A DNA stretch of 54,977 bases, from NCBI GenBank assembly GCA_026390015.1, contig JAPLGS010000073.1, positions 1 through 54,977 on the forward strand, in the 5' to 3' direction. This document shows positions 1-54,977 of the stretch, piece by piece. Origin of the DNA: Chloroflexota bacterium. Its GTDB lineage: Bacteria; Chloroflexota; Anaerolineae; Anaerolineales; Villigracilaceae. The notes beneath the pieces are model-generated. The model worked only from the letters and a program-made list of their open reading frames with translations. It was not told the origin of the DNA and did not search any database. Each line of letters opens with the position of its first letter. The first letter of the stretch is position 1. A program made the translations under genes and the position numbers.

Positions 1-37
1 ACATCCTGCCATACCTTTTTCCAAATCCTGGTTGACT

Positions 38-346
38 TTACGTCGGTTGATACGCATGCTTGCTCATGCGGTTGAAGATTTGTTCGATCTGGCTGATGTC
101 GTTTTTCGCAATGATCATGTTGCGTTTTCGTGAACTACTGATACTAGTATTAGCATCAGCAACAATTGACTGACAATCAACTTTATTAAAACTGATATTC
201 GAATAATCTGTAAGGTATATGCTGCTATTACTAGGTTTCTTGTAAAAATAGATAAGTAGCCATGCAATTCCTGCTAGTAATAATAATGCTGTTGCGTACA
301 CCAGTGTTTTCAAGGACCATTGTTTTGTAAAATACCAAAATTTCAT
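38..346 (-). CDS. Small single-pass membrane protein, unknown function
   Basis: Encodes 102 aa. A hydrophobic stretch at about residues 16-34 (ATALLLLAGIAWLLIYFY) is a clear membrane segment, with a short basic N-terminus in front; the remaining ~65 residues are polar, with a Ser/Arg/Lys-rich patch. The ATG overlaps the TGA of the upstream hsdM gene (ATGA at 343-346) and is preceded by a strong GAGGAGG ribosome binding site, so translation is coupled to the methylase. I recognise no family. Being last in a restriction-modification operon, it could be an accessory or membrane-anchoring component, but nothing in the sequence shows a function. HsdS/HsdR, if present, must lie beyond the left edge. 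Confidence 0.7.
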   Translation of the reverse strand: MKFWYFTKQWSLKTLVYATALLLLAGIAWLLIYFYKKPSNSSIYLTDYSNISFNKVDCQSIVADANTSISSSRKRNMIIAKNDISQIEQIFNRMSKHAYQPT

Positions 347-1839
347 ATTTCCTCCTCAATTAGAAAGACAAGTTCTTTAATGCGATGGTGTAATACATCA
401 GAACTTTTCTTCCACGCTAACACTGCCTCACGCAATCCATAGGCGGCATATTCGCCTTTTTCGTCGCTCACGCTTTTTCCGCGCACATACAGCGGGATGC
501 TCAAATTCCCATCGTTGGCGCGAATGTCCGCCAGTGAAGCCACTTTCGCAAAACCTTCCACATCCTTGAAAGCGTGATACGCGTCCGCAACCCGTTCCTG
601 ATGTTCAGGCTTGAGGTAACTCATACTGCGCTCGCGGGTCACTTCGTTCACAGCGTCAATGAAGATCACATGTCCGCGCCGCTTGGCAGGTTTGTTATTG
701 CGGCAAATGACAACACAGGCTTCCATCGGCGAGTTGTAAAACAGATTGGCTCCCAGCCCGAGCACGCAATCCACCAGGTCGGCGTCCACCAGTTTCTGGC
801 GCATGTCCGCTTCTTCCTTGCGGAACAAGACTCCGTGCGGGAAGAGGATGGCACAGCGTCCCGTTTTGCTGTCCATACTTTTGAGGATGTGCTGAAAGAA
901 AGCATAGTCCGCGCGTCCCTGCGGCGGCGTGCCGAGGAAGTTACGTCCCCACGAGTCACTTGTCCATGCTTCGCGGTTCCATTGTTTGATGGAATAGGGC
1001 GGGTTCGCCAGTACCATGTCATAGGTCGCGAGACCACCTTTTGGATTCGTGAAGGCGGGACGTTCGAGCGTGTCTCCGCGGGCAATAGCGAAATCGTCCA
1101 CGCCGTGCAGCGCCAGATTCATGCGCGCAATGGACGCGGTCATGTGGTTGCGTTCCTGCCCATAGAGTTTCAACGTGCGGTATTCGCCGCCTTTGCGCTT
1201 CACTTCATCCAATGCCGAGATCAACATGCCGCCCGTGCCGCAGGTCGGGTCATAGATTTTTTCACCTGGCTTGGGTTCGAGCATTTGCACCATCAAATGC
1301 ACCACGGTGCGGTTGGTGTAAAACTCCTGGGCGGTATGTCCGCTGTCATCGGCGAACTTCTTGATCAGGAATTCGTAGCCGTTGCCCAATTCGTCTTCGG
1401 GCACGTTGGCGAGCGAAAGCGATTGCTTTGCAAAATGCTCCAGCAGATTCTTGAGCGTGTGATCGGGCAGGCGCTCCTTGTTTGTCCACGGCGCGTCACC
1501 GAAGATCCCGTCCAGTTTGACAGGGTTGGCGGCTTCGATCGCCCGAAACGCATTCTGGATGGCTTTGCCCACATCCTTTGCCTTCTCGCGCACATCATTC
1601 CAATGCGCTTTGGGTGGGATGACAAAGCGCTCATTCGCCATCTGCTCGGCGTAGTCTTTATCTTCGGTCTCTGCGAACGCTTCGGCATAGTCCGCGTCCC
1701 ACACGTCCGAGAGACGCTTGTAGAACAGCAGCGGGAAGATGTACTGCTTGTAATCGCCCGCGTCCACTAGTCCGCGCAGGATGATCGCCGCGCCCCACAG
1801 GTAGGATTCGAGTTCGGGTTGGGTCAGACGGTCAGTCAT
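343..1839 (-). CDS. hsdM: Type I restriction-modification system methylase subunit (HsdM), second copy
   Basis: 498 aa, normal length for HsdM, the N6-adenine methyltransferase subunit that works with HsdS (specificity) and HsdR (cleavage). The N-terminal helical domain (LESYLWGAAIILRG, about residues 10-24) is typical. The AdoMet-binding motif DPTCGTGGM is at residues 197-205 and the catalytic NPPY at 279-282, so the enzyme looks active. The segment before motif I reads EFYTNRTVV, where the family usually has EFYTPR. The ATG overlaps the stop of the nucleotidyltransferase gene (ATGA at 1836-1839), so expression is coupled. It is clearly related to, but distinct from, the methylase at 3135-4628. 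Having two HsdM genes without an adjacent HsdS is unusual. Confidence 0.95.
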   Translation of the reverse strand: MTDRLTQPELESYLWGAAIILRGLVDAGDYKQYIFPLLFYKRLSDVWDADYAEAFAETEDKDYAEQMANERFVIPPKAHWNDVREKAKDVGKAIQNAFRAIEAANPVKLDGIFGDAPWTNKERLPDHTLKNLLEHFAKQSLSLANVPEDELGNGYEFLIKKFADDSGHTAQEFYTNRTVVHLMVQMLEPKPGEKIYDPTCGTGGMLISALDEVKRKGGEYRTLKLYGQERNHMTASIARMNLALHGVDDFAIARGDTLERPAFTNPKGGLATYDMVLANPPYSIKQWNREAWTSDSWGRNFLGTPPQGRADYAFFQHILKSMDSKTGRCAILFPHGVLFRKEEADMRQKLVDADLVDCVLGLGANLFYNSPMEACVVICRNNKPAKRRGHVIFIDAVNEVTRERSMSYLKPEHQERVADAYHAFKDVEGFAKVASLADIRANDGNLSIPLYVRGKSVSDEKGEYAAYGLREAVLAWKKSSDVLHHRIKELVFLIEEEI

Positions 1840-2354
1840 TGAATCCCCAATCGCTTTTTCAATTCCTGCAAGTGTTTGAGAATGTCGGGATGGAAGTCAA
1901 ATTGACGCGCGTGCGGCAGGGCTTCTTGAACCATGCGCTCGAATTCGTTCATATCTACGTGATTGTGTTGAACGAGAAAAACAAGGTCGTCGTAATCAGT
2001 ATCCGCGCCGCGATCTAATTTACTCAGGGCAATGCTGTACGGGTCGGCGATAAAGATTTCCAAATTCCCAAATTGACCAACGCGAATGACGCGTCCTTCG
2101 CTGCCCTGCGGCAGGGGAATAAATTTATCAAGCGGAACAGGTTCTGCGTCAATGTCCAATTCTTCTGCGATCTGCAAGATGATCTGATGCAAAGGCTCTG
2201 GATGAACATCGTCGCCGATAAAATCAATGTCCACGGTGGGGCGAAGACTGCCAAGCAGAGACAAGGCGCTCCCGCCGATCAAGATTAATCGGGAGGCAGG
2301 CGGAACGCGCGTTCCCATCTTTTGCAGAACGGATTGAATCTCCACGTTATCCAT
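1836..2354 (-). CDS. Nucleotidyltransferase-fold protein (DUF6036 / AbiEii-like)
   Basis: 172 aa from the ATG at 2354, which overlaps the end of the preceding gene and has a GAAGG ribosome binding site; the open frame extends further upstream but that part looks non-coding. Residues about 22-48 show the nucleotidyltransferase signature: LILIGGSAL followed by a DIDF metal-binding motif. Later segments (YSIALSKLDRGADTDYDDLVFL) match the DUF6036/AbiEii-type pattern. Relatives are toxins of type IV toxin-antitoxin and abortive-infection systems that transfer nucleotides to tRNA or proteins, or antitoxin-like NTases. It forms a pair with the uncharacterised gene just upstream. The family assignment is fairly secure; a toxin role is inference. 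Confidence 0.8.
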   Translation of the reverse strand: MDNVEIQSVLQKMGTRVPPASRLILIGGSALSLLGSLRPTVDIDFIGDDVHPEPLHQIILQIAEELDIDAEPVPLDKFIPLPQGSEGRVIRVGQFGNLEIFIADPYSIALSKLDRGADTDYDDLVFLVQHNHVDMNEFERMVQEALPHARQFDFHPDILKHLQELKKRLGIQ

Positions 2355-2850
2355 GCAGTGCCTTCTTTCGGCGCTCAAATCCCTTGCGCCAGACTTGTTC
2401 CGCGTGCTGATATGTGGCAAGCCAGTTGACATACGATCCACTCAATTCCGCGTGCCGTTTTGCCAGCGTGCGCAGGTTTTCGTCAGGGTCATCAACGGGA
2501 GTTAGATTCAGATCTTTGGCAAAATGATCAGGCAGCGAAATGTTCAGTTGATATTTCTTCGCCAGCCAAACCGCCGCGCTGTAATAACATTGCAGCGTGA
2601 GTTGTGCAGACGCGTCAAGTTTCTTTACCACCGCACGAACCCGCGACGCATATTTGGGACGTTCAAGAAAGAGGGGGATGAGCGACAAGCGCAGACGGGC
2701 TTCGTCACTTTGGGCAAGCGCGGCAATCAAACGGGATGGGTGACTGCTCAGGAACACATCCGTGTCCGTGCCGCCCCGAATGAAATTAACGCCCAACACA
2801 TAGAGGGCATTTGCCAGTTGTTCGCCTGTGGTCGCAGTTGTGTGTCTCAT
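2347..2850 (-). CDS. Uncharacterised helical protein paired with nucleotidyltransferase
   Basis: 167 aa from the ATG at 2850. This start is chosen because a perfect TATAAT lies exactly six bases upstream, the leaderless arrangement also seen at mutL and mobA in this window; an in-frame ATG at 2880 and a TTG at 2910 are alternatives that would overlap the UPF0175 gene. The protein is mostly helical, with a central stretch rich in Ala/Leu and basic residues (LIPLFLERPKYASRVRAVV) and no signal peptide or membrane segment. I do not recognise the family. Its stop overlaps the start of the nucleotidyltransferase, so the two are made together; a cognate antitoxin or cofactor role is plausible but unproven. 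Confidence 0.75.
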   Translation of the reverse strand: MRHTTATTGEQLANALYVLGVNFIRGGTDTDVFLSSHPSRLIAALAQSDEARLRLSLIPLFLERPKYASRVRAVVKKLDASAQLTLQCYYSAAVWLAKKYQLNISLPDHFAKDLNLTPVDDPDENLRTLAKRHAELSGSYVNWLATYQHAEQVWRKGFERRKKALHG

Positions 2851-2856
2851 GGGCAG

Positions 2857-2862
2857 ATTATA
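2857..2862 (-). promoter_or_regulatory. Internal -10 box giving a leaderless start
   Basis: On the minus strand TATAAT is followed by CTGCCC and then the ATG at 2850. The same spacing (TATAAT, six bases, ATG) occurs at mutL, where the six bases are CTGCCA. This would let the helical protein/nucleotidyltransferase pair be transcribed independently from within the hsdM operon. The box overlaps the stop codon of the UPF0175 gene. No convincing -35 is visible. Confidence 0.5.
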
Positions 2863-3133
2863 TCTTGCGAGGTCGGTCATTGAGCGAGTCGCTATTTTTC
2901 TTGAATTCAATTTCTAATTCGCTCGGCGTTTGAGTGCGCAAGGTTACGCTTTCTGCCTTACAAAAATCAAGAAATGAATAGCGATTCATATCCGCCAATT
3001 CACAAGCCGCGCCAATGGATAATTCGCCTGATTGATACAATCCAAGCGCGGCGTACATGCGAATCTTCTTTGTCATGCTTTCAGGAGACTCAGCAATAAA
3101 AAGACTTTCAGGAAGCGAAAATGAGATTTGCAT
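2858..3133 (-). CDS. UPF0175 family small protein (antitoxin-like)
   Basis: 91 aa. The core GLYQSGELSIGAACELADM followed by RYSFLDFCK matches the UPF0175 helix-turn-helix-like pattern (ELSxGxAAELAGMxRxxFL). Members are small DNA-binding-like proteins often found beside PIN or other toxins and treated as antitoxins. The ATG lies one base after the stop of the upstream hsdM gene, so it is translationally coupled to it. The C-terminal ~25 residues are charged and probably flexible. Its partner here would be one of the next two genes rather than a PIN-domain protein, since none is present. The family call is good; the function is inferred. Confidence 0.85.
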   Translation of the reverse strand: MQISFSLPESLFIAESPESMTKKIRMYAALGLYQSGELSIGAACELADMNRYSFLDFCKAESVTLRTQTPSELEIEFKKNSDSLNDRPRKI

Positions 3134-3134
3134 G

Positions 3135-4628
3135 TTATTCCGCCTCCAGTAAATTATTTTGTTTCAGCAATTCGCGCAATTTGGCTTCGGCTTCTTGTGC
3201 CCGCTCCCATGCAGATTTGAAATCTTCAATCGCTATATCCAAAGGTGGGATGTCTTCGCCGATGGGCGGCAGCACATAACGGGAAATGTTCAACGTCCAA
3301 TCTTCTTCTTGGATTTGACTCAGCGCCACAACCCGCGCCCGATCTTGAACATCCTCAAATTGCTTTACCCACGCTGCAATCTGATCCGCGTGTTCAGGGT
3401 CGAGATAATTCTGCGCACGTCCCTTGCGCATGAGCGAGGACGCGTCCACGATCAACACTTTGTTTTTGCGTTCTTTGGATTTCTTCTTTTTGAGGATGAG
3501 CACACACGCGGCGAGTCCCGTCCCATAGAACAGATTCGGCGCCAGCCCGATCACAGCCTCCACCCAATCCTGCTCCAGCAAATACTTGCGTATCTGCCCT
3601 TCGACCCCGCCGCGGAACAACGTCCCCTGCGGTAGGACGACAGCCATGCGTCCGCTTTTCTCCGCCATTGATTTGACCATGTGCTGCACCCAGGCAAAGT
3701 CCGCGTTTGAATCCGTGGGCAAGCCCGCAAAAGAACGTCCCCACGGATCACTTTCCCAGATCTCACGCCCCCATTGTTCCAATGAGAACGGCGGGTTGGC
3801 GATCACGCAATCGAAGGTTGCAAGTCCGCCCGTGCTGGGGTCGGTGAAGACTGGATTGCGTAATGTATCTCCGCGCTCGACGACGAAATCTTCCATGCCA
3901 TGCAAAAGAAGATTCATGCGGGCAACAGAAGCAGTCGTTAGGTTCTTTTCCTGTCCATAAAGTTTTCCATAAAACGTGCGCGGGTCACCGCCCTTTGCAC
4001 GCACATGCTCCACTGCACCAAGCAGCATACCGCCCGTTCCGCAGGCTGGGTCGTACACCGTCTCGCCTTCTTTCGGGTTGAGAATATCCACCATCAAACG
4101 CACCACACTGCGCGGCGTATAAAACTCGCCAGCCTTCTTGTTGGTCGCGTCCGCAAATTTCTTGATCAGGAATTCATAACCATCGCCGATAATGTCCGTG
4201 CTGACTTGTTGATTCCCCAGGTTGATGCTGGAGAAGTGTTCGAGCAAATCTTTCAACAAAGCGTCAGGCAGACGCTCTTTGTTTGTCCACTGGGAATCAC
4301 CGAAGACACCATACAAGTGCTTTTGGTTCGCGGCTTCAATTCCGCGCATGGCATTCTGCAACGCCGTCCCTGCATTGGATGGTTTCTCACGTACATCGTT
4401 CCAATGACATCCCTCTGGAACCTGGAAACGGTGCTCATCGGCAAAGTCTTCCCCATATGTTTTGACGGCTTCTTCAAACTCTTCATCCCATACATCACAG
4501 ATCCGCTTGAAGAACATCAACGGAAGGATATAACTCTTCCAGTCTGTGCGGTCAACGGGGCTGCCGCGCAATATATTGGCGGCTTCCCAAAGGTGACTTT
4601 CGAGGGTGGAGAGGGTTGTTTGATTCAT
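3135..4628 (-). CDS. hsdM: Type I restriction-modification system methylase subunit (HsdM), first copy
   Basis: 497 aa. The HsdM N-terminal domain (LESHLWEAANILRG near residue 10) is followed by EFYTPRSVVRLMV, motif I DPACGTGGM at about residue 200 and the catalytic NPPF at about residue 283, so this is a complete N6-adenine methylase. It is the first gene of a six-gene minus-strand operon. A TATAAT box lies about 33 bases upstream of the ATG, and the ATG has no strong ribosome binding site. It shares architecture and many motifs with the downstream methylase but is too diverged to be a recent duplicate, suggesting two different type I systems merged or a heterodimeric arrangement. No specificity or restriction subunit is found in the window. 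Confidence 0.96.
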   Translation of the reverse strand: MNQTTLSTLESHLWEAANILRGSPVDRTDWKSYILPLMFFKRICDVWDEEFEEAVKTYGEDFADEHRFQVPEGCHWNDVREKPSNAGTALQNAMRGIEAANQKHLYGVFGDSQWTNKERLPDALLKDLLEHFSSINLGNQQVSTDIIGDGYEFLIKKFADATNKKAGEFYTPRSVVRLMVDILNPKEGETVYDPACGTGGMLLGAVEHVRAKGGDPRTFYGKLYGQEKNLTTASVARMNLLLHGMEDFVVERGDTLRNPVFTDPSTGGLATFDCVIANPPFSLEQWGREIWESDPWGRSFAGLPTDSNADFAWVQHMVKSMAEKSGRMAVVLPQGTLFRGGVEGQIRKYLLEQDWVEAVIGLAPNLFYGTGLAACVLILKKKKSKERKNKVLIVDASSLMRKGRAQNYLDPEHADQIAAWVKQFEDVQDRARVVALSQIQEEDWTLNISRYVLPPIGEDIPPLDIAIEDFKSAWERAQEAEAKLRELLKQNNLLEAE

Positions 4629-4661
4629 GAGGTTTTCGCGGGGTTATCCCCCAGTCTGATT

Positions 4662-4667
4662 ATTATA
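4662..4667 (-). promoter_or_regulatory. Probable -10 box of the hsdM operon
   Basis: TATAAT on the minus strand, 33 bases upstream of the ATG at 4628. No good TTGACA lies 16-18 bases upstream of it. A short inverted repeat GGGG-TTAT-CCCC (4639-4650) falls in the predicted leader. Confidence 0.4.
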
Positions 4668-4736
4668 CGACATGAATTTTTGGATTTAGTGATCTGTGTC
4701 CGCCCTTGGTTGAACTTGCTAAATTGTCGAATACCT

Positions 4737-4764
4737 GCGCACAACGTAATTTGTGCGCCTTTTT
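4737..4764 (+). terminator. Terminator-like hairpin with no obvious upstream gene
   Basis: GCGCACAA (4737-4744), a six-base loop, then TTGTGCGC (4751-4758), followed by CTTTTT. The geometry suits an intrinsic terminator for plus-strand transcription, but no plus-strand gene is credible to its left. It may end antisense transcription through hsdM or be a remnant. The minus-strand orientation lacks a T run. Confidence 0.4.
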
Positions 4765-4874
4765 AAGTTAGGCGTTTTCATATCAAAGACTGGCTCCTGT
4801 AATCTGGAGACATAGAGAAAGTTAAGCAATTGGTTGGGGATTTGTTAAAAATCGAGATGTATGTCTGCGTATGT

Positions 4875-4903
4875 TTATTGGTGAAGTTTTACTTCGCCAA
4901 TAA
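4875..4903. repeat. 12-bp inverted repeat in the 4629-5016 intergenic region
   Basis: TTATTGGTGAAG and CTTCGCCAATAA form a 12-bp stem with one G-T pair and a five-base loop. No T run follows on either side, so it is not an intrinsic terminator. The 388-bp gap between hsdM and the nitroreductase otherwise shows only the hsdM promoter, the terminator-like hairpin at 4737 and AT-rich sequence without a gene. Confidence 0.4.
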
Positions 4904-5016
4904 TGGCAGATGAATAAAGTAGACAGTAAAGAATCAAGTCCATTAATTATGTATCCCGATATAAATATTTTTCGCATTGTTCACGCTGGCGTTTACCTAT
5001 CCGTTGTGTTTTGGAT

Positions 5017-5634
5017 TTATTTTGGCAGGGAAGATTCTACCCAACGTTCTCGATGAACATATTCGTTTTCCGGTTTCCGCCCACGCTTTAAGGAGGAAGA
5101 GAGTTTATCCGGTGCCGGATACCCGATCGGAATAACCCCGGCAGGCATGACTTCCTCTGGAATTCCCAATAACGTGCGCAAAGCCGGTACATCCCATACA
5201 CCGGAAAAACCTGCCGCAAGTCCTTCGTTGACAGCAGCTAAAAGAACTACCATCACTGCACATCCCAGATCCATATGCCAATAAGGGACAGGCCACCCCA
5301 AATCCGCGCCATCATCCTCCGCATCAATTTTATCTGACTCATGATAACGGCGGCGATAGGCAGCTTCACTTGTGCAGGGAATCAAAAGCACAGGAGCCTT
5401 TGACATGAAAGCATCAAAGCCTTCAGCAACATATTCTTGTTCCCCGCACAATTCTGCTATTTGGATTTTTATCTCCTGGCGGGTTACAACAATGAAGGAT
5501 TGTCCCTGAGTGAACCCGGCACTTGGCGCATGGCGGGCCAGATCGAGGATACGATCAAGTACATCTGGATCGATCGGGGCATCGGAGAAATTACGAACCA
5601 TTCGTCGTTTTAATACTACATCGCGAAAATCCAT
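5017..5634 (-). CDS. Nitroreductase family protein
   Basis: 205 aa, the usual size for FMN-dependent nitroreductases, which reduce nitro or quinone substrates with NAD(P)H as homodimers. The N-terminus FRDVVLKRRMVRNFSDAPI and the following LDLARHAPSAGFTQG are the classic RRSVR.F / APS.GN.QPW flavin-binding region. The segment LGCAVMVVLLAAVNEGLAAGF and the GIPEEVMPAGVIPIGYP motif near the C-terminus are also characteristic. The start is supported by an AGAGG ribosome binding site seven bases away. It is the last gene of a minus-strand run behind the S41-like lipoprotein. The substrate cannot be told from sequence. Confidence 0.93.
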   Translation of the reverse strand: MDFRDVVLKRRMVRNFSDAPIDPDVLDRILDLARHAPSAGFTQGQSFIVVTRQEIKIQIAELCGEQEYVAEGFDAFMSKAPVLLIPCTSEAAYRRRYHESDKIDAEDDGADLGWPVPYWHMDLGCAVMVVLLAAVNEGLAAGFSGVWDVPALRTLLGIPEEVMPAGVIPIGYPAPDKLSSSLKRGRKPENEYVHRERWVESSLPK

Positions 5635-5686
5635 GTTGACCTCTCTTGGTAAATCAAAATATAGGAATGCTTTATTTCCCTTTTCA

Positions 5687-6967
5687 TCACGGCTGGCAAG
5701 TACTCTGAGTGGATAGCCATGTCACTGCGGTTTGCACGGCCGGGTCTTGGTCACTGCCAAACTTTGGCCAATCGGTACTGGCAGACACATCCGGTGTAAT
5801 CGGTCCTTCGTATGTGATCTTATTGCGGTCATAGGAAAACGCGCCGCTCACAAATATACTGCTGCCATCACTAAGTTCAGTATGGGTCACCAGAGTGGGC
5901 AAACCGAATGTTGGTTCACCAAAAGTACGCACATCCGCACGGCCGCTGAATGCCACCACAAGCAGTTCTGCTGCAGCCAGTGTTCCAGGCCCGATCAATA
6001 ACGCAACTGGAGTCACTTGTTTTGGTTTATAAATCGGCCTGCCAAAATCGCTCTCCCCAAGGCGGTTGCCAGCCCAGAGCACATCGCCGTTGTTATACGC
6101 CCAGCCTTCGCGCTTCCCATCCAGGTACACAAAACCGCCGAGTTTACCTTCGCCGAGGATAGGCCCGACCGCAGCAATATAAGACCAGATATCTCCACCG
6201 GGATTGCGTCGCAGATCGATGATCCAGCCGCAAGTCTCACTGGAATCCAACTTCTTAATCACCTCCTGCACATCGCCAGGGTAGGATTTGTGTCCGCCAG
6301 ATTCCAGAGGCAGCTCAACATATCCAACCCCGCTGGTATTAATGTCTATTCTTCGCCCGGTCGGCTGTAAAAGCGGATCCTGATACCCCATCATTTTTTT
6401 CTCTATCGTAATAGCCAATTCCTTTCCATCCCGCAGTACAACCAGATTTTCCTGCAGACTGGAATCTAATGGCTCTGTATTACAGGGCGGCCAGAGATTG
6501 TCCGGATCGAATGGCTTTGGAGCCTTGCCGTTGGATTCCTGGATAATATCCCCCACCTGCAAGCCGGCTTTATCAGCGGCGCCATTTGGCAGCACCCAGG
6601 TGACAATTTTATGATCCGGGTATAGTGTAAAGTAATCACCGCCATAATTTGGGGTCTTCAAGCTGGGCACCAGCATCCATGTATTCCCATCACGTAATTC
6701 GCGCAGTGCCTGACAAATCATCGGGTAGGTGTCGGTGCTTGTTTTTAGATCAGCAGTCAGATTGGCAGCCTCGGCTCGCAGCGCAGCCCAATCCACATTT
6801 TTTTCCAGCATGGCGTTGGTTTGCAACCACTGCAAGGCACCTTCTAGATATTGAGGCGGAGTCAAACCCGCCGGGGATGGGCTCGGCGAGGGGGTTGCAG
6901 TACTGCAGGCTGATAGCAGCACACTCAACATGAGAAGCAGATTCGAAAAAAAGCGAAAGGTTTTCAT
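5687..6967 (-). CDS. S41-peptidase-like lipoprotein lacking the catalytic Ser and Lys
   Basis: 426 aa from the ATG at 6967, chosen because GGAGG lies just upstream and a lipoprotein signal begins there (hydrophobic core, then LSVLLSAC). A Pro/Ser spacer follows, then a PDZ-like segment (VLPNGAADKAGLQVGDII) and an S41 protease fold (SETCGWIIDLRRNPGG is conserved). The catalytic stretch that reads SASE in active tail-specific proteases is AAAE here (Ser replaced by Ala, about residue 331), and the Lys 25 residues later is Leu (about residue 356, GEPTFGL). It is therefore probably a non-catalytic surface protein that binds peptides. It is transcribed with the WD40 kinase upstream (121-bp gap). 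Confidence 0.85.
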   Translation of the reverse strand: MKTFRFFSNLLLMLSVLLSACSTATPSPSPSPAGLTPPQYLEGALQWLQTNAMLEKNVDWAALRAEAANLTADLKTSTDTYPMICQALRELRDGNTWMLVPSLKTPNYGGDYFTLYPDHKIVTWVLPNGAADKAGLQVGDIIQESNGKAPKPFDPDNLWPPCNTEPLDSSLQENLVVLRDGKELAITIEKKMMGYQDPLLQPTGRRIDINTSGVGYVELPLESGGHKSYPGDVQEVIKKLDSSETCGWIIDLRRNPGGDIWSYIAAVGPILGEGKLGGFVYLDGKREGWAYNNGDVLWAGNRLGESDFGRPIYKPKQVTPVALLIGPGTLAAAELLVVAFSGRADVRTFGEPTFGLPTLVTHTELSDGSSIFVSGAFSYDRNKITYEGPITPDVSASTDWPKFGSDQDPAVQTAVTWLSTQSTCQP

Positions 6968-7088
6968 AACATCCTCCGTATCAATGGCTTTTCTTTGCAA
7001 GAGACAAGTTAATTGAGAGAGCACCAATTTTGATTACAAGCAAGTCTTATAGTTTCAATTGAAGTTCTATGTTGTAAGTCATAGGAAC

Positions 7089-10000
7089 TCACGGCCCTTT
7101 GGGACATACATCCATATGCAAATACTGGCGACATTCTTCTTTAGTCAATGTGCGTGTGACGCGGGACTTTGCCAGTGCGATCACATCTTGAATTTGCAGA
7201 TAGAAAATGGAGATACCCGACTTGCCACCCACAGCAAGTTGTTTTCCGTCAGGACTGAATGCAACACTAGTAGCACCATCGCTATCTACATAAAGGGTCA
7301 ACAAATTTGCGCCATTGGTCACATCCCATAGTCGAGTAGTGCCATCAAAGCCGACTGTGGCAAGCAGATTCCCTTCCGGGTTGAATTTGATTCCCCAAAT
7401 AGTTAATGCTTCATTTTTCACTGTCCACAGTTTTGTTCCCTTCAACGCATCCCAAATGCTAACGGTACCATCCATACCTCCTATAGCAAGTAGTTTTCCA
7501 TCAGGGCTGTAGTCAATGGATGATGGATCATAGAAATCCAAAGTGTCTAACTTTTCTCCTGTAGTGGCATCCCAAATAACCACTCCAGCTAACAATGTCC
7601 TATTACCAGTGGCAATTTGTTTTCCATCAGGGCTATAAGCCACTGCATAAGCGGGGGCAGCAACATCAAGCGTCAATGAATAGTCTCCAAGTGTGAGTAA
7701 TGACCTCCCGCTGACAATATCCCATACAATAACTGATCCATCATTGTTTGCGCTAGCAAGATGAGTTCCCGACGGCGAAAAAACAATTTTATTAATCGTA
7801 TCCTTAGCACCAGCCAGCGTGATATTCTCTTTACCGGTATTGGCATCCCAAATCGTAATGGTATTATCTTCGTTTATACTGGCAACAAGCTTTCCATCAG
7901 GATTGTATGCAGTGGCAATATTATTGATTTTGCCCACCTTCAATTGCTTTAATTCTTTGCCGGAAACAGCGTCCCATATTCTGGCAGTATTGTCTGTATA
8001 GTTAGTCAGAATGCGTGTCCCATCCGGGCTATAACTAACTGTCCGAAACCAAAGTGTGGCTTCAAATGGATTATGCGTAAAAGGGATAGAAAGGGATTCG
8101 CTGGGAGTTGTGAGGTCCCAAACCCGAACAGTACCATCATAACTGGATGATGCCAGACTCTTGCCGTCTGGGCTAAAAGAAATACCACTGATGGAATCTG
8201 TATGACCGGCTAACGTGTACATCACCTGTTTGGTTGTGGTATCCCACACCCTCACTTTTTGATCATAACCTCCGGTCGCCGCCAACCTTCCATCTTTACT
8301 AAAAGCAATATCCATAATGTAGCCTGGGTCACCAATTTTGCCACTGAACAATTTTTCTCCGGTTGAAGCGTTCCATATATTTATATTTATTGCTCCCCAA
8401 CCAACTGCAGTTATGCGTGTACCATCCGGACTAAAGGCAACAGCGTAAATGGATGTATTTTTTTCTACTATCTCAACGGGCAGGGTAAGCAGTTCCTGTC
8501 CCGAATTTGCATCCCAGACCCGAACGATATTGTCATTGCCGCCAGAAGCGACCCGTTTTCCATCCGGGCTAAATGCAACGCCAAAAACTTCCTTTCCGTG
8601 GCCGGAAAAAGTGAGCAATTCCTTACCGCTGAAGGCATCCCAAATTTTTGCTGTACCATCATTGCTCACTGTCACCAGGCGGGTTCCATCCGGACTGAAT
8701 GCAATATTATTAACCCCATTGGTGTGACCTCTAAGAGTGAATATTTCTTTTCCGCTGATTGCATCCCATACTTTTGCAGTATGGTTATTGCTGGCTGTAG
8801 AAACGCGCTTTCCATCCGGGCTGTAAACAATTTTCTTAACTATATCGGTGTGACCCAGATAAAATAGAAGATTGCCGGTATGAGCATCCCAAATTCTAGC
8901 AGTACTACTACTATCAGATGTAGCGATTTGGCTTCCATCCGGGCTATAGTTAACACTAAGGTAACCATAAATTGGTCCCAATTTATTTAGGTTAAAAATA
9001 ACCCGTGAAGAACGAATGGAACGATGCAGGGCATTTTCCGCTTCAATGGTATGAGTTGTGGATTCAGCCTGTAATGCCAGTAAAATACTGCGCTCAGGAT
9101 CTGCATCAAGATTGCTAATGGCGGCAGCCGCTAATTCTCTGGACACAGCAATTTTTTCATTTGCATTCGCAGTTGCCTCATTTTGTTGCGCTATAGTTGC
9201 GTTCTTGTTCGCTTGATTTCCAAAGAACGCTGCAACGCCTGCAAATACAACCGCAAGAACCAAAGCACTCGTTAGGAATACTGCCCGTTGTCTTAATCGT
9301 TTTGCAGATTGTGTTTGCAATTCGGCGCGGCTTGATTCTGTCTCTGCCAGTTTACGTGCTGACTCCAATTCACGCTGTTGTCTTGTAGCTTCTTCCATTT
9401 CTCGTTGATCTCGCGCAGTCATACTGGCTTTCAAATAATCAATTTCATGCTGTGTCAACGCAATTGCCGAGCTCACTGTCCAGCCTTCATATTGCGCTAA
9501 CTTGGTGCCGCTCAGTAAAAAGCTGGTATCACGATGCGCATCCATCCATTCGGATGCAGCTATTGAAAGTTGTCTCTGCATCCGCACCACGGTGCGACTT
9601 TCTTCCAACCAGCCGCGCAATCGCGGCCACTCGCGGATGATGGCTTCATGCGCCACTTCAACCGTCGGGCCGCGTGTGCCCGGATCACGGTCAAAGGAAA
9701 GCAGGCGCGCGTTTCCAAATGCATCCAGTGTCGCTTTGAATGTTTTGGAAACTTTCCTCAGATCCATATCACTAAATTTCAAATTTTCCAATTCATATAT
9801 CAAAACCCGGCGGCGGGTATCTTCCACACCTTCACCGAGCGTGACAAGACGCAGGAAGATCTGCTTTGCGATCAACTGACCTTCTTCATCCAAACTGCTA
9901 AATATTTCTTCGGCCCTTCGGCCGAGTGCGCCCATCACGCCGCCGATCTCAAGATAGGCAGATCTCGTCAGCGTATTCCCTGCGCGCTTTTCGTAGAGTT

Positions 10001-11912
10001 CAGTCAATGCATATTGGAGCAAAGGCAGTGTGCCGGGCTGGTCGCCGAGGTCATGCAATATCGCAGCGACAAGTCCGCTCTCAAGATGCAAACCAACCCG
10101 TTCAGCGGGCGAAGCGATCGTGCTTTCCAATTCATCCGGTGTGAGCGGCAGGACGATCTCCATGCGCTGATGGATCAGCTCGCCGAAGTCAACATATCCA
10201 AGCGGACGGTCGATAAAATCTGCGCGCATGGTCAAAATGACTCGAATGCGGCTGCTCTCATCCAGAATCGCGTTCACAAGCAACCCGAGAAAACGCATAC
10301 GTTCGGTTTCATCCTGCAAGAGCGTGAACACTTCTTCAAATTGATCAATGACCAGCACCAGTTCAATGGATGGATCGTTTGGCAGGGAACGCCGCACAGC
10401 GCGGATCAGTCCACGGCTGTCTTTTTGGAATTGTTCGATCAGCGACGCGGGCGGGTTGACCGCGACCCGCAGCAGCGCGGCTTCGAGTTCTTCCAGTGGA
10501 TGAGCGCCGGGCATCATCTCGATGATGAACCAGTTCTCCGAGCCGGGCAATGCTCCGCGGCGGAGGGCAGGTATCAAGCCCGCTTTGACCACCGATGATT
10601 TTCCGCTTCCACTCGGCCCGACAATGGTCAGGAAACGCGACAGTTCTCCAGTATCCCCAAGCTTGATCAGCAATTGCTGGATCAACGATTCGCGTCCGTT
10701 GAAATCCTGCGCGTCCCCTTCACCGAACGCGCGTAATCCCTTGTAAGGGTTATCCATTTCAGTGAGAGGCCGCGACGAAACTGGCTTGCTTTTGAACTCA
10801 TGAAGATTAGCCCCCAATGCGCTTCGCAGATCATTCAACATCAATTCGACATTTTCATATCTTTGCAGCGGATCTTTCGCGGTCGCATGTTCGATCACAT
10901 CATCGAGCGATTTGGGCAAACCGATACGATACTCAGCAAGCAAAGGCAGGGGCGTGTTGAGATGTTGACTCATCACATCAAAAGGCGTATTCCCGCGGAA
11001 GGGAACTTTGCCTGTCAGAAGTTCATAAAGCATCACGCCCAGTGCGTAAATATCAGTTTGTGGGCGGACGAATTCCGAGCGGATCTGTTCCGGTGAAATA
11101 TAGTCCGGTGAACCGATGACCATGTCCGCCTGGGTCTCGGATGATGGACTGCTCAAATTCTTTGCGATACCGAAGTCAGCCAGATAGGCGTTGTTGTCTT
11201 CATCGAGTAAAACGTTGGCAGGTTTCAGGTCACGATGAACAACACCCGCGCGATGCGATGCGCTCAATGCGGAACCGATCTGCTCCATCATGCGTAAAAT
11301 AGTTTCAGAGGATAGTACCGTTCCACTGCGTAAAAGAGTTTGCACACTTCCACCGCGTAAAAGGCGCATGATCAGATACGCCACACTGGGCTCGCGCCAA
11401 TAATCATAAAGCGGAACAATGTGCGGATGTTCCAACCGCGCCACCAGCTGTGCCTCGGCTTCAAAGCGGCGGATGAAATCGGGATGATTGGCATACATCG
11501 GCAGGATGATCTTGATCGCCACTTCACGTTCAACCAAAGGCTGCACCGCGCGGTAAACTGCTCCCATCCCGCCGCTGCCAAGCCTCTCTCCCAAAGCATA
11601 TCCACGAATGGCGCGGCCGCTCAGATCCTCACTGCCGATCTCTTCGGGTGCTGGCATGGGAGTGATGTGTGGTTCTTCAAAGACACGTTCAATGCGCGCC
11701 AACTTCACAAAGGCAGACCGTTCTTCAAGTGGAATGTTCAATGCCATCGCAATGCGTTCAGCGATCTGTACCGATGGGCGCAGATCATCTGCTTCGATCT
11801 TACGCAAGGTGATCGGGGCACAGCCCACGCGCCGGGCCAATTCATCCTGGGTCAAACCCAGCTCACGGCGGCGGTTTTTTGCGATCAATCCAAAAGAATA
11901 TTCGTTGCTCAT
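7089..11912 (-). CDS. Giant XRE / Ser-Thr kinase / nSTAND NTPase / TM / WD40 signalling protein
   Basis: 1607 aa from the ATG at 11912 (GAGGG upstream; another ATG lies 12 bases earlier). Domains in order: XRE helix-turn-helix (about 6-60); Ser/Thr kinase (about 105-370) with GSGGMG loop, AIK lysine near 134, HRDLKPAN near 226 and DFG; an NPYKGLRAF linker typical of nSTAND1; NTPase with P-loop GPSGSGKSS near 432 and Walker B LVLVIDQFEE near 520; a membrane segment near 877-898; then 14 WD40 repeats (SPDG...WD) to about 1560, enough for two seven-bladed propellers; and a tail IALAKSRVTRTLTKEEC. The kinase and NTPase look intact. Such proteins belong to the STAND signalling/conflict class. A DNA-binding domain on a membrane-anchored protein is unusual. 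The trigger and output are unknown. Confidence 0.93.
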   Translation of the reverse strand: MSNEYSFGLIAKNRRRELGLTQDELARRVGCAPITLRKIEADDLRPSVQIAERIAMALNIPLEERSAFVKLARIERVFEEPHITPMPAPEEIGSEDLSGRAIRGYALGERLGSGGMGAVYRAVQPLVEREVAIKIILPMYANHPDFIRRFEAEAQLVARLEHPHIVPLYDYWREPSVAYLIMRLLRGGSVQTLLRSGTVLSSETILRMMEQIGSALSASHRAGVVHRDLKPANVLLDEDNNAYLADFGIAKNLSSPSSETQADMVIGSPDYISPEQIRSEFVRPQTDIYALGVMLYELLTGKVPFRGNTPFDVMSQHLNTPLPLLAEYRIGLPKSLDDVIEHATAKDPLQRYENVELMLNDLRSALGANLHEFKSKPVSSRPLTEMDNPYKGLRAFGEGDAQDFNGRESLIQQLLIKLGDTGELSRFLTIVGPSGSGKSSVVKAGLIPALRRGALPGSENWFIIEMMPGAHPLEELEAALLRVAVNPPASLIEQFQKDSRGLIRAVRRSLPNDPSIELVLVIDQFEEVFTLLQDETERMRFLGLLVNAILDESSRIRVILTMRADFIDRPLGYVDFGELIHQRMEIVLPLTPDELESTIASPAERVGLHLESGLVAAILHDLGDQPGTLPLLQYALTELYEKRAGNTLTRSAYLEIGGVMGALGRRAEEIFSSLDEEGQLIAKQIFLRLVTLGEGVEDTRRRVLIYELENLKFSDMDLRKVSKTFKATLDAFGNARLLSFDRDPGTRGPTVEVAHEAIIREWPRLRGWLEESRTVVRMQRQLSIAASEWMDAHRDTSFLLSGTKLAQYEGWTVSSAIALTQHEIDYLKASMTARDQREMEEATRQQRELESARKLAETESSRAELQTQSAKRLRQRAVFLTSALVLAVVFAGVAAFFGNQANKNATIAQQNEATANANEKIAVSRELAAAAISNLDADPERSILLALQAESTTHTIEAENALHRSIRSSRVIFNLNKLGPIYGYLSVNYSPDGSQIATSDSSSTARIWDAHTGNLLFYLGHTDIVKKIVYSPDGKRVSTASNNHTAKVWDAISGKEIFTLRGHTNGVNNIAFSPDGTRLVTVSNDGTAKIWDAFSGKELLTFSGHGKEVFGVAFSPDGKRVASGGNDNIVRVWDANSGQELLTLPVEIVEKNTSIYAVAFSPDGTRITAVGWGAININIWNASTGEKLFSGKIGDPGYIMDIAFSKDGRLAATGGYDQKVRVWDTTTKQVMYTLAGHTDSISGISFSPDGKSLASSSYDGTVRVWDLTTPSESLSIPFTHNPFEATLWFRTVSYSPDGTRILTNYTDNTARIWDAVSGKELKQLKVGKINNIATAYNPDGKLVASINEDNTITIWDANTGKENITLAGAKDTINKIVFSPSGTHLASANNDGSVIVWDIVSGRSLLTLGDYSLTLDVAAPAYAVAYSPDGKQIATGNRTLLAGVVIWDATTGEKLDTLDFYDPSSIDYSPDGKLLAIGGMDGTVSIWDALKGTKLWTVKNEALTIWGIKFNPEGNLLATVGFDGTTRLWDVTNGANLLTLYVDSDGATSVAFSPDGKQLAVGGKSGISIFYLQIQDVIALAKSRVTRTLTKEECRQYLHMDVCPKGP

Positions 11913-11958
11913 TTTCCCTCGCATTGTTGAGAATTGTGGGTGAACTTATCTTGTTACA

Positions 11959-11987
11959 ACTATACAACTTTAAGAATTGAAAATCAA
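11959..11987 (-). promoter_or_regulatory. Promoter of the WD40 kinase gene
   Basis: On the minus strand TTGATT (11982-11987) and TATAGT (11959-11964) are separated by exactly 17 bases, close to the sigma-70 consensus. The start codon is 47 bases downstream of the -10. Confidence 0.6.
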
Positions 11988-12004
11988 TGGTATTTGTTCA
12001 TTTG

Positions 12005-12044
12005 TATCGGTTTTATATCGGTTTCTGCAGGGTCATAGCGGTAT
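12005..12044. promoter_or_regulatory. Repeated TATCGGTTT boxes between divergent promoters (possible operator)
   Basis: TATCGGTTT occurs at 12005-12013 and 12016-12024, 11 bp apart (one helical turn), with a related TAGCGGTAT at 12036-12044. They lie between the two opposing promoters. A protein bound on one face of the helix could control both; the XRE domain of the adjacent gene is a natural candidate, but that is inference. Confidence 0.4.
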
Positions 12045-12045
12045 A

Positions 12046-12074
12046 TTGGATAACAATAAATTTCCAGATATAAT
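12046..12074 (+). promoter_or_regulatory. Promoter of the SulP transporter operon
   Basis: TTGGAT (12046-12051) and a perfect TATAAT (12069-12074) are spaced by 17 bases. The likely ATG at 12116 is 41 bases downstream. Confidence 0.6.
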
Positions 12075-12115
12075 CAATGAAATTATTCCAAATTCAAATA
12101 TGAGTGGGTGTCACT

Positions 12116-14353
12116 ATGGATCAGACTGTGAAAGGGAATATTCTTCACTTGGTACGCGATGAATTCCAGTCGAAGCGGTTATTACCCGCTCTCATGATGG
12201 GGACAATTTCCGGCCTGGTGGAAGTGATCTTTGCCCTTGCGATCGCGAGCCTGGTATTCAATGGTGACCTGGCCGTCTTCCTTCCATATGGCTTTGGTAT
12301 TTCACTGTTCAGTTCCGTAATCTTGCTGATCGGCACATCTCTGACAAGTTCAGTTTCAGGCGTCTTCAGCAGCGTTGATGATATCCCAACGGTTGTGATG
12401 GCAGTCATTGCAGCCTCACTGGCTGGCACACTGGCCGCTGCGGGCAGTACAGAAAAACTTGCCACCATCCTTGTAACTATTGCGCTCACCACCATTTTGA
12501 CAGGTGTTCTTTTCCTGACAGTAGGTTACTTCGGCCTGGGTAAACTGGTGCGCTTTATTCCCTATCCAGTCATGGGCGGATTTCTAGCCGGGACCGGCTG
12601 GATGTTGGTGCAAGGTTCTTTCGGGGTTATGACAGATTATGAACTCATCCCCTCAAACCTTCCAGCGCTCCTCCAGTCACAACAACTGATCCTATGGATA
12701 CCCGGTGTTTTATTCGCTGTTGCCTTGTTCTTTGGCATGCAACGCTTCGACCACTTTCTGACCATGCCCATAATTTTTCTGGGAGTTACCGGCTTGTTTT
12801 ATCTTACTTTCCTGCTGACTGGCACATCCATTCAGGATGCAACATCACGCGGAATCTTGCTTGGAAAAGTGGGCGGCGACGCGATCTGGCAGCCGTTTGC
12901 GCTTGGCAGTAGGTTGCTCACCGCGAATTGGTCGGCCATCCTGGGGCAAGGCGGCAATATCGCGATCGTACTCATCTTGAGCATGATCGGCTTCCTGTTG
13001 AACGCCTCCGCCCTTGAATTAACCAATCGCCAGGAGATTCACCTCAACCAGGAATTAAAATCGGTTGGCATTGTCAACATAGTATCTGGCTTGCTCGGCG
13101 GCATGGTGGGCTACCACCTGTTGGGCGATACTGCTTTGAATTATCGTGTTGGCGCAAAAGGCAAATTACCCGGCATCATAACCGGCATCGTTTGCGCAGG
13201 AACATTTCTGTTGGGTGCGCCTTTGCTCGTCTATCTCCCGCGTGCGCTTTTGGGCGGATTTTTATTTTTCCTGGGACTCGACTTTCTGGTGGAATGGGTT
13301 ATAGAGGGTTGGAAGAAACTTTCCCGCAGTGATTATTTCGTCACGCTTCTGATTCTGATCACGATCGCAACCACGAACTTTTTGATCGGGATCGGAGTGG
13401 GGTTGGTGGCGGCGATCGTTCTGTTTGTGGTGAATTACAGCAAGATCAATGTGGTACACCATGCGCTTTCAGGAGCAGAGATCAAGAGCAATGTCGAACG
13501 TTGCGCCTATCATCAGCGTGTATTGAAGGACAAGTTGGGACAACATATTTATGTTCTTGAATTACAGGGCTTTCTCTTTTTTGGCTCAGCCAATGCTCTG
13601 TTGGATCAAGTTCGTGAACGGCTCGCGGATGCGGCTCAACCCAGGCTCCGCTATCTCGTATTTGACTTTCAGCGCGTGAGTGGATTCGACTCTTCGGCTG
13701 TCATGAGTTTCGTCAAATGCAGACAGATCGCAGAAACCCAGAATATCACTTTGGTGCTGACTCATCTATCAGCCGAAATGCAGAAACGCTTTGAGATGGA
13801 TGATCTGTCTGAAAACCGGGCAGGGATTCGCGTCTTCCGGGATCTCGATCACGGCCTCGAATGGTGTGAGGAGCAGCTGCTTGATATTGAACAGGTCACA
13901 GCTTTGCATACGCCGGTCACGTTGAGCGCTCAACTGGCAGACAGCGGTTTTGAAAAGAGTAATACCAAACGCTTATTAAATTATTTGGAAAGAGTCACCT
14001 TCAAGGCAGGTGAAAACTTGATCCATCAGGGAGCTGAAGCAGACCAAATGTATTTTATCGAAATGGGCGCGGCGTCTGTGTATCTCGAATTGGGGAATCA
14101 ACAACGGATGCGGCTGCAAACGCTTGGGTTGGGAACGGCCATCGGAGAACCGGGTTTATATATGGGGACAACTTCCTCGTCCTCAGTGATCGCCGATATG
14201 CCGGTCACTGCCTATCGCCTGACGCGCACCGCGCTGGCAGAGATGAAACAGAAGGAACCTGAACTGGCGGCAACCTTCCATGAATTTGCAGCCCGATTAC
14301 TTTCGGAGAGATTGACTTCGATCACCCGCACACTCGAAGCAGTTCTAAAGTGA
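12116..14353 (+). CDS. SulP-family transporter with STAS and cyclic-nucleotide-binding-like domains
   Basis: 745 aa from the ATG at 12116; an in-frame GTG at 12104 is an alternative. About residues 15-430 are a polytopic SulP anion-transporter domain, about 455-570 a STAS domain (VLELQGFLFFGSANALL ... LVFDFQRVSGFDSSA), and about 610-740 a Crp-like cNMP-binding fold. In the last domain the phosphate cassette keeps the Glu (IGEPGLYMG) but the Arg that normally binds the cyclic phosphate is replaced by Ser (SSSSVIA), so cNMP binding is doubtful. The gene ends four bases before the start of the kinase/cyclase gene, so the two are co-expressed. Substrate unknown: sulfate, bicarbonate or another anion. 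Confidence 0.92.
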   Translation: MDQTVKGNILHLVRDEFQSKRLLPALMMGTISGLVEVIFALAIASLVFNGDLAVFLPYGFGISLFSSVILLIGTSLTSSVSGVFSSVDDIPTVVMAVIAASLAGTLAAAGSTEKLATILVTIALTTILTGVLFLTVGYFGLGKLVRFIPYPVMGGFLAGTGWMLVQGSFGVMTDYELIPSNLPALLQSQQLILWIPGVLFAVALFFGMQRFDHFLTMPIIFLGVTGLFYLTFLLTGTSIQDATSRGILLGKVGGDAIWQPFALGSRLLTANWSAILGQGGNIAIVLILSMIGFLLNASALELTNRQEIHLNQELKSVGIVNIVSGLLGGMVGYHLLGDTALNYRVGAKGKLPGIITGIVCAGTFLLGAPLLVYLPRALLGGFLFFLGLDFLVEWVIEGWKKLSRSDYFVTLLILITIATTNFLIGIGVGLVAAIVLFVVNYSKINVVHHALSGAEIKSNVERCAYHQRVLKDKLGQHIYVLELQGFLFFGSANALLDQVRERLADAAQPRLRYLVFDFQRVSGFDSSAVMSFVKCRQIAETQNITLVLTHLSAEMQKRFEMDDLSENRAGIRVFRDLDHGLEWCEEQLLDIEQVTALHTPVTLSAQLADSGFEKSNTKRLLNYLERVTFKAGENLIHQGAEADQMYFIEMGAASVYLELGNQQRMRLQTLGLGTAIGEPGLYMGTTSSSSVIADMPVTAYRLTRTALAEMKQKEPELAATFHEFAARLLSERLTSITRTLEAVLK

Positions 14354-14357
14354 GCTT

Positions 14358-17300
14358 ATGGAAAAATTCATCATTGCCAATCGGTTTGAGATCAACGACC
14401 TTGAAAAAGATCTGCTCGGGCGCGGCGGTATGGGGGTTGTCTATCGCGCCACTGATAACCAGAGCGGTGAAACAGTTGCGGTTAAGACACTAAATTCCGA
14501 GGCGCTCTCGCATGAGCCCAACATCCTCGAACGCTTTCAACGTGAAGGTGATGCGCTGCGCCAGCTCAACCATCCCAATATCGTAAAGTTCATCACCGCC
14601 ATTGAATCGCATGGACAGCATTATTTGGTGATGGAATTTGTGGATGGAGGCAGTTTGCAGAGTCTGCTTGCAAAGCATGGGCAACTCTCCAGCCAGCGCT
14701 CAGTCGAGATCGGCCTTGATCTGGCAGATGCCCTGACGCGCGCTCATCATTTGGGAATCGTTTATCGTGACCTCAAGCCTGCGAACGTGCTGCTTGCGCA
14801 GGATGGCACACCGCGCCTGACTGATTTTGGAATCGCTCAACTGGCTGACAGTTCGCGCCTGACGCAAACGGGTGTTCTGGTTGGCACCGTGAACTATCTC
14901 AGCCCTGAAGCGCTCAGCGGGGAAGTACTGGATTTCCGAACGGACATCTGGGCGTTTGGGGTGCTGATGTTTGAAATGCTAACCGGACGCCTGCCATTCA
15001 CCGGTGATAATCTCACTGCCCGCATCACTGCGACTCTCACTCAGCCGGTGCCTGACCTGACTCGATATGATCTGGATATACCCAAACCGCTGGCGGACTT
15101 GATCTACCACATGTTGGAGAAAGACCGCCAGCAGCGCATCCCCAGCATGCGGCAGGTGGGAGCCGAGTTGGAGTCATTGTTGAACGGCTGGCAGGGGAAT
15201 CCGATTTCAAGCGAAAGTCGTTTTGAATCTCCCAGCCTATTCACGCAAAACGCAAATCATGAACTTCCCACCGGCACAGTCACGTTTCTTTTTACCGATA
15301 TTGAAGGCAGCACAAAACTTGCACAAAAATTTCCCGATGCCATCCGTGCCCTGATCGCCCGTCATAATGAGATATTGACTCAGGTATTTGAATCGCAGCA
15401 TGGATACATCTTCCAGATCATCGGAGATTCTTTTGCTGCCGCATTTCATAACGCCAATGATGCAGTGAATGCCGCATTGGAAGCGCAGCGTAAACTTCAT
15501 AATGAAGCATGGGCTCCCGCGCCCATCAAAGTGCGCATGGGGATTCATACCGGCGCGGCGCAATTGCAAATTGAATCTAAAGACACTCCATATTCAGGCT
15601 ATGCCACGCTGGCATTGACCCAGCGTATTTCGTCCGCGGGACATGGCGGACAGATTCTGATCTCAAGCGCAACTGAGAATTTATCGCGCGGACAATTACC
15701 AAAAGATGCGGCTTTGCGTGATATGGGTGAAAAGAATTTGAAAGATATTTTTCTGTCGGAGCGCATTTATCAATTGAATGTTCCAGACCTGCCGTCTGAA
15801 TTTCCCGCGTTGAAAACGTACGAAAAGACCAGACATAATCTGCCTTTGCAACTGACAACCTTTATTGGCCGCGAAAAAGAAGTGGAGCAGATCAAGAAAC
15901 GGCTGGAGAAAAATCATCTGGTGACGCTGACCGGTTCGGGCGGCATCGGCAAGACGCGGCTTTCAATTCAAGTTGCTTCGGAATTATTACCGGAATATCC
16001 AATTGGCGTCTGGTTGGTGGAACTCGCGCCATTGACCAACCCCGCGCTTGTGCCGCAATCTGTGTGCGCGGCATTGGGAGTCACACCGGAAGGAAACACA
16101 TCCGCGCTGGATGCCTTGATCAACTACATGCGCACGAAGAAAATATTATTGGTGGTGGATAACTGCGAACATCTGATCGATGCCTGCGCGCAACTCTGTG
16201 ATTCGCTCTTGCATGCCTGCGCGGATTTGCGGATCATCGCCAGCAGCCGCGAAGCCTTGGGCATCGAAGGTGAAAATGCGTATCGTGTACCTTCTCTCTC
16301 TCTGCCAAATGTCAAAAGCGGACTGCGCGTCATTGAAGGATCGGAGGCGGTCAAGTTGTTCATGGAACGTGCGACAACTATGTCGCCAGAATTTGGGATA
16401 ACCGAAGCCAACGCGCCCGCCATCGCACAGATCTGCCTGCGGCTAGATGGAATTGCATTAGCAATTGAGCTTGCCGCGTCACGTGTCAAGATGTTGAAAG
16501 TGGAACAGATCGCAACGAGATTGGATGATGCGTTCCGTTTGTTGACCGGCGGTAGCCGCACCGCCTTGCCACGCCAGCAGACATTGCGTGCGTTGATCGA
16601 TTGGAGTTACAACTTACTTCCTGATGAAGAGAAAACTTTCTTGCGAAGGCTCTCAGTCTTTATGGGAGGATGGACTCTCGAAGCGGCGGAAGCAATTTGC
16701 GGTAATGCCGATGCGCTTGATCTGTTGACTCATCTCGTTGACAAGTCTCTTGTATCCGTGGATTACGAACATGGCGATGAAACCCGCTATTATCTGCTTG
16801 AGACCGTGCGTCAGTATGCACGCGAGAAATTAGTTGAAAGTGGGGAGAGTGAATTCGCGCGTGAACGACACTTGGAATATTACATGCTATTGGCAGAGGC
16901 TAATGAAGCCACGCGAAAAACACCTGAGCAAATGCTGGCGTATCAACAAATGAAAATGGAACTCGATAACTTTCGTCTTGCCCTAGGCTGGTCTTTAGGA
17001 GAAGATACAAACAATCATTTTTGTGAAAAGGGATTGCGCTTGGCAAATTCCCTTGATTGGGAGGAGATATCTACTGAAGAAGGATTAAATTGGTTGCAAA
17101 AGGGATTATCACTAATTTCAAATGATGATCCTATGTTTGACCTTACTCGTGCCAGAACCATGACGTATCTAGGGCGTTTGTTCGTAAACATGAGTGAGAG
17201 CCAGTATGGGATCGACTTATTGGAGAAAAGCCTTGCTATATATCAATCCAATAATCCACAGGATAAAAGTGATTGGGTGAATACGCTCTTGAACTTTGCA

Positions 17301-18140
17301 TATGCTTATATCGACTCTGATTTAGCCAAGGTACGCGCCTACGCCCAGCAGGGCGTGGCAATGGCCCGCTCAATGGGGAAAGTGGGCCATTGGGATCTTG
17401 GTTGGGCGCTCTATTGGGATGGGTGCGCGGCATACAGACAAACAGAATACGAGACTGCCAAATCCCAAACACAGGAAGGACTTGCCATTTTCCGACAATT
17501 AAGGGACAACATAAGCGTTGCTGGTTTGTTGCAATTACTCGGATGGATTGAAATGGATCAAAAAAATTATGATGCTGCGCGGGCGCATCTGTCTCAAGCT
17601 CAAAGCATCTATTCTTCTCTTGGCTTGAAATCGGGCATCATGCTTGTTCTTGGTGATATTGCATCTTTAGACCGCTCAGCAGGACGATTTGACGCGGCTC
17701 GAATATGCATAGAAGAAGTGGTGGCTTATGAAAGAGACAGGGGATTGAAAAAGGAAATGATCATCCCTCTTTGGCGTTTAGGAGATGTTTTAGTTATGCT
17801 CGGTGAATTCGAGCAAGCGACCAAAGCTCTGCGGGAAAGTTTACAGCTCGTGCAATACTCTGGAGATCCACGCTTTAAAGGATACGGTTTATTTTCTTTA
17901 GCCAAAGTTCTCAAACATCAGGGAGACTTTAATAATGCAGCCCGTTTATTGGGAGCGATTGAAGTTGAATCGAGTAAGGATCTCTGGCAACTTTATGCAC
18001 CCCGCATGGCAGACTACAATCAAAATTTTGAAGCAATCAAAACTGCCTTGGGAGAATCCGCTTTTGCTGCTGCCTATGCAGAAGGTAAAGCAATGACGCT
18101 CGAACAAGCTGTTTCGTATGCTTTGGAACTTACCATATGA
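14358..18140 (+). CDS. Ser/Thr kinase / class III cyclase-like / NB-ARC ATPase / TPR signalling protein
   Basis: 1260 aa. Kinase at about 10-275: GRGGMG loop, AVK Lys43, YRDLKPAN with Asp138 and DFG. Class III nucleotidyl cyclase-like domain at about 305-470: metal-binding Asp314 (FTDIEGST) and Asp357 (GDSF) are present, but the region that should carry the transition-state Asn and Arg reads YSGYATLALTQR and has no Asn, so cyclase activity is doubtful. NB-ARC/AfsR-type ATPase from about 500: P-loop GSGGIGKT at 526-533 and LLVVDNCEHL. Winged-helix segment near 740-800, then TPR-like helices to the end. It resembles large Chloroflexi regulators but lacks an obvious DNA-binding domain. Coupled to the transporter upstream (four-base gap). 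Confidence 0.93.
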   Translation: MEKFIIANRFEINDLEKDLLGRGGMGVVYRATDNQSGETVAVKTLNSEALSHEPNILERFQREGDALRQLNHPNIVKFITAIESHGQHYLVMEFVDGGSLQSLLAKHGQLSSQRSVEIGLDLADALTRAHHLGIVYRDLKPANVLLAQDGTPRLTDFGIAQLADSSRLTQTGVLVGTVNYLSPEALSGEVLDFRTDIWAFGVLMFEMLTGRLPFTGDNLTARITATLTQPVPDLTRYDLDIPKPLADLIYHMLEKDRQQRIPSMRQVGAELESLLNGWQGNPISSESRFESPSLFTQNANHELPTGTVTFLFTDIEGSTKLAQKFPDAIRALIARHNEILTQVFESQHGYIFQIIGDSFAAAFHNANDAVNAALEAQRKLHNEAWAPAPIKVRMGIHTGAAQLQIESKDTPYSGYATLALTQRISSAGHGGQILISSATENLSRGQLPKDAALRDMGEKNLKDIFLSERIYQLNVPDLPSEFPALKTYEKTRHNLPLQLTTFIGREKEVEQIKKRLEKNHLVTLTGSGGIGKTRLSIQVASELLPEYPIGVWLVELAPLTNPALVPQSVCAALGVTPEGNTSALDALINYMRTKKILLVVDNCEHLIDACAQLCDSLLHACADLRIIASSREALGIEGENAYRVPSLSLPNVKSGLRVIEGSEAVKLFMERATTMSPEFGITEANAPAIAQICLRLDGIALAIELAASRVKMLKVEQIATRLDDAFRLLTGGSRTALPRQQTLRALIDWSYNLLPDEEKTFLRRLSVFMGGWTLEAAEAICGNADALDLLTHLVDKSLVSVDYEHGDETRYYLLETVRQYAREKLVESGESEFARERHLEYYMLLAEANEATRKTPEQMLAYQQMKMELDNFRLALGWSLGEDTNNHFCEKGLRLANSLDWEEISTEEGLNWLQKGLSLISNDDPMFDLTRARTMTYLGRLFVNMSESQYGIDLLEKSLAIYQSNNPQDKSDWVNTLLNFAYAYIDSDLAKVRAYAQQGVAMARSMGKVGHWDLGWALYWDGCAAYRQTEYETAKSQTQEGLAIFRQLRDNISVAGLLQLLGWIEMDQKNYDAARAHLSQAQSIYSSLGLKSGIMLVLGDIASLDRSAGRFDAARICIEEVVAYERDRGLKKEMIIPLWRLGDVLVMLGEFEQATKALRESLQLVQYSGDPRFKGYGLFSLAKVLKHQGDFNNAARLLGAIEVESSKDLWQLYAPRMADYNQNFEAIKTALGESAFAAAYAEGKAMTLEQAVSYALELTI

Positions 18141-18222
18141 CTTTTGAGCTCAACGCGGCTTGGGTGGAGGGGCAATTAGTCAGGAACAGGTCCTTGCGCT
18201 GGCAGAGGAAGTTGTGCAATGA
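18141..18222 (+). pseudogene. Frameshifted relic of a second kinase/TPR protein C-terminus
   Basis: Directly after the stop of the preceding gene, one frame reads FELNAAWVEG and, after a one-base shift, GAISQEQVLALAEEVVQ then a stop (18220-18222). This resembles the end of the preceding protein (FAAAYAEGKAMTLEQAVSYALEL). It looks like the tail of a lost paralogue left by recombination. The similarity is short, so this is tentative. Confidence 0.5.
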
Positions 18223-18272
18223 ACGCCAGCGTTTCCTAAAGTTTTTTCAACCACTTGAAAAGGAGGTGATGT

Positions 18273-19535
18273 ATGCGCATTGCCATAATTGCACTTGGAA
18301 GCCGCGGAGATGTCCAACCCTACATTGCTTTGGGCAAAGGTTTGAAAGAAGCTGGTCACATAGTACGGCTGATCGCCACACAGGATTTTGAATCGCAGGT
18401 CAAATCACATGGGCTGGAATTCTGGTCCATACGCGGGAATTCGCAAGAGTCGATTGAAGACAAGGAATGGCGTGATGTTTCGGAGAAGGGGAATCTCATT
18501 GTAATTATGAGCCAGTTAATAAAACATGCACTACGCTCATCCATGGAATGGATGGAGGACGCACTCATCGCCTGTCAGGGAATGGATTTGCTGATCTCAG
18601 GCAGTGTGGGCTTGTCCATTGCCATCTCGCTTGCCGAGAAATACCATCTCCCGCTGCTTCAAGCACATTTATTTCCGATCACACCTACAAAAACTTTTCC
18701 CAGCCTTGTCTTCCCCCAAACTCTTCCCAATTTTGGAGGCACGTTCAATCTCATATCACATCAACTTATTTATCAGATGATGATACAGGCAAGTCGCCCG
18801 ATGTTAAATCAGGCGCGACAAAAAGTACTTGGACTGCCCCGCGCTTCACTCTTCGACCCGACTCCTGCCTGCCTTTCAAAGGGGTTTCCCATGTTGTATG
18901 GATTCAGCCCATCGGTGATCCCCGCGCCAGCAGATTGGGGCGCGGATAATCACGTCACCGGGTATTGGTTCCTGGATTCAGACGCCAATTGGACGCCTCC
19001 TTCAGCCCTACTGGATTTCCTGCAAGATGGTCCCCCGCCGATATACATTGGGTTTGGCAGCATGAGCAGCCGCAACCCACAAGAGACTGCGGATCTGGTC
19101 ATCGAAGCGATCAAGAAAACGAAACAACGTGCGCTTTTGTATTCGGGTTGGGGCGGGTTACACAAAGAAAACCTGCCCGACTCAGTGTTGATGATCGACT
19201 CAACTCCGCATGACTGGCTTTTTCCGCGCGTCGCGGCGGTTGTACATCACGGTGGCGCCGGGACAACTGCTGCTGGACTGAGAGCAGGAGTGCCATCCAT
19301 TGTGATCCCGTTCCTCATTGACCAGCCCTTTTGGGGCAAGCGTGTTCACGAACTCGGCGTTGGTCCCGCGCCGATCCCGCGTTCAAAATTAACCGTTGAC
19401 CGACTCGCGCATGCCATTCATGAAGCGGTCACGAATAAAGCCATGCGTCAACGCGCCGCCGACTTGGGTGCGAAAATCCAAGCCGAAGATGGAATCGCAA
19501 ACGCGGTGAAGATCATTGAGGGGATTAAATCGTGA
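18273..19535 (+). CDS. UDP-glycosyltransferase, sterol-glucosyltransferase-like (GT1/GT28 fold)
   Basis: 420 aa, typical for the family. The N-terminal ALGSRGDVQPYIALGKGL is the GT28-type acceptor-domain signature, and the C-terminal PHDWLFPRVAAVVHHGGAGTT followed by PFLIDQPFWGKRV is the nucleotide-sugar-binding motif of sterol and macrolide glucosyltransferases. It would transfer a sugar from UDP-sugar to a lipid or small hydrophobic acceptor. The ATG is preceded by AAGGAGGTGAT, a near-perfect anti-16S match, the strongest ribosome binding site seen here. It lies 130 bp after the kinase/TPR gene on the same strand and may belong to its transcript. No membrane segment is evident. Confidence 0.92.
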   Translation: MRIAIIALGSRGDVQPYIALGKGLKEAGHIVRLIATQDFESQVKSHGLEFWSIRGNSQESIEDKEWRDVSEKGNLIVIMSQLIKHALRSSMEWMEDALIACQGMDLLISGSVGLSIAISLAEKYHLPLLQAHLFPITPTKTFPSLVFPQTLPNFGGTFNLISHQLIYQMMIQASRPMLNQARQKVLGLPRASLFDPTPACLSKGFPMLYGFSPSVIPAPADWGADNHVTGYWFLDSDANWTPPSALLDFLQDGPPPIYIGFGSMSSRNPQETADLVIEAIKKTKQRALLYSGWGGLHKENLPDSVLMIDSTPHDWLFPRVAAVVHHGGAGTTAAGLRAGVPSIVIPFLIDQPFWGKRVHELGVGPAPIPRSKLTVDRLAHAIHEAVTNKAMRQRAADLGAKIQAEDGIANAVKIIEGIKS

Positions 19536-20018
19536 GGCAAAAAAGCTGGCGCCAACTATACAACCAATCCGATCAATTGGCAACAAAAAGCGCTCCCGCC
19601 GTTCATTGGCAAAGGAGAACTTTATCGATTTCCTTACAATGCTACGGGACATATATCCACATGCAGAAACTGCTGATATTCTTCTTGAGTCAAAGAGCGT
19701 GTGACGCGGGATTTTTCTAATGCAATCACATCCTCAATTTGCAAATAGAAAAAAGAGTTGCCAGTATGACATCGATTTATCCAGACTTGCGACTTGAACG
19801 GGATAGTCCTGCGCAAGCAGCATGTGGTTTGTTGCAATTGGATGATTGATTTAGAATCCACACCAATACCTTGATGGTGTTTGAACGGATAGAAATCTTC
19901 ACTCAGCAAAAAAATCTTTATATTAGAATTTCTTGCAACGAGTCACGGGGAATTAATTGAAAAATAATCTGATGAAGCGATTTAGCCAAATAGAATCACC
20001 AACGGTTTTCAACCCTGT
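19536..20018. other. Non-coding stretch with a gene relic
   Basis: Between the glycosyltransferase and the small-RNA-like cassette I see no intact gene. The only recognisable content is the WD40-protein tail relic at 19634-19750. The rest is low-complexity, AT-leaning sequence. The non-coding region continues to 20292 and contains the promoter/terminator cassette listed separately. Confidence 0.6.
19634..19750 (-). pseudogene. Relic of the C-terminal tail of a WD40/STAND protein
   Basis: On the minus strand 38 codons read FYLQIEDVIALEKSRV then TRSLTQEEYQQFLHVDICP and a stop. This matches, with ~70% identical residues, the tail of the WD40 kinase that ends at 7089 (FYLQIQDVIALAKSRV, TRTLTKEECRQYLHMDVCP). 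The DNA is also visibly similar along about 105 bp. Upstream of this stretch the similarity stops and no WD40 repeats follow, so only the last fragment of a paralogue remains. Confidence 0.8.
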
Positions 20019-20047
20019 TTGACAGAAATAAACAAAGCATGTAGACT
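20019..20047 (+). promoter_or_regulatory. Promoter of a candidate small RNA
   Basis: A perfect TTGACA (20019-20024) and TAGACT (20042-20047) are separated by 17 bases. The predicted start near 20054 leads straight to an intrinsic terminator at 20101-20129 with no open reading frame between. Confidence 0.5.
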
Positions 20048-20053
20048 TTGCCT

Positions 20054-20129
20054 TGCCCTGATGTGAGAAATTCCCATTGGGACGATTCTATCTATTAGCC
20101 GCCCCTTTCCGGAAGGAAAGGGGCTTTTT
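20054..20129 (+). ncRNA. Candidate small RNA (~76 nt), unclassified
   Basis: The segment is bounded by a good promoter and a strong intrinsic terminator. It contains a small hairpin TCCC-ATT-GGGA (about 20071-20081) and then the terminator hairpin. It matches no RNA family I recognise. It lies just outside the recombinase island. Existence and ends are inferred from the promoter and terminator only. Confidence 0.4.
20101..20129 (+). terminator. Strong intrinsic terminator
   Basis: GCCCCTTTCC (20101-20110), loop GGAA, GGAAAGGGGC (20115-20124), then TTTTT. A perfect 10-bp GC-rich stem followed by a T run. Confidence 0.85.
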
Positions 20130-20292
20130 GTATTAATTTGATAAGTAAAAACTGGAGCTATATGTCAGGTAAAAATCATGCACGAATCATCTTGTTCTAA
20201 AAAGTATGAATAATTTCGTCAAAAAAATTTACAGACCGATCATATTTAATTGCGTGACTGAGTAACACATCGCACACACACGAAGAGGAATA

Positions 20293-20472
20293 ATGAAAAT
20301 CAAAGAAAATCTTTCGACCGAACTAAAAATCGAAGAGTTTGCCAAAGAGTTGGGGCTGCAGCTGCGTCTCCTCTTTTTGGAGAAGAAATCCAAAGAACAG
20401 GATTCTCTCGATGAGGTTGTAAAACCTGTGACCGCGCCCCAAATATCTAAAAATTTCAAGGTGAAAGAATGA
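20293..20472 (+). CDS. 59-aa charged helical protein coupled to serine recombinase
   Basis: The frame starts MKIKENLSTELKIEEF and ends SKNFKVKE; a GAGGAA ribosome binding site sits five bases before the ATG. Its TGA overlaps the recombinase ATG (ATGA at 20469-20472), so translation is coupled. The protein is Lys/Glu/Leu-rich, probably two helices with a flexible C-terminus, with no membrane segment. I recognise no family. Small proteins next to integrases are often excisionases or other accessory DNA-binding factors, but nothing here proves that. Confidence 0.7.
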   Translation: MKIKENLSTELKIEEFAKELGLQLRLLFLEKKSKEQDSLDEVVKPVTAPQISKNFKVKE

Positions 20473-22277
20473 GCGATATCCATGAATTTTCAAACCCCCA
20501 GAATATTACCCCCGACTTGGTCATGCAATATCTGGCCAAAATCGCAAAAGACAATCCTGAGCCGGAAACAAACCGCGCTGTGATCTATGTTCGAAAATCA
20601 CGTGTGATCACAGGCGTCTCATATTATTCGCCGGAGCTCCAGGAAAAAGATTGCCGCGATCTCGCCACTAGAAATAATTTCGAAGTTCAAAAAGTGGTCA
20701 CTGATCTGGACCGCTCAGGAAAAAATTCTGACAGACCCGGTCTGCAGGAAATTTTACGGATGTCGAGAAATCGTGAAATTGATTATGTGCTGGTCCAGTA
20801 CATTGACCGGAATTATCGCAACGGTCTCAGTATGCTTAAGTTTTATGAAAAGTTAAGAGAGTACGGAGTGTCCATCTTATCTGTCCATGAAAATATTAAT
20901 ACCCGTGATTTTAATGGACGGTTTATGCTGTTCCTGTATTCCATCATGGCAGAATGGCCAATTCACTTGACATCGGAACGCGCGCGAGCAACCGCCGAAA
21001 ACTTAATGGAAAAAGGCCGTCACCATGGCGCTTACAGGCTGGGCTACTGCAACGGGTTATGCTCCAATTGCAAAGATCCGAATGGAGAGGGCTATTGTCC
21101 ATTGTTTGGCGGTCATGACCGTATAGAAAGCGAACGTGGGCGTGTCCAGGTTCCACATCCCATTGAAAAGCATGCGGTTGTATTAATTGCCAATTTATAT
21201 AATTCCAGGTGGAGTTCCAGGGAAATCACGAGATATTTAAATGACAATCTTTTTTCGGTTGACGGGAAGGATATTAAATTTAGAACAAAGGGGATTGCCG
21301 GTTACAAAGAACCTGGAAAATTCTCTTCCGAAAGTGTTTTAGACATCGTTCGAAGTCCATTCCATGTTGGCGTAGTGGCACATTACCCCACTGCCAAATT
21401 AAATTTACAGGACGATATCGAGAATCCCAAAAGATACAAGATAACCGTCAAAAATCGCCGCATCCCCGAAAAAACCTATACTGGCAATCATCAAGCGCTA
21501 TATCCCTACGAACTTTGGGAACAAAACCAATCCATTCGAACTTCGAAGAAAAAGGTACCCACCAATTCCAGCAAGTCAAGCCGTACTTATCTGCTGCGAG
21601 GCATTGCTCAATGCTGGGAGTGCCTGCCATACACAAAGTCAGACAGGACGGTTTCATTGCGCGGTTCTATTAATGGTTCTGGGAACGCGATTTACCGCTG
21701 TGCCAGTTTGCATGGCCGCGAAAAAGACAGGGAGTCTAAATTACATCTGACACAGTTCAATCTGATTGCCCAATCTGATGAGCACGCGCCAAATCTGCGG
21801 GCGCTTCATCCCAAGCCAGTTCTTCCCGCAAACCTTTTGGAAAAACAAGTGGAAGACCTGATCTTAAACATGAGAATCCCAGAAGAATGGTTCGAGATAA
21901 TACTGGCGTACGTGGCTTCTGATGAAGGATTAAGCGAATACAAAAGAAAAAAATACAACTTAAGCACAGAGTTTAAAAAATTCAAGGATCTATATTCTCA
22001 TGGCGATATAGATACAGCCGAGTACACCGCAAAGAAAATGCAAATATCAACAGAGCTGGCCAACTTACAACCCAGTTCAAATCCTGACCTGCATCATATT
22101 ATCCCAGTCATAAAAGATTTTCCTGCGCTATGGCAAATGTTGTCACAGGAAGGAAAGCATGTTTTATTACGCGTCATATTTGAGCGCATTTACTTTGATG
22201 GAAATGGCCGGATACGTGAAATTAGAGCACATGCCCCCTTCGATGCCATACTCAATTTACATACAGACTTTGAATAA
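20469..22277 (+). CDS. Large serine recombinase with Cys-rich insertion
   Basis: 602 aa. The resolvase catalytic domain runs from about 36 to 180: AVIYVRKS with the nucleophile Ser44, then DRPGLQEIL and YIDRNYRN carrying conserved Arg residues. Right after it comes a Cys-rich insertion GYCNGLCSNC / GYCPLFGG (about 193-213) shared with the second recombinase. A recombinase domain and a C-terminal region follow, with a degenerate zinc ribbon (CWEC ... YRCASLHG) and a helical segment. These enzymes cut and rejoin DNA at att sites to integrate or excise elements. The gene is translationally coupled to the 59-aa gene upstream. Its stop converges with the XRE regulator 12 bases away. Confidence 0.92.
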   Translation: MSDIHEFSNPQNITPDLVMQYLAKIAKDNPEPETNRAVIYVRKSRVITGVSYYSPELQEKDCRDLATRNNFEVQKVVTDLDRSGKNSDRPGLQEILRMSRNREIDYVLVQYIDRNYRNGLSMLKFYEKLREYGVSILSVHENINTRDFNGRFMLFLYSIMAEWPIHLTSERARATAENLMEKGRHHGAYRLGYCNGLCSNCKDPNGEGYCPLFGGHDRIESERGRVQVPHPIEKHAVVLIANLYNSRWSSREITRYLNDNLFSVDGKDIKFRTKGIAGYKEPGKFSSESVLDIVRSPFHVGVVAHYPTAKLNLQDDIENPKRYKITVKNRRIPEKTYTGNHQALYPYELWEQNQSIRTSKKKVPTNSSKSSRTYLLRGIAQCWECLPYTKSDRTVSLRGSINGSGNAIYRCASLHGREKDRESKLHLTQFNLIAQSDEHAPNLRALHPKPVLPANLLEKQVEDLILNMRIPEEWFEIILAYVASDEGLSEYKRKKYNLSTEFKKFKDLYSHGDIDTAEYTAKKMQISTELANLQPSSNPDLHHIIPVIKDFPALWQMLSQEGKHVLLRVIFERIYFDGNGRIREIRAHAPFDAILNLHTDFE

Positions 22278-22289
22278 CAAAAAAACGAA

Positions 22290-22712
22290 TTACTTGTCAA
22301 AATATTTTTCGAGCAGAACCATGATCGCATCTGAAACTTTTCTGCGGGTTTTTGGGTCGGATATTTTGGCGATTTTCAAAGCCACATCCACAGATTCAAT
22401 CGGAAGTTTTCCGGGTGTGTCTATGGAAACATCAAAGACTTGCAGTCTTGGCCACAAGGCTAATTCGAGAAATTCGTTTGGATTCACTTCAAAATGATTC
22501 GCCAGGTAAACGCAGGTTGTCAAACTTGGGCGCTGGCCGGAAACAATCCGCTGTATGGAAGCATTATCCAACCCGGCACGCAGGCTTGCTTCCCGATAGT
22601 TTTCATTTTTTTCTTCAAGCAATTGGTGAACTCGATCAATCAACCGCTGTGGTTTATACGCTTTTTTATATGCGCTTTTTAATCTCTTGGCAAGAGGCTC
22701 TTGCTCGATCAT
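22290..22712 (-). CDS. XRE-family transcriptional regulator
   Basis: 140 aa. Residues about 28-85 form a Cro/C1-type helix-turn-helix: YREASLRAGLDNASIQRIVSG is the recognition-helix region, followed by LANHFEVNPNEFLELA. The C-terminal ~45 residues (SDPKTRRKVSDAIMVLLEKYF) look like a dimerisation helix. GGAG lies upstream of the ATG. It is transcribed divergently from the second recombinase across a 71-bp gap, the usual place for a repressor that controls itself and the recombinase. It is convergent with the first recombinase. It probably acts as the island's repressor (inference). Confidence 0.88.
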   Translation of the reverse strand: MIEQEPLAKRLKSAYKKAYKPQRLIDRVHQLLEEKNENYREASLRAGLDNASIQRIVSGQRPSLTTCVYLANHFEVNPNEFLELALWPRLQVFDVSIDTPGKLPIESVDVALKIAKISDPKTRRKVSDAIMVLLEKYFDK

Positions 22713-22783
22713 GTTAACTCCATCGTTTCAATGGGATAGAATACTTTAAATATTATAACTTATGAAACAAAAGGAGCTTTGAA

Positions 22784-24385
22784 ATGCATGAATCAACAGG
22801 TACTGAAATGTTGAGGGCGGTAGGATATCGACGGGTTTCCATGCGTGAACAGGTGGATGGCTTTAGCCTGGACGCACAGGAGAACAGCATAACAAAATAC
22901 GCAAGGGAACAGGGTTGGAAATTGATCACCATTTATCAGGACGCAGGCATCTCAGCCAAGAAGGGAAGTCATCGCCCGGCATTTGAAAATCTACTGGCGG
23001 ATGCGAAGTTGAAAAAATTTGATGTGGTTGTCGTTGATAAGGTGGACCGCTTCTATCGTCACCTGGGCGGACTGCTAACCACCCTCGACCAATTAAATGG
23101 CTGCGACGTCTCCTTTGTCTCAGTGCAGGAGCGGATTGATTTTACAAGTCCCTGGGGAAAGTTAATGTTGTCCGTACTTGGCACGCTGGCAGAAATATAT
23201 CTTGATAATCTTCGGCAGGAAGTTCGTAAGGGAAAAAAGCAGCGCGCCCGACAAGGACTGTGGCTCGGAGGGACGCCATTTGGCTATTGCAATGGACTTT
23301 GCTCCAAGTGCACGGATCCAAACGGACAGGGGTATTGCCCGGATTTCGGTCAGCCCGATAAAGGGGATGGAAAAGTACTTATTCCTCACCCAGTGGAGAG
23401 CAAAGTGGTTTTCCAGGCTTTTGAATGGTACACATCTGAAGGATATAGTTTCCGTTCAATTGCTGATAATTTAAATAAATTGGAAATTCAATTCCCAAAT
23501 AACCAAAGTGTGCCTGCCCGTCAAAAGGGTTTGCCCGGAAGATCCAAGCCCCATTCCTTCAATCGCGATGTAGTTCGAGATTTATTAGGACGAATGGCAT
23601 ATGCCGGGAAATTAACTTATCAGGGCGTGGATAAGGATGGAAAACACCAAAAACGAAAAAAACCGTTGGAGATTTTCGATGCCACACATCAGGCAATCAT
23701 AAACATGGAGATGTTTGAGAAAGCAAAAGAAATACGCGAAACAAGATATAAGAATTGTTTCAGCCGCCATGGCCGTCCTGTGCGAGTTTATATACTTACC
23801 GGTATTCTTCGCTGCGGGTATTGCGGGGGAAGTATGAGAGGTGTTTCCAATGCCACCAAACGTTATTATGTAGATGGAAACCAAAGAGATAAATCCTGTC
23901 ATTGCACCCAAAAAACAATTTACGCTGAAGAAATCGAAAAGCAATTTACTGACTGGATTGGATCCATATTTGAAAGTACAAGTCTTGAAGAAGATATTCA
24001 AAATGAAACTGTGGTAAAAATTCAGGAAGGTCGACTCAATCGCTCGAAGGATTTATTTTTACTTGGTGAAATTGACTATCATTCCTTCACTGCCGAAAGA
24101 AAACGTTCCGATGATATAAACGAAGCCTTGCGCGCTACGGAAACGCATAGTAGAATTCAATTCATACAAGAAAGTAAATCCCAGTTATTTGAATGGGATC
24201 ATCTTTCACAACTTAAACGCAAAAGGCTGCTGCAATCACTAGTTGCAACAGCCTACGTGCGAGAAAGCGCATTCGTGGCGTGTCAGCCGACTTTTGCGTT
24301 TCAACCTATAGTGGTCCCGCAGTCACAAGGACTGCGGGCGTGTAACAGCGGGGAGGGCGGGATTCGAACCCGCGACCGGTTTTAA
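22784..24385 (+). CDS. Large serine recombinase running into tRNA-Ser
   Basis: 533 aa. Catalytic domain at the N-terminus (GYRRVSMREQ, nucleophile Ser19; IYQDAGISAKKGSHRPAF; DKVDRFYRH). The same Cys-rich insertion as in the first recombinase follows (GYCNGLCSKC / GYCPDFGQP, about 167-187), then the recombinase domain and a zinc ribbon (LRCGYCGGSMRG ... CHC). AGGAG precedes the ATG. The natural C-terminus of such proteins (AFVACQPTFAFQPI) is followed by ~30 odd residues ending GEGGIRTRDRF, which are translated from the opposite strand of the tRNA-Ser 3' end. So the reading frame crosses the island/tRNA junction. The end of the functional protein is uncertain. Confidence 0.92.
   Translation: MHESTGTEMLRAVGYRRVSMREQVDGFSLDAQENSITKYAREQGWKLITIYQDAGISAKKGSHRPAFENLLADAKLKKFDVVVVDKVDRFYRHLGGLLTTLDQLNGCDVSFVSVQERIDFTSPWGKLMLSVLGTLAEIYLDNLRQEVRKGKKQRARQGLWLGGTPFGYCNGLCSKCTDPNGQGYCPDFGQPDKGDGKVLIPHPVESKVVFQAFEWYTSEGYSFRSIADNLNKLEIQFPNNQSVPARQKGLPGRSKPHSFNRDVVRDLLGRMAYAGKLTYQGVDKDGKHQKRKKPLEIFDATHQAIINMEMFEKAKEIRETRYKNCFSRHGRPVRVYILTGILRCGYCGGSMRGVSNATKRYYVDGNQRDKSCHCTQKTIYAEEIEKQFTDWIGSIFESTSLEEDIQNETVVKIQEGRLNRSKDLFLLGEIDYHSFTAERKRSDDINEALRATETHSRIQFIQESKSQLFEWDHLSQLKRKRLLQSLVATAYVRESAFVACQPTFAFQPIVVPQSQGLRACNSGEGGIRTRDRF
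24316..24338. repeat. 9-bp perfect inverted repeat beside tRNA-Ser, possible att core
   Basis: CCCGCAGTC (24316-24324), loop ACAAG, GACTGCGGG (24330-24338). It lies 10 bp from the 3' end of tRNA-Ser(GCU) and inside the end of the recombinase frame. No T run follows on either strand, so it is unlikely to be a terminator. A recombinase binding or crossover site is possible; I did not find a matching copy at the left side of the island. Confidence 0.35.
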
Positions 24386-24437
24386 AGCCGGCACTCACTT
24401 AGCAGGCGAGCCCATTCAGCCACTCTGGCACCTCCCC
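24349..24437 (-). tRNA. tRNA-Ser(GCU)
   Basis: Acceptor stem GGGGAGG/CCTCCCC, anticodon stem CTCGC/GTGAG with loop CTGCTAA (anticodon GCT at 24401-24403), a long variable arm as in class II tRNAs, a GCGGG-TTCGAAT-CCCGC T arm and a G discriminator. CCA is not encoded. The 3' end faces the recombinase island. Confidence 0.95.
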
Positions 24438-24523
24438 ATTTTTTTGTAGTAGCGACTTTTATCATTCGGCTTGTCGCACATGGACAGTTGCTAAAGCTGT
24501 CACTACGGATTAAATCAGCCTGG

Positions 24524-24608
24524 CGGAGGGGGTGGGATTCGAACCCACGTTGGTGTGACCCAAACATGTTTTCAAGACATGCGCCTTCAGCCGCTCGGCC
24601 ACCCCTCC
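24524..24608 (-). tRNA. tRNA-Ser(UGA)
   Basis: Acceptor stem GGAGGGG/CCCCTCC, anticodon stem CATGT/ACATG with loop CTTGAAA (anticodon TGA), a long variable arm, GTGGG-TTCGAAT-CCCAC T arm and a G discriminator. CCA is not encoded. Separated from tRNA-Ser(GCU) by 86 bp. Confidence 0.95.
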
Positions 24609-24703
24609 AGGCGAAAGCGATTTTACCACAGGCCTCTTCCAATTGACGTGCATATTGAATATTTTCTGCCCCTATGCCTGTTTTTCCTGAGCATAAATTG
24701 AGA

Positions 24704-25963
24704 TCAGCCCGCGATCTTTTGCAGAGCTTCACCAAGCCTTGCCACTTCTTCGAGCGTGTTGTAATGCGCCGCGCCAACGCGCAGCATGCCGCCGTTATCT
24801 TCGAGGCCTAAACGTTCAGTTATATTGATGGCGTAATAATTTCCATCCCAGACATAGATTCCTTCCCGGGCTAATTTTTCAGCAATAACCCGCGGATGCA
24901 TATCCTTTAATCGGAAAGAGAATGTTGCCACGCGGTCTTCGAGGCGACGGACATCAGTCAGGCCGTATATCCGTAGCCCGGGAACAGCTTCCAGCGTGGA
25001 AAGAAGCGCGCGTCCAAGTTCAAATTCGTAGGCGCGGATAGCGGTCATTCCTTTTTTCAGTTCCAGTCTGCGGCCTTGATAGCCTTCTTCTTTTAATCCT
25101 TCAGTGTAGCTTTCGCCAAACTCCTTGCCGATCCATTCAAAATATTCGATGGCGCCAAGCACGCCCGCGATGCCTTCGTGGTTTTGTGTGCCGGTCTCGA
25201 ATTTGCCCGGCAGGCTGTTCGTCGCGGGTCGGACTTTGTATGCAAATAATTTTTCAAGCAGATCTTGTTTGCCGTATAAAATTCCCGCATGTGTTCCGAA
25301 AAATTTATAGGCGGATGAAATCAGAAAATCGCAATCCAGTTTTTGCACATCGATCGGGCCGTGCGGCGCGTATTGAACGGCGTCAACATAAACCAGTGCG
25401 CCAGCAGCGTGCGCCATTTTGATGATCTTCTCGATCGGGTTGATGGTGCCAAGTGAATTGGATGCATAGCCCACTGCCAGCAGGCGCGGTTTTTTATCCA
25501 AAGCTTTTTGCAAGTCATCCAGTTTCAATGTGCCATCTTCCACGTCAAAATCCACCCAGTTGACTTTGACGCCTTTATCCTGCGCGGCCAAAACCCAGGG
25601 AGTTACGTTGGCATCATGGTCGAGGCGGGTCACTACGATCTCATCGCCTTCATTCCAATCACGTGAAATGGAACGGCTCATGTGCAACGTGAGCGTGGTC
25701 ATGTTGTTGCCGAAGACGATCTCCTCCGCGCTGGAGGCATTATAGAAATCAGCCATCGCGCGATGGGCTTCATCCAGTACGGCATCCGATGCGATGCTGG
25801 TAGCAAATGCGCCCTCATGATTTGCATTGCTTTCGATCAAATATTTGTTGATGCGGTCAAGTGATTGTTTTGCAATTTGTGTTCCGCCGGGATTGTCAAA
25901 AAAAACATCAGGACGATTCAATGCGGGGAATTGCTTGCGGATCAGGTTAAGGTCGAGGGACAT
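24704..25963 (-). CDS. Cysteine desulfurase-like aminotransferase class V (VC1184 subfamily)
   Basis: 419 aa, a PLP-dependent fold-type I enzyme. The N-terminal FFDNPGGTQIAKQSL, the central YVDAVQYAPHGPIDVQKLDCDFL and the PLP-lysine motif SSAYKFFGTHAG are diagnostic. The mobile loop that carries the catalytic Cys in SufS/IscS is not recognisable, as in the VC1184-type subgroup whose substrate is not established. AAAGGAG precedes the ATG. The product may handle sulfur or an amino acid. Its minus-strand neighbour upstream is mobA, but a 110-bp gap and its own promoter-like TATACAAT region suggest independent transcription. Confidence 0.9.
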   Translation of the reverse strand: MSLDLNLIRKQFPALNRPDVFFDNPGGTQIAKQSLDRINKYLIESNANHEGAFATSIASDAVLDEAHRAMADFYNASSAEEIVFGNNMTTLTLHMSRSISRDWNEGDEIVVTRLDHDANVTPWVLAAQDKGVKVNWVDFDVEDGTLKLDDLQKALDKKPRLLAVGYASNSLGTINPIEKIIKMAHAAGALVYVDAVQYAPHGPIDVQKLDCDFLISSAYKFFGTHAGILYGKQDLLEKLFAYKVRPATNSLPGKFETGTQNHEGIAGVLGAIEYFEWIGKEFGESYTEGLKEEGYQGRRLELKKGMTAIRAYEFELGRALLSTLEAVPGLRIYGLTDVRRLEDRVATFSFRLKDMHPRVIAEKLAREGIYVWDGNYYAINITERLGLEDNGGMLRVGAAHYNTLEEVARLGEALQKIAG

Positions 25964-26073
25964 GGAAAACTCCTTTGTTGAAATTCATGCCAAGCGATTG
26001 TATACTAAAATTGTACCCTACTCAAAAGGAGACAATTTGTTTAACAGGATCTTACCGACTTTTCCGCTGCTTA

Positions 26074-26667
26074 TTATTCGTTGGCGCGGCGTTCTGCTTC
26101 TAAAAATTCCGCGGGCGTATTTAGATTCCAAAAACATAAACCTGACGGGTTCAATGATTTAATTTCATCAGGATTCGAAATCTGTACATTAACTTTTTGA
26201 AACCATGAGATGACCTTCCATTGATCCGCGGCAATTGCTGATTCGATCGCGGGCAGACAACTTTCGCGGCGATATAATGCGTGGAATGGTTCATAGCCTT
26301 CGTCAGTTTTTGCGATGACGACATCCGCATCTTTCTCGAGCATGAGGCTGTGCGCGCCTTCGAAGAATTTTGCGCTGGCGAAGGGCATGTCGCAAGCCAC
26401 CACCGCCACTAGTGGATGTGTGGCAGACGCGATAGCAGTGTAGAGTCCGCCTAAAGCGCCGCGCCCAGGCTTGAGGTCAGCTACGAGGCGGAGATTAAGG
26501 AAAGCATATTCAGCGGGACGATTCGTGGTTACAATCAATTCATCCGCAATTGGAGTCAACCGCTCGATCACGCGTTGAATGAGCGGACGTCCAAGAAAAA
26601 GTTTCAAGGCTTTATCTTCGCCCATGCGTGAGGATGCGCCGCCCGCTTGAATGACTACAGTTATCAT
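26074..26667 (-). CDS. mobA: Molybdenum cofactor guanylyltransferase MobA
   Basis: 197 aa, the normal length. It joins GMP to molybdopterin to make the MGD form of the molybdenum cofactor. The N-terminal QAGGASSRMGEDKALK is the GTP-binding loop. GRGALGGLYTAI and VVACDMPF (Asp for metal) follow in the expected order. No ribosome binding site is present; instead TATAAT lies exactly six bases before the ATG, so the mRNA is probably leaderless. It is divergent from amrS with only 13 bases between the starts. A MOSC protein that may use molybdenum cofactor lies at 49677. Confidence 0.92.
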   Translation of the reverse strand: MITVVIQAGGASSRMGEDKALKLFLGRPLIQRVIERLTPIADELIVTTNRPAEYAFLNLRLVADLKPGRGALGGLYTAIASATHPLVAVVACDMPFASAKFFEGAHSLMLEKDADVVIAKTDEGYEPFHALYRRESCLPAIESAIAADQWKVISWFQKVNVQISNPDEIKSLNPSGLCFWNLNTPAEFLEAERRANE

Positions 26668-26673
26668 GGATAT

Positions 26674-26679
26674 ATTATA
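26674..26679 (-). promoter_or_regulatory. -10 box for leaderless mobA
   Basis: Minus-strand TATAAT, then ATATCC, then ATG (26667). Transcription starting about seven bases after the box would begin at the start codon. No good -35 at normal spacing. Confidence 0.5.
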
Positions 26680-26680
26680 G

Positions 26681-27790
26681 ATGAGTTCGCTGGCAAATGT
26701 ATTGGATGATTTGACCGTTGAGGGTGAGCTGTATGAATCTCTTTCTGATAAAGAGGTGCGTTGCTATGCATGCGGACATCGCTGCCTGATACGTGAGGGC
26801 AAACGCGGAATTTGTCAGGTGAGATTCAATTTGGATGGAAAATTACGCGTGCCCTGGGGATATGTAGCCGCTTTGCAAAGTGATCCAATCGAGAAGAAAC
26901 CTTTTTCACATGTGCTGCCCGGCTCGAATGCGTTGACGTTCGGAATGTTGGGCTGCGATTATCATTGCCCTTATTGCCAAAATTTTATAACCTCGCAGGC
27001 TTTACGTGACCCGGCTTCTGACATTGCGGGGCAGTTCGTTAGAAAGATAACGCCTGCTCAAATATTCGAACATGCAAAAAGAACGAACGCGAAAGTTGTT
27101 GTCTCTTCATATAATGAGCCGCTCATTACAAGTGAGTGGGCGGTTGAGATTTTCAAAGAGGCAAAAGAAAATGGACTGCTGTGTGCGTATGTGTCCAATG
27201 GAAATAATACTCAAGAAGTGATGGAATATATACGCCCGTATATTGATGCATATAAGATCGACTTGAAATGTATGAGCGAAAAAAACTATCGCACTCTCGG
27301 CGGGACATTGCAAAACACGTTGGATGGAATCAAACGCGCGCGCGACCTTGGGTTATGGGTGGAAGTGGTTACTCTGGTGATTCCTGGTTTCAATGATTCA
27401 AACGAAGAGCTATGGGATGCGGCGCGATTCCTTGCAAATTTATCTTTGGATATTCCCTGGCATGTGACGGCTTTCCATAAAGACTACAAGATGACCGCGC
27501 CTGATAATACTGACTCTAAAACATTGATCCGCGCGGCTGAGATCGGGCGTGAAGCGGGCTTGAGATATGTATACGCAGGAAATTTGCCGGGCAATGTCGG
27601 AGAGTATGAAACTACTCATTGCCCACAGTGCAACTGTCAGCTTGTGAAACGAAGCGGATATAGCATCCAGCAATATGAAATAACAGGCGCGGGGGAATGC
27701 CCAAAGTGCGGAGAAAAGATCGCGGGGCTGTGGCATCCGCAAGCCGCGCAGGTTTTGTTGAATCAGCCGGGGCGGCCTGTGTCTTTGTAA
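26681..27790 (+). CDS. amrS: AmmeMemoRadiSam system radical SAM enzyme
   Basis: 369 aa. Cys92, Cys96 and Cys99 in CDYHCPYC bind the 4Fe-4S cluster of radical SAM enzymes. The N-terminal CYACGHRCLI and GICQVR and the C-terminal CPQCNCQL plus CPKCGEK form Cys-rich ends typical of AmrS. The core VVSSYNEPLITSEWAVE and the DLKCMSEKNYRTLGG segment are conserved. It acts in an incompletely understood protein- or metabolite-modifying system together with AmmeMemoRadiSam A and B proteins, neither of which is adjacent here. It is divergent from mobA. The ATG has no clear ribosome binding site. Confidence 0.93.
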   Translation: MSSLANVLDDLTVEGELYESLSDKEVRCYACGHRCLIREGKRGICQVRFNLDGKLRVPWGYVAALQSDPIEKKPFSHVLPGSNALTFGMLGCDYHCPYCQNFITSQALRDPASDIAGQFVRKITPAQIFEHAKRTNAKVVVSSYNEPLITSEWAVEIFKEAKENGLLCAYVSNGNNTQEVMEYIRPYIDAYKIDLKCMSEKNYRTLGGTLQNTLDGIKRARDLGLWVEVVTLVIPGFNDSNEELWDAARFLANLSLDIPWHVTAFHKDYKMTAPDNTDSKTLIRAAEIGREAGLRYVYAGNLPGNVGEYETTHCPQCNCQLVKRSGYSIQQYEITGAGECPKCGEKIAGLWHPQAAQVLLNQPGRPVSL

Positions 27791-27829
27791 CAGAAGCAAA
27801 TTGACAATTTTATCTTTTCCCTTTTGTTG

Positions 27830-27835
27830 TATAAT
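27830..27835 (+). promoter_or_regulatory. -10 box of the ABC importer operon
   Basis: TATAAT followed by CTGCAC. A perfect TTGACA at 27801-27806 is 23 bases upstream, too far for an ideal pair. The leader to the GTG start is about 75 bases. Confidence 0.45.
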
Positions 27836-27914
27836 CTGCACTTGTCGGGAGGCATGAGGAGAATTATCTTTCCTCTATCCTCCATAACCCACTATTTCTC
27901 TAAGGAGGAGAAAC

Positions 27915-29723
27915 GTGAAAAAAAACCTATCTGTTCTACTTTCGCTGGTAGTATTTGCGAGCATTTTGCTCGCGGCTTGCGGCGGCGGTACTGTCGCCAC
28001 CGAAGCGCCCGTCGTTACCGAAGCGCCTGTTGTTGCAACTGAAGCTCCTGCGGCAACTGAAGCACCTGCTGCTTGCGCACCTGCCGGCACTGAACCAATT
28101 GCCTTCCCTGATGGTGGAAAATCCGTTACGGGAGCCTGGTCTCAAGAACCGGATAACATCGTTCCCTTTTATACCCAGATGTCCTATGCTGTTTGGATTG
28201 CCCAGCTTACACTGGTCGGCCTCGCTGAATGGGATGATCAGGGCAACTTTGTGGCTGAACTCGCGGCGGATTTACCGACTGCTGATAACGGTGGCGTTTC
28301 TGCCGATGGCCTGACCATCACCTGGAAACTCCAACCCTGCCTCTTCTGGTCTGATGGCGAGCCTCTCACATCGGCTGATGTTAAGTTCACCTGGGAATCT
28401 GTTGTAAATCCCGCCAATGCACCACTTAGCCGTGTTGGTTATGAGAAGATTACAAGTATCGATACACCTGATGATCAGACCGTCGTACTTCATTTCTCCG
28501 AACTGTATCCTGGTTGGCAGACCCTCTTCACACAGGGCCCAAATAATCAGGGATCCATCTTGCCCAAGCACATTCTCGATGGACAAACTGGTTTGGAAAG
28601 CAATGCGTTCATTCACAATCCGAATATTGGATCTGGTCCGTTCGTGATAGTTGATTGGGTGGCTGGCGATCACATGACCTTGCTCCCCAACCCGAACTTC
28701 CACAGTGGCCGAGCCAAACTTGACCAGGTTCAGATCAAGTTCGTTCCCGATCCTGAAACCGCCCTCGCCGCCCTGCAAACTGGTGACGTGGATTGGTATC
28801 CTGATTTCTCTGAAGGCGATATCGAAACTGTCTCCGCCCTCGAACCCGCTATTCACCTTTATGTAAAACCAGGTTCAGATTTTGAGCACTACTTCTTCAA
28901 CCTCGGCACCACCGCTGGTGTGGATGGCAAAGGTATCAGTGATGTAGATGGCTTCTGCCCGTTCAAGGATATTAATGTCCGCAAGGCCATTACCCTTGGC
29001 ATCAACCGCCAGGCGTTTGTTGATAGCCTGCTTTCCGGCAAGACCACCGTTCCCGCTACCCAATGGCCGAACTCTGGTTGGACTAACAGCAGCCTGACCG
29101 CCGATGCTTACAACCCCGAAGAAGCCGCGAAATTGCTTGACGCTGCCGGCTACAAAGTTGGCGCTGATGGCATCCGCGTAGGCGACTGCAATGGCACCAA
29201 GACCAAACTATCCTTCAATTTTGAGACAACCACCAAACAGATCCGTGTAGATATTGCCCTGGCTGTTCAGTCTGACTTGGGCAAGATCGGTATTGAATTC
29301 AAGCCGATCCACACCCCGGCTGGCACTTTCTTCGCAGGTTACACAGATGGTGGCAATATGCCGCTGGGTAAGTATGATATGGCTGGTTACACCACTGGTT
29401 TCTACCCTGATCCAATGACCGGTGTGCTTGACAGCTTTGCCTGTGATACCATCCCGAATAAGGATAAGCCAAGCGGTACCAACAACTACCACCTTTGCGA
29501 TCCTAAACTGGATGTGCTGTTGGCCGCAGTGAACGCTTCTGCCGATCCCGCCATCCGAAAGACCGCGCTGGATGCTCTGCAACAGTACATCTTCGATCAG
29601 TACTATGTGATCATGGCGTACGCTCGTGCCAATGTGTACGGCATGGTTGACCGCTTTGTACCCGCTCCCTTCGGTTTCTTCAGCAACTTGAACTGGAACG
29701 CCGAACTTTGGGATGTTAAGTAA
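27915..29723 (+). CDS. ABC transporter substrate-binding lipoprotein, peptide/nickel family 5
   Basis: 602 aa from a GTG start with TAAGGAGGAG just upstream. The N-terminus MKKNLSVLLSLVVF leads to the lipobox ILLAAC, so the mature protein is a surface lipoprotein. A repetitive Thr-Glu-Ala-Pro spacer (about 30-50) follows, then the SBP family 5 fold (ADLPTADNGGVSADGLTITW; WSDGEPLTSADVKFTWE; FKDINVRKAITLGINRQAF). It binds oligopeptides, dipeptides or similar solutes and delivers them to the two permeases encoded downstream. A 32-bp palindrome in the 88-bp gap may give it higher mRNA levels than the permeases. Exact ligand unknown. Confidence 0.95.
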   Translation: MKKNLSVLLSLVVFASILLAACGGGTVATEAPVVTEAPVVATEAPAATEAPAACAPAGTEPIAFPDGGKSVTGAWSQEPDNIVPFYTQMSYAVWIAQLTLVGLAEWDDQGNFVAELAADLPTADNGGVSADGLTITWKLQPCLFWSDGEPLTSADVKFTWESVVNPANAPLSRVGYEKITSIDTPDDQTVVLHFSELYPGWQTLFTQGPNNQGSILPKHILDGQTGLESNAFIHNPNIGSGPFVIVDWVAGDHMTLLPNPNFHSGRAKLDQVQIKFVPDPETALAALQTGDVDWYPDFSEGDIETVSALEPAIHLYVKPGSDFEHYFFNLGTTAGVDGKGISDVDGFCPFKDINVRKAITLGINRQAFVDSLLSGKTTVPATQWPNSGWTNSSLTADAYNPEEAAKLLDAAGYKVGADGIRVGDCNGTKTKLSFNFETTTKQIRVDIALAVQSDLGKIGIEFKPIHTPAGTFFAGYTDGGNMPLGKYDMAGYTTGFYPDPMTGVLDSFACDTIPNKDKPSGTNNYHLCDPKLDVLLAAVNASADPAIRKTALDALQQYIFDQYYVIMAYARANVYGMVDRFVPAPFGFFSNLNWNAELWDVK

Positions 29724-29743
29724 GCCATAAGTCTCTATCAAAA

Positions 29744-29775
29744 TATGAGAGGCAGGAAATTTCCTGCCTCTCATA
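29744..29775. repeat. Perfect 32-bp palindrome between binding protein and permease genes
   Basis: Each arm is 16 bases, TATGAGAGGCAGGAAA and its exact complement, meeting without a loop. No T run follows, so it is more likely an mRNA-stabilising or processing hairpin than a terminator, a common design in binding-protein operons where the first gene needs more product. Confidence 0.6.
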
Positions 29776-29811
29776 CTATAACCTGATCAGCTTTTTCACA
29801 GGAGGCCTTCC

Positions 29812-30771
29812 ATGTGGTCTTATATTGCGAGACGATCCATTCAGGCTCTTTTCACGCTTTTGATCATTACGGTTTTATGTTTTATCCTTACACGTCTTTC
29901 CGCTGACCCGCTTGCGCAATATGCAACCAACCCGAACATGAGCGCGGCAGATAAAGAAGCGCTGCGTGAACGTCTGGGATTAAATCAACCGATGCCCGTG
30001 CAATACTTTAAATGGCTGGGTTTGGCTGTTCAGGGTGATCTGGGTATTTCCTTCTTTTCAAAACAACCTGTCTTGTTGATGATCTCACAGCGCCTGCCAA
30101 ATACTCTGAAATTGATGATCACTGCTGAGATTATCACGATACTACTCTCTTTATTTCTCGGTATCATAGCTGCGGTTAAACAATACTCTCTGATCGATAA
30201 TGTCATTACAACCTTCTCTTTTATCGGGTATTCAATGCCGATTTTTTTCATTGCGCTAGGCGCAATGCTTATCTTTGCTGTTAAATTTAAAGCATGGGGA
30301 TTTCCATATCTAACCACCGGGGCGGATATCTGGGATCAAAAAGATCCCACGCAATATCTAAAACACATGATCCTGCCCGTTTCCTGTCTGGTAATTATCA
30401 GCACTGCGGGATATGCGCGTTTCATTCGGACCAGCATCCTCGAAGTTCTTGGACAGGATTACGTCCGCACGGCGCGCGCCAAAGGCCTCAGCAATCGTGT
30501 CGTGCTTTATAAACATGCCTTGCGAAACGCAGCACTTCCGCTCGTAACGATCATCGGTTTGGATATTCCATATTTATTAGGTGGAGCCCTGGTAACCGAA
30601 TCGGTTTACGCCTGGCCGGGCATGGGACGCTTATTCTGGGAGTATGCTCAACGCGGCGATTTTCCGGTCGTGCTCGGTGTCTTATTGATCATCTCAACTG
30701 CTGTTGTGGTCTTCACAATCATTACTGATGTCGTGTACACATTCGTTGATCCTCGCATTCGTTTAACCTAA
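29812..30771 (+). CDS. ABC transporter permease, DppB/OppB type
   Basis: 319 aa, polytopic membrane protein. The N-terminal signature MWSYIARRSIQALFTLLII is followed by LRERLGLNQPMPVQYFKWL, characteristic of DppB/OppB permeases. The EAA loop LGQDYVRTARAKGLSNRVVLY, which contacts the ATPase, is near residue 220. It forms the transmembrane pore with the next gene product. The start has GGAGG in front and begins 36 bases after the palindrome. No ATPase gene follows, so the energising subunits must be encoded elsewhere or shared. Confidence 0.95.
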   Translation: MWSYIARRSIQALFTLLIITVLCFILTRLSADPLAQYATNPNMSAADKEALRERLGLNQPMPVQYFKWLGLAVQGDLGISFFSKQPVLLMISQRLPNTLKLMITAEIITILLSLFLGIIAAVKQYSLIDNVITTFSFIGYSMPIFFIALGAMLIFAVKFKAWGFPYLTTGADIWDQKDPTQYLKHMILPVSCLVIISTAGYARFIRTSILEVLGQDYVRTARAKGLSNRVVLYKHALRNAALPLVTIIGLDIPYLLGGALVTESVYAWPGMGRLFWEYAQRGDFPVVLGVLLIISTAVVVFTIITDVVYTFVDPRIRLT

Positions 30772-30786
30772 TATCCGGAGTCTGAT

Positions 30787-31728
30787 ATGTCTTCTGAATC
30801 CGCTACTTCTGATACAACTACCATTAGCTCCGTTCTTACGCCTCAACAATTGATATGGAGGCGCTTCCGCAAACATCATTTGGCGATTTGGGGCATCGTT
30901 GGGTTTGCGCTGTTATTGATCTTTATTATTGTTGGCTCCATTCTGATCAGTGATAAAAAAGCCAATGAAGTCGATCTTAAAGCGCGCTTAAGTCCCCCCT
31001 CTCAAACACATTGGATGGGTACCGACAGCACTGGCCGTGACATTTTCGCCCGCATGATCCACGGCGGCCAAATTTCCTTGATCGTCGGCTTTTTGGCAGT
31101 TATATTCTCCGTAAGCTTGGGAGCAGTTGTGGGGGGCGCAGCCGCCTATTATGGCGGATGGGTGGATATTATCTTAATGCGCTTTACCGAAGCAATGCTT
31201 TCCATTCCTTCTTTATTTCTCTTGATCGTATTGGGTAAATATCTCGGCAGGGATGTGCAAACCATCATAGTATTTGGGCGAAGTTTTAGCGGAAGTGTCG
31301 GTATCGTGATCGTTGTGATCGGCGTCACCTCGTGGATGTATCTGGCGCGTATCGTGCGCGCCAACGTACTTTCCTTGAAGGAAATGGATTACATTTCTGC
31401 ATCGAGATCTTTGGGTGCAAGCGATATGCGGATTTTCTTCCGTCATCTCATCCCCAACACAATGGGCGCGATCATCGTTTCATCTACACTGGGGTTGGCA
31501 GGCGCGATCCTGAATGAGGCGTATGTATCTTTTCTGGGATTGGGCGTACAACCCCCCACCGCTTCATGGGGAAACATGCTCACCAGCGCGCAATCCTTCA
31601 TTCAGCGTGGAGCATGGTGGATGTGGGTTTTCCCAAGTCTTTTCATCATCATAACGATCTTATGTATCAACTTGATCGGCGACGGTTTACGCGATGCTTT
31701 CGATCCGCGTAGTAATCGAAATATCTAA
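30787..31728 (+). CDS. ABC transporter permease, DppC/OppC type
   Basis: 313 aa. A Ser/Thr-rich N-terminus of ~25 residues precedes WRRFRKHHLAIWGIVGFALLL, the first membrane segment of DppC/OppC permeases. The HWMGTDSTGRDIFARMIHGG motif and the EAA-type loop (MDYISASRSLGASDMRIFFRH) are conserved. It pairs with the DppB-type permease 15 bases upstream. A strong terminator (31774-31811) ends the operon right after it, confirming that no ATPase genes are co-transcribed. Confidence 0.95.
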   Translation: MSSESATSDTTTISSVLTPQQLIWRRFRKHHLAIWGIVGFALLLIFIIVGSILISDKKANEVDLKARLSPPSQTHWMGTDSTGRDIFARMIHGGQISLIVGFLAVIFSVSLGAVVGGAAAYYGGWVDIILMRFTEAMLSIPSLFLLIVLGKYLGRDVQTIIVFGRSFSGSVGIVIVVIGVTSWMYLARIVRANVLSLKEMDYISASRSLGASDMRIFFRHLIPNTMGAIIVSSTLGLAGAILNEAYVSFLGLGVQPPTASWGNMLTSAQSFIQRGAWWMWVFPSLFIIITILCINLIGDGLRDAFDPRSNRNI

Positions 31729-31773
31729 AAAAATTCCGCCAACTGAAAATTGCCAGTTAAAGATAAACATAAA

Positions 31774-31811
31774 AGTGCTCGAGTGAGATTTTCTCACTCG
31801 AGCACTTTTTG
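31774..31811 (+). terminator. Intrinsic terminator of the ABC operon
   Basis: A perfect 15-bp stem, AGTGCTCGAGTGAGA (31774-31788) and its complement (31792-31806), with a three-base loop, followed by TTTTTG. A-rich sequence on the left could make it work in both directions. Confidence 0.9.
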
Positions 31812-31880
31812 TGTCAGAGAAACCAGAAGTGACTCCATCGGTTTGAATCGAGTAAACTATCTAAACTAAAAAGAGGCCAA

Positions 31881-33422
31881 ATGAAAAATATAATAACATC
31901 AAAAATATTTCTTGCCTGCCTATTAATATTCTCCGCGATCGCAGCCTGCAATCAGTTTACCGCAGTTCCAAATTCCAGCTCACAACCGCTAGCGAGTGAA
32001 ACACCAGCGAGCGGATCGACAGCGAATACAGCAGTCCCTACGGTCGTCCCTGTGGAAACAGCCGTGGAGGTAAGCGCCGGCTCATCCGGGTTGGGGGATT
32101 CACTCTATCCTGGTTTTGGCAACGGCGGCTATGACACGCTGCGTTACACGCTGGACATTGCAGTTAACGATGTTGCTACAAGCGACCTGACCGCCATTGT
32201 AACCATCGAAGCCAACGCGACTCAAAACCTGGGCAGTTTCAATCTGGATTTCAATGGCTTTGAGATCTCCGAATTAACAGTCAATGGTGAACCTGCTGAG
32301 TTTTCACGCAAGGGATTGGAGCTAACGATCATTCCATTCAAACCGCTTATTGAAAAAGAGTCGTTTACGGTTGTTATAAAATACAGCGGCTCACCGGAAG
32401 AAATGCAATCTGTGGCATTGCCAGTTCAAACGGGTTGGGTGAAGGCGGTGGGCAGAAGTTTTGTTATGAGCGAACCGGACGGCTCCGCAAGTTTTTATCC
32501 CGTCAACGATCATCCGCTGGATAAGGCATTCTATACATTTCGCGTGACTGTTCCAAAACCGTATGAAGTTGCGGCCAATGGCCAGTTGACCGAGACCATA
32601 GAAAATGGCGACACAACGACCTATCTCTTTGAATTGCGCGACCCCATGGCAAGCTATCTCGCCACGATCAACATTGACAAGTTTGAAATTGAAACCATGG
32701 AATCCAAAACCGGGATCCCGATCCGAAATTATTATTCGACCAGCCTGTCTAAAAGTTATCGCGAGCCGTTTGCCCGGCAGGGTGAAATGATCGATTATTT
32801 CAGCGAGCTTTATGGCCCCTATCCCTTTGAAGTGTACGGCTCGATGATGATGGATACCGAATTTGGCTCGGCGCTTGAAAACCAAACCCTCTCCATTTAT
32901 GGCACCGACATGATCAATTTTGATGATATGGAAGAGACAGAAAGAACCGTGGCTCATGAACTGGCTCACCAATGGTTTGGCGATAGCGTCAGTGTGGCCG
33001 ATTGGAACGAGATTTGGCTCAATGAGGGATTCGCAACCTATTCTGAAGGCTTATGGATCGAGCACATCAGCGGACGTGATGCGCTCGACAAGTGGATAAA
33101 ATTAATTTATGCAGATGTAGCCAACTCCCCGGAATATTATCCCCCGCCAGGCAACCCGCCTGCAGATGATCTCTTCAACGGCGGCGTGTATGAACGGGGC
33201 GGCCTGACCCTCCATGCACTGCGGCTTGATGTTGGCGATGAAATTTTCTTTAAAATTATGAAGACATATTATGACCGTTATAAAGGCGGCAATGTCATAA
33301 CTGATGATTTTCTCAGCGTAGCCAATGAAGTGAGTGGAAAAGATCTGACAAATCTTTTAGATGACTGGTTATACAGCGAGCAACTTCCGTCCATACTAGA
33401 GTTGGGACTGGGCGCAAAGTAA
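31881..33422 (+). CDS. M1-family aminopeptidase-like lipoprotein
   Basis: 513 aa. A signal with lipobox (IFSAIAAC) and a Ser/Thr/Ala spacer place it on the cell surface. The zinc site HELAHQWFG (residues 358-366) and the third ligand Glu 18 residues later (NEGFATY) are intact, and the substrate-binding GAMEN-like stretch reads GSALENQ. It is shorter than classic M1 enzymes because the C-terminal helical domain is missing. GAGG precedes the ATG. It is likely to trim peptides outside the cell and would fit with the peptide importer upstream, although a terminator separates the transcripts. Confidence 0.93.
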   Translation: MKNIITSKIFLACLLIFSAIAACNQFTAVPNSSSQPLASETPASGSTANTAVPTVVPVETAVEVSAGSSGLGDSLYPGFGNGGYDTLRYTLDIAVNDVATSDLTAIVTIEANATQNLGSFNLDFNGFEISELTVNGEPAEFSRKGLELTIIPFKPLIEKESFTVVIKYSGSPEEMQSVALPVQTGWVKAVGRSFVMSEPDGSASFYPVNDHPLDKAFYTFRVTVPKPYEVAANGQLTETIENGDTTTYLFELRDPMASYLATINIDKFEIETMESKTGIPIRNYYSTSLSKSYREPFARQGEMIDYFSELYGPYPFEVYGSMMMDTEFGSALENQTLSIYGTDMINFDDMEETERTVAHELAHQWFGDSVSVADWNEIWLNEGFATYSEGLWIEHISGRDALDKWIKLIYADVANSPEYYPPPGNPPADDLFNGGVYERGGLTLHALRLDVGDEIFFKIMKTYYDRYKGGNVITDDFLSVANEVSGKDLTNLLDDWLYSEQLPSILELGLGAK

Positions 33423-33439
33423 AAGAATTTGATATAAAA

Positions 33440-33469
33440 AACTTCCGCAGAAAAGACCCTGTGGAAGTT
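33440..33469. terminator. Bidirectional terminator between convergent genes
   Basis: AACTTCCGCAG and CTGTGGAAGTT form an 11-bp stem with one G-T pair and an eight-base loop. A run of A on the left gives a T run for the minus-strand gene, and TTCATTT follows on the plus strand. Confidence 0.65.
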
Positions 33470-33491
33470 TTCATTTAATTGTCACGATAAA

Positions 33492-34460
33492 TTATTCGTC
33501 TACAAACCAGCGATTGCGACCATTTTTTTTCGCTTCGTACATGGCGTTGTCGGCGCGGTTAAGCAGCGTGTCCCAGGTTTCCACGCCACTTCGAAATTGA
33601 GCGATGCCGATGCTCACGGTAACGGTTATTGAATGTCCCTGAATGTGGGATGTAGTCTCACTGATCTGCTTGCATAAACGGGAGGCCTGTTTGGTGGCGG
33701 CAGTCAGATCTGAGCTCGGCAAAAGGATAAGAAATTCTTCGCCGCCATACCTCCCCGCTAAATCAGGTTGGCGGGTATGATCGCGTAAATTGTATGCAAC
33801 CTGTCTTAAGACTTCATCCCCCACCAAATGTCCATAAGTATCGTTGACGCTTTTAAAATGATCAATGTCCAGAACAGAAATTGTAAGCAGGGTATTGTAT
33901 CTCTCGGCGCGCAGCACTTCATCCTGAAGTTCCCGTACGATCATGCGTCGGTTGAGCAGGAAGGTCAACGGATCGATCTGTGCCACTTCCTTGGCCTGCA
34001 CCATGACTGATTCCATCTCGACCTGTTTATTGCGGGCTATTTTTTTTGTAAAATCACTTTCTATCTGAAAAAGTTTTACACGCCTGCCCAGTCGCTCGAC
34101 AATTTCCTGAAAATCAGAAACTGTTTCGACCTTTTCTGCGATAAAGAGTATGCGTTCGTCTTGCAGTGGGATCAACATACAAGTGCAATATTGCGGTTGT
34201 TCTTCTCCATTCTGTGCCAGCCCTGCGTTCCAATGCTCGCGCACCTTTGAATTTAGGTTCATAAGGAATTGATGTTTATCAGGGGTGGGGAAGAAATCCT
34301 CCATTTTAGTTGCCGAAGGAAATATTTGTTTACAAGCTTCAAAAGCGCCATTCCAGGAAATCAGAGTGCCATCGCATTCCATCAGAACTACCATGGCGCG
34401 GATATTTTCTAATAGTTCCCCAACGTAACTTGGAGAGATCACTTGCTCCAATTTTTCCAT
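33492..34460 (-). CDS. PAS-like/GGDEF diguanylate cyclase
   Basis: 322 aa. About residues 1-130 look like a PAS-type sensor (MVVLMECDGTLISWNGAF), followed by a short coiled-coil linker and a GGDEF domain. The active-site motif is GGEEF, with DIDHFKSVNDTYGH for nucleotide binding. The inhibitory site RxxD (RQPD) lies five residues before GGEEF. All signs point to an active c-di-GMP synthase with product inhibition. There is no membrane segment, so it is cytoplasmic. No ribosome binding site: TAAAAT lies exactly six bases before the ATG, as for the leaderless genes nearby. Confidence 0.95.
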   Translation of the reverse strand: MEKLEQVISPSYVGELLENIRAMVVLMECDGTLISWNGAFEACKQIFPSATKMEDFFPTPDKHQFLMNLNSKVREHWNAGLAQNGEEQPQYCTCMLIPLQDERILFIAEKVETVSDFQEIVERLGRRVKLFQIESDFTKKIARNKQVEMESVMVQAKEVAQIDPLTFLLNRRMIVRELQDEVLRAERYNTLLTISVLDIDHFKSVNDTYGHLVGDEVLRQVAYNLRDHTRQPDLAGRYGGEEFLILLPSSDLTAATKQASRLCKQISETTSHIQGHSITVTVSIGIAQFRSGVETWDTLLNRADNAMYEAKKNGRNRWFVDE

Positions 34461-34466
34461 AACACC

Positions 34467-34472
34467 ATTTTA
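34467..34472 (-). promoter_or_regulatory. -10 box for leaderless diguanylate cyclase
   Basis: Minus-strand TAAAAT, then GGTGTT, then the ATG at 34460. Same spacing as mutL and mobA, one mismatch from TATAAT. Confidence 0.4.
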
Positions 34473-34522
34473 GCTCATTCAGCGGGAATTTCCATCTTTC
34501 TTACAATTTTAACAGCATAAAA

Positions 34523-36292
34523 CTAGCGCGGGCCTTTTCTGCCAAATTGACGTTCCAAATTATCCACAGACAAATGGATCATCGTCGGTCTGCCATGCGG
34601 ACAAGTGCGCGGAGAATTACACGCTTCGAGATCATTCAACAACGCGCGCTGTTCCTCGCTCGTTAGTGTCTGCCCGCCTTTAACAGCCAACCGCTTGCAG
34701 ACGCGCGCCGCGAGTTTCGCCTCGACTTCAGCCTGCAATGGTGCCTCATCCTCTTCAAAATCTTCCACCAATGCACGCAAGGCTGACGACGGATCACCGC
34801 CTGCAAATAATACTGGCATGGCGCGTACTTGAAATGTATTCGCGCCAAATTCTTCCACTTCAAAACCAAAGTGATTCAAGAATGGCAACTGAGATGTCAA
34901 CATCTTCGCAGATTGTGGAGGCAGAGTCACAACTTCGGGAGTGAGCAATGATTGTGATGGAATACTCTTCTGGTCATGCTGTGCCATCAACTTTTCGAAC
35001 AAAACGCGTTCATGTGCCGCATGTTGGTCAATGAGATATAAGCCGTCTGGTCCCTCGGCGATGATATAAGTTGATCCAATTTGACCGATGAGCCTTAATA
35101 AAGGAACACTGGCGAATGTTGCAGGTTGCAAGTTTGAAGATTCGCTCTCCGCGTTCTGCATTCCGATTTCTTCATTCTGCAACTGATCACTGTTTGCTGA
35201 TAACTCATTACTTGAATGCGCCGCACTCCAGTCGATCCCCACTTCCCTCCTTTCCATCGAAGCGGAGCGCGCGCCCCATAATTGCGGTGAGACAGACGCC
35301 ACGGGCGTATATGCCAATAATGCTTTGCGCGCTGAACGTTGCATAAAACTAAAAATCTTATCCTGACTTCTAAACCGCACTTCTGCTTTTGTAGGATGTA
35401 CATTCACATCCACATCTTCGGGAGCGATCTCCAGAAATAAAGCTGTAAGCGGATAACGCCCCACCATCAATAAGGTGTGATACGCCTGCAAGAGGGCCGT
35501 GGTCAAAGAGAATTCCTGCACCCAGCGCCCGTTGACAAAGAATGTAATTTCTTTTCGATTGGAGCGTGTCAATGATGTGGGGCTGATGAATCCTGTCAGA
35601 GATAAACCCTCCTCGATCGCCATTACTTCGAGCATTTGTTTTGCCACATCCACGCCATAAAGCGCGGCGAGTATGGAGCGCCTGTCGCCGTCGCCCGCGG
35701 TTTGCAAAGTGGATTGATTGCCATCGGTCACTTTGAAGCGCACATTCGGATAAGCCAGCGCATAGCGTGTGATCAAGGAATCGATCGCGCGTCTTTCGGT
35801 GACATCTGTTTTCAAGAATTTCAAACGCGCAGGTACATTGTAAAATAAATTTTCCACGCGCAGAACTGTGCCGATGGGTGCACCAATTTTTTCAACTTTA
35901 CCAGAAACGCCGCCATCTATTTTTAGGCGCGCGCCTTCTTTTGCGGATTCAATGCGCGAGGTGATGGTCATCTGTGAAACGGATCCGATCGAAGCGAGAG
36001 CTTCACCTCGGAAGCCCAATGTCGAAATATGGAACAAATCATCGGACTGAATCAGTTTCGAGGTCGCGTGACGGGCAGCGGCCAACTCCAATTCGTTCGC
36101 TGGAATCCCATGTCCATCATCCGCCACTTCGATCAGAATCCTGCCTGCATCCACAATTGAAATTGAAATATTTTTCGCGCCGGCATCCAGTGCGTTTTCA
36201 GTTAATTCTTTCACGACAGAAGCGGGGCGTTCAACAACCTCGCCCGCCGCGATTTGCGAAGAGACCTCGGAAGATAAAAGACGAATAGGCAT
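34523..36292 (-). CDS. mutL: DNA mismatch repair protein MutL (endonuclease type)
   Basis: 589 aa. The N-terminal GHL ATPase carries QIAAGEVVERPASVVKELTE, DDGHGI and the TLGFRGEALASI motif. The C-terminal domain has the nicking-endonuclease motif DQHAAHERVLFE and the CPHGRP motif, so this MutL can nick DNA, as in bacteria without MutH. A linker at about residues 360-400 (SNELSANSDQLQN ... SSNLQPATF) is encoded by short repetitive DNA and looks like an in-frame insertion. MutS is not in the window. TATAAT is six bases before the ATG. The HAD gene diverges from it over 70 bp. Confidence 0.97.
   Translation of the reverse strand: MPIRLLSSEVSSQIAAGEVVERPASVVKELTENALDAGAKNISISIVDAGRILIEVADDGHGIPANELELAAARHATSKLIQSDDLFHISTLGFRGEALASIGSVSQMTITSRIESAKEGARLKIDGGVSGKVEKIGAPIGTVLRVENLFYNVPARLKFLKTDVTERRAIDSLITRYALAYPNVRFKVTDGNQSTLQTAGDGDRRSILAALYGVDVAKQMLEVMAIEEGLSLTGFISPTSLTRSNRKEITFFVNGRWVQEFSLTTALLQAYHTLLMVGRYPLTALFLEIAPEDVDVNVHPTKAEVRFRSQDKIFSFMQRSARKALLAYTPVASVSPQLWGARSASMERREVGIDWSAAHSSNELSANSDQLQNEEIGMQNAESESSNLQPATFASVPLLRLIGQIGSTYIIAEGPDGLYLIDQHAAHERVLFEKLMAQHDQKSIPSQSLLTPEVVTLPPQSAKMLTSQLPFLNHFGFEVEEFGANTFQVRAMPVLFAGGDPSSALRALVEDFEEDEAPLQAEVEAKLAARVCKRLAVKGGQTLTSEEQRALLNDLEACNSPRTCPHGRPTMIHLSVDNLERQFGRKGPR
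35117..35215. repeat. Short-repeat insertion inside mutL
   Basis: Contains TTGCAGGTTGCA, two TTCTGCA units 28-30 bp apart and CTGATCACTG...CTGATAACTC, the last being related to the repeats in the helicase gene (40816-40876). It encodes the Asn/Gln/Ser-rich linker and keeps the frame. Confidence 0.6.
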
Positions 36293-36298
36293 TGGCAG

Positions 36299-36304
36299 AT
36301 TATA
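36299..36304 (-). promoter_or_regulatory. -10 box for leaderless mutL
   Basis: Minus-strand TATAAT, CTGCCA, then ATG (36292). The twelve bases are nearly identical to those upstream of the gene at 2850 (TATAATCTGCCC). Confidence 0.55.
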
Positions 36305-36312
36305 CCCATGAC

Positions 36313-36341
36313 GCCCGCAAATTGCATTTCAATTTGCGGGC
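36313..36341. repeat. 12-bp perfect inverted repeat between mutL and HAD promoters
   Basis: GCCCGCAAATTG (36313-36324), loop CATTT, CAATTTGCGGGC (36330-36341). It sits centrally between the two opposed -10 boxes, about 9 bp from each, so each arm lies where a -35 or activator/repressor site would be. No T run adjoins. Confidence 0.55.
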
Positions 36342-36350
36342 AGGGTATTA

Positions 36351-36356
36351 TATAAT
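36351..36356 (+). promoter_or_regulatory. -10 box for leaderless HAD gene
   Basis: TATAAT, CACCCA, then ATG at 36363. It mirrors the mutL box on the other strand. Confidence 0.55.
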
Positions 36357-36362
36357 CACCCA

Positions 36363-36998
36363 ATGCGATTCACAACTATTTTCTTCGATCTTGACGATAC
36401 ACTTTATCCATCGAATGCGGGATTATGGAAGGCCATCAAAAACCGCATGAGCGATTATATGCGCGAGCGTATGGGTATTCCCGAAAAAGATATTGGGCCT
36501 TTGCGTGAAAAATATTATTTGCAATACGGCACGACCATGCGCGGCTTGCAGAAACATCATGAAATTAATGCGGATGATTTTCTGGCATATGTACATGATC
36601 TGCGTCTGGAAGATTATCTGACTCCTGATCCACAGCAACGCTCGATTATCGCATCACTCCCAACCCACAACCTGATCTTTACCAACGCTGACATTCCCCA
36701 TGCTGAGAGAGTGCTCGCCGCGCTCAACCTGCGTGATCTATTCTCCACCATTGTGGATGTGAACAGTGTCGCGCCATATTGCAAGCCCATGCCTGAGTCA
36801 TTTGAGATCGCCATGAAAATTGCGGATGAGAGCGACCCGTCGCGCTGTGTGATGATCGATGACCTCAAACGCACCACGCGCGCCGCACAGGAAGCGGGCA
36901 TGTTCAGTATTTTATTTGGCGCGACAGCCGTCGACGAAGACGCCAGCGCAAGCCTTTCAGACTGGGGCGGCTTGGTGAATATTCTGGCGGCGCAATAA
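36363..36998 (+). CDS. HAD-family pyrimidine 5'-nucleotidase-like hydrolase
   Basis: 211 aa. Motif I FFDLDDTLYPS carries both catalytic Asp residues, motif II is LIFTNAD, the motif III Lys is in PYCKPMPESF, and motif IV is CVMIDD, so the enzyme is complete. The cap region (ERMGIPEKDIGPLREKYYLQYGTTMRGL) matches the SDT1/pyrimidine 5'-nucleotidase subgroup, which removes phosphate from nucleoside monophosphates. No ribosome binding site; the start is predicted to be leaderless. The small TM/coiled-coil gene starts two bases after its stop, forming an operon. The real substrate is unknown. Confidence 0.9.
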   Translation: MRFTTIFFDLDDTLYPSNAGLWKAIKNRMSDYMRERMGIPEKDIGPLREKYYLQYGTTMRGLQKHHEINADDFLAYVHDLRLEDYLTPDPQQRSIIASLPTHNLIFTNADIPHAERVLAALNLRDLFSTIVDVNSVAPYCKPMPESFEIAMKIADESDPSRCVMIDDLKRTTRAAQEAGMFSILFGATAVDEDASASLSDWGGLVNILAAQ

Positions 36999-37000
36999 TC

Positions 37001-37231
37001 ATGGAAGCAAACAAAGCTGTGATCGGCGCTCTGCTCTTTATCATCCTCGTCATCGGCGCGAACTTTGTCATGTACGCCATTGCGCGCGGCGCGGCAAAAT
37101 CGGATCAGAAAAGCTTTCTGGAAACGATTAGCAAATCCCTGAACACATCCACGCAGAAGAAGGATAATTCGATGGATGAGCTCCGTAAAAAAATTGAGGA
37201 ATTGGAAAAGAAAGACCCTAAAGGTTTTTGA
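37001..37231 (+). CDS. Small membrane-anchored coiled-coil protein
   Basis: 76 aa. Residues about 7-29 (VIGALLFIILVIGANFVMY) form one membrane segment, and the C-terminal ELRKKIEELEKK is a short coiled coil on the cytoplasmic side. The start is two bases after the HAD stop. The last codons form the left arm of a terminator hairpin and the stop codon lies at its loop. No family is recognised; comparable small proteins often act as scaffolds or regulators, but this is not shown here. Confidence 0.7.
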   Translation: MEANKAVIGALLFIILVIGANFVMYAIARGAAKSDQKSFLETISKSLNTSTQKKDNSMDELRKKIEELEKKDPKGF

Positions 37232-37244
37232 AACCTTTAGGGTC
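37214..37244 (+). terminator. Intrinsic terminator overlapping the gene end
   Basis: GACCCTAAAGGTTT (37214-37227) and AAACCTTTAGGGTC (37231-37244) form a 14-bp stem with a three-base loop. The TGA at 37229-37231 sits at the loop. TCGTATTCTT follows, a weak T tract. Confidence 0.65.
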
Positions 37245-37339
37245 TCGTATTCTTATACAAATCGTACAAAGGATTCAGCAAATATTAATCCCTGAGTGGT
37301 ATCTTCTTATGATGATAATGCTAAAAACTGGAGGCTATT

Positions 37340-38659
37340 TTGAATAAAATTTTAAAAACCATTTTAGTGGTACTAGTCGTGACCGTGATCGCGCTCGGTT
37401 CATTTGCCGGCGGATTTGCGACCGGGCATCTTCTGCCCATTTCGGGTCTGCCTGGTTTGCAGCGGCCCAGTGTGGAAGCGCCAGCTACAACAGCGTCTGA
37501 GCAACTATCAGTCACGCCTGCAGAATTGCAAACTACTTTCGCGCCTTTTTGGGAAGCGTGGAATCTTGTCCACCAGAATTATGTCGAACAGCCATTGGAT
37601 GATGTGAAGTTAATGCAAGGCGCAATTAACGGAATGATGGGCACGCTTAAAGTTGGGCGCAACTATTTTTATGATCCCAAACAACTCGAAGAATCGAATG
37701 CCGCATTGAATGGCAAGGATTACGAGGGTATTGGCGCATACGTTGATACCACTACCGAATACCTGACTGTCATCAGCCCCATCAAAGGCTCACCTGCCGA
37801 GAAAGCCGGCCTGCGCTCAGGTGACCAGATCATAGCGATCGATGGCGTGGATATGACCGGCATTTCACCTGAAGAAGCGCGCCAGAAAGTGCTTGGGGCT
37901 GACGGCACGGAGGTTACTTTGACGATTCTTCGCAAGGGCACAAAGGTTCCCTTTGATGTAAAGATCACCCGCGCCAAGATCGTCACCCCGCTTGTTGAGT
38001 ACGAGATGCGCCCCGATGGAATCGCCTACATCCGCCTGGTCACTTTTGGCGAAACCGCTGACATAGAGTTAAAAAAAGCCCTCAATGAAATGCTTGCTCA
38101 AAATCCGAAGGGCTTGATCCTTGATCTGCGCAATAATGGCGGCGGCTATCTTGAGCAGGGCATCTCGGTCGCATCTGAATTCCTGCCAAAAGACAAGGTT
38201 GTTGTCTTCGAAAAATTTGGAGATGGCACACGTACTGCATACAAGTCGATTGGCGGCGGTTCCGCGACAGAAATTCCACTGGTGTTGCTTGTTAATGAAG
38301 GCTCAGCCTCCGCTTCAGAAATCGTCGCAGGCGCGCTTCAAGATTATGGCCGCGCCAAACTGATCGGCACACGAAGTTACGGCAAAGGTTCTGTTCAAAG
38401 TTTTATTCCGCTTCAAAATGATCAGGGCGCTGTGGGCATCACGATGGCGTTGTGGCTTACCCCCAAAGAACGATCCATTGACCATCTCGGCCTCGCGCCT
38501 GATATCCTTGTAGAATTTACGGATGCTGATTTTGCTGCGGAGCGTGATCCACAATTGGATACAGCTGTCCAGGCATTGCTAGCAATCGTTAGTGGAAGTC
38601 CATTGCCGACCTCCATGCCATCCCCTACTCCAACAATCACGCCTGTTCCTGCGCCTTAA
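37340..38659 (+). CDS. C-terminal processing (tail-specific) protease, S41 family
   Basis: 439 aa from a TTG start, selected because GGAGG lies just upstream and no ATG fits. One N-terminal membrane segment (TILVVLVVTVIALGSFAGG) anchors it outside. A PDZ domain (SPAEKAGLRSGDQIIAIDG) is followed by the S41 core with LDLRNNGGGYLEQG, the nucleophile stretch GSASASEI and the catalytic Lys in RSYGKGSVQ. All catalytic residues are present, unlike in the S41-like lipoprotein at 5687. A Pro/Thr-rich tail of ~20 residues ends the protein. It processes or degrades extracytoplasmic proteins. Confidence 0.95.
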   Translation: MNKILKTILVVLVVTVIALGSFAGGFATGHLLPISGLPGLQRPSVEAPATTASEQLSVTPAELQTTFAPFWEAWNLVHQNYVEQPLDDVKLMQGAINGMMGTLKVGRNYFYDPKQLEESNAALNGKDYEGIGAYVDTTTEYLTVISPIKGSPAEKAGLRSGDQIIAIDGVDMTGISPEEARQKVLGADGTEVTLTILRKGTKVPFDVKITRAKIVTPLVEYEMRPDGIAYIRLVTFGETADIELKKALNEMLAQNPKGLILDLRNNGGGYLEQGISVASEFLPKDKVVVFEKFGDGTRTAYKSIGGGSATEIPLVLLVNEGSASASEIVAGALQDYGRAKLIGTRSYGKGSVQSFIPLQNDQGAVGITMALWLTPKERSIDHLGLAPDILVEFTDADFAAERDPQLDTAVQALLAIVSGSPLPTSMPSPTPTITPVPAP

Positions 38660-38692
38660 TTCATAAGGCAAAATATAAAGGAGAGTACCCCT

Positions 38693-39391
38693 ATGTTTTT
38701 TTTCAACCCAACCTACCTGATGTATATGCTCCCCGCTTTTATCCTGATGGGACTTACATCCTGGTATGTAAAATCAGCCTATAACAAATGGAGCCGTGTG
38801 CAAGCCTCGAGTAGGCTCACCGGCCAGCAAGCCGCCCAGCGATTAATGAACGCGGGAAATTTGTACGGAGTCCAAATTCAAAGCACAGCCGGCAATCTGA
38901 CCGACCATTACGACCCGCGCAATAAAACGCTTTTTCTTTCACAGGGCGTTGCCAATGTCGCATCGGTGGCATCGGTCGCCATCGCAGCGCATGAGCTTGG
39001 TCACGCCATGCAGGACGCGGAGGAATATTTTCCGCTGAGATTCCGCTCTGCGCTGGTGCCGATCGTCAATATCGGATCAAACCTCGGCTGGATCTTGATC
39101 ATGATCGGCTTGTTCCTGCGCTTCACTGAAATCGCATGGCTGGGTGTGATCGTTTTCGCCGGCGGCGCGGTCTTTGCACTGGCAACTTTGCCCGTGGAAT
39201 TTGACGCCTCAGCCCGCGCGAAGCAACTGCTCGTGCAAACCGGCATCATCCAAACTGACGAGGAAAGGCGCGGCGTCAACGCTGTGCTCAATGCCGCCGC
39301 GTTGACGTATGTCGCAGGATTGGTCACTGCAATTTTGCAATTGCTCTATTACGTTACACTCGTCAGCGGCGGGGGGCGGCGAAGAGGCTGA
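38693..39391 (+). CDS. YugP-family membrane zinc metallopeptidase
   Basis: 232 aa. It starts MFFFNPTYLMYMLPAFILMG, the typical first membrane helix of the YugP/Zn_peptidase_2 family. AAHELGHAMQ holds the zinc-binding HExxH, and two to three further membrane segments follow (NIGSNLGWILIMIGLFL; LGVIVFAGGAVFALATLPVEF). AAGGAG is upstream of the ATG. The family is predicted to be membrane-embedded zinc proteases of unknown substrate. It follows the S41 protease by 33 bp and is probably co-transcribed with it, giving a small protein-quality-control operon ended by the terminator at 39406-39436. Confidence 0.92.
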   Translation: MFFFNPTYLMYMLPAFILMGLTSWYVKSAYNKWSRVQASSRLTGQQAAQRLMNAGNLYGVQIQSTAGNLTDHYDPRNKTLFLSQGVANVASVASVAIAAHELGHAMQDAEEYFPLRFRSALVPIVNIGSNLGWILIMIGLFLRFTEIAWLGVIVFAGGAVFALATLPVEFDASARAKQLLVQTGIIQTDEERRGVNAVLNAAALTYVAGLVTAILQLLYYVTLVSGGGRRRG

Positions 39392-39405
39392 TAAATCGTA
39401 TCAAC

Positions 39406-39436
39406 AAAAAGGCAGATATACAGTCTGCCTTTTTTT
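39406..39436 (+). terminator. Intrinsic terminator
   Basis: AAAAAGGCAGA and TCTGCCTTTTT form an 11-bp stem with a seven-base loop, running into further T residues. Confidence 0.85.
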
Positions 39437-39445
39437 ATTTTTATG

Positions 39446-39451
39446 TATAAT
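39446..39451 (+). promoter_or_regulatory. -10 box close to the YbhN-like start
   Basis: TATAAT is eight bases before the ATG at 39460, which would leave a leader of only one or two bases. Confidence 0.4.
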
Positions 39452-39459
39452 AAACATCT

Positions 39460-40473
39460 ATGAAGAAACTCTTTGTGATTATTGTGGTTTTCCTGGGGAT
39501 TGCAGTTATAGCGATCAGTTTTAGTGAACTCGAAACGATCATCAAAACACTGCAACACGCACATTTGGGATTTTTTATCCTTGCGATCTTGTTTCAATTC
39601 ACATGGTTCGTCGCCACTGGAAGAATGTACCAGTCGATCTACCATCTGCTTGGCATAGATGAATCGATACTCACGCTGAGTCGTATTGCCACAGCGGCGA
39701 ATTTCATCAACGTCGTGGCGCCTACTGCGGGCGTAGGCGGAATCGCGCTCTTCGCGTCGGAAGCGCGCAGGCGTGGACATCCCGCCGGGAAAGTGACTGT
39801 CGCCGCGGCTTTATTTCTTCTGCTTGATCAAGCTGCTTTTTTGAGCGTGCTCGCCGTGGGATTGATCGTGCTTGTTCGGCGCAATGATCTTACCGCGGGC
39901 GAGATCTCGGCTTCGCTCTTCCTGCTTGGCATTGCCATAAGTTATGCGTTTGTTCTTTATCTCGGATATCGTTCGGAAGAAAAACTGGGAAACCTATTGG
40001 CAAAAATAGTGCGGATCATCAATCGCATTGTCAATATTTTTCGCAAGGGAGAATACCTGAGCGAAACCCGCGCGCATCAATATGCCCACGAAATATCGGA
40101 AGGCTTTGCCGGGCTTACTGAAAAACCGTCCAGCTTGATCAGGCCCGTCTTATGGGGAATTTTGGACAAGATCCTGTTGATGTGTGTTCTAATCTGCGCG
40201 TTTCTATCTTTTGAAGTACCTTTTTCGGCAGACACCATTATCGCCGGCTTTTCGATCGCATATCTTTTCCTGATCGTTTCACCTACGCCTTCCGGAATCG
40301 GTATTGTCGAAGGACTGATGCCGATCGCGCTTACCTCATTAAGCGTAGACTGGAGTCAGGCGGTGGTGATCACTCTCACGTATCGTACCGTCACATTTTG
40401 GGTGCCATTCGGCATCGGCGCATTGGCATTCCGTTCCCTGCATACAGGCGGGGAAGAACCATCAGCAGTTTGA
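39460..40473 (+). CDS. YbhN/UPF0104 (LPG-synthase TM-like) membrane protein
   Basis: 337 aa with about eight hydrophobic segments. The sequence LSRIATAANFINVVAPTAGVGGIALF and the late SPTPSGIGIVEGLMPIAL are the conserved motifs of the UPF0104/lysylphosphatidylglycerol synthase transmembrane family. It lacks the catalytic soluble domain of MprF, so it is more like YbhN or a flippase-like relative. No ribosome binding site is seen and a TATAAT sits just upstream. The helicase starts two bases after its stop. The function is likely to be in lipid transport or modification. Confidence 0.88.
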   Translation: MKKLFVIIVVFLGIAVIAISFSELETIIKTLQHAHLGFFILAILFQFTWFVATGRMYQSIYHLLGIDESILTLSRIATAANFINVVAPTAGVGGIALFASEARRRGHPAGKVTVAAALFLLLDQAAFLSVLAVGLIVLVRRNDLTAGEISASLFLLGIAISYAFVLYLGYRSEEKLGNLLAKIVRIINRIVNIFRKGEYLSETRAHQYAHEISEGFAGLTEKPSSLIRPVLWGILDKILLMCVLICAFLSFEVPFSADTIIAGFSIAYLFLIVSPTPSGIGIVEGLMPIALTSLSVDWSQAVVITLTYRTVTFWVPFGIGALAFRSLHTGGEEPSAV

Positions 40474-40475
40474 AC

Positions 40476-43034
40476 ATGCTTCAAACTTTGCTCGACTTCT
40501 GGAAACAGGATGAGATCACTGCGCCGAATTTTTCTGCGTGGAACACGACTCCGCCGCGCGACGCGCAAACGCATCCCTTTCCGAGCGATTTGCCTGCTCT
40601 GCTTCGAGAGGCATTATCCACCCGCAGCATTGACCGTCTCTACTCCCATCAACTCTCCGCGTGGATAAATTCCCGCGCGAAAAAAAATATAATCCTCGCC
40701 ACCAGCACCGCCAGCGGAAAGACGCTCGCGTACAACCTGCCTGTGCTCTCCGCGTTGATCGAAAACAACGACTCGCGTGCGTTGTATCTCTTCCCCACCA
40801 AAGCTCTTGCCCAGGATCAGTTATCAGTCCTCAATGAGCAGTTATCAGTTTTGAGGCCACTGATTACTGATAACTTATTTCTGACCACTGGCATCTACGA
40901 TGGCGACACTCCGCAATCACACCGTTCATCCATTCGCAAGAATGCGCGCATCGTGCTCTCAAATCCTGATATGTTACACACGGGAATCCTGCCGCATCAT
41001 TCCAACTGGAGCGATTTCTTCAGCAGCTTAAAATTTATCGTCGTTGATGAAGCCCACACTTATCGCGGAGTCTTCGGTTCGCATGTCGCCAATGTTATCC
41101 GCAGACTCAAACGCGTGGCGGATTTTTACGGCGCGCATCCGCAGTTTATTCTTGCTTCTGCAACCATTGGAAATCCAAAGGAACTCGCTGAAAATCTCAT
41201 CGAAGAAGAGTTTGAATTAATTGACAACGACGGTTCCTCACGCGGCGAACGCCATTTTATTATTTACAATCCGCCCGTCACAGACTCCGCGCTTGGATTG
41301 CGAAAAAGCAGTTTGTTGGAAAGTGTGAGACTGGCAAATGACTTGCTCGCTCACAATGTTCAATCTGTTATTTTTGCAAGAACGCGCAGAAGCGTTGAGA
41401 TCATACTCACATATCTTCAAGGAAATCATCCTCAATCGTTAATCGAAAATCGTAAATCACAAATCGTAAATCAAATCAGAGGCTATCGTTCCGGTTACCT
41501 CCCAATTCAACGCCGCGAGATCGAGCAAGGCTTGCGTGACGGTTCTGTTAAAACGGTTGTCGCGACGAACGCGCTCGAATTGGGAATCGACATCGGCGGA
41601 TTGGGCGCGGCGATTCTCGTCGGGTATCCGGGCACCATCGCGAGCGCGCGCCAGCAATCAGGCCGGGCGGGACGCGGCGATGAACCGGCTGTGTCGGTAT
41701 TGGTCGCGTCGCCGAATCCGCTTGATCAATTCCTCGCGCATCATCCCGAATATTTTTTCGGCAGGTCGCCGGAGCAGGCGCTGGTCAACCCGAATCATTT
41801 GCTGATATTGCTGGAGCATTTGCGCTGTGCCATGTTTGAATTGCCGTTTCAAAAAGGTGATGGCTTCGGAAGTATCTCTGATGAATTGCTCGATGAATAT
41901 CTCGAATTTCTGGTCGTGAATCAAGACGCGCATTTCTCGAACGAAAAATATTATTGGATGAAAGACTCATATCCCGCCGCGAATATTTCATTGCGCTCTG
42001 CATCCGCGCAAAGTATTGTATTGCAAAGTCTGACCGAAGACGGCAGACCGTTGACCATCGGCACAGTCGACGGCGAAAGCGCCGCGTGGATGGTTCACCC
42101 CGGCGCGATCTACATGCACGAAGGCCAGCAATATTTTGTGCAGGATTTCAATCTTGAACATCAGCTCGCCCAGCTTATTCCCGTTGGCCTCGATTACTAC
42201 ACCGAAGCGCAGAGAAGCTCCGAGATCGAAGTGCTTTCCACCAGTGCTCAATCCGCAATTCCCGGCGGCGGGAAATCTTATGGCGAAATTCAAGTAACGA
42301 CTCAAGTCGTCGGCTTTAAAAAGTTGCGCTGGTTTACCTACGAAAATTTAGGGGAAGAAATACTGGATATGCCCCCGTCCGAATTGCAGACAACTGGTTA
42401 TTGGCTTTCTCTGTCCGAGGAAACAGTCTCGCATTTGCGCGGCGCGGGGAGCTGGTCCAACGACCCAAACAATTACGGTTCTGACTGGTCAAAGATCCGC
42501 GATCGTGTGCGCGCGCGTGATCAATATAAATGTCAGGTCTGCGGCGCAGTGGAAAGCGGACGTCAGCATGATGTGCATCACAAGATCCCATTCCGCGCTT
42601 TTGTGCGTGATGATGTGCTGGATCGTGAGCAGGCCAATCGTTTGGAAAATCTTACAACCCTTTGTCCGGGCTGTCATAAAAAAGTGGAGCAAAATGTCCG
42701 CATCCGCAGCGGACTTGCCGGGCTGGGATTTGTGCTCGGCAACCTCGCGCCGCTATTCCTCATGTGCGACCCGCGAGATTTGGGAATTCATACCAACCCG
42801 TCATGGTCAGCGGTCAATGGTCTACCGTCTGTCGTTCTTTATGACCACGTCCCTGCGGGAATCGGATTCAGTCAAAAATTATTTGAGATCCATGACGAAT
42901 TAATTCAACGCGCGCTTGAACTGGTGGGTGCTTGCGAATGTGAAGATGGCTGTCCCTCTTGTGTCGGTCCCGGCGGCGAAAATGGAATTGGCGGAAAAGT
43001 AGAGACTCTGGAGATACTAAGAAATTTGCAATGA
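40476..43034 (+). CDS. MrfA/YprA-type DEAD/DEAH helicase with embedded HNH nuclease
   Basis: 852 aa from the ATG two bases after the previous stop. Helicase motifs: STASGKT (77-83), DEAH (191-194), SAT (LASATIGNP) and QQSGRAGRGDE. The C-terminal Cys cluster CECEDGCPSC (about 815-825) is typical of MrfA/YprA (DUF1998-type) repair helicases. Within the C-terminal half (about 672-738) lies an HNH domain: CQVC, DVHHKIPF, ENLTTLCPGCH, with the four zinc Cys, the HH pair and the Asn all present. It interrupts the helicase just before GLGFVLGNLAPLFLMCDPRDL. Two segments (about 115-134 and 320-334) are encoded by short repeats. The enzyme could unwind and cut DNA. Confidence 0.93.
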   Translation: MLQTLLDFWKQDEITAPNFSAWNTTPPRDAQTHPFPSDLPALLREALSTRSIDRLYSHQLSAWINSRAKKNIILATSTASGKTLAYNLPVLSALIENNDSRALYLFPTKALAQDQLSVLNEQLSVLRPLITDNLFLTTGIYDGDTPQSHRSSIRKNARIVLSNPDMLHTGILPHHSNWSDFFSSLKFIVVDEAHTYRGVFGSHVANVIRRLKRVADFYGAHPQFILASATIGNPKELAENLIEEEFELIDNDGSSRGERHFIIYNPPVTDSALGLRKSSLLESVRLANDLLAHNVQSVIFARTRRSVEIILTYLQGNHPQSLIENRKSQIVNQIRGYRSGYLPIQRREIEQGLRDGSVKTVVATNALELGIDIGGLGAAILVGYPGTIASARQQSGRAGRGDEPAVSVLVASPNPLDQFLAHHPEYFFGRSPEQALVNPNHLLILLEHLRCAMFELPFQKGDGFGSISDELLDEYLEFLVVNQDAHFSNEKYYWMKDSYPAANISLRSASAQSIVLQSLTEDGRPLTIGTVDGESAAWMVHPGAIYMHEGQQYFVQDFNLEHQLAQLIPVGLDYYTEAQRSSEIEVLSTSAQSAIPGGGKSYGEIQVTTQVVGFKKLRWFTYENLGEEILDMPPSELQTTGYWLSLSEETVSHLRGAGSWSNDPNNYGSDWSKIRDRVRARDQYKCQVCGAVESGRQHDVHHKIPFRAFVRDDVLDREQANRLENLTTLCPGCHKKVEQNVRIRSGLAGLGFVLGNLAPLFLMCDPRDLGIHTNPSWSAVNGLPSVVLYDHVPAGIGFSQKLFEIHDELIQRALELVGACECEDGCPSCVGPGGENGIGGKVETLEILRNLQ
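40816..40876. repeat. AGTTATCAGT repeats inside the helicase gene
   Basis: CAGTTATCAGT occurs at 40818-40828 and 40839-40849, and its complement ACTGATAAC near 40865-40873, together able to fold back. It encodes QLSVLNEQLSVLRPLITDN. A related form occurs in mutL. Confidence 0.7.
41434..41477. repeat. AATCGTAAATC repeats inside the helicase gene
   Basis: AATCGTTAATCGAAAATCG then TAAATCACAAATCGTAAATC: at least five AATC-containing units in 44 bp, in frame (SLIENRKSQIVN). Confidence 0.7.
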
Positions 43035-43038
43035 CGTC

Positions 43039-43044
43039 TATAAT
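43039..43044 (+). promoter_or_regulatory. -10 box of the ChrB-like gene
   Basis: TATAAT located 26 bases before the ATG, with AAAAGGAG between as ribosome binding site; a conventional leader. Confidence 0.4.
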
Positions 43045-43070
43045 TGTCTTAACCCAAAAGGAGAAATATC

Positions 43071-43505
43071 ATGCAATGGATCACCCGTTCCCATGTTCAC
43101 GTTGACCGAGTCGCATGTCCGTGGCTCATCACGCGCTTCATAGATAGCGAAGCAGAATTTTTATTCGTACCCTCCAATCAAATAGAGAAAGTCGCCAAAG
43201 AGACGGGCGCGATCCCCTATGACGCGCCCGGCGTTGAGCTTGGTCATGTGGACGGACGCTGCTCATTCGAGTCCATCATCGCTAAATATGGATTGAAGGA
43301 GCCGGGACTTTTGCGGCTTGCGAAGATCGTCCACGCCGCGGATGTGGACGAGGATATTGACACAGACCCCATCGCGCGCGGACTCGAAGCCATCGCCAGC
43401 GGATATAGTCTGCGCTTCCCTGACGACCTCGAAAATATTGAATATCAATTTGAAGTCTACGATGCTTTATATGCATGGTGTCGATTGGATGTGGCGAGAA
43501 AATAA
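43071..43505 (+). CDS. ChrB C-terminal domain protein (chromate resistance family)
   Basis: 144 aa. WITRSHVHVDRVACPWLITRFID at the N-terminus and FESIIAKYGL, LAKIVHAADVD later match the C-terminal domain of ChrB, the chromate-sensing regulator. The N-terminal DNA-binding half of ChrB is missing and no ChrA transporter is adjacent. The stand-alone domain is common, may bind a metal through conserved His/Cys/Asp, and has no settled role. AAGGAG precedes the ATG and a TATAAT gives it its own promoter, so it is separate from the helicase 36 bp upstream. Confidence 0.88.
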   Translation: MQWITRSHVHVDRVACPWLITRFIDSEAEFLFVPSNQIEKVAKETGAIPYDAPGVELGHVDGRCSFESIIAKYGLKEPGLLRLAKIVHAADVDEDIDTDPIARGLEAIASGYSLRFPDDLENIEYQFEVYDALYAWCRLDVARK

Positions 43506-43516
43506 TAAATTTACGT

Positions 43517-43604
43517 GTCATTGCGAGGAGCTGCAAGCAGCGACGAAGCAATCTCCTACTTAATCGGAGATTGCTTCGGGCAGAAGTACACCGACCTCAA
43601 TGAC
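43517..43604. repeat. REP/MITE-like dispersed palindromic element
   Basis: Outer arms GTCATTGCGAGG and CCTCAATGAC, inner perfect 13-bp arms CGAAGCAATCTCC (43544-43556) and GGAGATTGCTTCG (43566-43578). This GTCATTGCGAGGAG...GAAGCAATCTC type is widespread as short repeats in many bacterial genomes. A degenerate copy may lie at 46558. Confidence 0.75.
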
Positions 43605-43622
43605 ATGGCACAAGGAGTCGCT

Positions 43623-44480
43623 ATGAAAAAAAACAATCTGATTTTATTAGTTGTTCTTTTGGTTTCCACATTTGCGTGCAGTTTATCGGGAGGCGCACCT
43701 GGAAACCAGGCCAATGACCTGCCCGTTTCTGCAACTGCACCTCAATCCACTACAGCTCCAACTTTCACACCGATTCCAACACTCACCCCGGCCCCGCCGA
43801 CGAACCCGCCGCCAACGCCCATGTTGAGTCAGGTAGTAACCATGCAGTCAAATCCATTTAGTGAGTCTGGAAATGCGCCAGCCTATACGATCGCGGCGCA
43901 GATACCCATCTTGAAAGGCTCCAATGACTCGCGCGTGACAAACTTCAATGCGCTCATGGATCAAATTGTTCAGGATGAAATCGTTCAATTCAAGAACGAT
44001 GTGCTATCTATTGCATCCAACCCTCCCATTTCAGCTGGCAGCAGTTTTGACTTGCAGTATTCCGTCATCGGTCAGCGCGCGGATATTTGGAGTATCAAAT
44101 TCGATATCTCTGTTTATGCGGATGGCGCAGCGCATCCTAATGGGTATAGCCGCACATTGAACTATGATCTTTCAAGCGGAAGGAAGATCACCCTGGATGA
44201 ACTTTTTCTTTCCAGTTCAAATTATCTTCAGGTGATCTCGGAAACCTGCAAAGCCCAACTATCCGCCCGTGACATCGCCTTTGACAGCTCCCAGCAAGGC
44301 GCAGATCCGCTCCCTGAAAATTACCAGCGCTGGAACATTTCCAATGAAGGTTTGGTGATCACGTTTGATGCATATCAGGTTGCGGCTTATGCCGCCGGCC
44401 CGCAGCTTGTGACCATTCCATTCTCAGCGCTGCAAAGCATTATCAACCCGCAGAGTGCATTGGGATTATTCGCTCAATAA
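43623..44480 (+). CDS. DUF3298/RsiV-type lipoprotein
   Basis: 285 aa from the ATG at 43623, which has AAGGAG upstream; an earlier in-frame start would be translated from the repeat element. The signal MKKNNLILLVVLLVSTFAC has a lipobox-like end (VSTFAC). A Thr/Pro linker (about 35-75) is followed by a DUF4163/DUF3298 fold: SVYADGAAHPNGYSRTLNYDL and the conserved KITLDELF segment. Such domains occur in PdaC and RsiV, where they bind cell-wall or lysozyme-like ligands. It is probably a surface protein of unknown ligand. The MFS transporter follows by 18 bp. Confidence 0.88.
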   Translation: MKKNNLILLVVLLVSTFACSLSGGAPGNQANDLPVSATAPQSTTAPTFTPIPTLTPAPPTNPPPTPMLSQVVTMQSNPFSESGNAPAYTIAAQIPILKGSNDSRVTNFNALMDQIVQDEIVQFKNDVLSIASNPPISAGSSFDLQYSVIGQRADIWSIKFDISVYADGAAHPNGYSRTLNYDLSSGRKITLDELFLSSSNYLQVISETCKAQLSARDIAFDSSQQGADPLPENYQRWNISNEGLVITFDAYQVAAYAAGPQLVTIPFSALQSIINPQSALGLFAQ

Positions 44481-44498
44481 AATCATAGGATATTCATC

Positions 44499-45716
44499 AT
44501 GACCCATCAACGCGATATCACCCTGCTTTTTTCCACGCGCATCATTCGCCTATTTTGCTATGGATTTCTATCGGTAGTTCTGGCGCTCTATCTTGCTGAA
44601 ACAGGTTTTGACGAAAAGATGATCGGCCTGCTTTTTACGCTTACACTGGCCGGCGACGCGGGCATCACATTGTGGCTCACCACGCACGCAGATCAGCTCG
44701 GGCGGAGAAATACGCTTTTGATCGGCGCCCTGCTCATGGCCGGAGCTGGAGCCGTGTTCATCGTCACACATAATATCATCCTGTTAATGGCGGCTGCCAT
44801 TATCGGAGTCATCAGCCCAAGCGGAAATGAGATCGGGCCGTTCCTTTCAGTGGAACAAGCCGGGCTGACTCAATTGATCCCAAATGAAAAGCGCACGAAA
44901 ATTTTCGCATGGTACAACATGGTCGGTTCGTTTGCAACCGCAACAGGCGCGCTGGCGGGCGGATGGCTTGCGAAAATTTTGCAAAGCAGCGGCTGGACTC
45001 AACTTGAATCGTATCGCCTCGTATTGATGGGTTATGGCCTTGGCGGAATCATTCTCGTGATTTTATTCATGGGCGTGTCACCCGCGATCGAAGTGACGGG
45101 CACAACAACTCAAAAAAAAACTCTTGGCTTGCACCGTTCACGAAAAGTTGTTTTCAAACTCAGCTCGCTCTTTGCGCTGGACGCGTTCGCCGGCGGTTTG
45201 GTTGTGCAAAGTATGATCGCGTATTGGTTCCATGTTAAATTCAACGTGGATTCGGGAACACTGGGCAGTATCTTCTTCGGCGCAAATGTTCTTGCGGGCA
45301 TTTCAGCACTGCTGGCTGTTCCGCTCGCCGCGAAGATCGGCCTGATCAACACGATGGTCTTCACGCATATCCCATCAAATATTTTATTGATGCTCGTCCC
45401 GTTGATGCCGAACCTGCCGCTCGCCATTGGACTCTTGCTTGTGCGATTCAGCATTTCGCAAATGGATGTGCCCACGCGTCAATCTTACACGATGGCTGTT
45501 GTGGCCCCCGACGAACGATCCGCCGCTTCAGGAGTGACTGCCATTGCCCGTTCTGTCGGCGCATCCATCTCTCCCATGTTGACTGGCTTTTTCTTTAGCG
45601 TTCCAATGTTTTTTAACGCGCCGCTTTTCCTCGCGGGCGGACTTAAGATCATATATGATCTTTTGTTATACAGAGAATTTCGCTCTGTCAAGCCGCCGGA
45701 AGAAAGCGCGAAGTAG
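44499..45716 (+). CDS. MFS transporter
   Basis: 405 aa with about twelve membrane segments. The loop between helices 2 and 3, LWLTTHADQLGRRNTLLIGAL, is the MFS motif A (DxxGRR). A second Arg-rich cytoplasmic segment occurs mid-protein (HRSRKVVFKLSS). The family carries small molecules by proton coupling. The substrate cannot be inferred; a late segment VRFSISQMDVPTRQSYTMAVV resembles efflux-type members. It sits 18 bp after the lipoprotein gene and may share its transcript. It ends convergently with the membrane protein at 45763. Confidence 0.92.
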   Translation: MTHQRDITLLFSTRIIRLFCYGFLSVVLALYLAETGFDEKMIGLLFTLTLAGDAGITLWLTTHADQLGRRNTLLIGALLMAGAGAVFIVTHNIILLMAAAIIGVISPSGNEIGPFLSVEQAGLTQLIPNEKRTKIFAWYNMVGSFATATGALAGGWLAKILQSSGWTQLESYRLVLMGYGLGGIILVILFMGVSPAIEVTGTTTQKKTLGLHRSRKVVFKLSSLFALDAFAGGLVVQSMIAYWFHVKFNVDSGTLGSIFFGANVLAGISALLAVPLAAKIGLINTMVFTHIPSNILLMLVPLMPNLPLAIGLLLVRFSISQMDVPTRQSYTMAVVAPDERSAASGVTAIARSVGASISPMLTGFFFSVPMFFNAPLFLAGGLKIIYDLLLYREFRSVKPPEESAK

Positions 45717-45762
45717 TAGAGCAACAAGTAAATTTTGGAGGTCTTCAAGCCCCCGAGATTTA

Positions 45763-46539
45763 TTAAGTTATTTTTTTTGTCAGATTCAATATCAACAACG
45801 ATGAGCCTTGGATGACCAGCGCGGTTAAGATCGCCGCTCCAAAAGAAACTGCCAAACTTTCCCTTTCGATCAACAGACTCAATACAATAAAGAAACCTGT
45901 GAACGCGAACATCCCATAAAGCAGTCCGCGTAAAACATGAGCCGCCGCTGCTGGCCCCTGATGACGATGGGCGAAGATCGCCAGAATGGTGACGTATAAC
46001 GGAATGGTCGCCAAGAGTCCTGTCAGTCGTGAACCGATCAACGGCGCGATGCCAGTTAACAAGAGAATAAAACTTGTTCCGATCAATATGCGGAAAGGGA
46101 TATCCCATTTACCCGGCTTTTCTTCACTTTCTTTTATAGTCATATCCTTTGGCATGAGTCGCAAACCAAGCACCAGCACTATGCAGACTAGAATAAAAAT
46201 AGGCAGGAGCGGCAAGGTAAAGTTTTGCAAGAGCATTGTGCCTGTCACAAAGACAAGCAAACTTCCGGCTATTGCGATCTGCCAGCGGAATTTCACAGCC
46301 AGCCAGGAATATGTTAAAGCATAAGCAACCAGTGAAAGGCCGCCACTCAACACGCCCAGCGCAGCATTCGCCGCAAAGGATGGGCTGTGACCAAGCGCAA
46401 CAAAGAAGATAACCGGCCCGGAAGTAAGTGGCATTCCAACAACCCAGCCGCTGACGGCCGGTCCCCAACGGCGGCCCGCAAAGCTGGCAGAGCCGATAAT
46501 GATGGGGGCGAGAATTAATTTCAGCACAAAAATATTCAT
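45763..46539 (-). CDS. Polytopic membrane protein, uncharacterised
   Basis: 258 aa with about eight hydrophobic segments. The N-terminal ASFAGRRWGPAVSGWVVGMPLTSGP is a conserved pattern in a widespread but unnamed membrane-protein family. The segment between helices 4 and 5 is charged (KDMTIKESEEKPGKWD). The second half repeats a similar helix pattern (SRLTGLLATIPLY), suggesting an internal duplication of four helices. Function unknown; a transport role is possible. TTGGAA before the ATG is a weak ribosome binding site. Confidence 0.8.
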   Translation of the reverse strand: MNIFVLKLILAPIIIGSASFAGRRWGPAVSGWVVGMPLTSGPVIFFVALGHSPSFAANAALGVLSGGLSLVAYALTYSWLAVKFRWQIAIAGSLLVFVTGTMLLQNFTLPLLPIFILVCIVLVLGLRLMPKDMTIKESEEKPGKWDIPFRILIGTSFILLLTGIAPLIGSRLTGLLATIPLYVTILAIFAHRHQGPAAAAHVLRGLLYGMFAFTGFFIVLSLLIERESLAVSFGAAILTALVIQGSSLLILNLTKKIT

Positions 46540-46557
46540 GATTTTCCAACTATTGAT

Positions 46558-46605
46558 GTCATTGTGAGCCGCGCTTCCGCTCTTTGCGGGGAAGTGATCT
46601 GCTGT
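46558..46605. repeat. Degenerate REP-like element
   Basis: GTCATTGTGAGC followed by GCGCTTCCGC and GAAGTGATCTGCT resembles an eroded copy of the element at 43517-43604. The rest of the 290-bp gap to 46829 holds no gene I can support. Confidence 0.35.
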
Positions 46606-46829
46606 GATTTATGGGTTGAAAGCCTGCTGATTATACGCTGACTGGATTCGTCAGACTCCAGAAATCTCCCTGCATAGAGATATAATGCCATAGAGCATCC
46701 ATCTGCTCATTACGCGACCCAATATTTTCATGCGCCAATCCGTAGGCTCGAGCTGAACATGAGCCTGAATTACAAAAACCTATGGGATGTTCTGCATAAG
46801 GCAACTTAATAGATTTGGCGGAGCTATAA

Positions 46830-48335
46830 ATGAAACGAATCGAATTATTTTTTTTTATTATGTTGATCGGCCTATTGATCCTTACATCGTGTGCGTCTGC
46901 AAGCACGCCTGAATTGTACGCCCCGCCTACACCTGTCATCGGTCATCTCCCAACAATTTTTGATATCAATATCGACTCGCCAGCCTCTTCAATGCGTATG
47001 AATGACTCGCGCCCAAACATCATCGTCATTCTTACAGATGACCAGCCCTTTCACAGCGTCAATTACATGCCCGCGGTAAAAGAACAACTTATGGCTGGCG
47101 GGGTTGTGTTTGAAAATGGATTTGTCACCACGCCTCTGTGCTGTCCAAGCCGTGTCAGTATTTTATCCGGGCAATATGCTCACAACCATAAAGTCTACAC
47201 AGACCGCATGCCGCTGGGTGGTGCACCAAAATTTGACGACACGACCGGCTTGTCGATCTGGTTACATGAGGCTGGATATCGCACCGCGTATTTTGGAAAA
47301 TACCTGAACGGATATGAAGAACTCTCTCCGCAAGGAGTCGTCCCACCGGGCTGGGATGAGTGGAAGGCATTCCTGGGCAAGAACCTTTCCAACGACGATA
47401 CCGGCAGTGCGCAATGTTTTTTTAACTTCAGCATGTCTGAAAACGGCAGGGAGGTTCCATATCCATGGTCAAAGGAAAATTTCAGCACAGACGTAATTAC
47501 AAATGACGCATTAACATTTATCCGCGATGAACGTGATACGCCCTTCTTCCTGATGCTTGGTTACTACAACCCGCATTCCCCCTACCTCTCTGCCCCGCGC
47601 CACAAGGAAGCATTCCGGGCCGGCACTGATTACTGGGATTGGATTCAATATCGTCCGCCCAATTTCAACGAAGAGGATATCCGCGATAAGCCTGATTATA
47701 TTGGAGATCTATCGCCTCTTTCGCCCGAGGAAATTTATACTGCACACGAGCAGATCCTACGCTCCCTATTGTCTGTGGACGATGGTGTCGCTTCCATTTT
47801 GACAGCTCTTCAGAAGGCAGGCTTGGATAAGAACACCATCATCGTTTATGTTTCAGATAACGGCCTGACTCTGGGTGACCATCGCTTTGGTGTGGCGAAG
47901 AACTGTCCATACGAAGCCTGTGTCAAATTCCCTTTTATCGTCTACGCGCCGGGGTATTACGCGCCACGCACGGATACTCATATCGTTGCAAATATTGATC
48001 TGGCTCCCACTATTGCAGAATGGGCTGGCGTATCCGCCCCTGATGCTGTGGATGGGATCAGTATGGTGCCGATCCTTGAGGATCCTTCGTCCACATGGCG
48101 TAAAGATATTTTGTTCGAGCATTGGCCAACCGAAGAGGGCGTCGGTTCCATGATCACGGAATTTTATTCCATTAGAGCGATGGAATGGAAATACACCGAA
48201 TACAAAACCGGCGAGGTGGAATTGTATGATCTGGTCAATGATCCGTATGAACTTCAGAACATAGCCGGTAAAAAAGCTTATAAGGAAATTCAATCTGAAT
48301 TGGCTGTGAAGCTGCAAGTATTGAAAACAGAATAG
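46830..48335 (+). CDS. Sulfatase (formylglycine-dependent) lipoprotein
   Basis: 501 aa. The signal ends in ILTSCASAS, a lipobox. The sulfatase metal site begins PNIIVILTDDQ, the formylglycine motif is C-C-P-S-R (Cys104 to be oxidised by a maturase), and SGQYAHNHKVY follows. Further metal/substrate motifs (LGYYNPHSPYL; VYVSDNG; GDHRFG) are in order. This type cleaves sulfate esters from polysaccharides, as in N-acetylglucosamine-6-sulfatase relatives. The maturase needed for Cys104 is not in the window. GGAG precedes the ATG. The esterase gene follows by 10 bp. Confidence 0.94.
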   Translation: MKRIELFFFIMLIGLLILTSCASASTPELYAPPTPVIGHLPTIFDINIDSPASSMRMNDSRPNIIVILTDDQPFHSVNYMPAVKEQLMAGGVVFENGFVTTPLCCPSRVSILSGQYAHNHKVYTDRMPLGGAPKFDDTTGLSIWLHEAGYRTAYFGKYLNGYEELSPQGVVPPGWDEWKAFLGKNLSNDDTGSAQCFFNFSMSENGREVPYPWSKENFSTDVITNDALTFIRDERDTPFFLMLGYYNPHSPYLSAPRHKEAFRAGTDYWDWIQYRPPNFNEEDIRDKPDYIGDLSPLSPEEIYTAHEQILRSLLSVDDGVASILTALQKAGLDKNTIIVYVSDNGLTLGDHRFGVAKNCPYEACVKFPFIVYAPGYYAPRTDTHIVANIDLAPTIAEWAGVSAPDAVDGISMVPILEDPSSTWRKDILFEHWPTEEGVGSMITEFYSIRAMEWKYTEYKTGEVELYDLVNDPYELQNIAGKKAYKEIQSELAVKLQVLKTE

Positions 48336-48345
48336 GTTAAAAACG

Positions 48346-49662
48346 ATGTTAAAAAAACTCTCCCGATTCCTCAGTTTTACATCAGCGTTCTTCGGCCTGC
48401 TGACTCTCATCCGCTCGCCAAAAGGTCGCGCAGGCGGAGCGATTTGGCTGCCAAAATTATGGGCGGGCGCATGGGCGCCGTTCCTCGCCATCGCGGGCGC
48501 GCTCGGCGCATTGATCGGATTGATGCGCGGCGACCGCGAGGCAACTGTCAGCGGGCTGTTCGGCGCTTTTGCCGGGATTAGGCACACACTCCGCGTGACG
48601 AAGTCGCACGATGCATTCGATCTCGCGTTTGGCGAAGATTGGGAACAGAGAATCGATCCCGATCTGTGGAGGCGCTTATCGCGTCCCTATCAATTGATCC
48701 AGCCATCCAAGCCATTCGGACTCTATCAGAGAGACATCGACATCGGCGGCGCGGCGCCTCTTTACTGTGACCTGTGGCTGCCACCGTCCGAAGTAAAGCG
48801 CACCCGCCTCGGCATTATCTTCCTGCACGGTGGTCTGTGGCATTCTCTGGACAAGGATTTTCTTTCACGCCCATTGTTTCAACGGCTTGTAAATCAGGGA
48901 CACGTGGTTATGGATGTGGCCTACTCGCTCGCGCCCGAAGCGGATATGAAAAAAATAATGGAGGATGTCAAACGCTCCATTATCTGGATGAAGGCAAATG
49001 CCGCGCGGCTTGACATTGATCCTGAACGAATTGTATTGATCGGTTCTTCAGGCGGCTCACATCTTGCACTGCTGGCCGCATACACGCCAAATCTCCCAGC
49101 GTTTCAGCCAAAGCGGTTGAAAGCAGATACCTCCGTCCGCGGTGTAATTTCCCTTATGAGTATTTCTGACATGGTTTCATTTTTCCATGAATACAGAGAG
49201 TCGAATCCAAGCCAGCCTGAATCCAGTTCGCAGATCACAGAGGATATGCTTGCGCGTGTCTTCGATAAAACATGGTTGGATAATTTCATGACCCGCTCAC
49301 GGGCATTCCCCGCTTATCGCTATTCGAACATGCCCGGCGGACCGTTGTTGCTGATCAATTTATTCGGCGGAACTTTGAATGAAATTCCGGAAGCATATCG
49401 ACTCTATTCACCGCTCACCCATGTTGGCGCACACTGCCCGCCGACCCTGCAAATTTGCGGTGACAACGATTTCGCGATCGATGCATCACAAGGTCGGAAG
49501 TTGCATCACGCCCTGCAAATTGCAAACATCCCTTCTGTACATGTCGAACTTCCAGATACGGTACATGGCTTCGACCAATATTTAGGAGTATCGCGCCGCA
49601 TCGCCCCGGCCGCGCAAATGGCAACAAATGATATTGAACAATTTTTGGCATTAATGGTTTGA
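48346..49662 (+). CDS. Alpha/beta hydrolase (esterase/lipase family)
   Basis: 438 aa. The oxyanion-hole segment FLHGGLWHS, the nucleophile elbow IGSSGGSHLAL, an Asp in CGDNDFAIDA and the His in DTVHGFDQYL make up a full catalytic triad of the hormone-sensitive-lipase-like esterases. The N-terminal ~120 residues hold hydrophobic stretches (FLAIAGALGALIGLM), perhaps a membrane anchor, and are unlike the standard family. It starts 10 bp after the sulfatase, with no ribosome binding site, so it is probably co-translated. The substrate is unknown; with the sulfatase it could act on modified polysaccharide or lipid. Confidence 0.9.
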   Translation: MLKKLSRFLSFTSAFFGLLTLIRSPKGRAGGAIWLPKLWAGAWAPFLAIAGALGALIGLMRGDREATVSGLFGAFAGIRHTLRVTKSHDAFDLAFGEDWEQRIDPDLWRRLSRPYQLIQPSKPFGLYQRDIDIGGAAPLYCDLWLPPSEVKRTRLGIIFLHGGLWHSLDKDFLSRPLFQRLVNQGHVVMDVAYSLAPEADMKKIMEDVKRSIIWMKANAARLDIDPERIVLIGSSGGSHLALLAAYTPNLPAFQPKRLKADTSVRGVISLMSISDMVSFFHEYRESNPSQPESSSQITEDMLARVFDKTWLDNFMTRSRAFPAYRYSNMPGGPLLLINLFGGTLNEIPEAYRLYSPLTHVGAHCPPTLQICGDNDFAIDASQGRKLHHALQIANIPSVHVELPDTVHGFDQYLGVSRRIAPAAQMATNDIEQFLALMV

Positions 49663-49676
49663 GGAGAAAATTAGCC

Positions 49677-50327
49677 ATGCAATTAATCAGCATCAACATC
49701 GGACAGGAACGAACCCAGCAAAACGGAAACAAAGTTGAAACAACTGGCATTTATAAAATCCCAACCAACGAGTCTGTTGAGATCAACACGCTTGGGATCA
49801 ACAAAGATTTCATCGCCAGCAAAAAACATCACGGCGGCCCGGACCAAGCCATCTATATTTACGGCAGCGCGGACTACGATTGGTGGTCACGGGATTTGAA
49901 ACGCGAGATCACGCCCGGTACTTTTGGCGAGAATCTCACCATCAGTGAATTGGAAAGTGCGCAATTCAACATCGGTGACCGAGTGCATATTGGCGGCGTA
50001 ATTTTCGAGATTAGCGCGCCGCGCATTCCGTGCAGTACTTTTGCCGCGCGCATGGAAGATCCGCAATTTGTAAAACGCTTTCGAGATGCAGAACGTCCCG
50101 GCTTGTATTGCCGCGTCATAAAAGAAGGAAACGTCAAGGCCGGTGATGATGTCCGCGTGGAAAAAATATTCCTGCATGAAACCATCTCTCTGATTCAGGT
50201 ATTCCGCGAATATTACAACAAGGATAAAAGCGAAGAAATGATTCGCAAACATCTCAACGCGCCGATCGCAATTCGTGTGCGCATTCAAATGGAAGAAGAA
50301 TTGAGAAAGATTTTAGAGAATCAATAA
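49677..50327 (+). CDS. MOSC domain protein (YiiM-like)
   Basis: 216 aa from the ATG at 49677 with GAGGAG upstream; a TTG slightly earlier overlaps the esterase. GINKDFIASKKHHGGPDQAIYIY and the PGTFGENLTI motif are typical of MOSC proteins, and ISAPRIPCSTF carries the conserved Cys thought to bind the molybdenum cofactor. YiiM relatives reduce N-hydroxylated compounds. The C-terminal ~55 residues form the extra helical part seen in this group. mobA at 26667 could supply the cofactor. The gene is 14 bp downstream of the esterase, so likely in the same operon. Confidence 0.92.
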   Translation: MQLISINIGQERTQQNGNKVETTGIYKIPTNESVEINTLGINKDFIASKKHHGGPDQAIYIYGSADYDWWSRDLKREITPGTFGENLTISELESAQFNIGDRVHIGGVIFEISAPRIPCSTFAARMEDPQFVKRFRDAERPGLYCRVIKEGNVKAGDDVRVEKIFLHETISLIQVFREYYNKDKSEEMIRKHLNAPIAIRVRIQMEEELRKILENQ

Positions 50328-50438
50328 AACTTGCGTGACCATAAACGAAATATCCGCAGCGTATCGAACACGGGTGAGTTTATGTGAAAATAAGATCGCA
50401 GATTGGCCATCCGCTTTAAATTGTGGAAAAATAAAAAT

Positions 50439-51086
50439 ATGAATCAAAGTGATATCATCCAAAAAACAACCGAATATATTAAACAGGAATTCGGGAACGA
50501 TTCTTCAGGCCACGATTGGTGGCATATATATCGAGTCTGCAAGAACGCACTCAATATTTGTGAACATGAAAAAGCGGACTCCTTTATCGTGGAACTTGCC
50601 GCTCTGCTGCATGACCTTGACGATTGGAAATTCAATGAAAGTGAAGATGAAACCCCGCTGCGCGCCAAAGCCTGGCTGGAACAATGCGGCGTTGAGCCGC
50701 ATGTCATCGAACAGGTTTGCGAGATCATTATGCGCGTTTCTTTCAAAGGCGCGCAGGTTGAAAATAAAATGAATTCGCTGGAAGGATTTATTGTGCAGGA
50801 TGCAGATCGTCTGGATGCGATCGGAGCCATCGGCATTGGGCGTGCATTCGCTTATGGCGGCTACAAAAATAGACAGATGTATGACCCTGATTCCCCGCCG
50901 AATTTACACGATAGTTTTGAACAATACAAGCATAGCAAAAGTGCCACCATCAATCACTTTTATGAAAAATTACTTTTGTTAAAGAATAACATGAACACCG
51001 TTACCGCGAAACAGGTTGCTGAAGAACGGCATGAGGTTATGCTGCGTTTTCTCGATCAATTCATGCGCGAATGGGAAGGTAATTAA
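50439..51086 (+). CDS. HD-domain phosphohydrolase (YedJ-like)
   Basis: 215 aa from the ATG at 50439. The metal-binding residues of HD hydrolases are visible: HDWWHIYRV, LLHDLDDWKF (His-Asp), and a late Asp in VQDADRLDAIGAIGIGRAF, the last being characteristic of the YedJ group. These enzymes hydrolyse phosphate from nucleotides or related molecules; the substrate is unknown. The 111-bp gap before it shows no recognisable promoter. It is convergent with the next gene. Confidence 0.9.
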   Translation: MNQSDIIQKTTEYIKQEFGNDSSGHDWWHIYRVCKNALNICEHEKADSFIVELAALLHDLDDWKFNESEDETPLRAKAWLEQCGVEPHVIEQVCEIIMRVSFKGAQVENKMNSLEGFIVQDADRLDAIGAIGIGRAFAYGGYKNRQMYDPDSPPNLHDSFEQYKHSKSATINHFYEKLLLLKNNMNTVTAKQVAEERHEVMLRFLDQFMREWEGN

Positions 51087-51108
51087 ATATCAAGAATGGA
51101 TTATGGTT

Positions 51109-51813
51109 TTAATATCCCGGCGTGAATTTCTGCTCCCATTCTGCGATGGCGGCGCGGATTTCAGCTTTGATGATTTCATCGGGGACGTCATCTACAGTTT
51201 GATATTTATTCAGACCGACATAAACTTCCACGCCGCCTTGAGCTGATTCTTGAAGACGAATACCGCTCTTGGCAAGTGGCGATGTCATTAAACGTTTTTG
51301 CAGCACGCTGTCAATTTGACTGACCATGCTGAGCGTTGAAATTTTATTTTCCGGTTCGGGTTTCTTGGCGGCAGGTTGATCGGGCTGAGGCACTTTCAGT
51401 TGAACAGAAGCAGGCTCGGGCGAAGCGTGAAGCGGCGCGGCGGGCTGGGAAGATGTTTGCAGGGGAATCCCAGTTTCGAGATAGGGACGAAAATTGGAGA
51501 CCAGTTCGATCAAGCGCTTTTTCTTATCCAAAGGCAGGGAGTCTTTGATAAGCACGCCATCCATTTCAATTGTGATGCGCCCGTTATCATTTTTGAGGCG
51601 CAAAAGACCGGGGTCATCCGCAAGACTGGGGGCGATCCGAGATTCAAGCGAAATTTGTTGATCAGCCTGCGCGATCTTTTTTTCGGCTTCCTTGATCTTA
51701 ATTTCCGCATTCGCTTCGGCGGCTTTTATTTTTTTTGCAGTACGGATATTGGAATCAATGAATCCGATCACCCATCCCGCGAGTACTGCGATCACAACAT
51801 ATATGATTTGCAT
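51109..51813 (-). CDS. Membrane-anchored coiled-coil protein, uncharacterised
   Basis: 234 aa. The first ~17 residues (IIYVVIAVLAGWVIGFI) are a membrane anchor, followed by a Lys/Glu/Ala-rich coiled coil (AEANAEIKIKEAEKKIAQ), a middle region, a Pro/Ala/Gln-rich linker and a C-terminal ~80-residue globular part (GGVEVYVGLNKYQTVDDV). GAGGTGAG lies upstream of the ATG. It follows mutM by 3 bases on the same strand and would be co-transcribed. I do not recognise the family. Confidence 0.78.
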   Translation of the reverse strand: MQIIYVVIAVLAGWVIGFIDSNIRTAKKIKAAEANAEIKIKEAEKKIAQADQQISLESRIAPSLADDPGLLRLKNDNGRITIEMDGVLIKDSLPLDKKKRLIELVSNFRPYLETGIPLQTSSQPAAPLHASPEPASVQLKVPQPDQPAAKKPEPENKISTLSMVSQIDSVLQKRLMTSPLAKSGIRLQESAQGGVEVYVGLNKYQTVDDVPDEIIKAEIRAAIAEWEQKFTPGY

Positions 51814-51816
51814 AAC

Positions 51817-52620
51817 TCACCTCATTTGCTGACAATTTGGGCAAATATGCGTGCCGCGTTGACCAACTGTGAGCTTTTGAATTTTTGTGCCGCACAGCGG
51901 ACAGAGCTCGTCTTCGCGGCCATACACACGAAAATAATTTTGAAACTCACCGCCGCGAAACACCCAATCTATACTGGCTCCATTGCGGCGGATGCCTTCC
52001 TTCAGGACTGCGCGAATTGCTTTGTGTAATGACGCGGCTTGTTCTTTTGTAATACTGTTTGATGCGATGAGCGGATGCAGTTTTGCGATATGCAAACATT
52101 CATCTGTATAAATGTTGCCGAGGCCGGCAATGAAGGTTTGGTCAAGGAGCAACGGTTTTAGTTGTCGTTTATGCGCGTGCAAGTTCTCGAAGAGCCATTG
52201 CGTGGTGAAGTTTTTTTCAAGCGGCTCCGGTCCAAGTTTACCAAGGATTTCATACGGCTGGTTTGTTAACCAAACGCGGCCAAATTTACGCGTGTCGTTG
52301 AAGGCAAGATATTTTTGGTCTGAAAGATATAGTAAAAGGCGGTCATGCTTTTCTGGTTTAATTTTACCCTGTCTTATTATCAAATCACCGCTCATGCGCA
52401 AATGTATAAGGAAGTTGTAAGTTTCGAGGTGAATGATCAGATATTTTGCGCGGCGCGAAATATCCAATATATTTTGCCCGGCGATCTGCTTTTTGAATAT
52501 GGATGGAGAAGGGGCGGCAAGTGTCCGTGCCCAGCGCAAATCAGCGGAAAGAATGCGCTTGCCGATCAGTTCCGTTTTTAGAGCGCGGGCGATGGTTTCG
52601 ACTTCAGGGAGTTCGGGCAT
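51817..52620 (-). CDS. mutM: Formamidopyrimidine-DNA glycosylase MutM (Fpg)
   Basis: 267 aa from the ATG at 52620, since the mature enzyme must begin PELPEVETI with Pro2 as nucleophile and Glu3. The zinc finger CPLCGTKIQKL ... CPNCQ closes the protein. The helix-two-turn-helix DQTFIAGLGNIYTDECLH that binds damaged DNA is intact. It removes 8-oxoguanine and related lesions. A longer open frame upstream is translated from a short-repeat region (52627-52670) and is not real. It is one gene downstream of prs on the same strand. Confidence 0.96.
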   Translation of the reverse strand: MPELPEVETIARALKTELIGKRILSADLRWARTLAAPSPSIFKKQIAGQNILDISRRAKYLIIHLETYNFLIHLRMSGDLIIRQGKIKPEKHDRLLLYLSDQKYLAFNDTRKFGRVWLTNQPYEILGKLGPEPLEKNFTTQWLFENLHAHKRQLKPLLLDQTFIAGLGNIYTDECLHIAKLHPLIASNSITKEQAASLHKAIRAVLKEGIRRNGASIDWVFRGGEFQNYFRVYGREDELCPLCGTKIQKLTVGQRGTHICPNCQQMR

Positions 52621-52626
52621 GAGAGT

Positions 52627-52670
52627 GAAGGTTAGAAAGTTGAAATGTTGGAAAGTTTGGATGTTGAAAC
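52627..52670. repeat. Short repeats upstream of mutM
   Basis: The 75-bp gap between prs and mutM contains units AGAAAGTTGAAATG, TTGGAAAGTTTGG and ATGTTGAAACC, related to one another and to the repeats in the mutL insertion. Confidence 0.5.
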
Positions 52671-52695
52671 CTTCCAATCATTCAACGCAAAGAAA

Positions 52696-53685
52696 CTATT
52701 CGTTGAACATCTCGCCGACCGAGCGGCCTTCATGGGCGCGCTTAATGACCTCGCCTAACAAGGGCGCGATGGATAGTACCGTAATACGTCCGCCCAAAAT
52801 TTTCATCTTTTCGGGTGAAAGCGGGGCGGAATCAGTGGTGATGATGTGTTTAATGGGCAGGGCCGCCAAACGTTCTGCACCATTGTGGGACAGAATGGGA
52901 TGGACGAACACGAGATACACATCCCGCGCGCCGTTTTGTTTGACAACATTCACAGCCTGCGAAATGGATCCGCCTGTATCCACTTCATCATCCACAATGA
53001 TCACATCACGATCTTTTACATCTCCGATCAAGGTCAGCGCCTCGGTGTTTGCATCATTTCCATGACGACGTTTTTCGATGAACGCGATGGGCATATCCAT
53101 ATCCGCGGCAAAGTTGCGGCCTTTTTTTGCGAAACCAAGGTCCACCGAAACCACCACGGGGTCATGCATCGCCGGGCGAATGCATTTGTTGACGTGGTCG
53201 ATCAATAAATGGACAGCGGTCAGCACGTCACCGGGGATGGAGAAGAATCCCTGCACCTGCCCGGCGTGCGGATCGAGTGTCATATAACGGTCGGCGCCGG
53301 CCACTTCGATCATATCCGCGATCAAACGTGCGGTGATCGGTACGCGCGGCTGGTCTTTTTTATCGGAGCGGCCATAGCACAAATACGGCACCACTGCTGT
53401 GATGCGCGCCGCGGAATCCAGGCGCAGGGTTTGGATCATGATCAGCAATTCCATTAAATTGCGATGCACTGGAGCAGCCGTACTCTGGATCACATACACA
53501 TCCTGTCCGCGCACACTGCCATGCAGTTTTACAAACAGATTTTCATTTGGGAACTCGATCACGTCACGCCCACTGATCGGTTGATCGAGATAATCAGCAA
53601 TATTTTGTCCAAGCTCAGGTGATCCGGTACCGACAAAAAGTTTTATTCCGCCATATACTTTCAAGTCATGATGAACATGGTGCAT
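52696..53685 (-). CDS. prs: Ribose-phosphate diphosphokinase (PRPP synthetase)
   Basis: 329 aa. It makes PRPP from ribose-5-phosphate and ATP for nucleotide and amino-acid synthesis. ATP/substrate motifs include VVPYLCYGRSDKKD, the divalent-metal and ribose-phosphate motif (LDPHAGQVQGFF), the flexible-loop Lys (IEKRR) and the PRPP-binding loop VIIVDDEVDTGGS. Some positions differ from the common consensus (DPHAGQ for DLHAxQ, VDTGGS for IDTAGT), but the catalytic elements are there. AAGGAA lies nine bases before the ATG. It starts 15 bp after meaB's stop on the same strand. Confidence 0.95.
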   Translation of the reverse strand: MHHVHHDLKVYGGIKLFVGTGSPELGQNIADYLDQPISGRDVIEFPNENLFVKLHGSVRGQDVYVIQSTAAPVHRNLMELLIMIQTLRLDSAARITAVVPYLCYGRSDKKDQPRVPITARLIADMIEVAGADRYMTLDPHAGQVQGFFSIPGDVLTAVHLLIDHVNKCIRPAMHDPVVVSVDLGFAKKGRNFAADMDMPIAFIEKRRHGNDANTEALTLIGDVKDRDVIIVDDEVDTGGSISQAVNVVKQNGARDVYLVFVHPILSHNGAERLAALPIKHIITTDSAPLSPEKMKILGGRITVLSIAPLLGEVIKRAHEGRSVGEMFNE

Positions 53686-53700
53686 TTGTTTTTTCCTTTT

Positions 53701-54699
53701 TTATTCATAGGCCAGCATCGCCGCCGCTTCCCGCGGCGAAAGTTCTCTTTGGATGACTCTCTCAAGAATATCATCATATTGCTTTTGTGGGACTTCATCT
53801 CTGAAACGACTCACCAGTTTTTCGCGGATCAAAGAATCCAACTCGACCTCGAGCCGGGTACGTTCTCGAACAGCCCAGCCGCCGCTGTGAGTTAAGTGCG
53901 TCACATGCCGTGCAATAGACTGTGCCAGTTCAGAGATTCCCTTGCCTTCAATCGCGACCGTCCGGTGAATAGGTGGGATCCACATCGGCGCAGAAGATGA
54001 ATCTTGTTTAGGAGCAGCTACCCGCGTGGATTGACCGTGATGTTGAAAGACTCGCTCGGCCGGGTGCGCCAGTTCCAGCATCGATTTCAAGGATTTTTCG
54101 GTATTCTCCACACCGGGCCGATCCGCCTTATTAACGACCAGAATATCCGCGATCTCAAGGATACCAGCTTTAATGGCTTGAATATCATCTCCAAGGCCGG
54201 GGGCTTCGACAACGAGAGTGGTATGCGCCAGACGCGCCACATCCACTTCGCTTTGACCTGCGCCAACGGTTTCGATGATGACGATGTCAAACTCGGCTGC
54301 GTCAAAAACCTGCGCCATGTTGGCTGTGGATTGTGCCAGCCCGCCCAGGGAACCACGCGTCGCCATCGAGCGGATGAATACGCCGCTGTCACCGGAAAGA
54401 TCGCGCATACGGACGCGGTCACCGAGCACCGCCCCGCCTGTGAATGGGCTGGATGGATCAACAGCGATAATTGCCACGCGCTTATTTTGTGTTTTTCGAA
54501 AATGTAAAGTCAGTTGATTCACCAGCGAAGACTTGCCAGTGCCTGGCGCGCCGGTTACGCCGATCAGGTGTGCCCGGCCGGTGTGTGGAAATAATTCGAT
54601 CAGTGCGGCGCGGCCTTCAGGCGTATCATTTTCCACTTGGGTGAGCAAGCGGGCTATTGCAAGCCGATCACCGCTGAGTATTGCTTGAGAATAATTCAT
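53701..54699 (-). CDS. meaB: MeaB-type GTPase, methylmalonyl-CoA mutase chaperone
   Basis: 332 aa. P-loop GAPGTGKSS near residue 50, then VDPSSPFTGGAVLGDRVRM and the switch region VETVGAGQSEVDVA, ending in the nucleotide-base motif VVNKAD. It is a G3E-family GTPase that loads and protects the B12 cofactor of methylmalonyl-CoA mutase, or of a related acyl-CoA mutase. The C-terminal dimerisation arm (VQRELSPREAAAML) is present. The B12-binding subunit of such a mutase is encoded just upstream, separated by a terminator-like hairpin. Confidence 0.95.
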   Translation of the reverse strand: MNYSQAILSGDRLAIARLLTQVENDTPEGRAALIELFPHTGRAHLIGVTGAPGTGKSSLVNQLTLHFRKTQNKRVAIIAVDPSSPFTGGAVLGDRVRMRDLSGDSGVFIRSMATRGSLGGLAQSTANMAQVFDAAEFDIVIIETVGAGQSEVDVARLAHTTLVVEAPGLGDDIQAIKAGILEIADILVVNKADRPGVENTEKSLKSMLELAHPAERVFQHHGQSTRVAAPKQDSSSAPMWIPPIHRTVAIEGKGISELAQSIARHVTHLTHSGGWAVRERTRLEVELDSLIREKLVSRFRDEVPQKQYDDILERVIQRELSPREAAAMLAYE

Positions 54700-54745
54700 A
54701 GGATTTTATTTCGTTATAGGCATGCCGAAAAACTGTATTAAGAAC

Positions 54746-54776
54746 AAAACACAGAGTAGGAAGTACTCTGTGTTTT
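54746..54776. terminator. Terminator-like hairpin between the mutase subunit and meaB
   Basis: AAAACACAGAGTA and TACTCTGTGTTTT form a 13-bp stem with a five-base loop. T runs are available in both directions, so it may attenuate read-through from the mutase gene into meaB. Confidence 0.65.
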
Positions 54777-54785
54777 TATGGACTG

Positions 54786-54977
54786 TTATCCGGTCACCAC
54801 CAGTTTGACATCACGAATAATGTCTTCGGTGGATGCGCCGGGACCGTACACTCCGGTCACTCCCATTTCTTTTAAATGATGTAAATCTTCATCTGGAATG
54901 ATGCCGCCAATAAATATTTTCACGTGTGATTGCCCATTATTTTTTAGCAATTCCAAAAGGCGCGGGGTGAGTGCCAT
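54786..54977 (-). CDS. Methylmalonyl-CoA mutase B12-binding subunit/domain (partial, 5' end outside)
   Basis: Only the last 63 codons are visible. LTPRLLELLKNNG and IFIGGIIPDEDLHHLKEMGVTGVYGPGASTEDII match the end of the cobalamin-binding domain of acyl-CoA mutases; the Met at the window edge is internal to that domain. It may be a separate small subunit or the C-terminus of a full mutase. MeaB next door supports the assignment. Confidence 0.88.
   Translation of the reverse strand: MALTPRLLELLKNNGQSHVKIFIGGIIPDEDLHHLKEMGVTGVYGPGASTEDIIRDVKLVVTG

Follow-up and report, generated by a model that had tools for sequence, protein, structure and literature searches.

A SulP-family transporter gene and a STAND-type kinase-cyclase gene form a narrowly conserved pair in one bacterial clade

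Introduction

The cyanobacterial transporter LtnT is reportedly latent and released by response regulators. It shares with yeast Vsb1 a similar architecture of SLC26/SulP membrane part, STAS domain and cNBD- or RmlC-like tail, and the passages of PMC13160679 cited here name LtnT, a nitrate transporter, as the only other report beside Vsb1. Transport by Vsb1 depends on its cNBD-like tail, for which the same paper proposes a function in oligomerisation (PMC13160679). In trypanosome PKA, which binds nucleosides, an acidic residue replaces Ala202 and goes with loss of the Arg (PMC10959531). Ma1120, a Mycobacterium avium enzyme of class III, is a cyclase that has Ala at the transition-state Asn site, keeps the Arg and is active, and it loses most or all of its activity when an Asn is introduced (PMC4215837). 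Class III cyclases adjoin cNBD proteins in Pycsar (PycC with PycTIR or PycTM), and kinase and cyclase share one chain in the TOMM kinase/cyclase fusion (TIGR03903). Diversifying conflict systems of multicellular bacteria combine STAND and other NTPases, carrying variable parts, with cyclase and kinase domains, many of them catalytically inactive (PMC7159879, PMC10907252).

Here we describe a locus that resembles each of these in part. The window, i.e. the whole 54,977-nt stretch of DNA analysed, comes from an uncultured bacterium. It carries a SulP-STAS-cNBD transporter gene and, adjoining it, a gene for a kinase-cyclase-NB-ARC-TPR protein, labelled KC. The transporter is likened to Vsb1 and LtnT by architecture, not sequence, and the cited passages of PMC13160679 describe no STAND kinase partner for either. 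The KC cyclase has the Ala and the kept Arg of Ma1120; however, Ma1120 chooses its base with Lys101 and Asp157 (PMC4215837), whereas KC has Gln353 and no such Asp, and its cyclase is fused to kinase, NB-ARC and TPR. In contrast to Pycsar, the cNBD of the window lacks the Arg, and matches to the Pycsar families are weak. TIGR03903 matches KC over residues 36-543, yet with 161.6 bits, far below the cut-off of 705.75. The conflict systems feature VMAP-vWA-MoxR and retroelement-diversified lectin sensors (PMC7159879, PMC10907252), unlike the present locus, in which it is entire TPR or WD40 sensors that differ or have been exchanged.

The transporter and its cNBD tail

The locus was compared with that of the sister species of the window's genome (G008; G008/L128) and with L129, from a third species of the clade. 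The transporter features are as follows.

12104..14353, + strand: SulP-STAS-cNBD transporter (ORF; start at GTG 12104 or ATG 12116)
about 12191-13348, + strand: SulP membrane part (Pfam)
about 13544-13813, + strand: STAS domain (Pfam)
about 13994-14251, + strand: cNBD (Pfam)
14144..14188, + strand: phosphate-binding cassette of the cNBD, GEPGLYMGTTSSSSV (Glu682 kept; Arg site occupied by Ser691, 14174-14176)
12047..12074, + strand: promoter-like site, of which CCAGATATAAT (12064-12074) recurs 5' of SulP in L128 and L129

Both genes lie on the + strand with a gap of 4 nt (14354-14357) by ORF reading, and the initial annotation was correct in placing them four bases apart. Its SulP-STAS-cNMP and kinase/cyclase/NB-ARC/TPR domain make-up is likewise recovered by Pfam; for the transporter the matches are Sulfate_transp (1.7e-32), STAS (4e-11) and cNMP_binding PF00027 (7.3e-15). 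The presence of both the membrane domain and STAS places the protein in the SLC26/SulP family, and its score against the TIGR00815 sulP subfamily lies below the cut-off (128 vs 380 bits). The AlphaFold2 model of the transporter has a pLDDT of 89.8, and its nearest solved fold by Foldseek is AtSULTR4;1 (E 4e-19, TM 0.67 by target); PKA, PKG and CRP chains match the cNBD. In the scan, promoter-like sites showed no excess (8 vs 7.6 expected).

The cassette retains Gly681 and Glu682, but the Arg for the cyclic phosphate is replaced by Ser691, by Ser in G008 and by Cys in L129. Among 91 SulP clusters the Arg is missing in 32, and 25 of these 32 keep the Glu; the cNBD tail therefore persists without the Arg. 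The Arg state changed at least five times on the SulP tree. Loss of the Arg is thus common in SulP tails and deserves caution in annotation. At the position equivalent to PKA Ala202, seven residues ahead of the Arg position, an acid is found in 11/32 Arg-less clusters vs 1/59 Arg-bearing ones. As 10 of the 11 belong to one cyanobacterial group, the independent acid events are few; the eleventh is L129, in which Glu occupies the Ala202 position and Cys that of the Arg. A trypanosome-type nucleoside site was rejected for the window, which has Gly684 there, although L129 and the cyanobacterial group have the acid.

The KC protein and its altered cyclase site

The features of KC are listed below.

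14358..18140, + strand: KC protein, 1260 aa (ORF)
14406..15143, + strand: Ser/Thr kinase domain (Gly loop, VAVK, YRDLKPAN, DFG)
15270..15731, + strand: class III cyclase domain (D314, D357 and R423 kept; Lys site Q353, Asn site A419 at 15612-15614)
15813..16997, + strand: NB-ARC (STAND NTPase) region (P-loop LTGSGGIGKTRL at 15927-15962)
16848..18137, + strand: TPR sensor region (27% identity to the sister species, against 90% for NB-ARC)

Pfam matches are Pkinase (1.1e-57), Guanylate_cyc (1.3e-13) and TPR_12 (2.6e-14), and all kinase motifs are intact. NB-ARC (PF00931, 4.3e-6) scores 26.6 bits against a cut-off of 23.5 and has its P-loop, as expected of a STAND NTPase. The cyclase domain has both metal Asps and the class III fold (model pLDDT 94.4), as well as the transition-state Arg423. 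By VIA-align the nearest solved cyclase among the matches listed is Ma1120 (4wp9; Z 24.5, rmsd 1.6, 161 residues), with several other entries, Rv1900c included, scoring within 1 of it; by both phmmer and Foldseek Ma1120 is second to 1fx4.

The transition-state Asn, which is not universal, is replaced by Ala419. The initial annotation had rightly noted this and the missing cNBD Arg; it had missed that the Lys site is Gln353. It had also taken the lost Asn as a sign of a degenerate cyclase, a view that did not survive comparison with 87 related cyclase domains. All 87 have both metal Asps; the Asn is missing in 41, of which 39 have the Arg. Since Asn-less domains keep these residues and Ma1120 is active, loss of the Asn is not a mark of degeneration and, in this subfamily, should not be annotated as a dead enzyme. 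The Lys is missing in 33/41 Asn-less vs 2/46 Asn-bearing domains; with the Asps and the Arg kept, this pattern speaks for a coherent altered site, not decay. Judged by these residues, the KC cyclase domain falls in a widespread subfamily whose base-selecting site is predicted to differ, and it may make a nucleotide or merely bind one.

A coherent altered site and the activity of Ma1120 with Ala at the Asn place (PMC4215837) are consistent with small-molecule gating, i.e. an active cyclase of other base preference whose product sits in the Arg-free cNBD pocket, or else a nucleoside or other ligand there. The acid at the Ala202 place in Arg-less tails, L129 included, also fits by analogy with trypanosome PKA (PMC10959531). 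A further point in its favour is that 4/91 SulP clusters, vs 0.65 expected, have a class III cyclase no more than 1 kb away; this count includes the query (3 without it, P 0.03), and the distance limit was chosen after looking. However, the cUMP receptor PycTIR still uses an Arg, R97 (PMC11224242), the window itself lacks the acid, and the acid is concentrated in that single cyanobacterial group. We regard such gating as possible but somewhat unlikely.

Co-occurrence of the two site changes

A parallel change of cyclase and cNBD sites had been proposed in the initial annotation, and this part of its interpretation is not supported: the Arg-less state is frequent among the SulP clusters, yet KC was found next to two of the 32 Arg-less ones, of which 23 have at least 3 kb downstream. 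Co-variation was assessed in 7 SulP loci where a class III cyclase could be read no more than 10 kb away (Polyangium counted once, states read by eye), and no significant association was found (Fisher one-sided P 0.29, with little power). Cyclase Asn and cNBD Arg are both missing in 2/7 loci (window, L141), the Asn alone in 2/7 (L166, L152), and neither in 3/7 (L154, L111, L204). Loci with one site changed, which the initial annotation had named as counter-evidence, thus occur at L166 and L152, where the cyclases are not orthologues of that of KC. L141, in which the cyclase has Ala...Arg and the cNBD has Ser, the two genes being on opposite strands with 844 nt between them, agrees instead with parallel change. 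L166, the Polyangium loci and L141 were recovered by a wider cyclase profile, not by a narrower one. Because each loss is common alone and the seven loci show no significant association, parallel loss was rejected as an argument for a ligand change common to both sites, though not disproved. What remains of the earlier interpretation is the conserved gene pair and the cNBD without its Arg.

Conservation of the gene pair

The SulP and KC genes form a conserved but narrow pair. The identical 4-nt spacing is found in the window, G008/L128 and L129, three species of one clade, whose SulP proteins are 96% (G008) and 75% (L129) identical to that of the window. In L129, where KC is known from its first 103 kinase residues only, the spacing is kept though the upstream genes differ. 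As the spacing recurs in G008/L128 and L129, the adjacency is not due to chance. The pair occurs in 2/91 SulP clusters, both of one clade, with at least 3 kb downstream available in 66/91. Beyond G008 and L129, no KC was seen beside SulP in the 18, 10 and 3 regions and 80 contig loci inspected, sets that overlap and often have short flanks. Searches of 57 genus genomes and 400 phylum genomes yielded the SulP genes themselves and not what adjoins them. A wide pair across phyla was dropped, a KC beside SulP being confined to the window clade among the surroundings inspected. The best intermediate, L131 (SulP 61% identical), was left out, its cNBD and next gene being unreadable because a run of N begins within the STAS domain.

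Restriction to one clade would agree with a shared promoter only, by which the transporter is co-transcribed with, but not directly coupled to, one protein of an expanding family of STAND proteins. That KC was not encountered at 78/80 SulP loci of genome contigs, some with little flank, fits this too, as do 5 matches of the cyclase-NB-ARC part of KC in its own genome and 8 in G008 (E 1e-20). Nevertheless, order and spacing persist down to 75% SulP identity in a different upstream context, and the kinase end is the best-conserved part of KC; we consider promoter sharing alone unlikely.

Kinases near SulP are not clearly enriched, with 1 (L166) vs 0.81 expected when the window clade is set aside. 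In L166, from another Chloroflexota genome, a SulP-STAS-cNBD gene is preceded, at a distance of about 175 nt, by a kinase-CHASE2-cyclase gene whose cyclase lacks both Asn and Arg.

Sensor differences between close species

Three further features concern the surroundings of the pair.

7089..11924, - strand: divergent neighbour with HTH-like N-terminus, kinase, nSTAND1 NTPase and WD40 sensor (Pfam; HTH by eye, from sequence only)
9067..16847, no strand assigned: collinear block, 91.4% DNA identity to G008:C245
7101..9304, no strand assigned: WD40 part, 88.8% DNA identity to another sister-species locus, G008:C221

At each end, the collinear block stops within the sensor domain of a flanking STAND gene. 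Between the window and G008, transporter, kinase, cyclase and NB-ARC are constant and the TPR differs, i.e. transporter and kinase are fixed while sensors change between close species. A donor for the window TPR was sought in 57 genus genomes (E 1e-20), and no match above 27% identity was found besides itself. The window's genome consists of 177 contigs and L128 is a metagenome assembly, but misassembly is an unlikely cause of the sensor differences, because the reading frames of the three nSTAND genes run uninterrupted through the junction and the two G008 copies have no more than 30 identical bases in common at that point.

STAND genes with differing sensors on both sides could suggest a Pycsar-like or NLR-like defence locus with the transporter as membrane effector. 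PADLOC matches the cyclase to PycC (1.2e-6) and the cNBD to PycTIR (5.4e-12), and one Asn-bearing control cyclase (L076) gave no PADLOC match. However, the PycC match spans 71 residues, the PycTIR match may be of a kind shown by many cNBDs, and many PADLOC kinase matches look generic. Counted from the metal Asps D102 and D146 of EaPycC, the one PycC compared among the PycC clades, its cytidylate residues F100, R142 and Q144 correspond to F312, Q353 and I355, leaving 2/3 unmatched. Of the PsPycTIR receptor residues G86, E87 and R97 (PMC11224242), the Gly-Glu pair is kept and the Arg is Ser691. Pycsar membership was rejected on the cNBD Arg, these EaPycC residues and the weak profile matches, and a defence locus of either kind appears most improbable. 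PycC is absent among the best 50 VIA-align matches listed for the cyclase, which carries no weight against Pycsar.

Proposed control of the transporter

We tentatively favour an operon in which a STAND-type sensor kinase controls a SulP-family transporter. The TPR region of KC would sense something, the NB-ARC NTPase would act as the switch, and the output would be the Ser/Thr kinase, perhaps also the cyclase domain with its kept metal site. This output would set transporter activity via the STAS/cNBD tail. Phosphorylation or direct contact would be its most likely route, in preference to a canonical cNMP bound through the usual Arg. We infer that KC works as a sensor and switch in the manner of STAND proteins, that its kinase acts on the transporter, and the means by which it does so.

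Sensor-kinase control is supported by the spacing kept in the three species despite the other upstream genes of L129, the intact kinase motifs, the fixed transporter-kinase-cyclase-NB-ARC part beside a differing TPR, and the kinase-CHASE2-cyclase gene near SulP in L166. The persistence of Arg-less cNBD tails and the requirement of the Vsb1 tail in transport (PMC13160679) agree with it. Against it stand the rarity of the pair among SulP clusters and the near-expected kinase count; an active cyclase would make a nucleotide signal simpler, and the Glu/Cys of L129 fits a nucleoside-type site within the window's own clade.

A bolder version, which we hold to be highly doubtful, is an NLR-like system of exchangeable sensors with a transporter output, in which transporter gating would come from kinase phosphorylation of the Ser/Thr-rich TTSSSS cassette that replaces the Arg, a covalent phosphate thereby replacing the cyclic nucleotide. 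The two STAND genes point apart, kinase, NTPase and SulP between them are nearly unchanged, and the TPR and WD40 sensors appear swapped with other loci. If true, an NLR-like sensor would act on a transporter, an output type absent from the literature passages cited here. The two close species provide a natural experiment in which sensors are exchanged and the output is constant.

Distribution and residues of the gene pair

The genes concerned lie in the window as follows:

7089-11924, minus strand: left STAND gene, a divergent neighbour with kinase, nSTAND1 NTPase and WD40 sensor
12104 (GTG; ATG at 12116)-14353: SulP, a transporter with STAS domain and cNBD
14358-18140: KC, a kinase-cyclase-NB-ARC-TPR protein, 4 bases after SulP

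Two serine recombinase genes (20469-22277 and 22784-24385) follow KC, the nearer one at a distance of about 2.3 kb. The genome, G000, comprises 4.3 Mb in 177 contigs, with the window on contig C62, and yields only one second SulP match (E 0.001), restricted to the cNBD part. The KC kinase domain carries VAVK, YRDLKPAN and DFG. The cyclase domain has both metal Asps (D314 and D357) and the Arg (R423), with A419 at the Asn site and Q353 at the Lys site. The cNBD retains G681-E682 and has S691 at the Arg place. The initial annotation had reported the cyclase Asn and the cNBD Arg as missing, and the alignments show that it was right about both.

KC adjoins SulP in 1 of 18 regions of relatives (the sister species G008), in none of 10 further phylum regions or 3 additional regions, and in 2 of 80 genome_contigs loci, these region sets overlapping and varying in flank length. 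The two loci are L128 (CAIWRB010000245.1), counted as one with G008:C245, and L129 (CAIMZS010000143.1), where SulP is split in two frames and the contig stops 310 bases into KC. SulP itself was found in 12 of 400 phylum genomes at E 1e-40 and in 19 of 57 genomes of the genus at 1e-100, own genome included in each. None of the 29 loci retrieved by the KC kinase shows a kinase-cyclase-NB-ARC fusion; one of them, L248, combines a kinase and TPR with a cyclase match that is weak (2.7e-6). Outside the clade, the closest kinase (L232, 67%) has no SulP in the 8.8 kb available around it. We found no description of the pair in the literature searched, where the cited papers were available in part, which does not prove its absence.

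Asn loss in the cyclase domain

We compared 87 distinct related cyclase domains, found by similarity to that of the window and mostly from its genus, order and class. Both metal Asps are present in all 87, and the Asn is missing in 41, of which 39 retain the Arg. The Lys is missing in 33 of the 41 Asn-less domains versus 2 of the 46 Asn-bearing ones. The cyclase tree has modest support, with stars on 14 of its 84 inner branches; on it the Asn state switches at least 6 times, and the Asn-less tree neighbours of the window's domain (e.g. L072, L051 and L123) have no SulP alongside within the available stretches. In an additional subgroup (L313, L293, L334, L337, L339 and L298), His occupies the Asn site and Asp the Lys site.

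The AlphaFold2 model of the domain (pLDDT 94.4) is nearest to Ma1120 by VIA-align (Z 24.5, tied with several including Rv1900c), and Foldseek and phmmer place 1fx4 first and Ma1120 second. In the sections available of the respective reports, Ma1120 is an active enzyme that carries Ala instead of the Asn and retains the Arg, and introducing the Asn drastically lowers its adenylyl cyclase activity and abolishes its guanylyl cyclase activity (PMC4215837); Rv1900c has His at this site, and the Asn is stated to be dispensable (PMC4886424). Because Asn loss is widespread among related domains, and given Ma1120 and Rv1900c, it is a trait of the subfamily and is compatible with catalysis. The proposal that the cyclase is degenerate through Asn loss is thus not upheld: 41 of 87 relatives lack the Asn, all keep the metal Asps, and Ma1120 is active with Ala. 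The changed Lys and Asp places of the window's cyclase suggest a different base preference.

The cNBD Arg place and its relation to the cyclase

The alignment comprises 102 distinct SulP sequences, and the Arg column is filled in 100 of them (R 65, H 12, A 10, S 8, Y 3, I 1, C 1); the Glu is retained in 90 of the 100. Clustering at 90% identity gave 91 clusters, 59 with Arg and 32 without; among the latter are many cyanobacteria (His) and a group whose titles name mainly deltaproteobacteria and Syntrophus kin (Ser). The Arg state changes at least 5 times, counted irrespective of direction, on the FastTree tree, which has some long branches. The window's clade represents a single change (Ser in the window and G008, Cys in L129), and its tree sister, L132, has the Arg. 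KC was seen next to 2 of the 32 Arg-less clusters (window and L129); 23 of the 32 extend 3 kb or further past SulP.

Where PKA has Ala202, 11 of 32 Arg-less versus 1 of 59 Arg-bearing clusters carry an acid (Fisher P 2.5e-5, kinship ignored), 10 of the 11 lying in one cyanobacterial group and the eleventh being L129; the window has Gly684 here. L129 combines Glu at this place with Cys at the Arg place, resembling the trypanosome PKA, which binds nucleosides according to the part of the report available (PMC10959531). Arg-less domains with such an acid were noted in L129, L143, L146, L138, L144, L165, L179, L192, L193 and L156. At the cyanobacterial loci L144, L156 and L179, SulP-STAS-cNBD genes or gene pieces come in twos or threes, adjacent or close together, with His or Tyr at the Arg place.

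A wider cyclase profile was run over the SulP neighbourhoods, and the residues at each site were judged visually in an alignment. In L166 (6297-9779), a kinase-CHASE2-cyclase gene lies about 175 nt upstream of a SulP-STAS-cNBD gene, with Ile and His at the cyclase Asn and Arg places and the cNBD Arg present. Polyangium loci L154, L157 and L160 have, upstream of SulP, a gene with two cyclase-like domains, the second with Asn and Arg, and the cNBD Arg is present; by eye, the metal-site Asps are in the first domain and Asn...Arg in the second, and the two may complement each other. L141 pairs an Ala...Arg cyclase with a cNBD Ser, 844 nt apart on the opposite strand; its nearest SulP kin (L140, L151, L163, L171 and L199) have no cyclase in the available stretches. 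Where the cyclase is farther from SulP, L111 and L204 have Asn and Arg with a cNBD Arg, and L152 has His at the Asn site with a cNBD Arg. Counting Polyangium once and leaving out L168, which is cut short, both sites are changed in two of seven loci, only the cyclase in two and neither in three (P 0.29). These counts, which give the test little power, do not support the earlier suggestion that the two sites changed in parallel.

A cyclase lies within 1 kb of SulP in 4 of 91 clusters versus 0.65 expected from the 1-10 kb density (P 0.004), or in 3 without the query (P 0.03), the limit having been set after looking. Kinases near SulP number 4 versus 0.81 expected, 3 of the 4 from the window's clade.

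Apparent sensor exchange between sister species

Window 9067-16847 matches G008:C245 as a single collinear block (91.4%), with one boundary inside the WD40 region of the left STAND gene and the other where the TPR region of KC begins. Outside the block only the distal end of the left STAND gene still matches, weakly and over a short length. In 40-residue bins of KC to residue 800, 18 of 20 are at 85-100% and the remaining two at 55 and 72%; starting at residue 841, identity per bin is 17-32%, except in the last (55%); by alignment, NB-ARC is 90% and TPR 27% identical. The left STAND gene is 97% identical over its first 900 residues, with WD40 bins mostly at 27-48%.

The window's WD40 part (7101-9304) shares 88.8% DNA identity with G008:C221, whose kinase-NTPase part reaches only 66%. 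The left STAND gene (7101-9304 and 9067-12130; L355; L128) is mosaic-like, its NTPase resembling G008:C245 and its WD40 G008:C221. For the window's TPR, a search of 57 genomes of the genus at E 1e-20 found no donor, every match other than itself staying at or below 27% identity. Sensors are kept in the control pairs between G000 and G008, with NB-ARC and TPR at 97% and 98% (C51c/C356) and 99% and 85% (C129/C250). KC2 of G008 and a gene of G000:C51 share 91% DNA identity over NB-ARC and TPR, and only KC2 has a kinase. In this genus, the cores of STAND genes thus appear to be recombined with outputs at the N-terminus and sensors at the C-terminus, and the transporter stays constant between the two sensors. 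A 30-base exact match between two G008 copies within the WD40 junction makes misassembly behind the WD40 difference conceivable, though unlikely.

In the simplest account, the TPR would act as sensor and NB-ARC as switch, together driving the kinase, alongside a possibly active cyclase domain, and the constant partner would be the transporter encoded just before KC. The SulP tail need not sense a nucleotide, since a comparable domain of Vsb1 is essential and may serve dimerisation, as stated in the part of the report available (PMC13160679). Possible phosphorylation sites are the STAS Ser (FDSSAV, 13685-13702) or the Ser/Thr-rich cassette. In the sister species (L128, 12255-22247), three consecutive NB-ARC-TPR genes with 4-nt overlaps lie downstream of SulP; two of them encode a kinase and two a cyclase.
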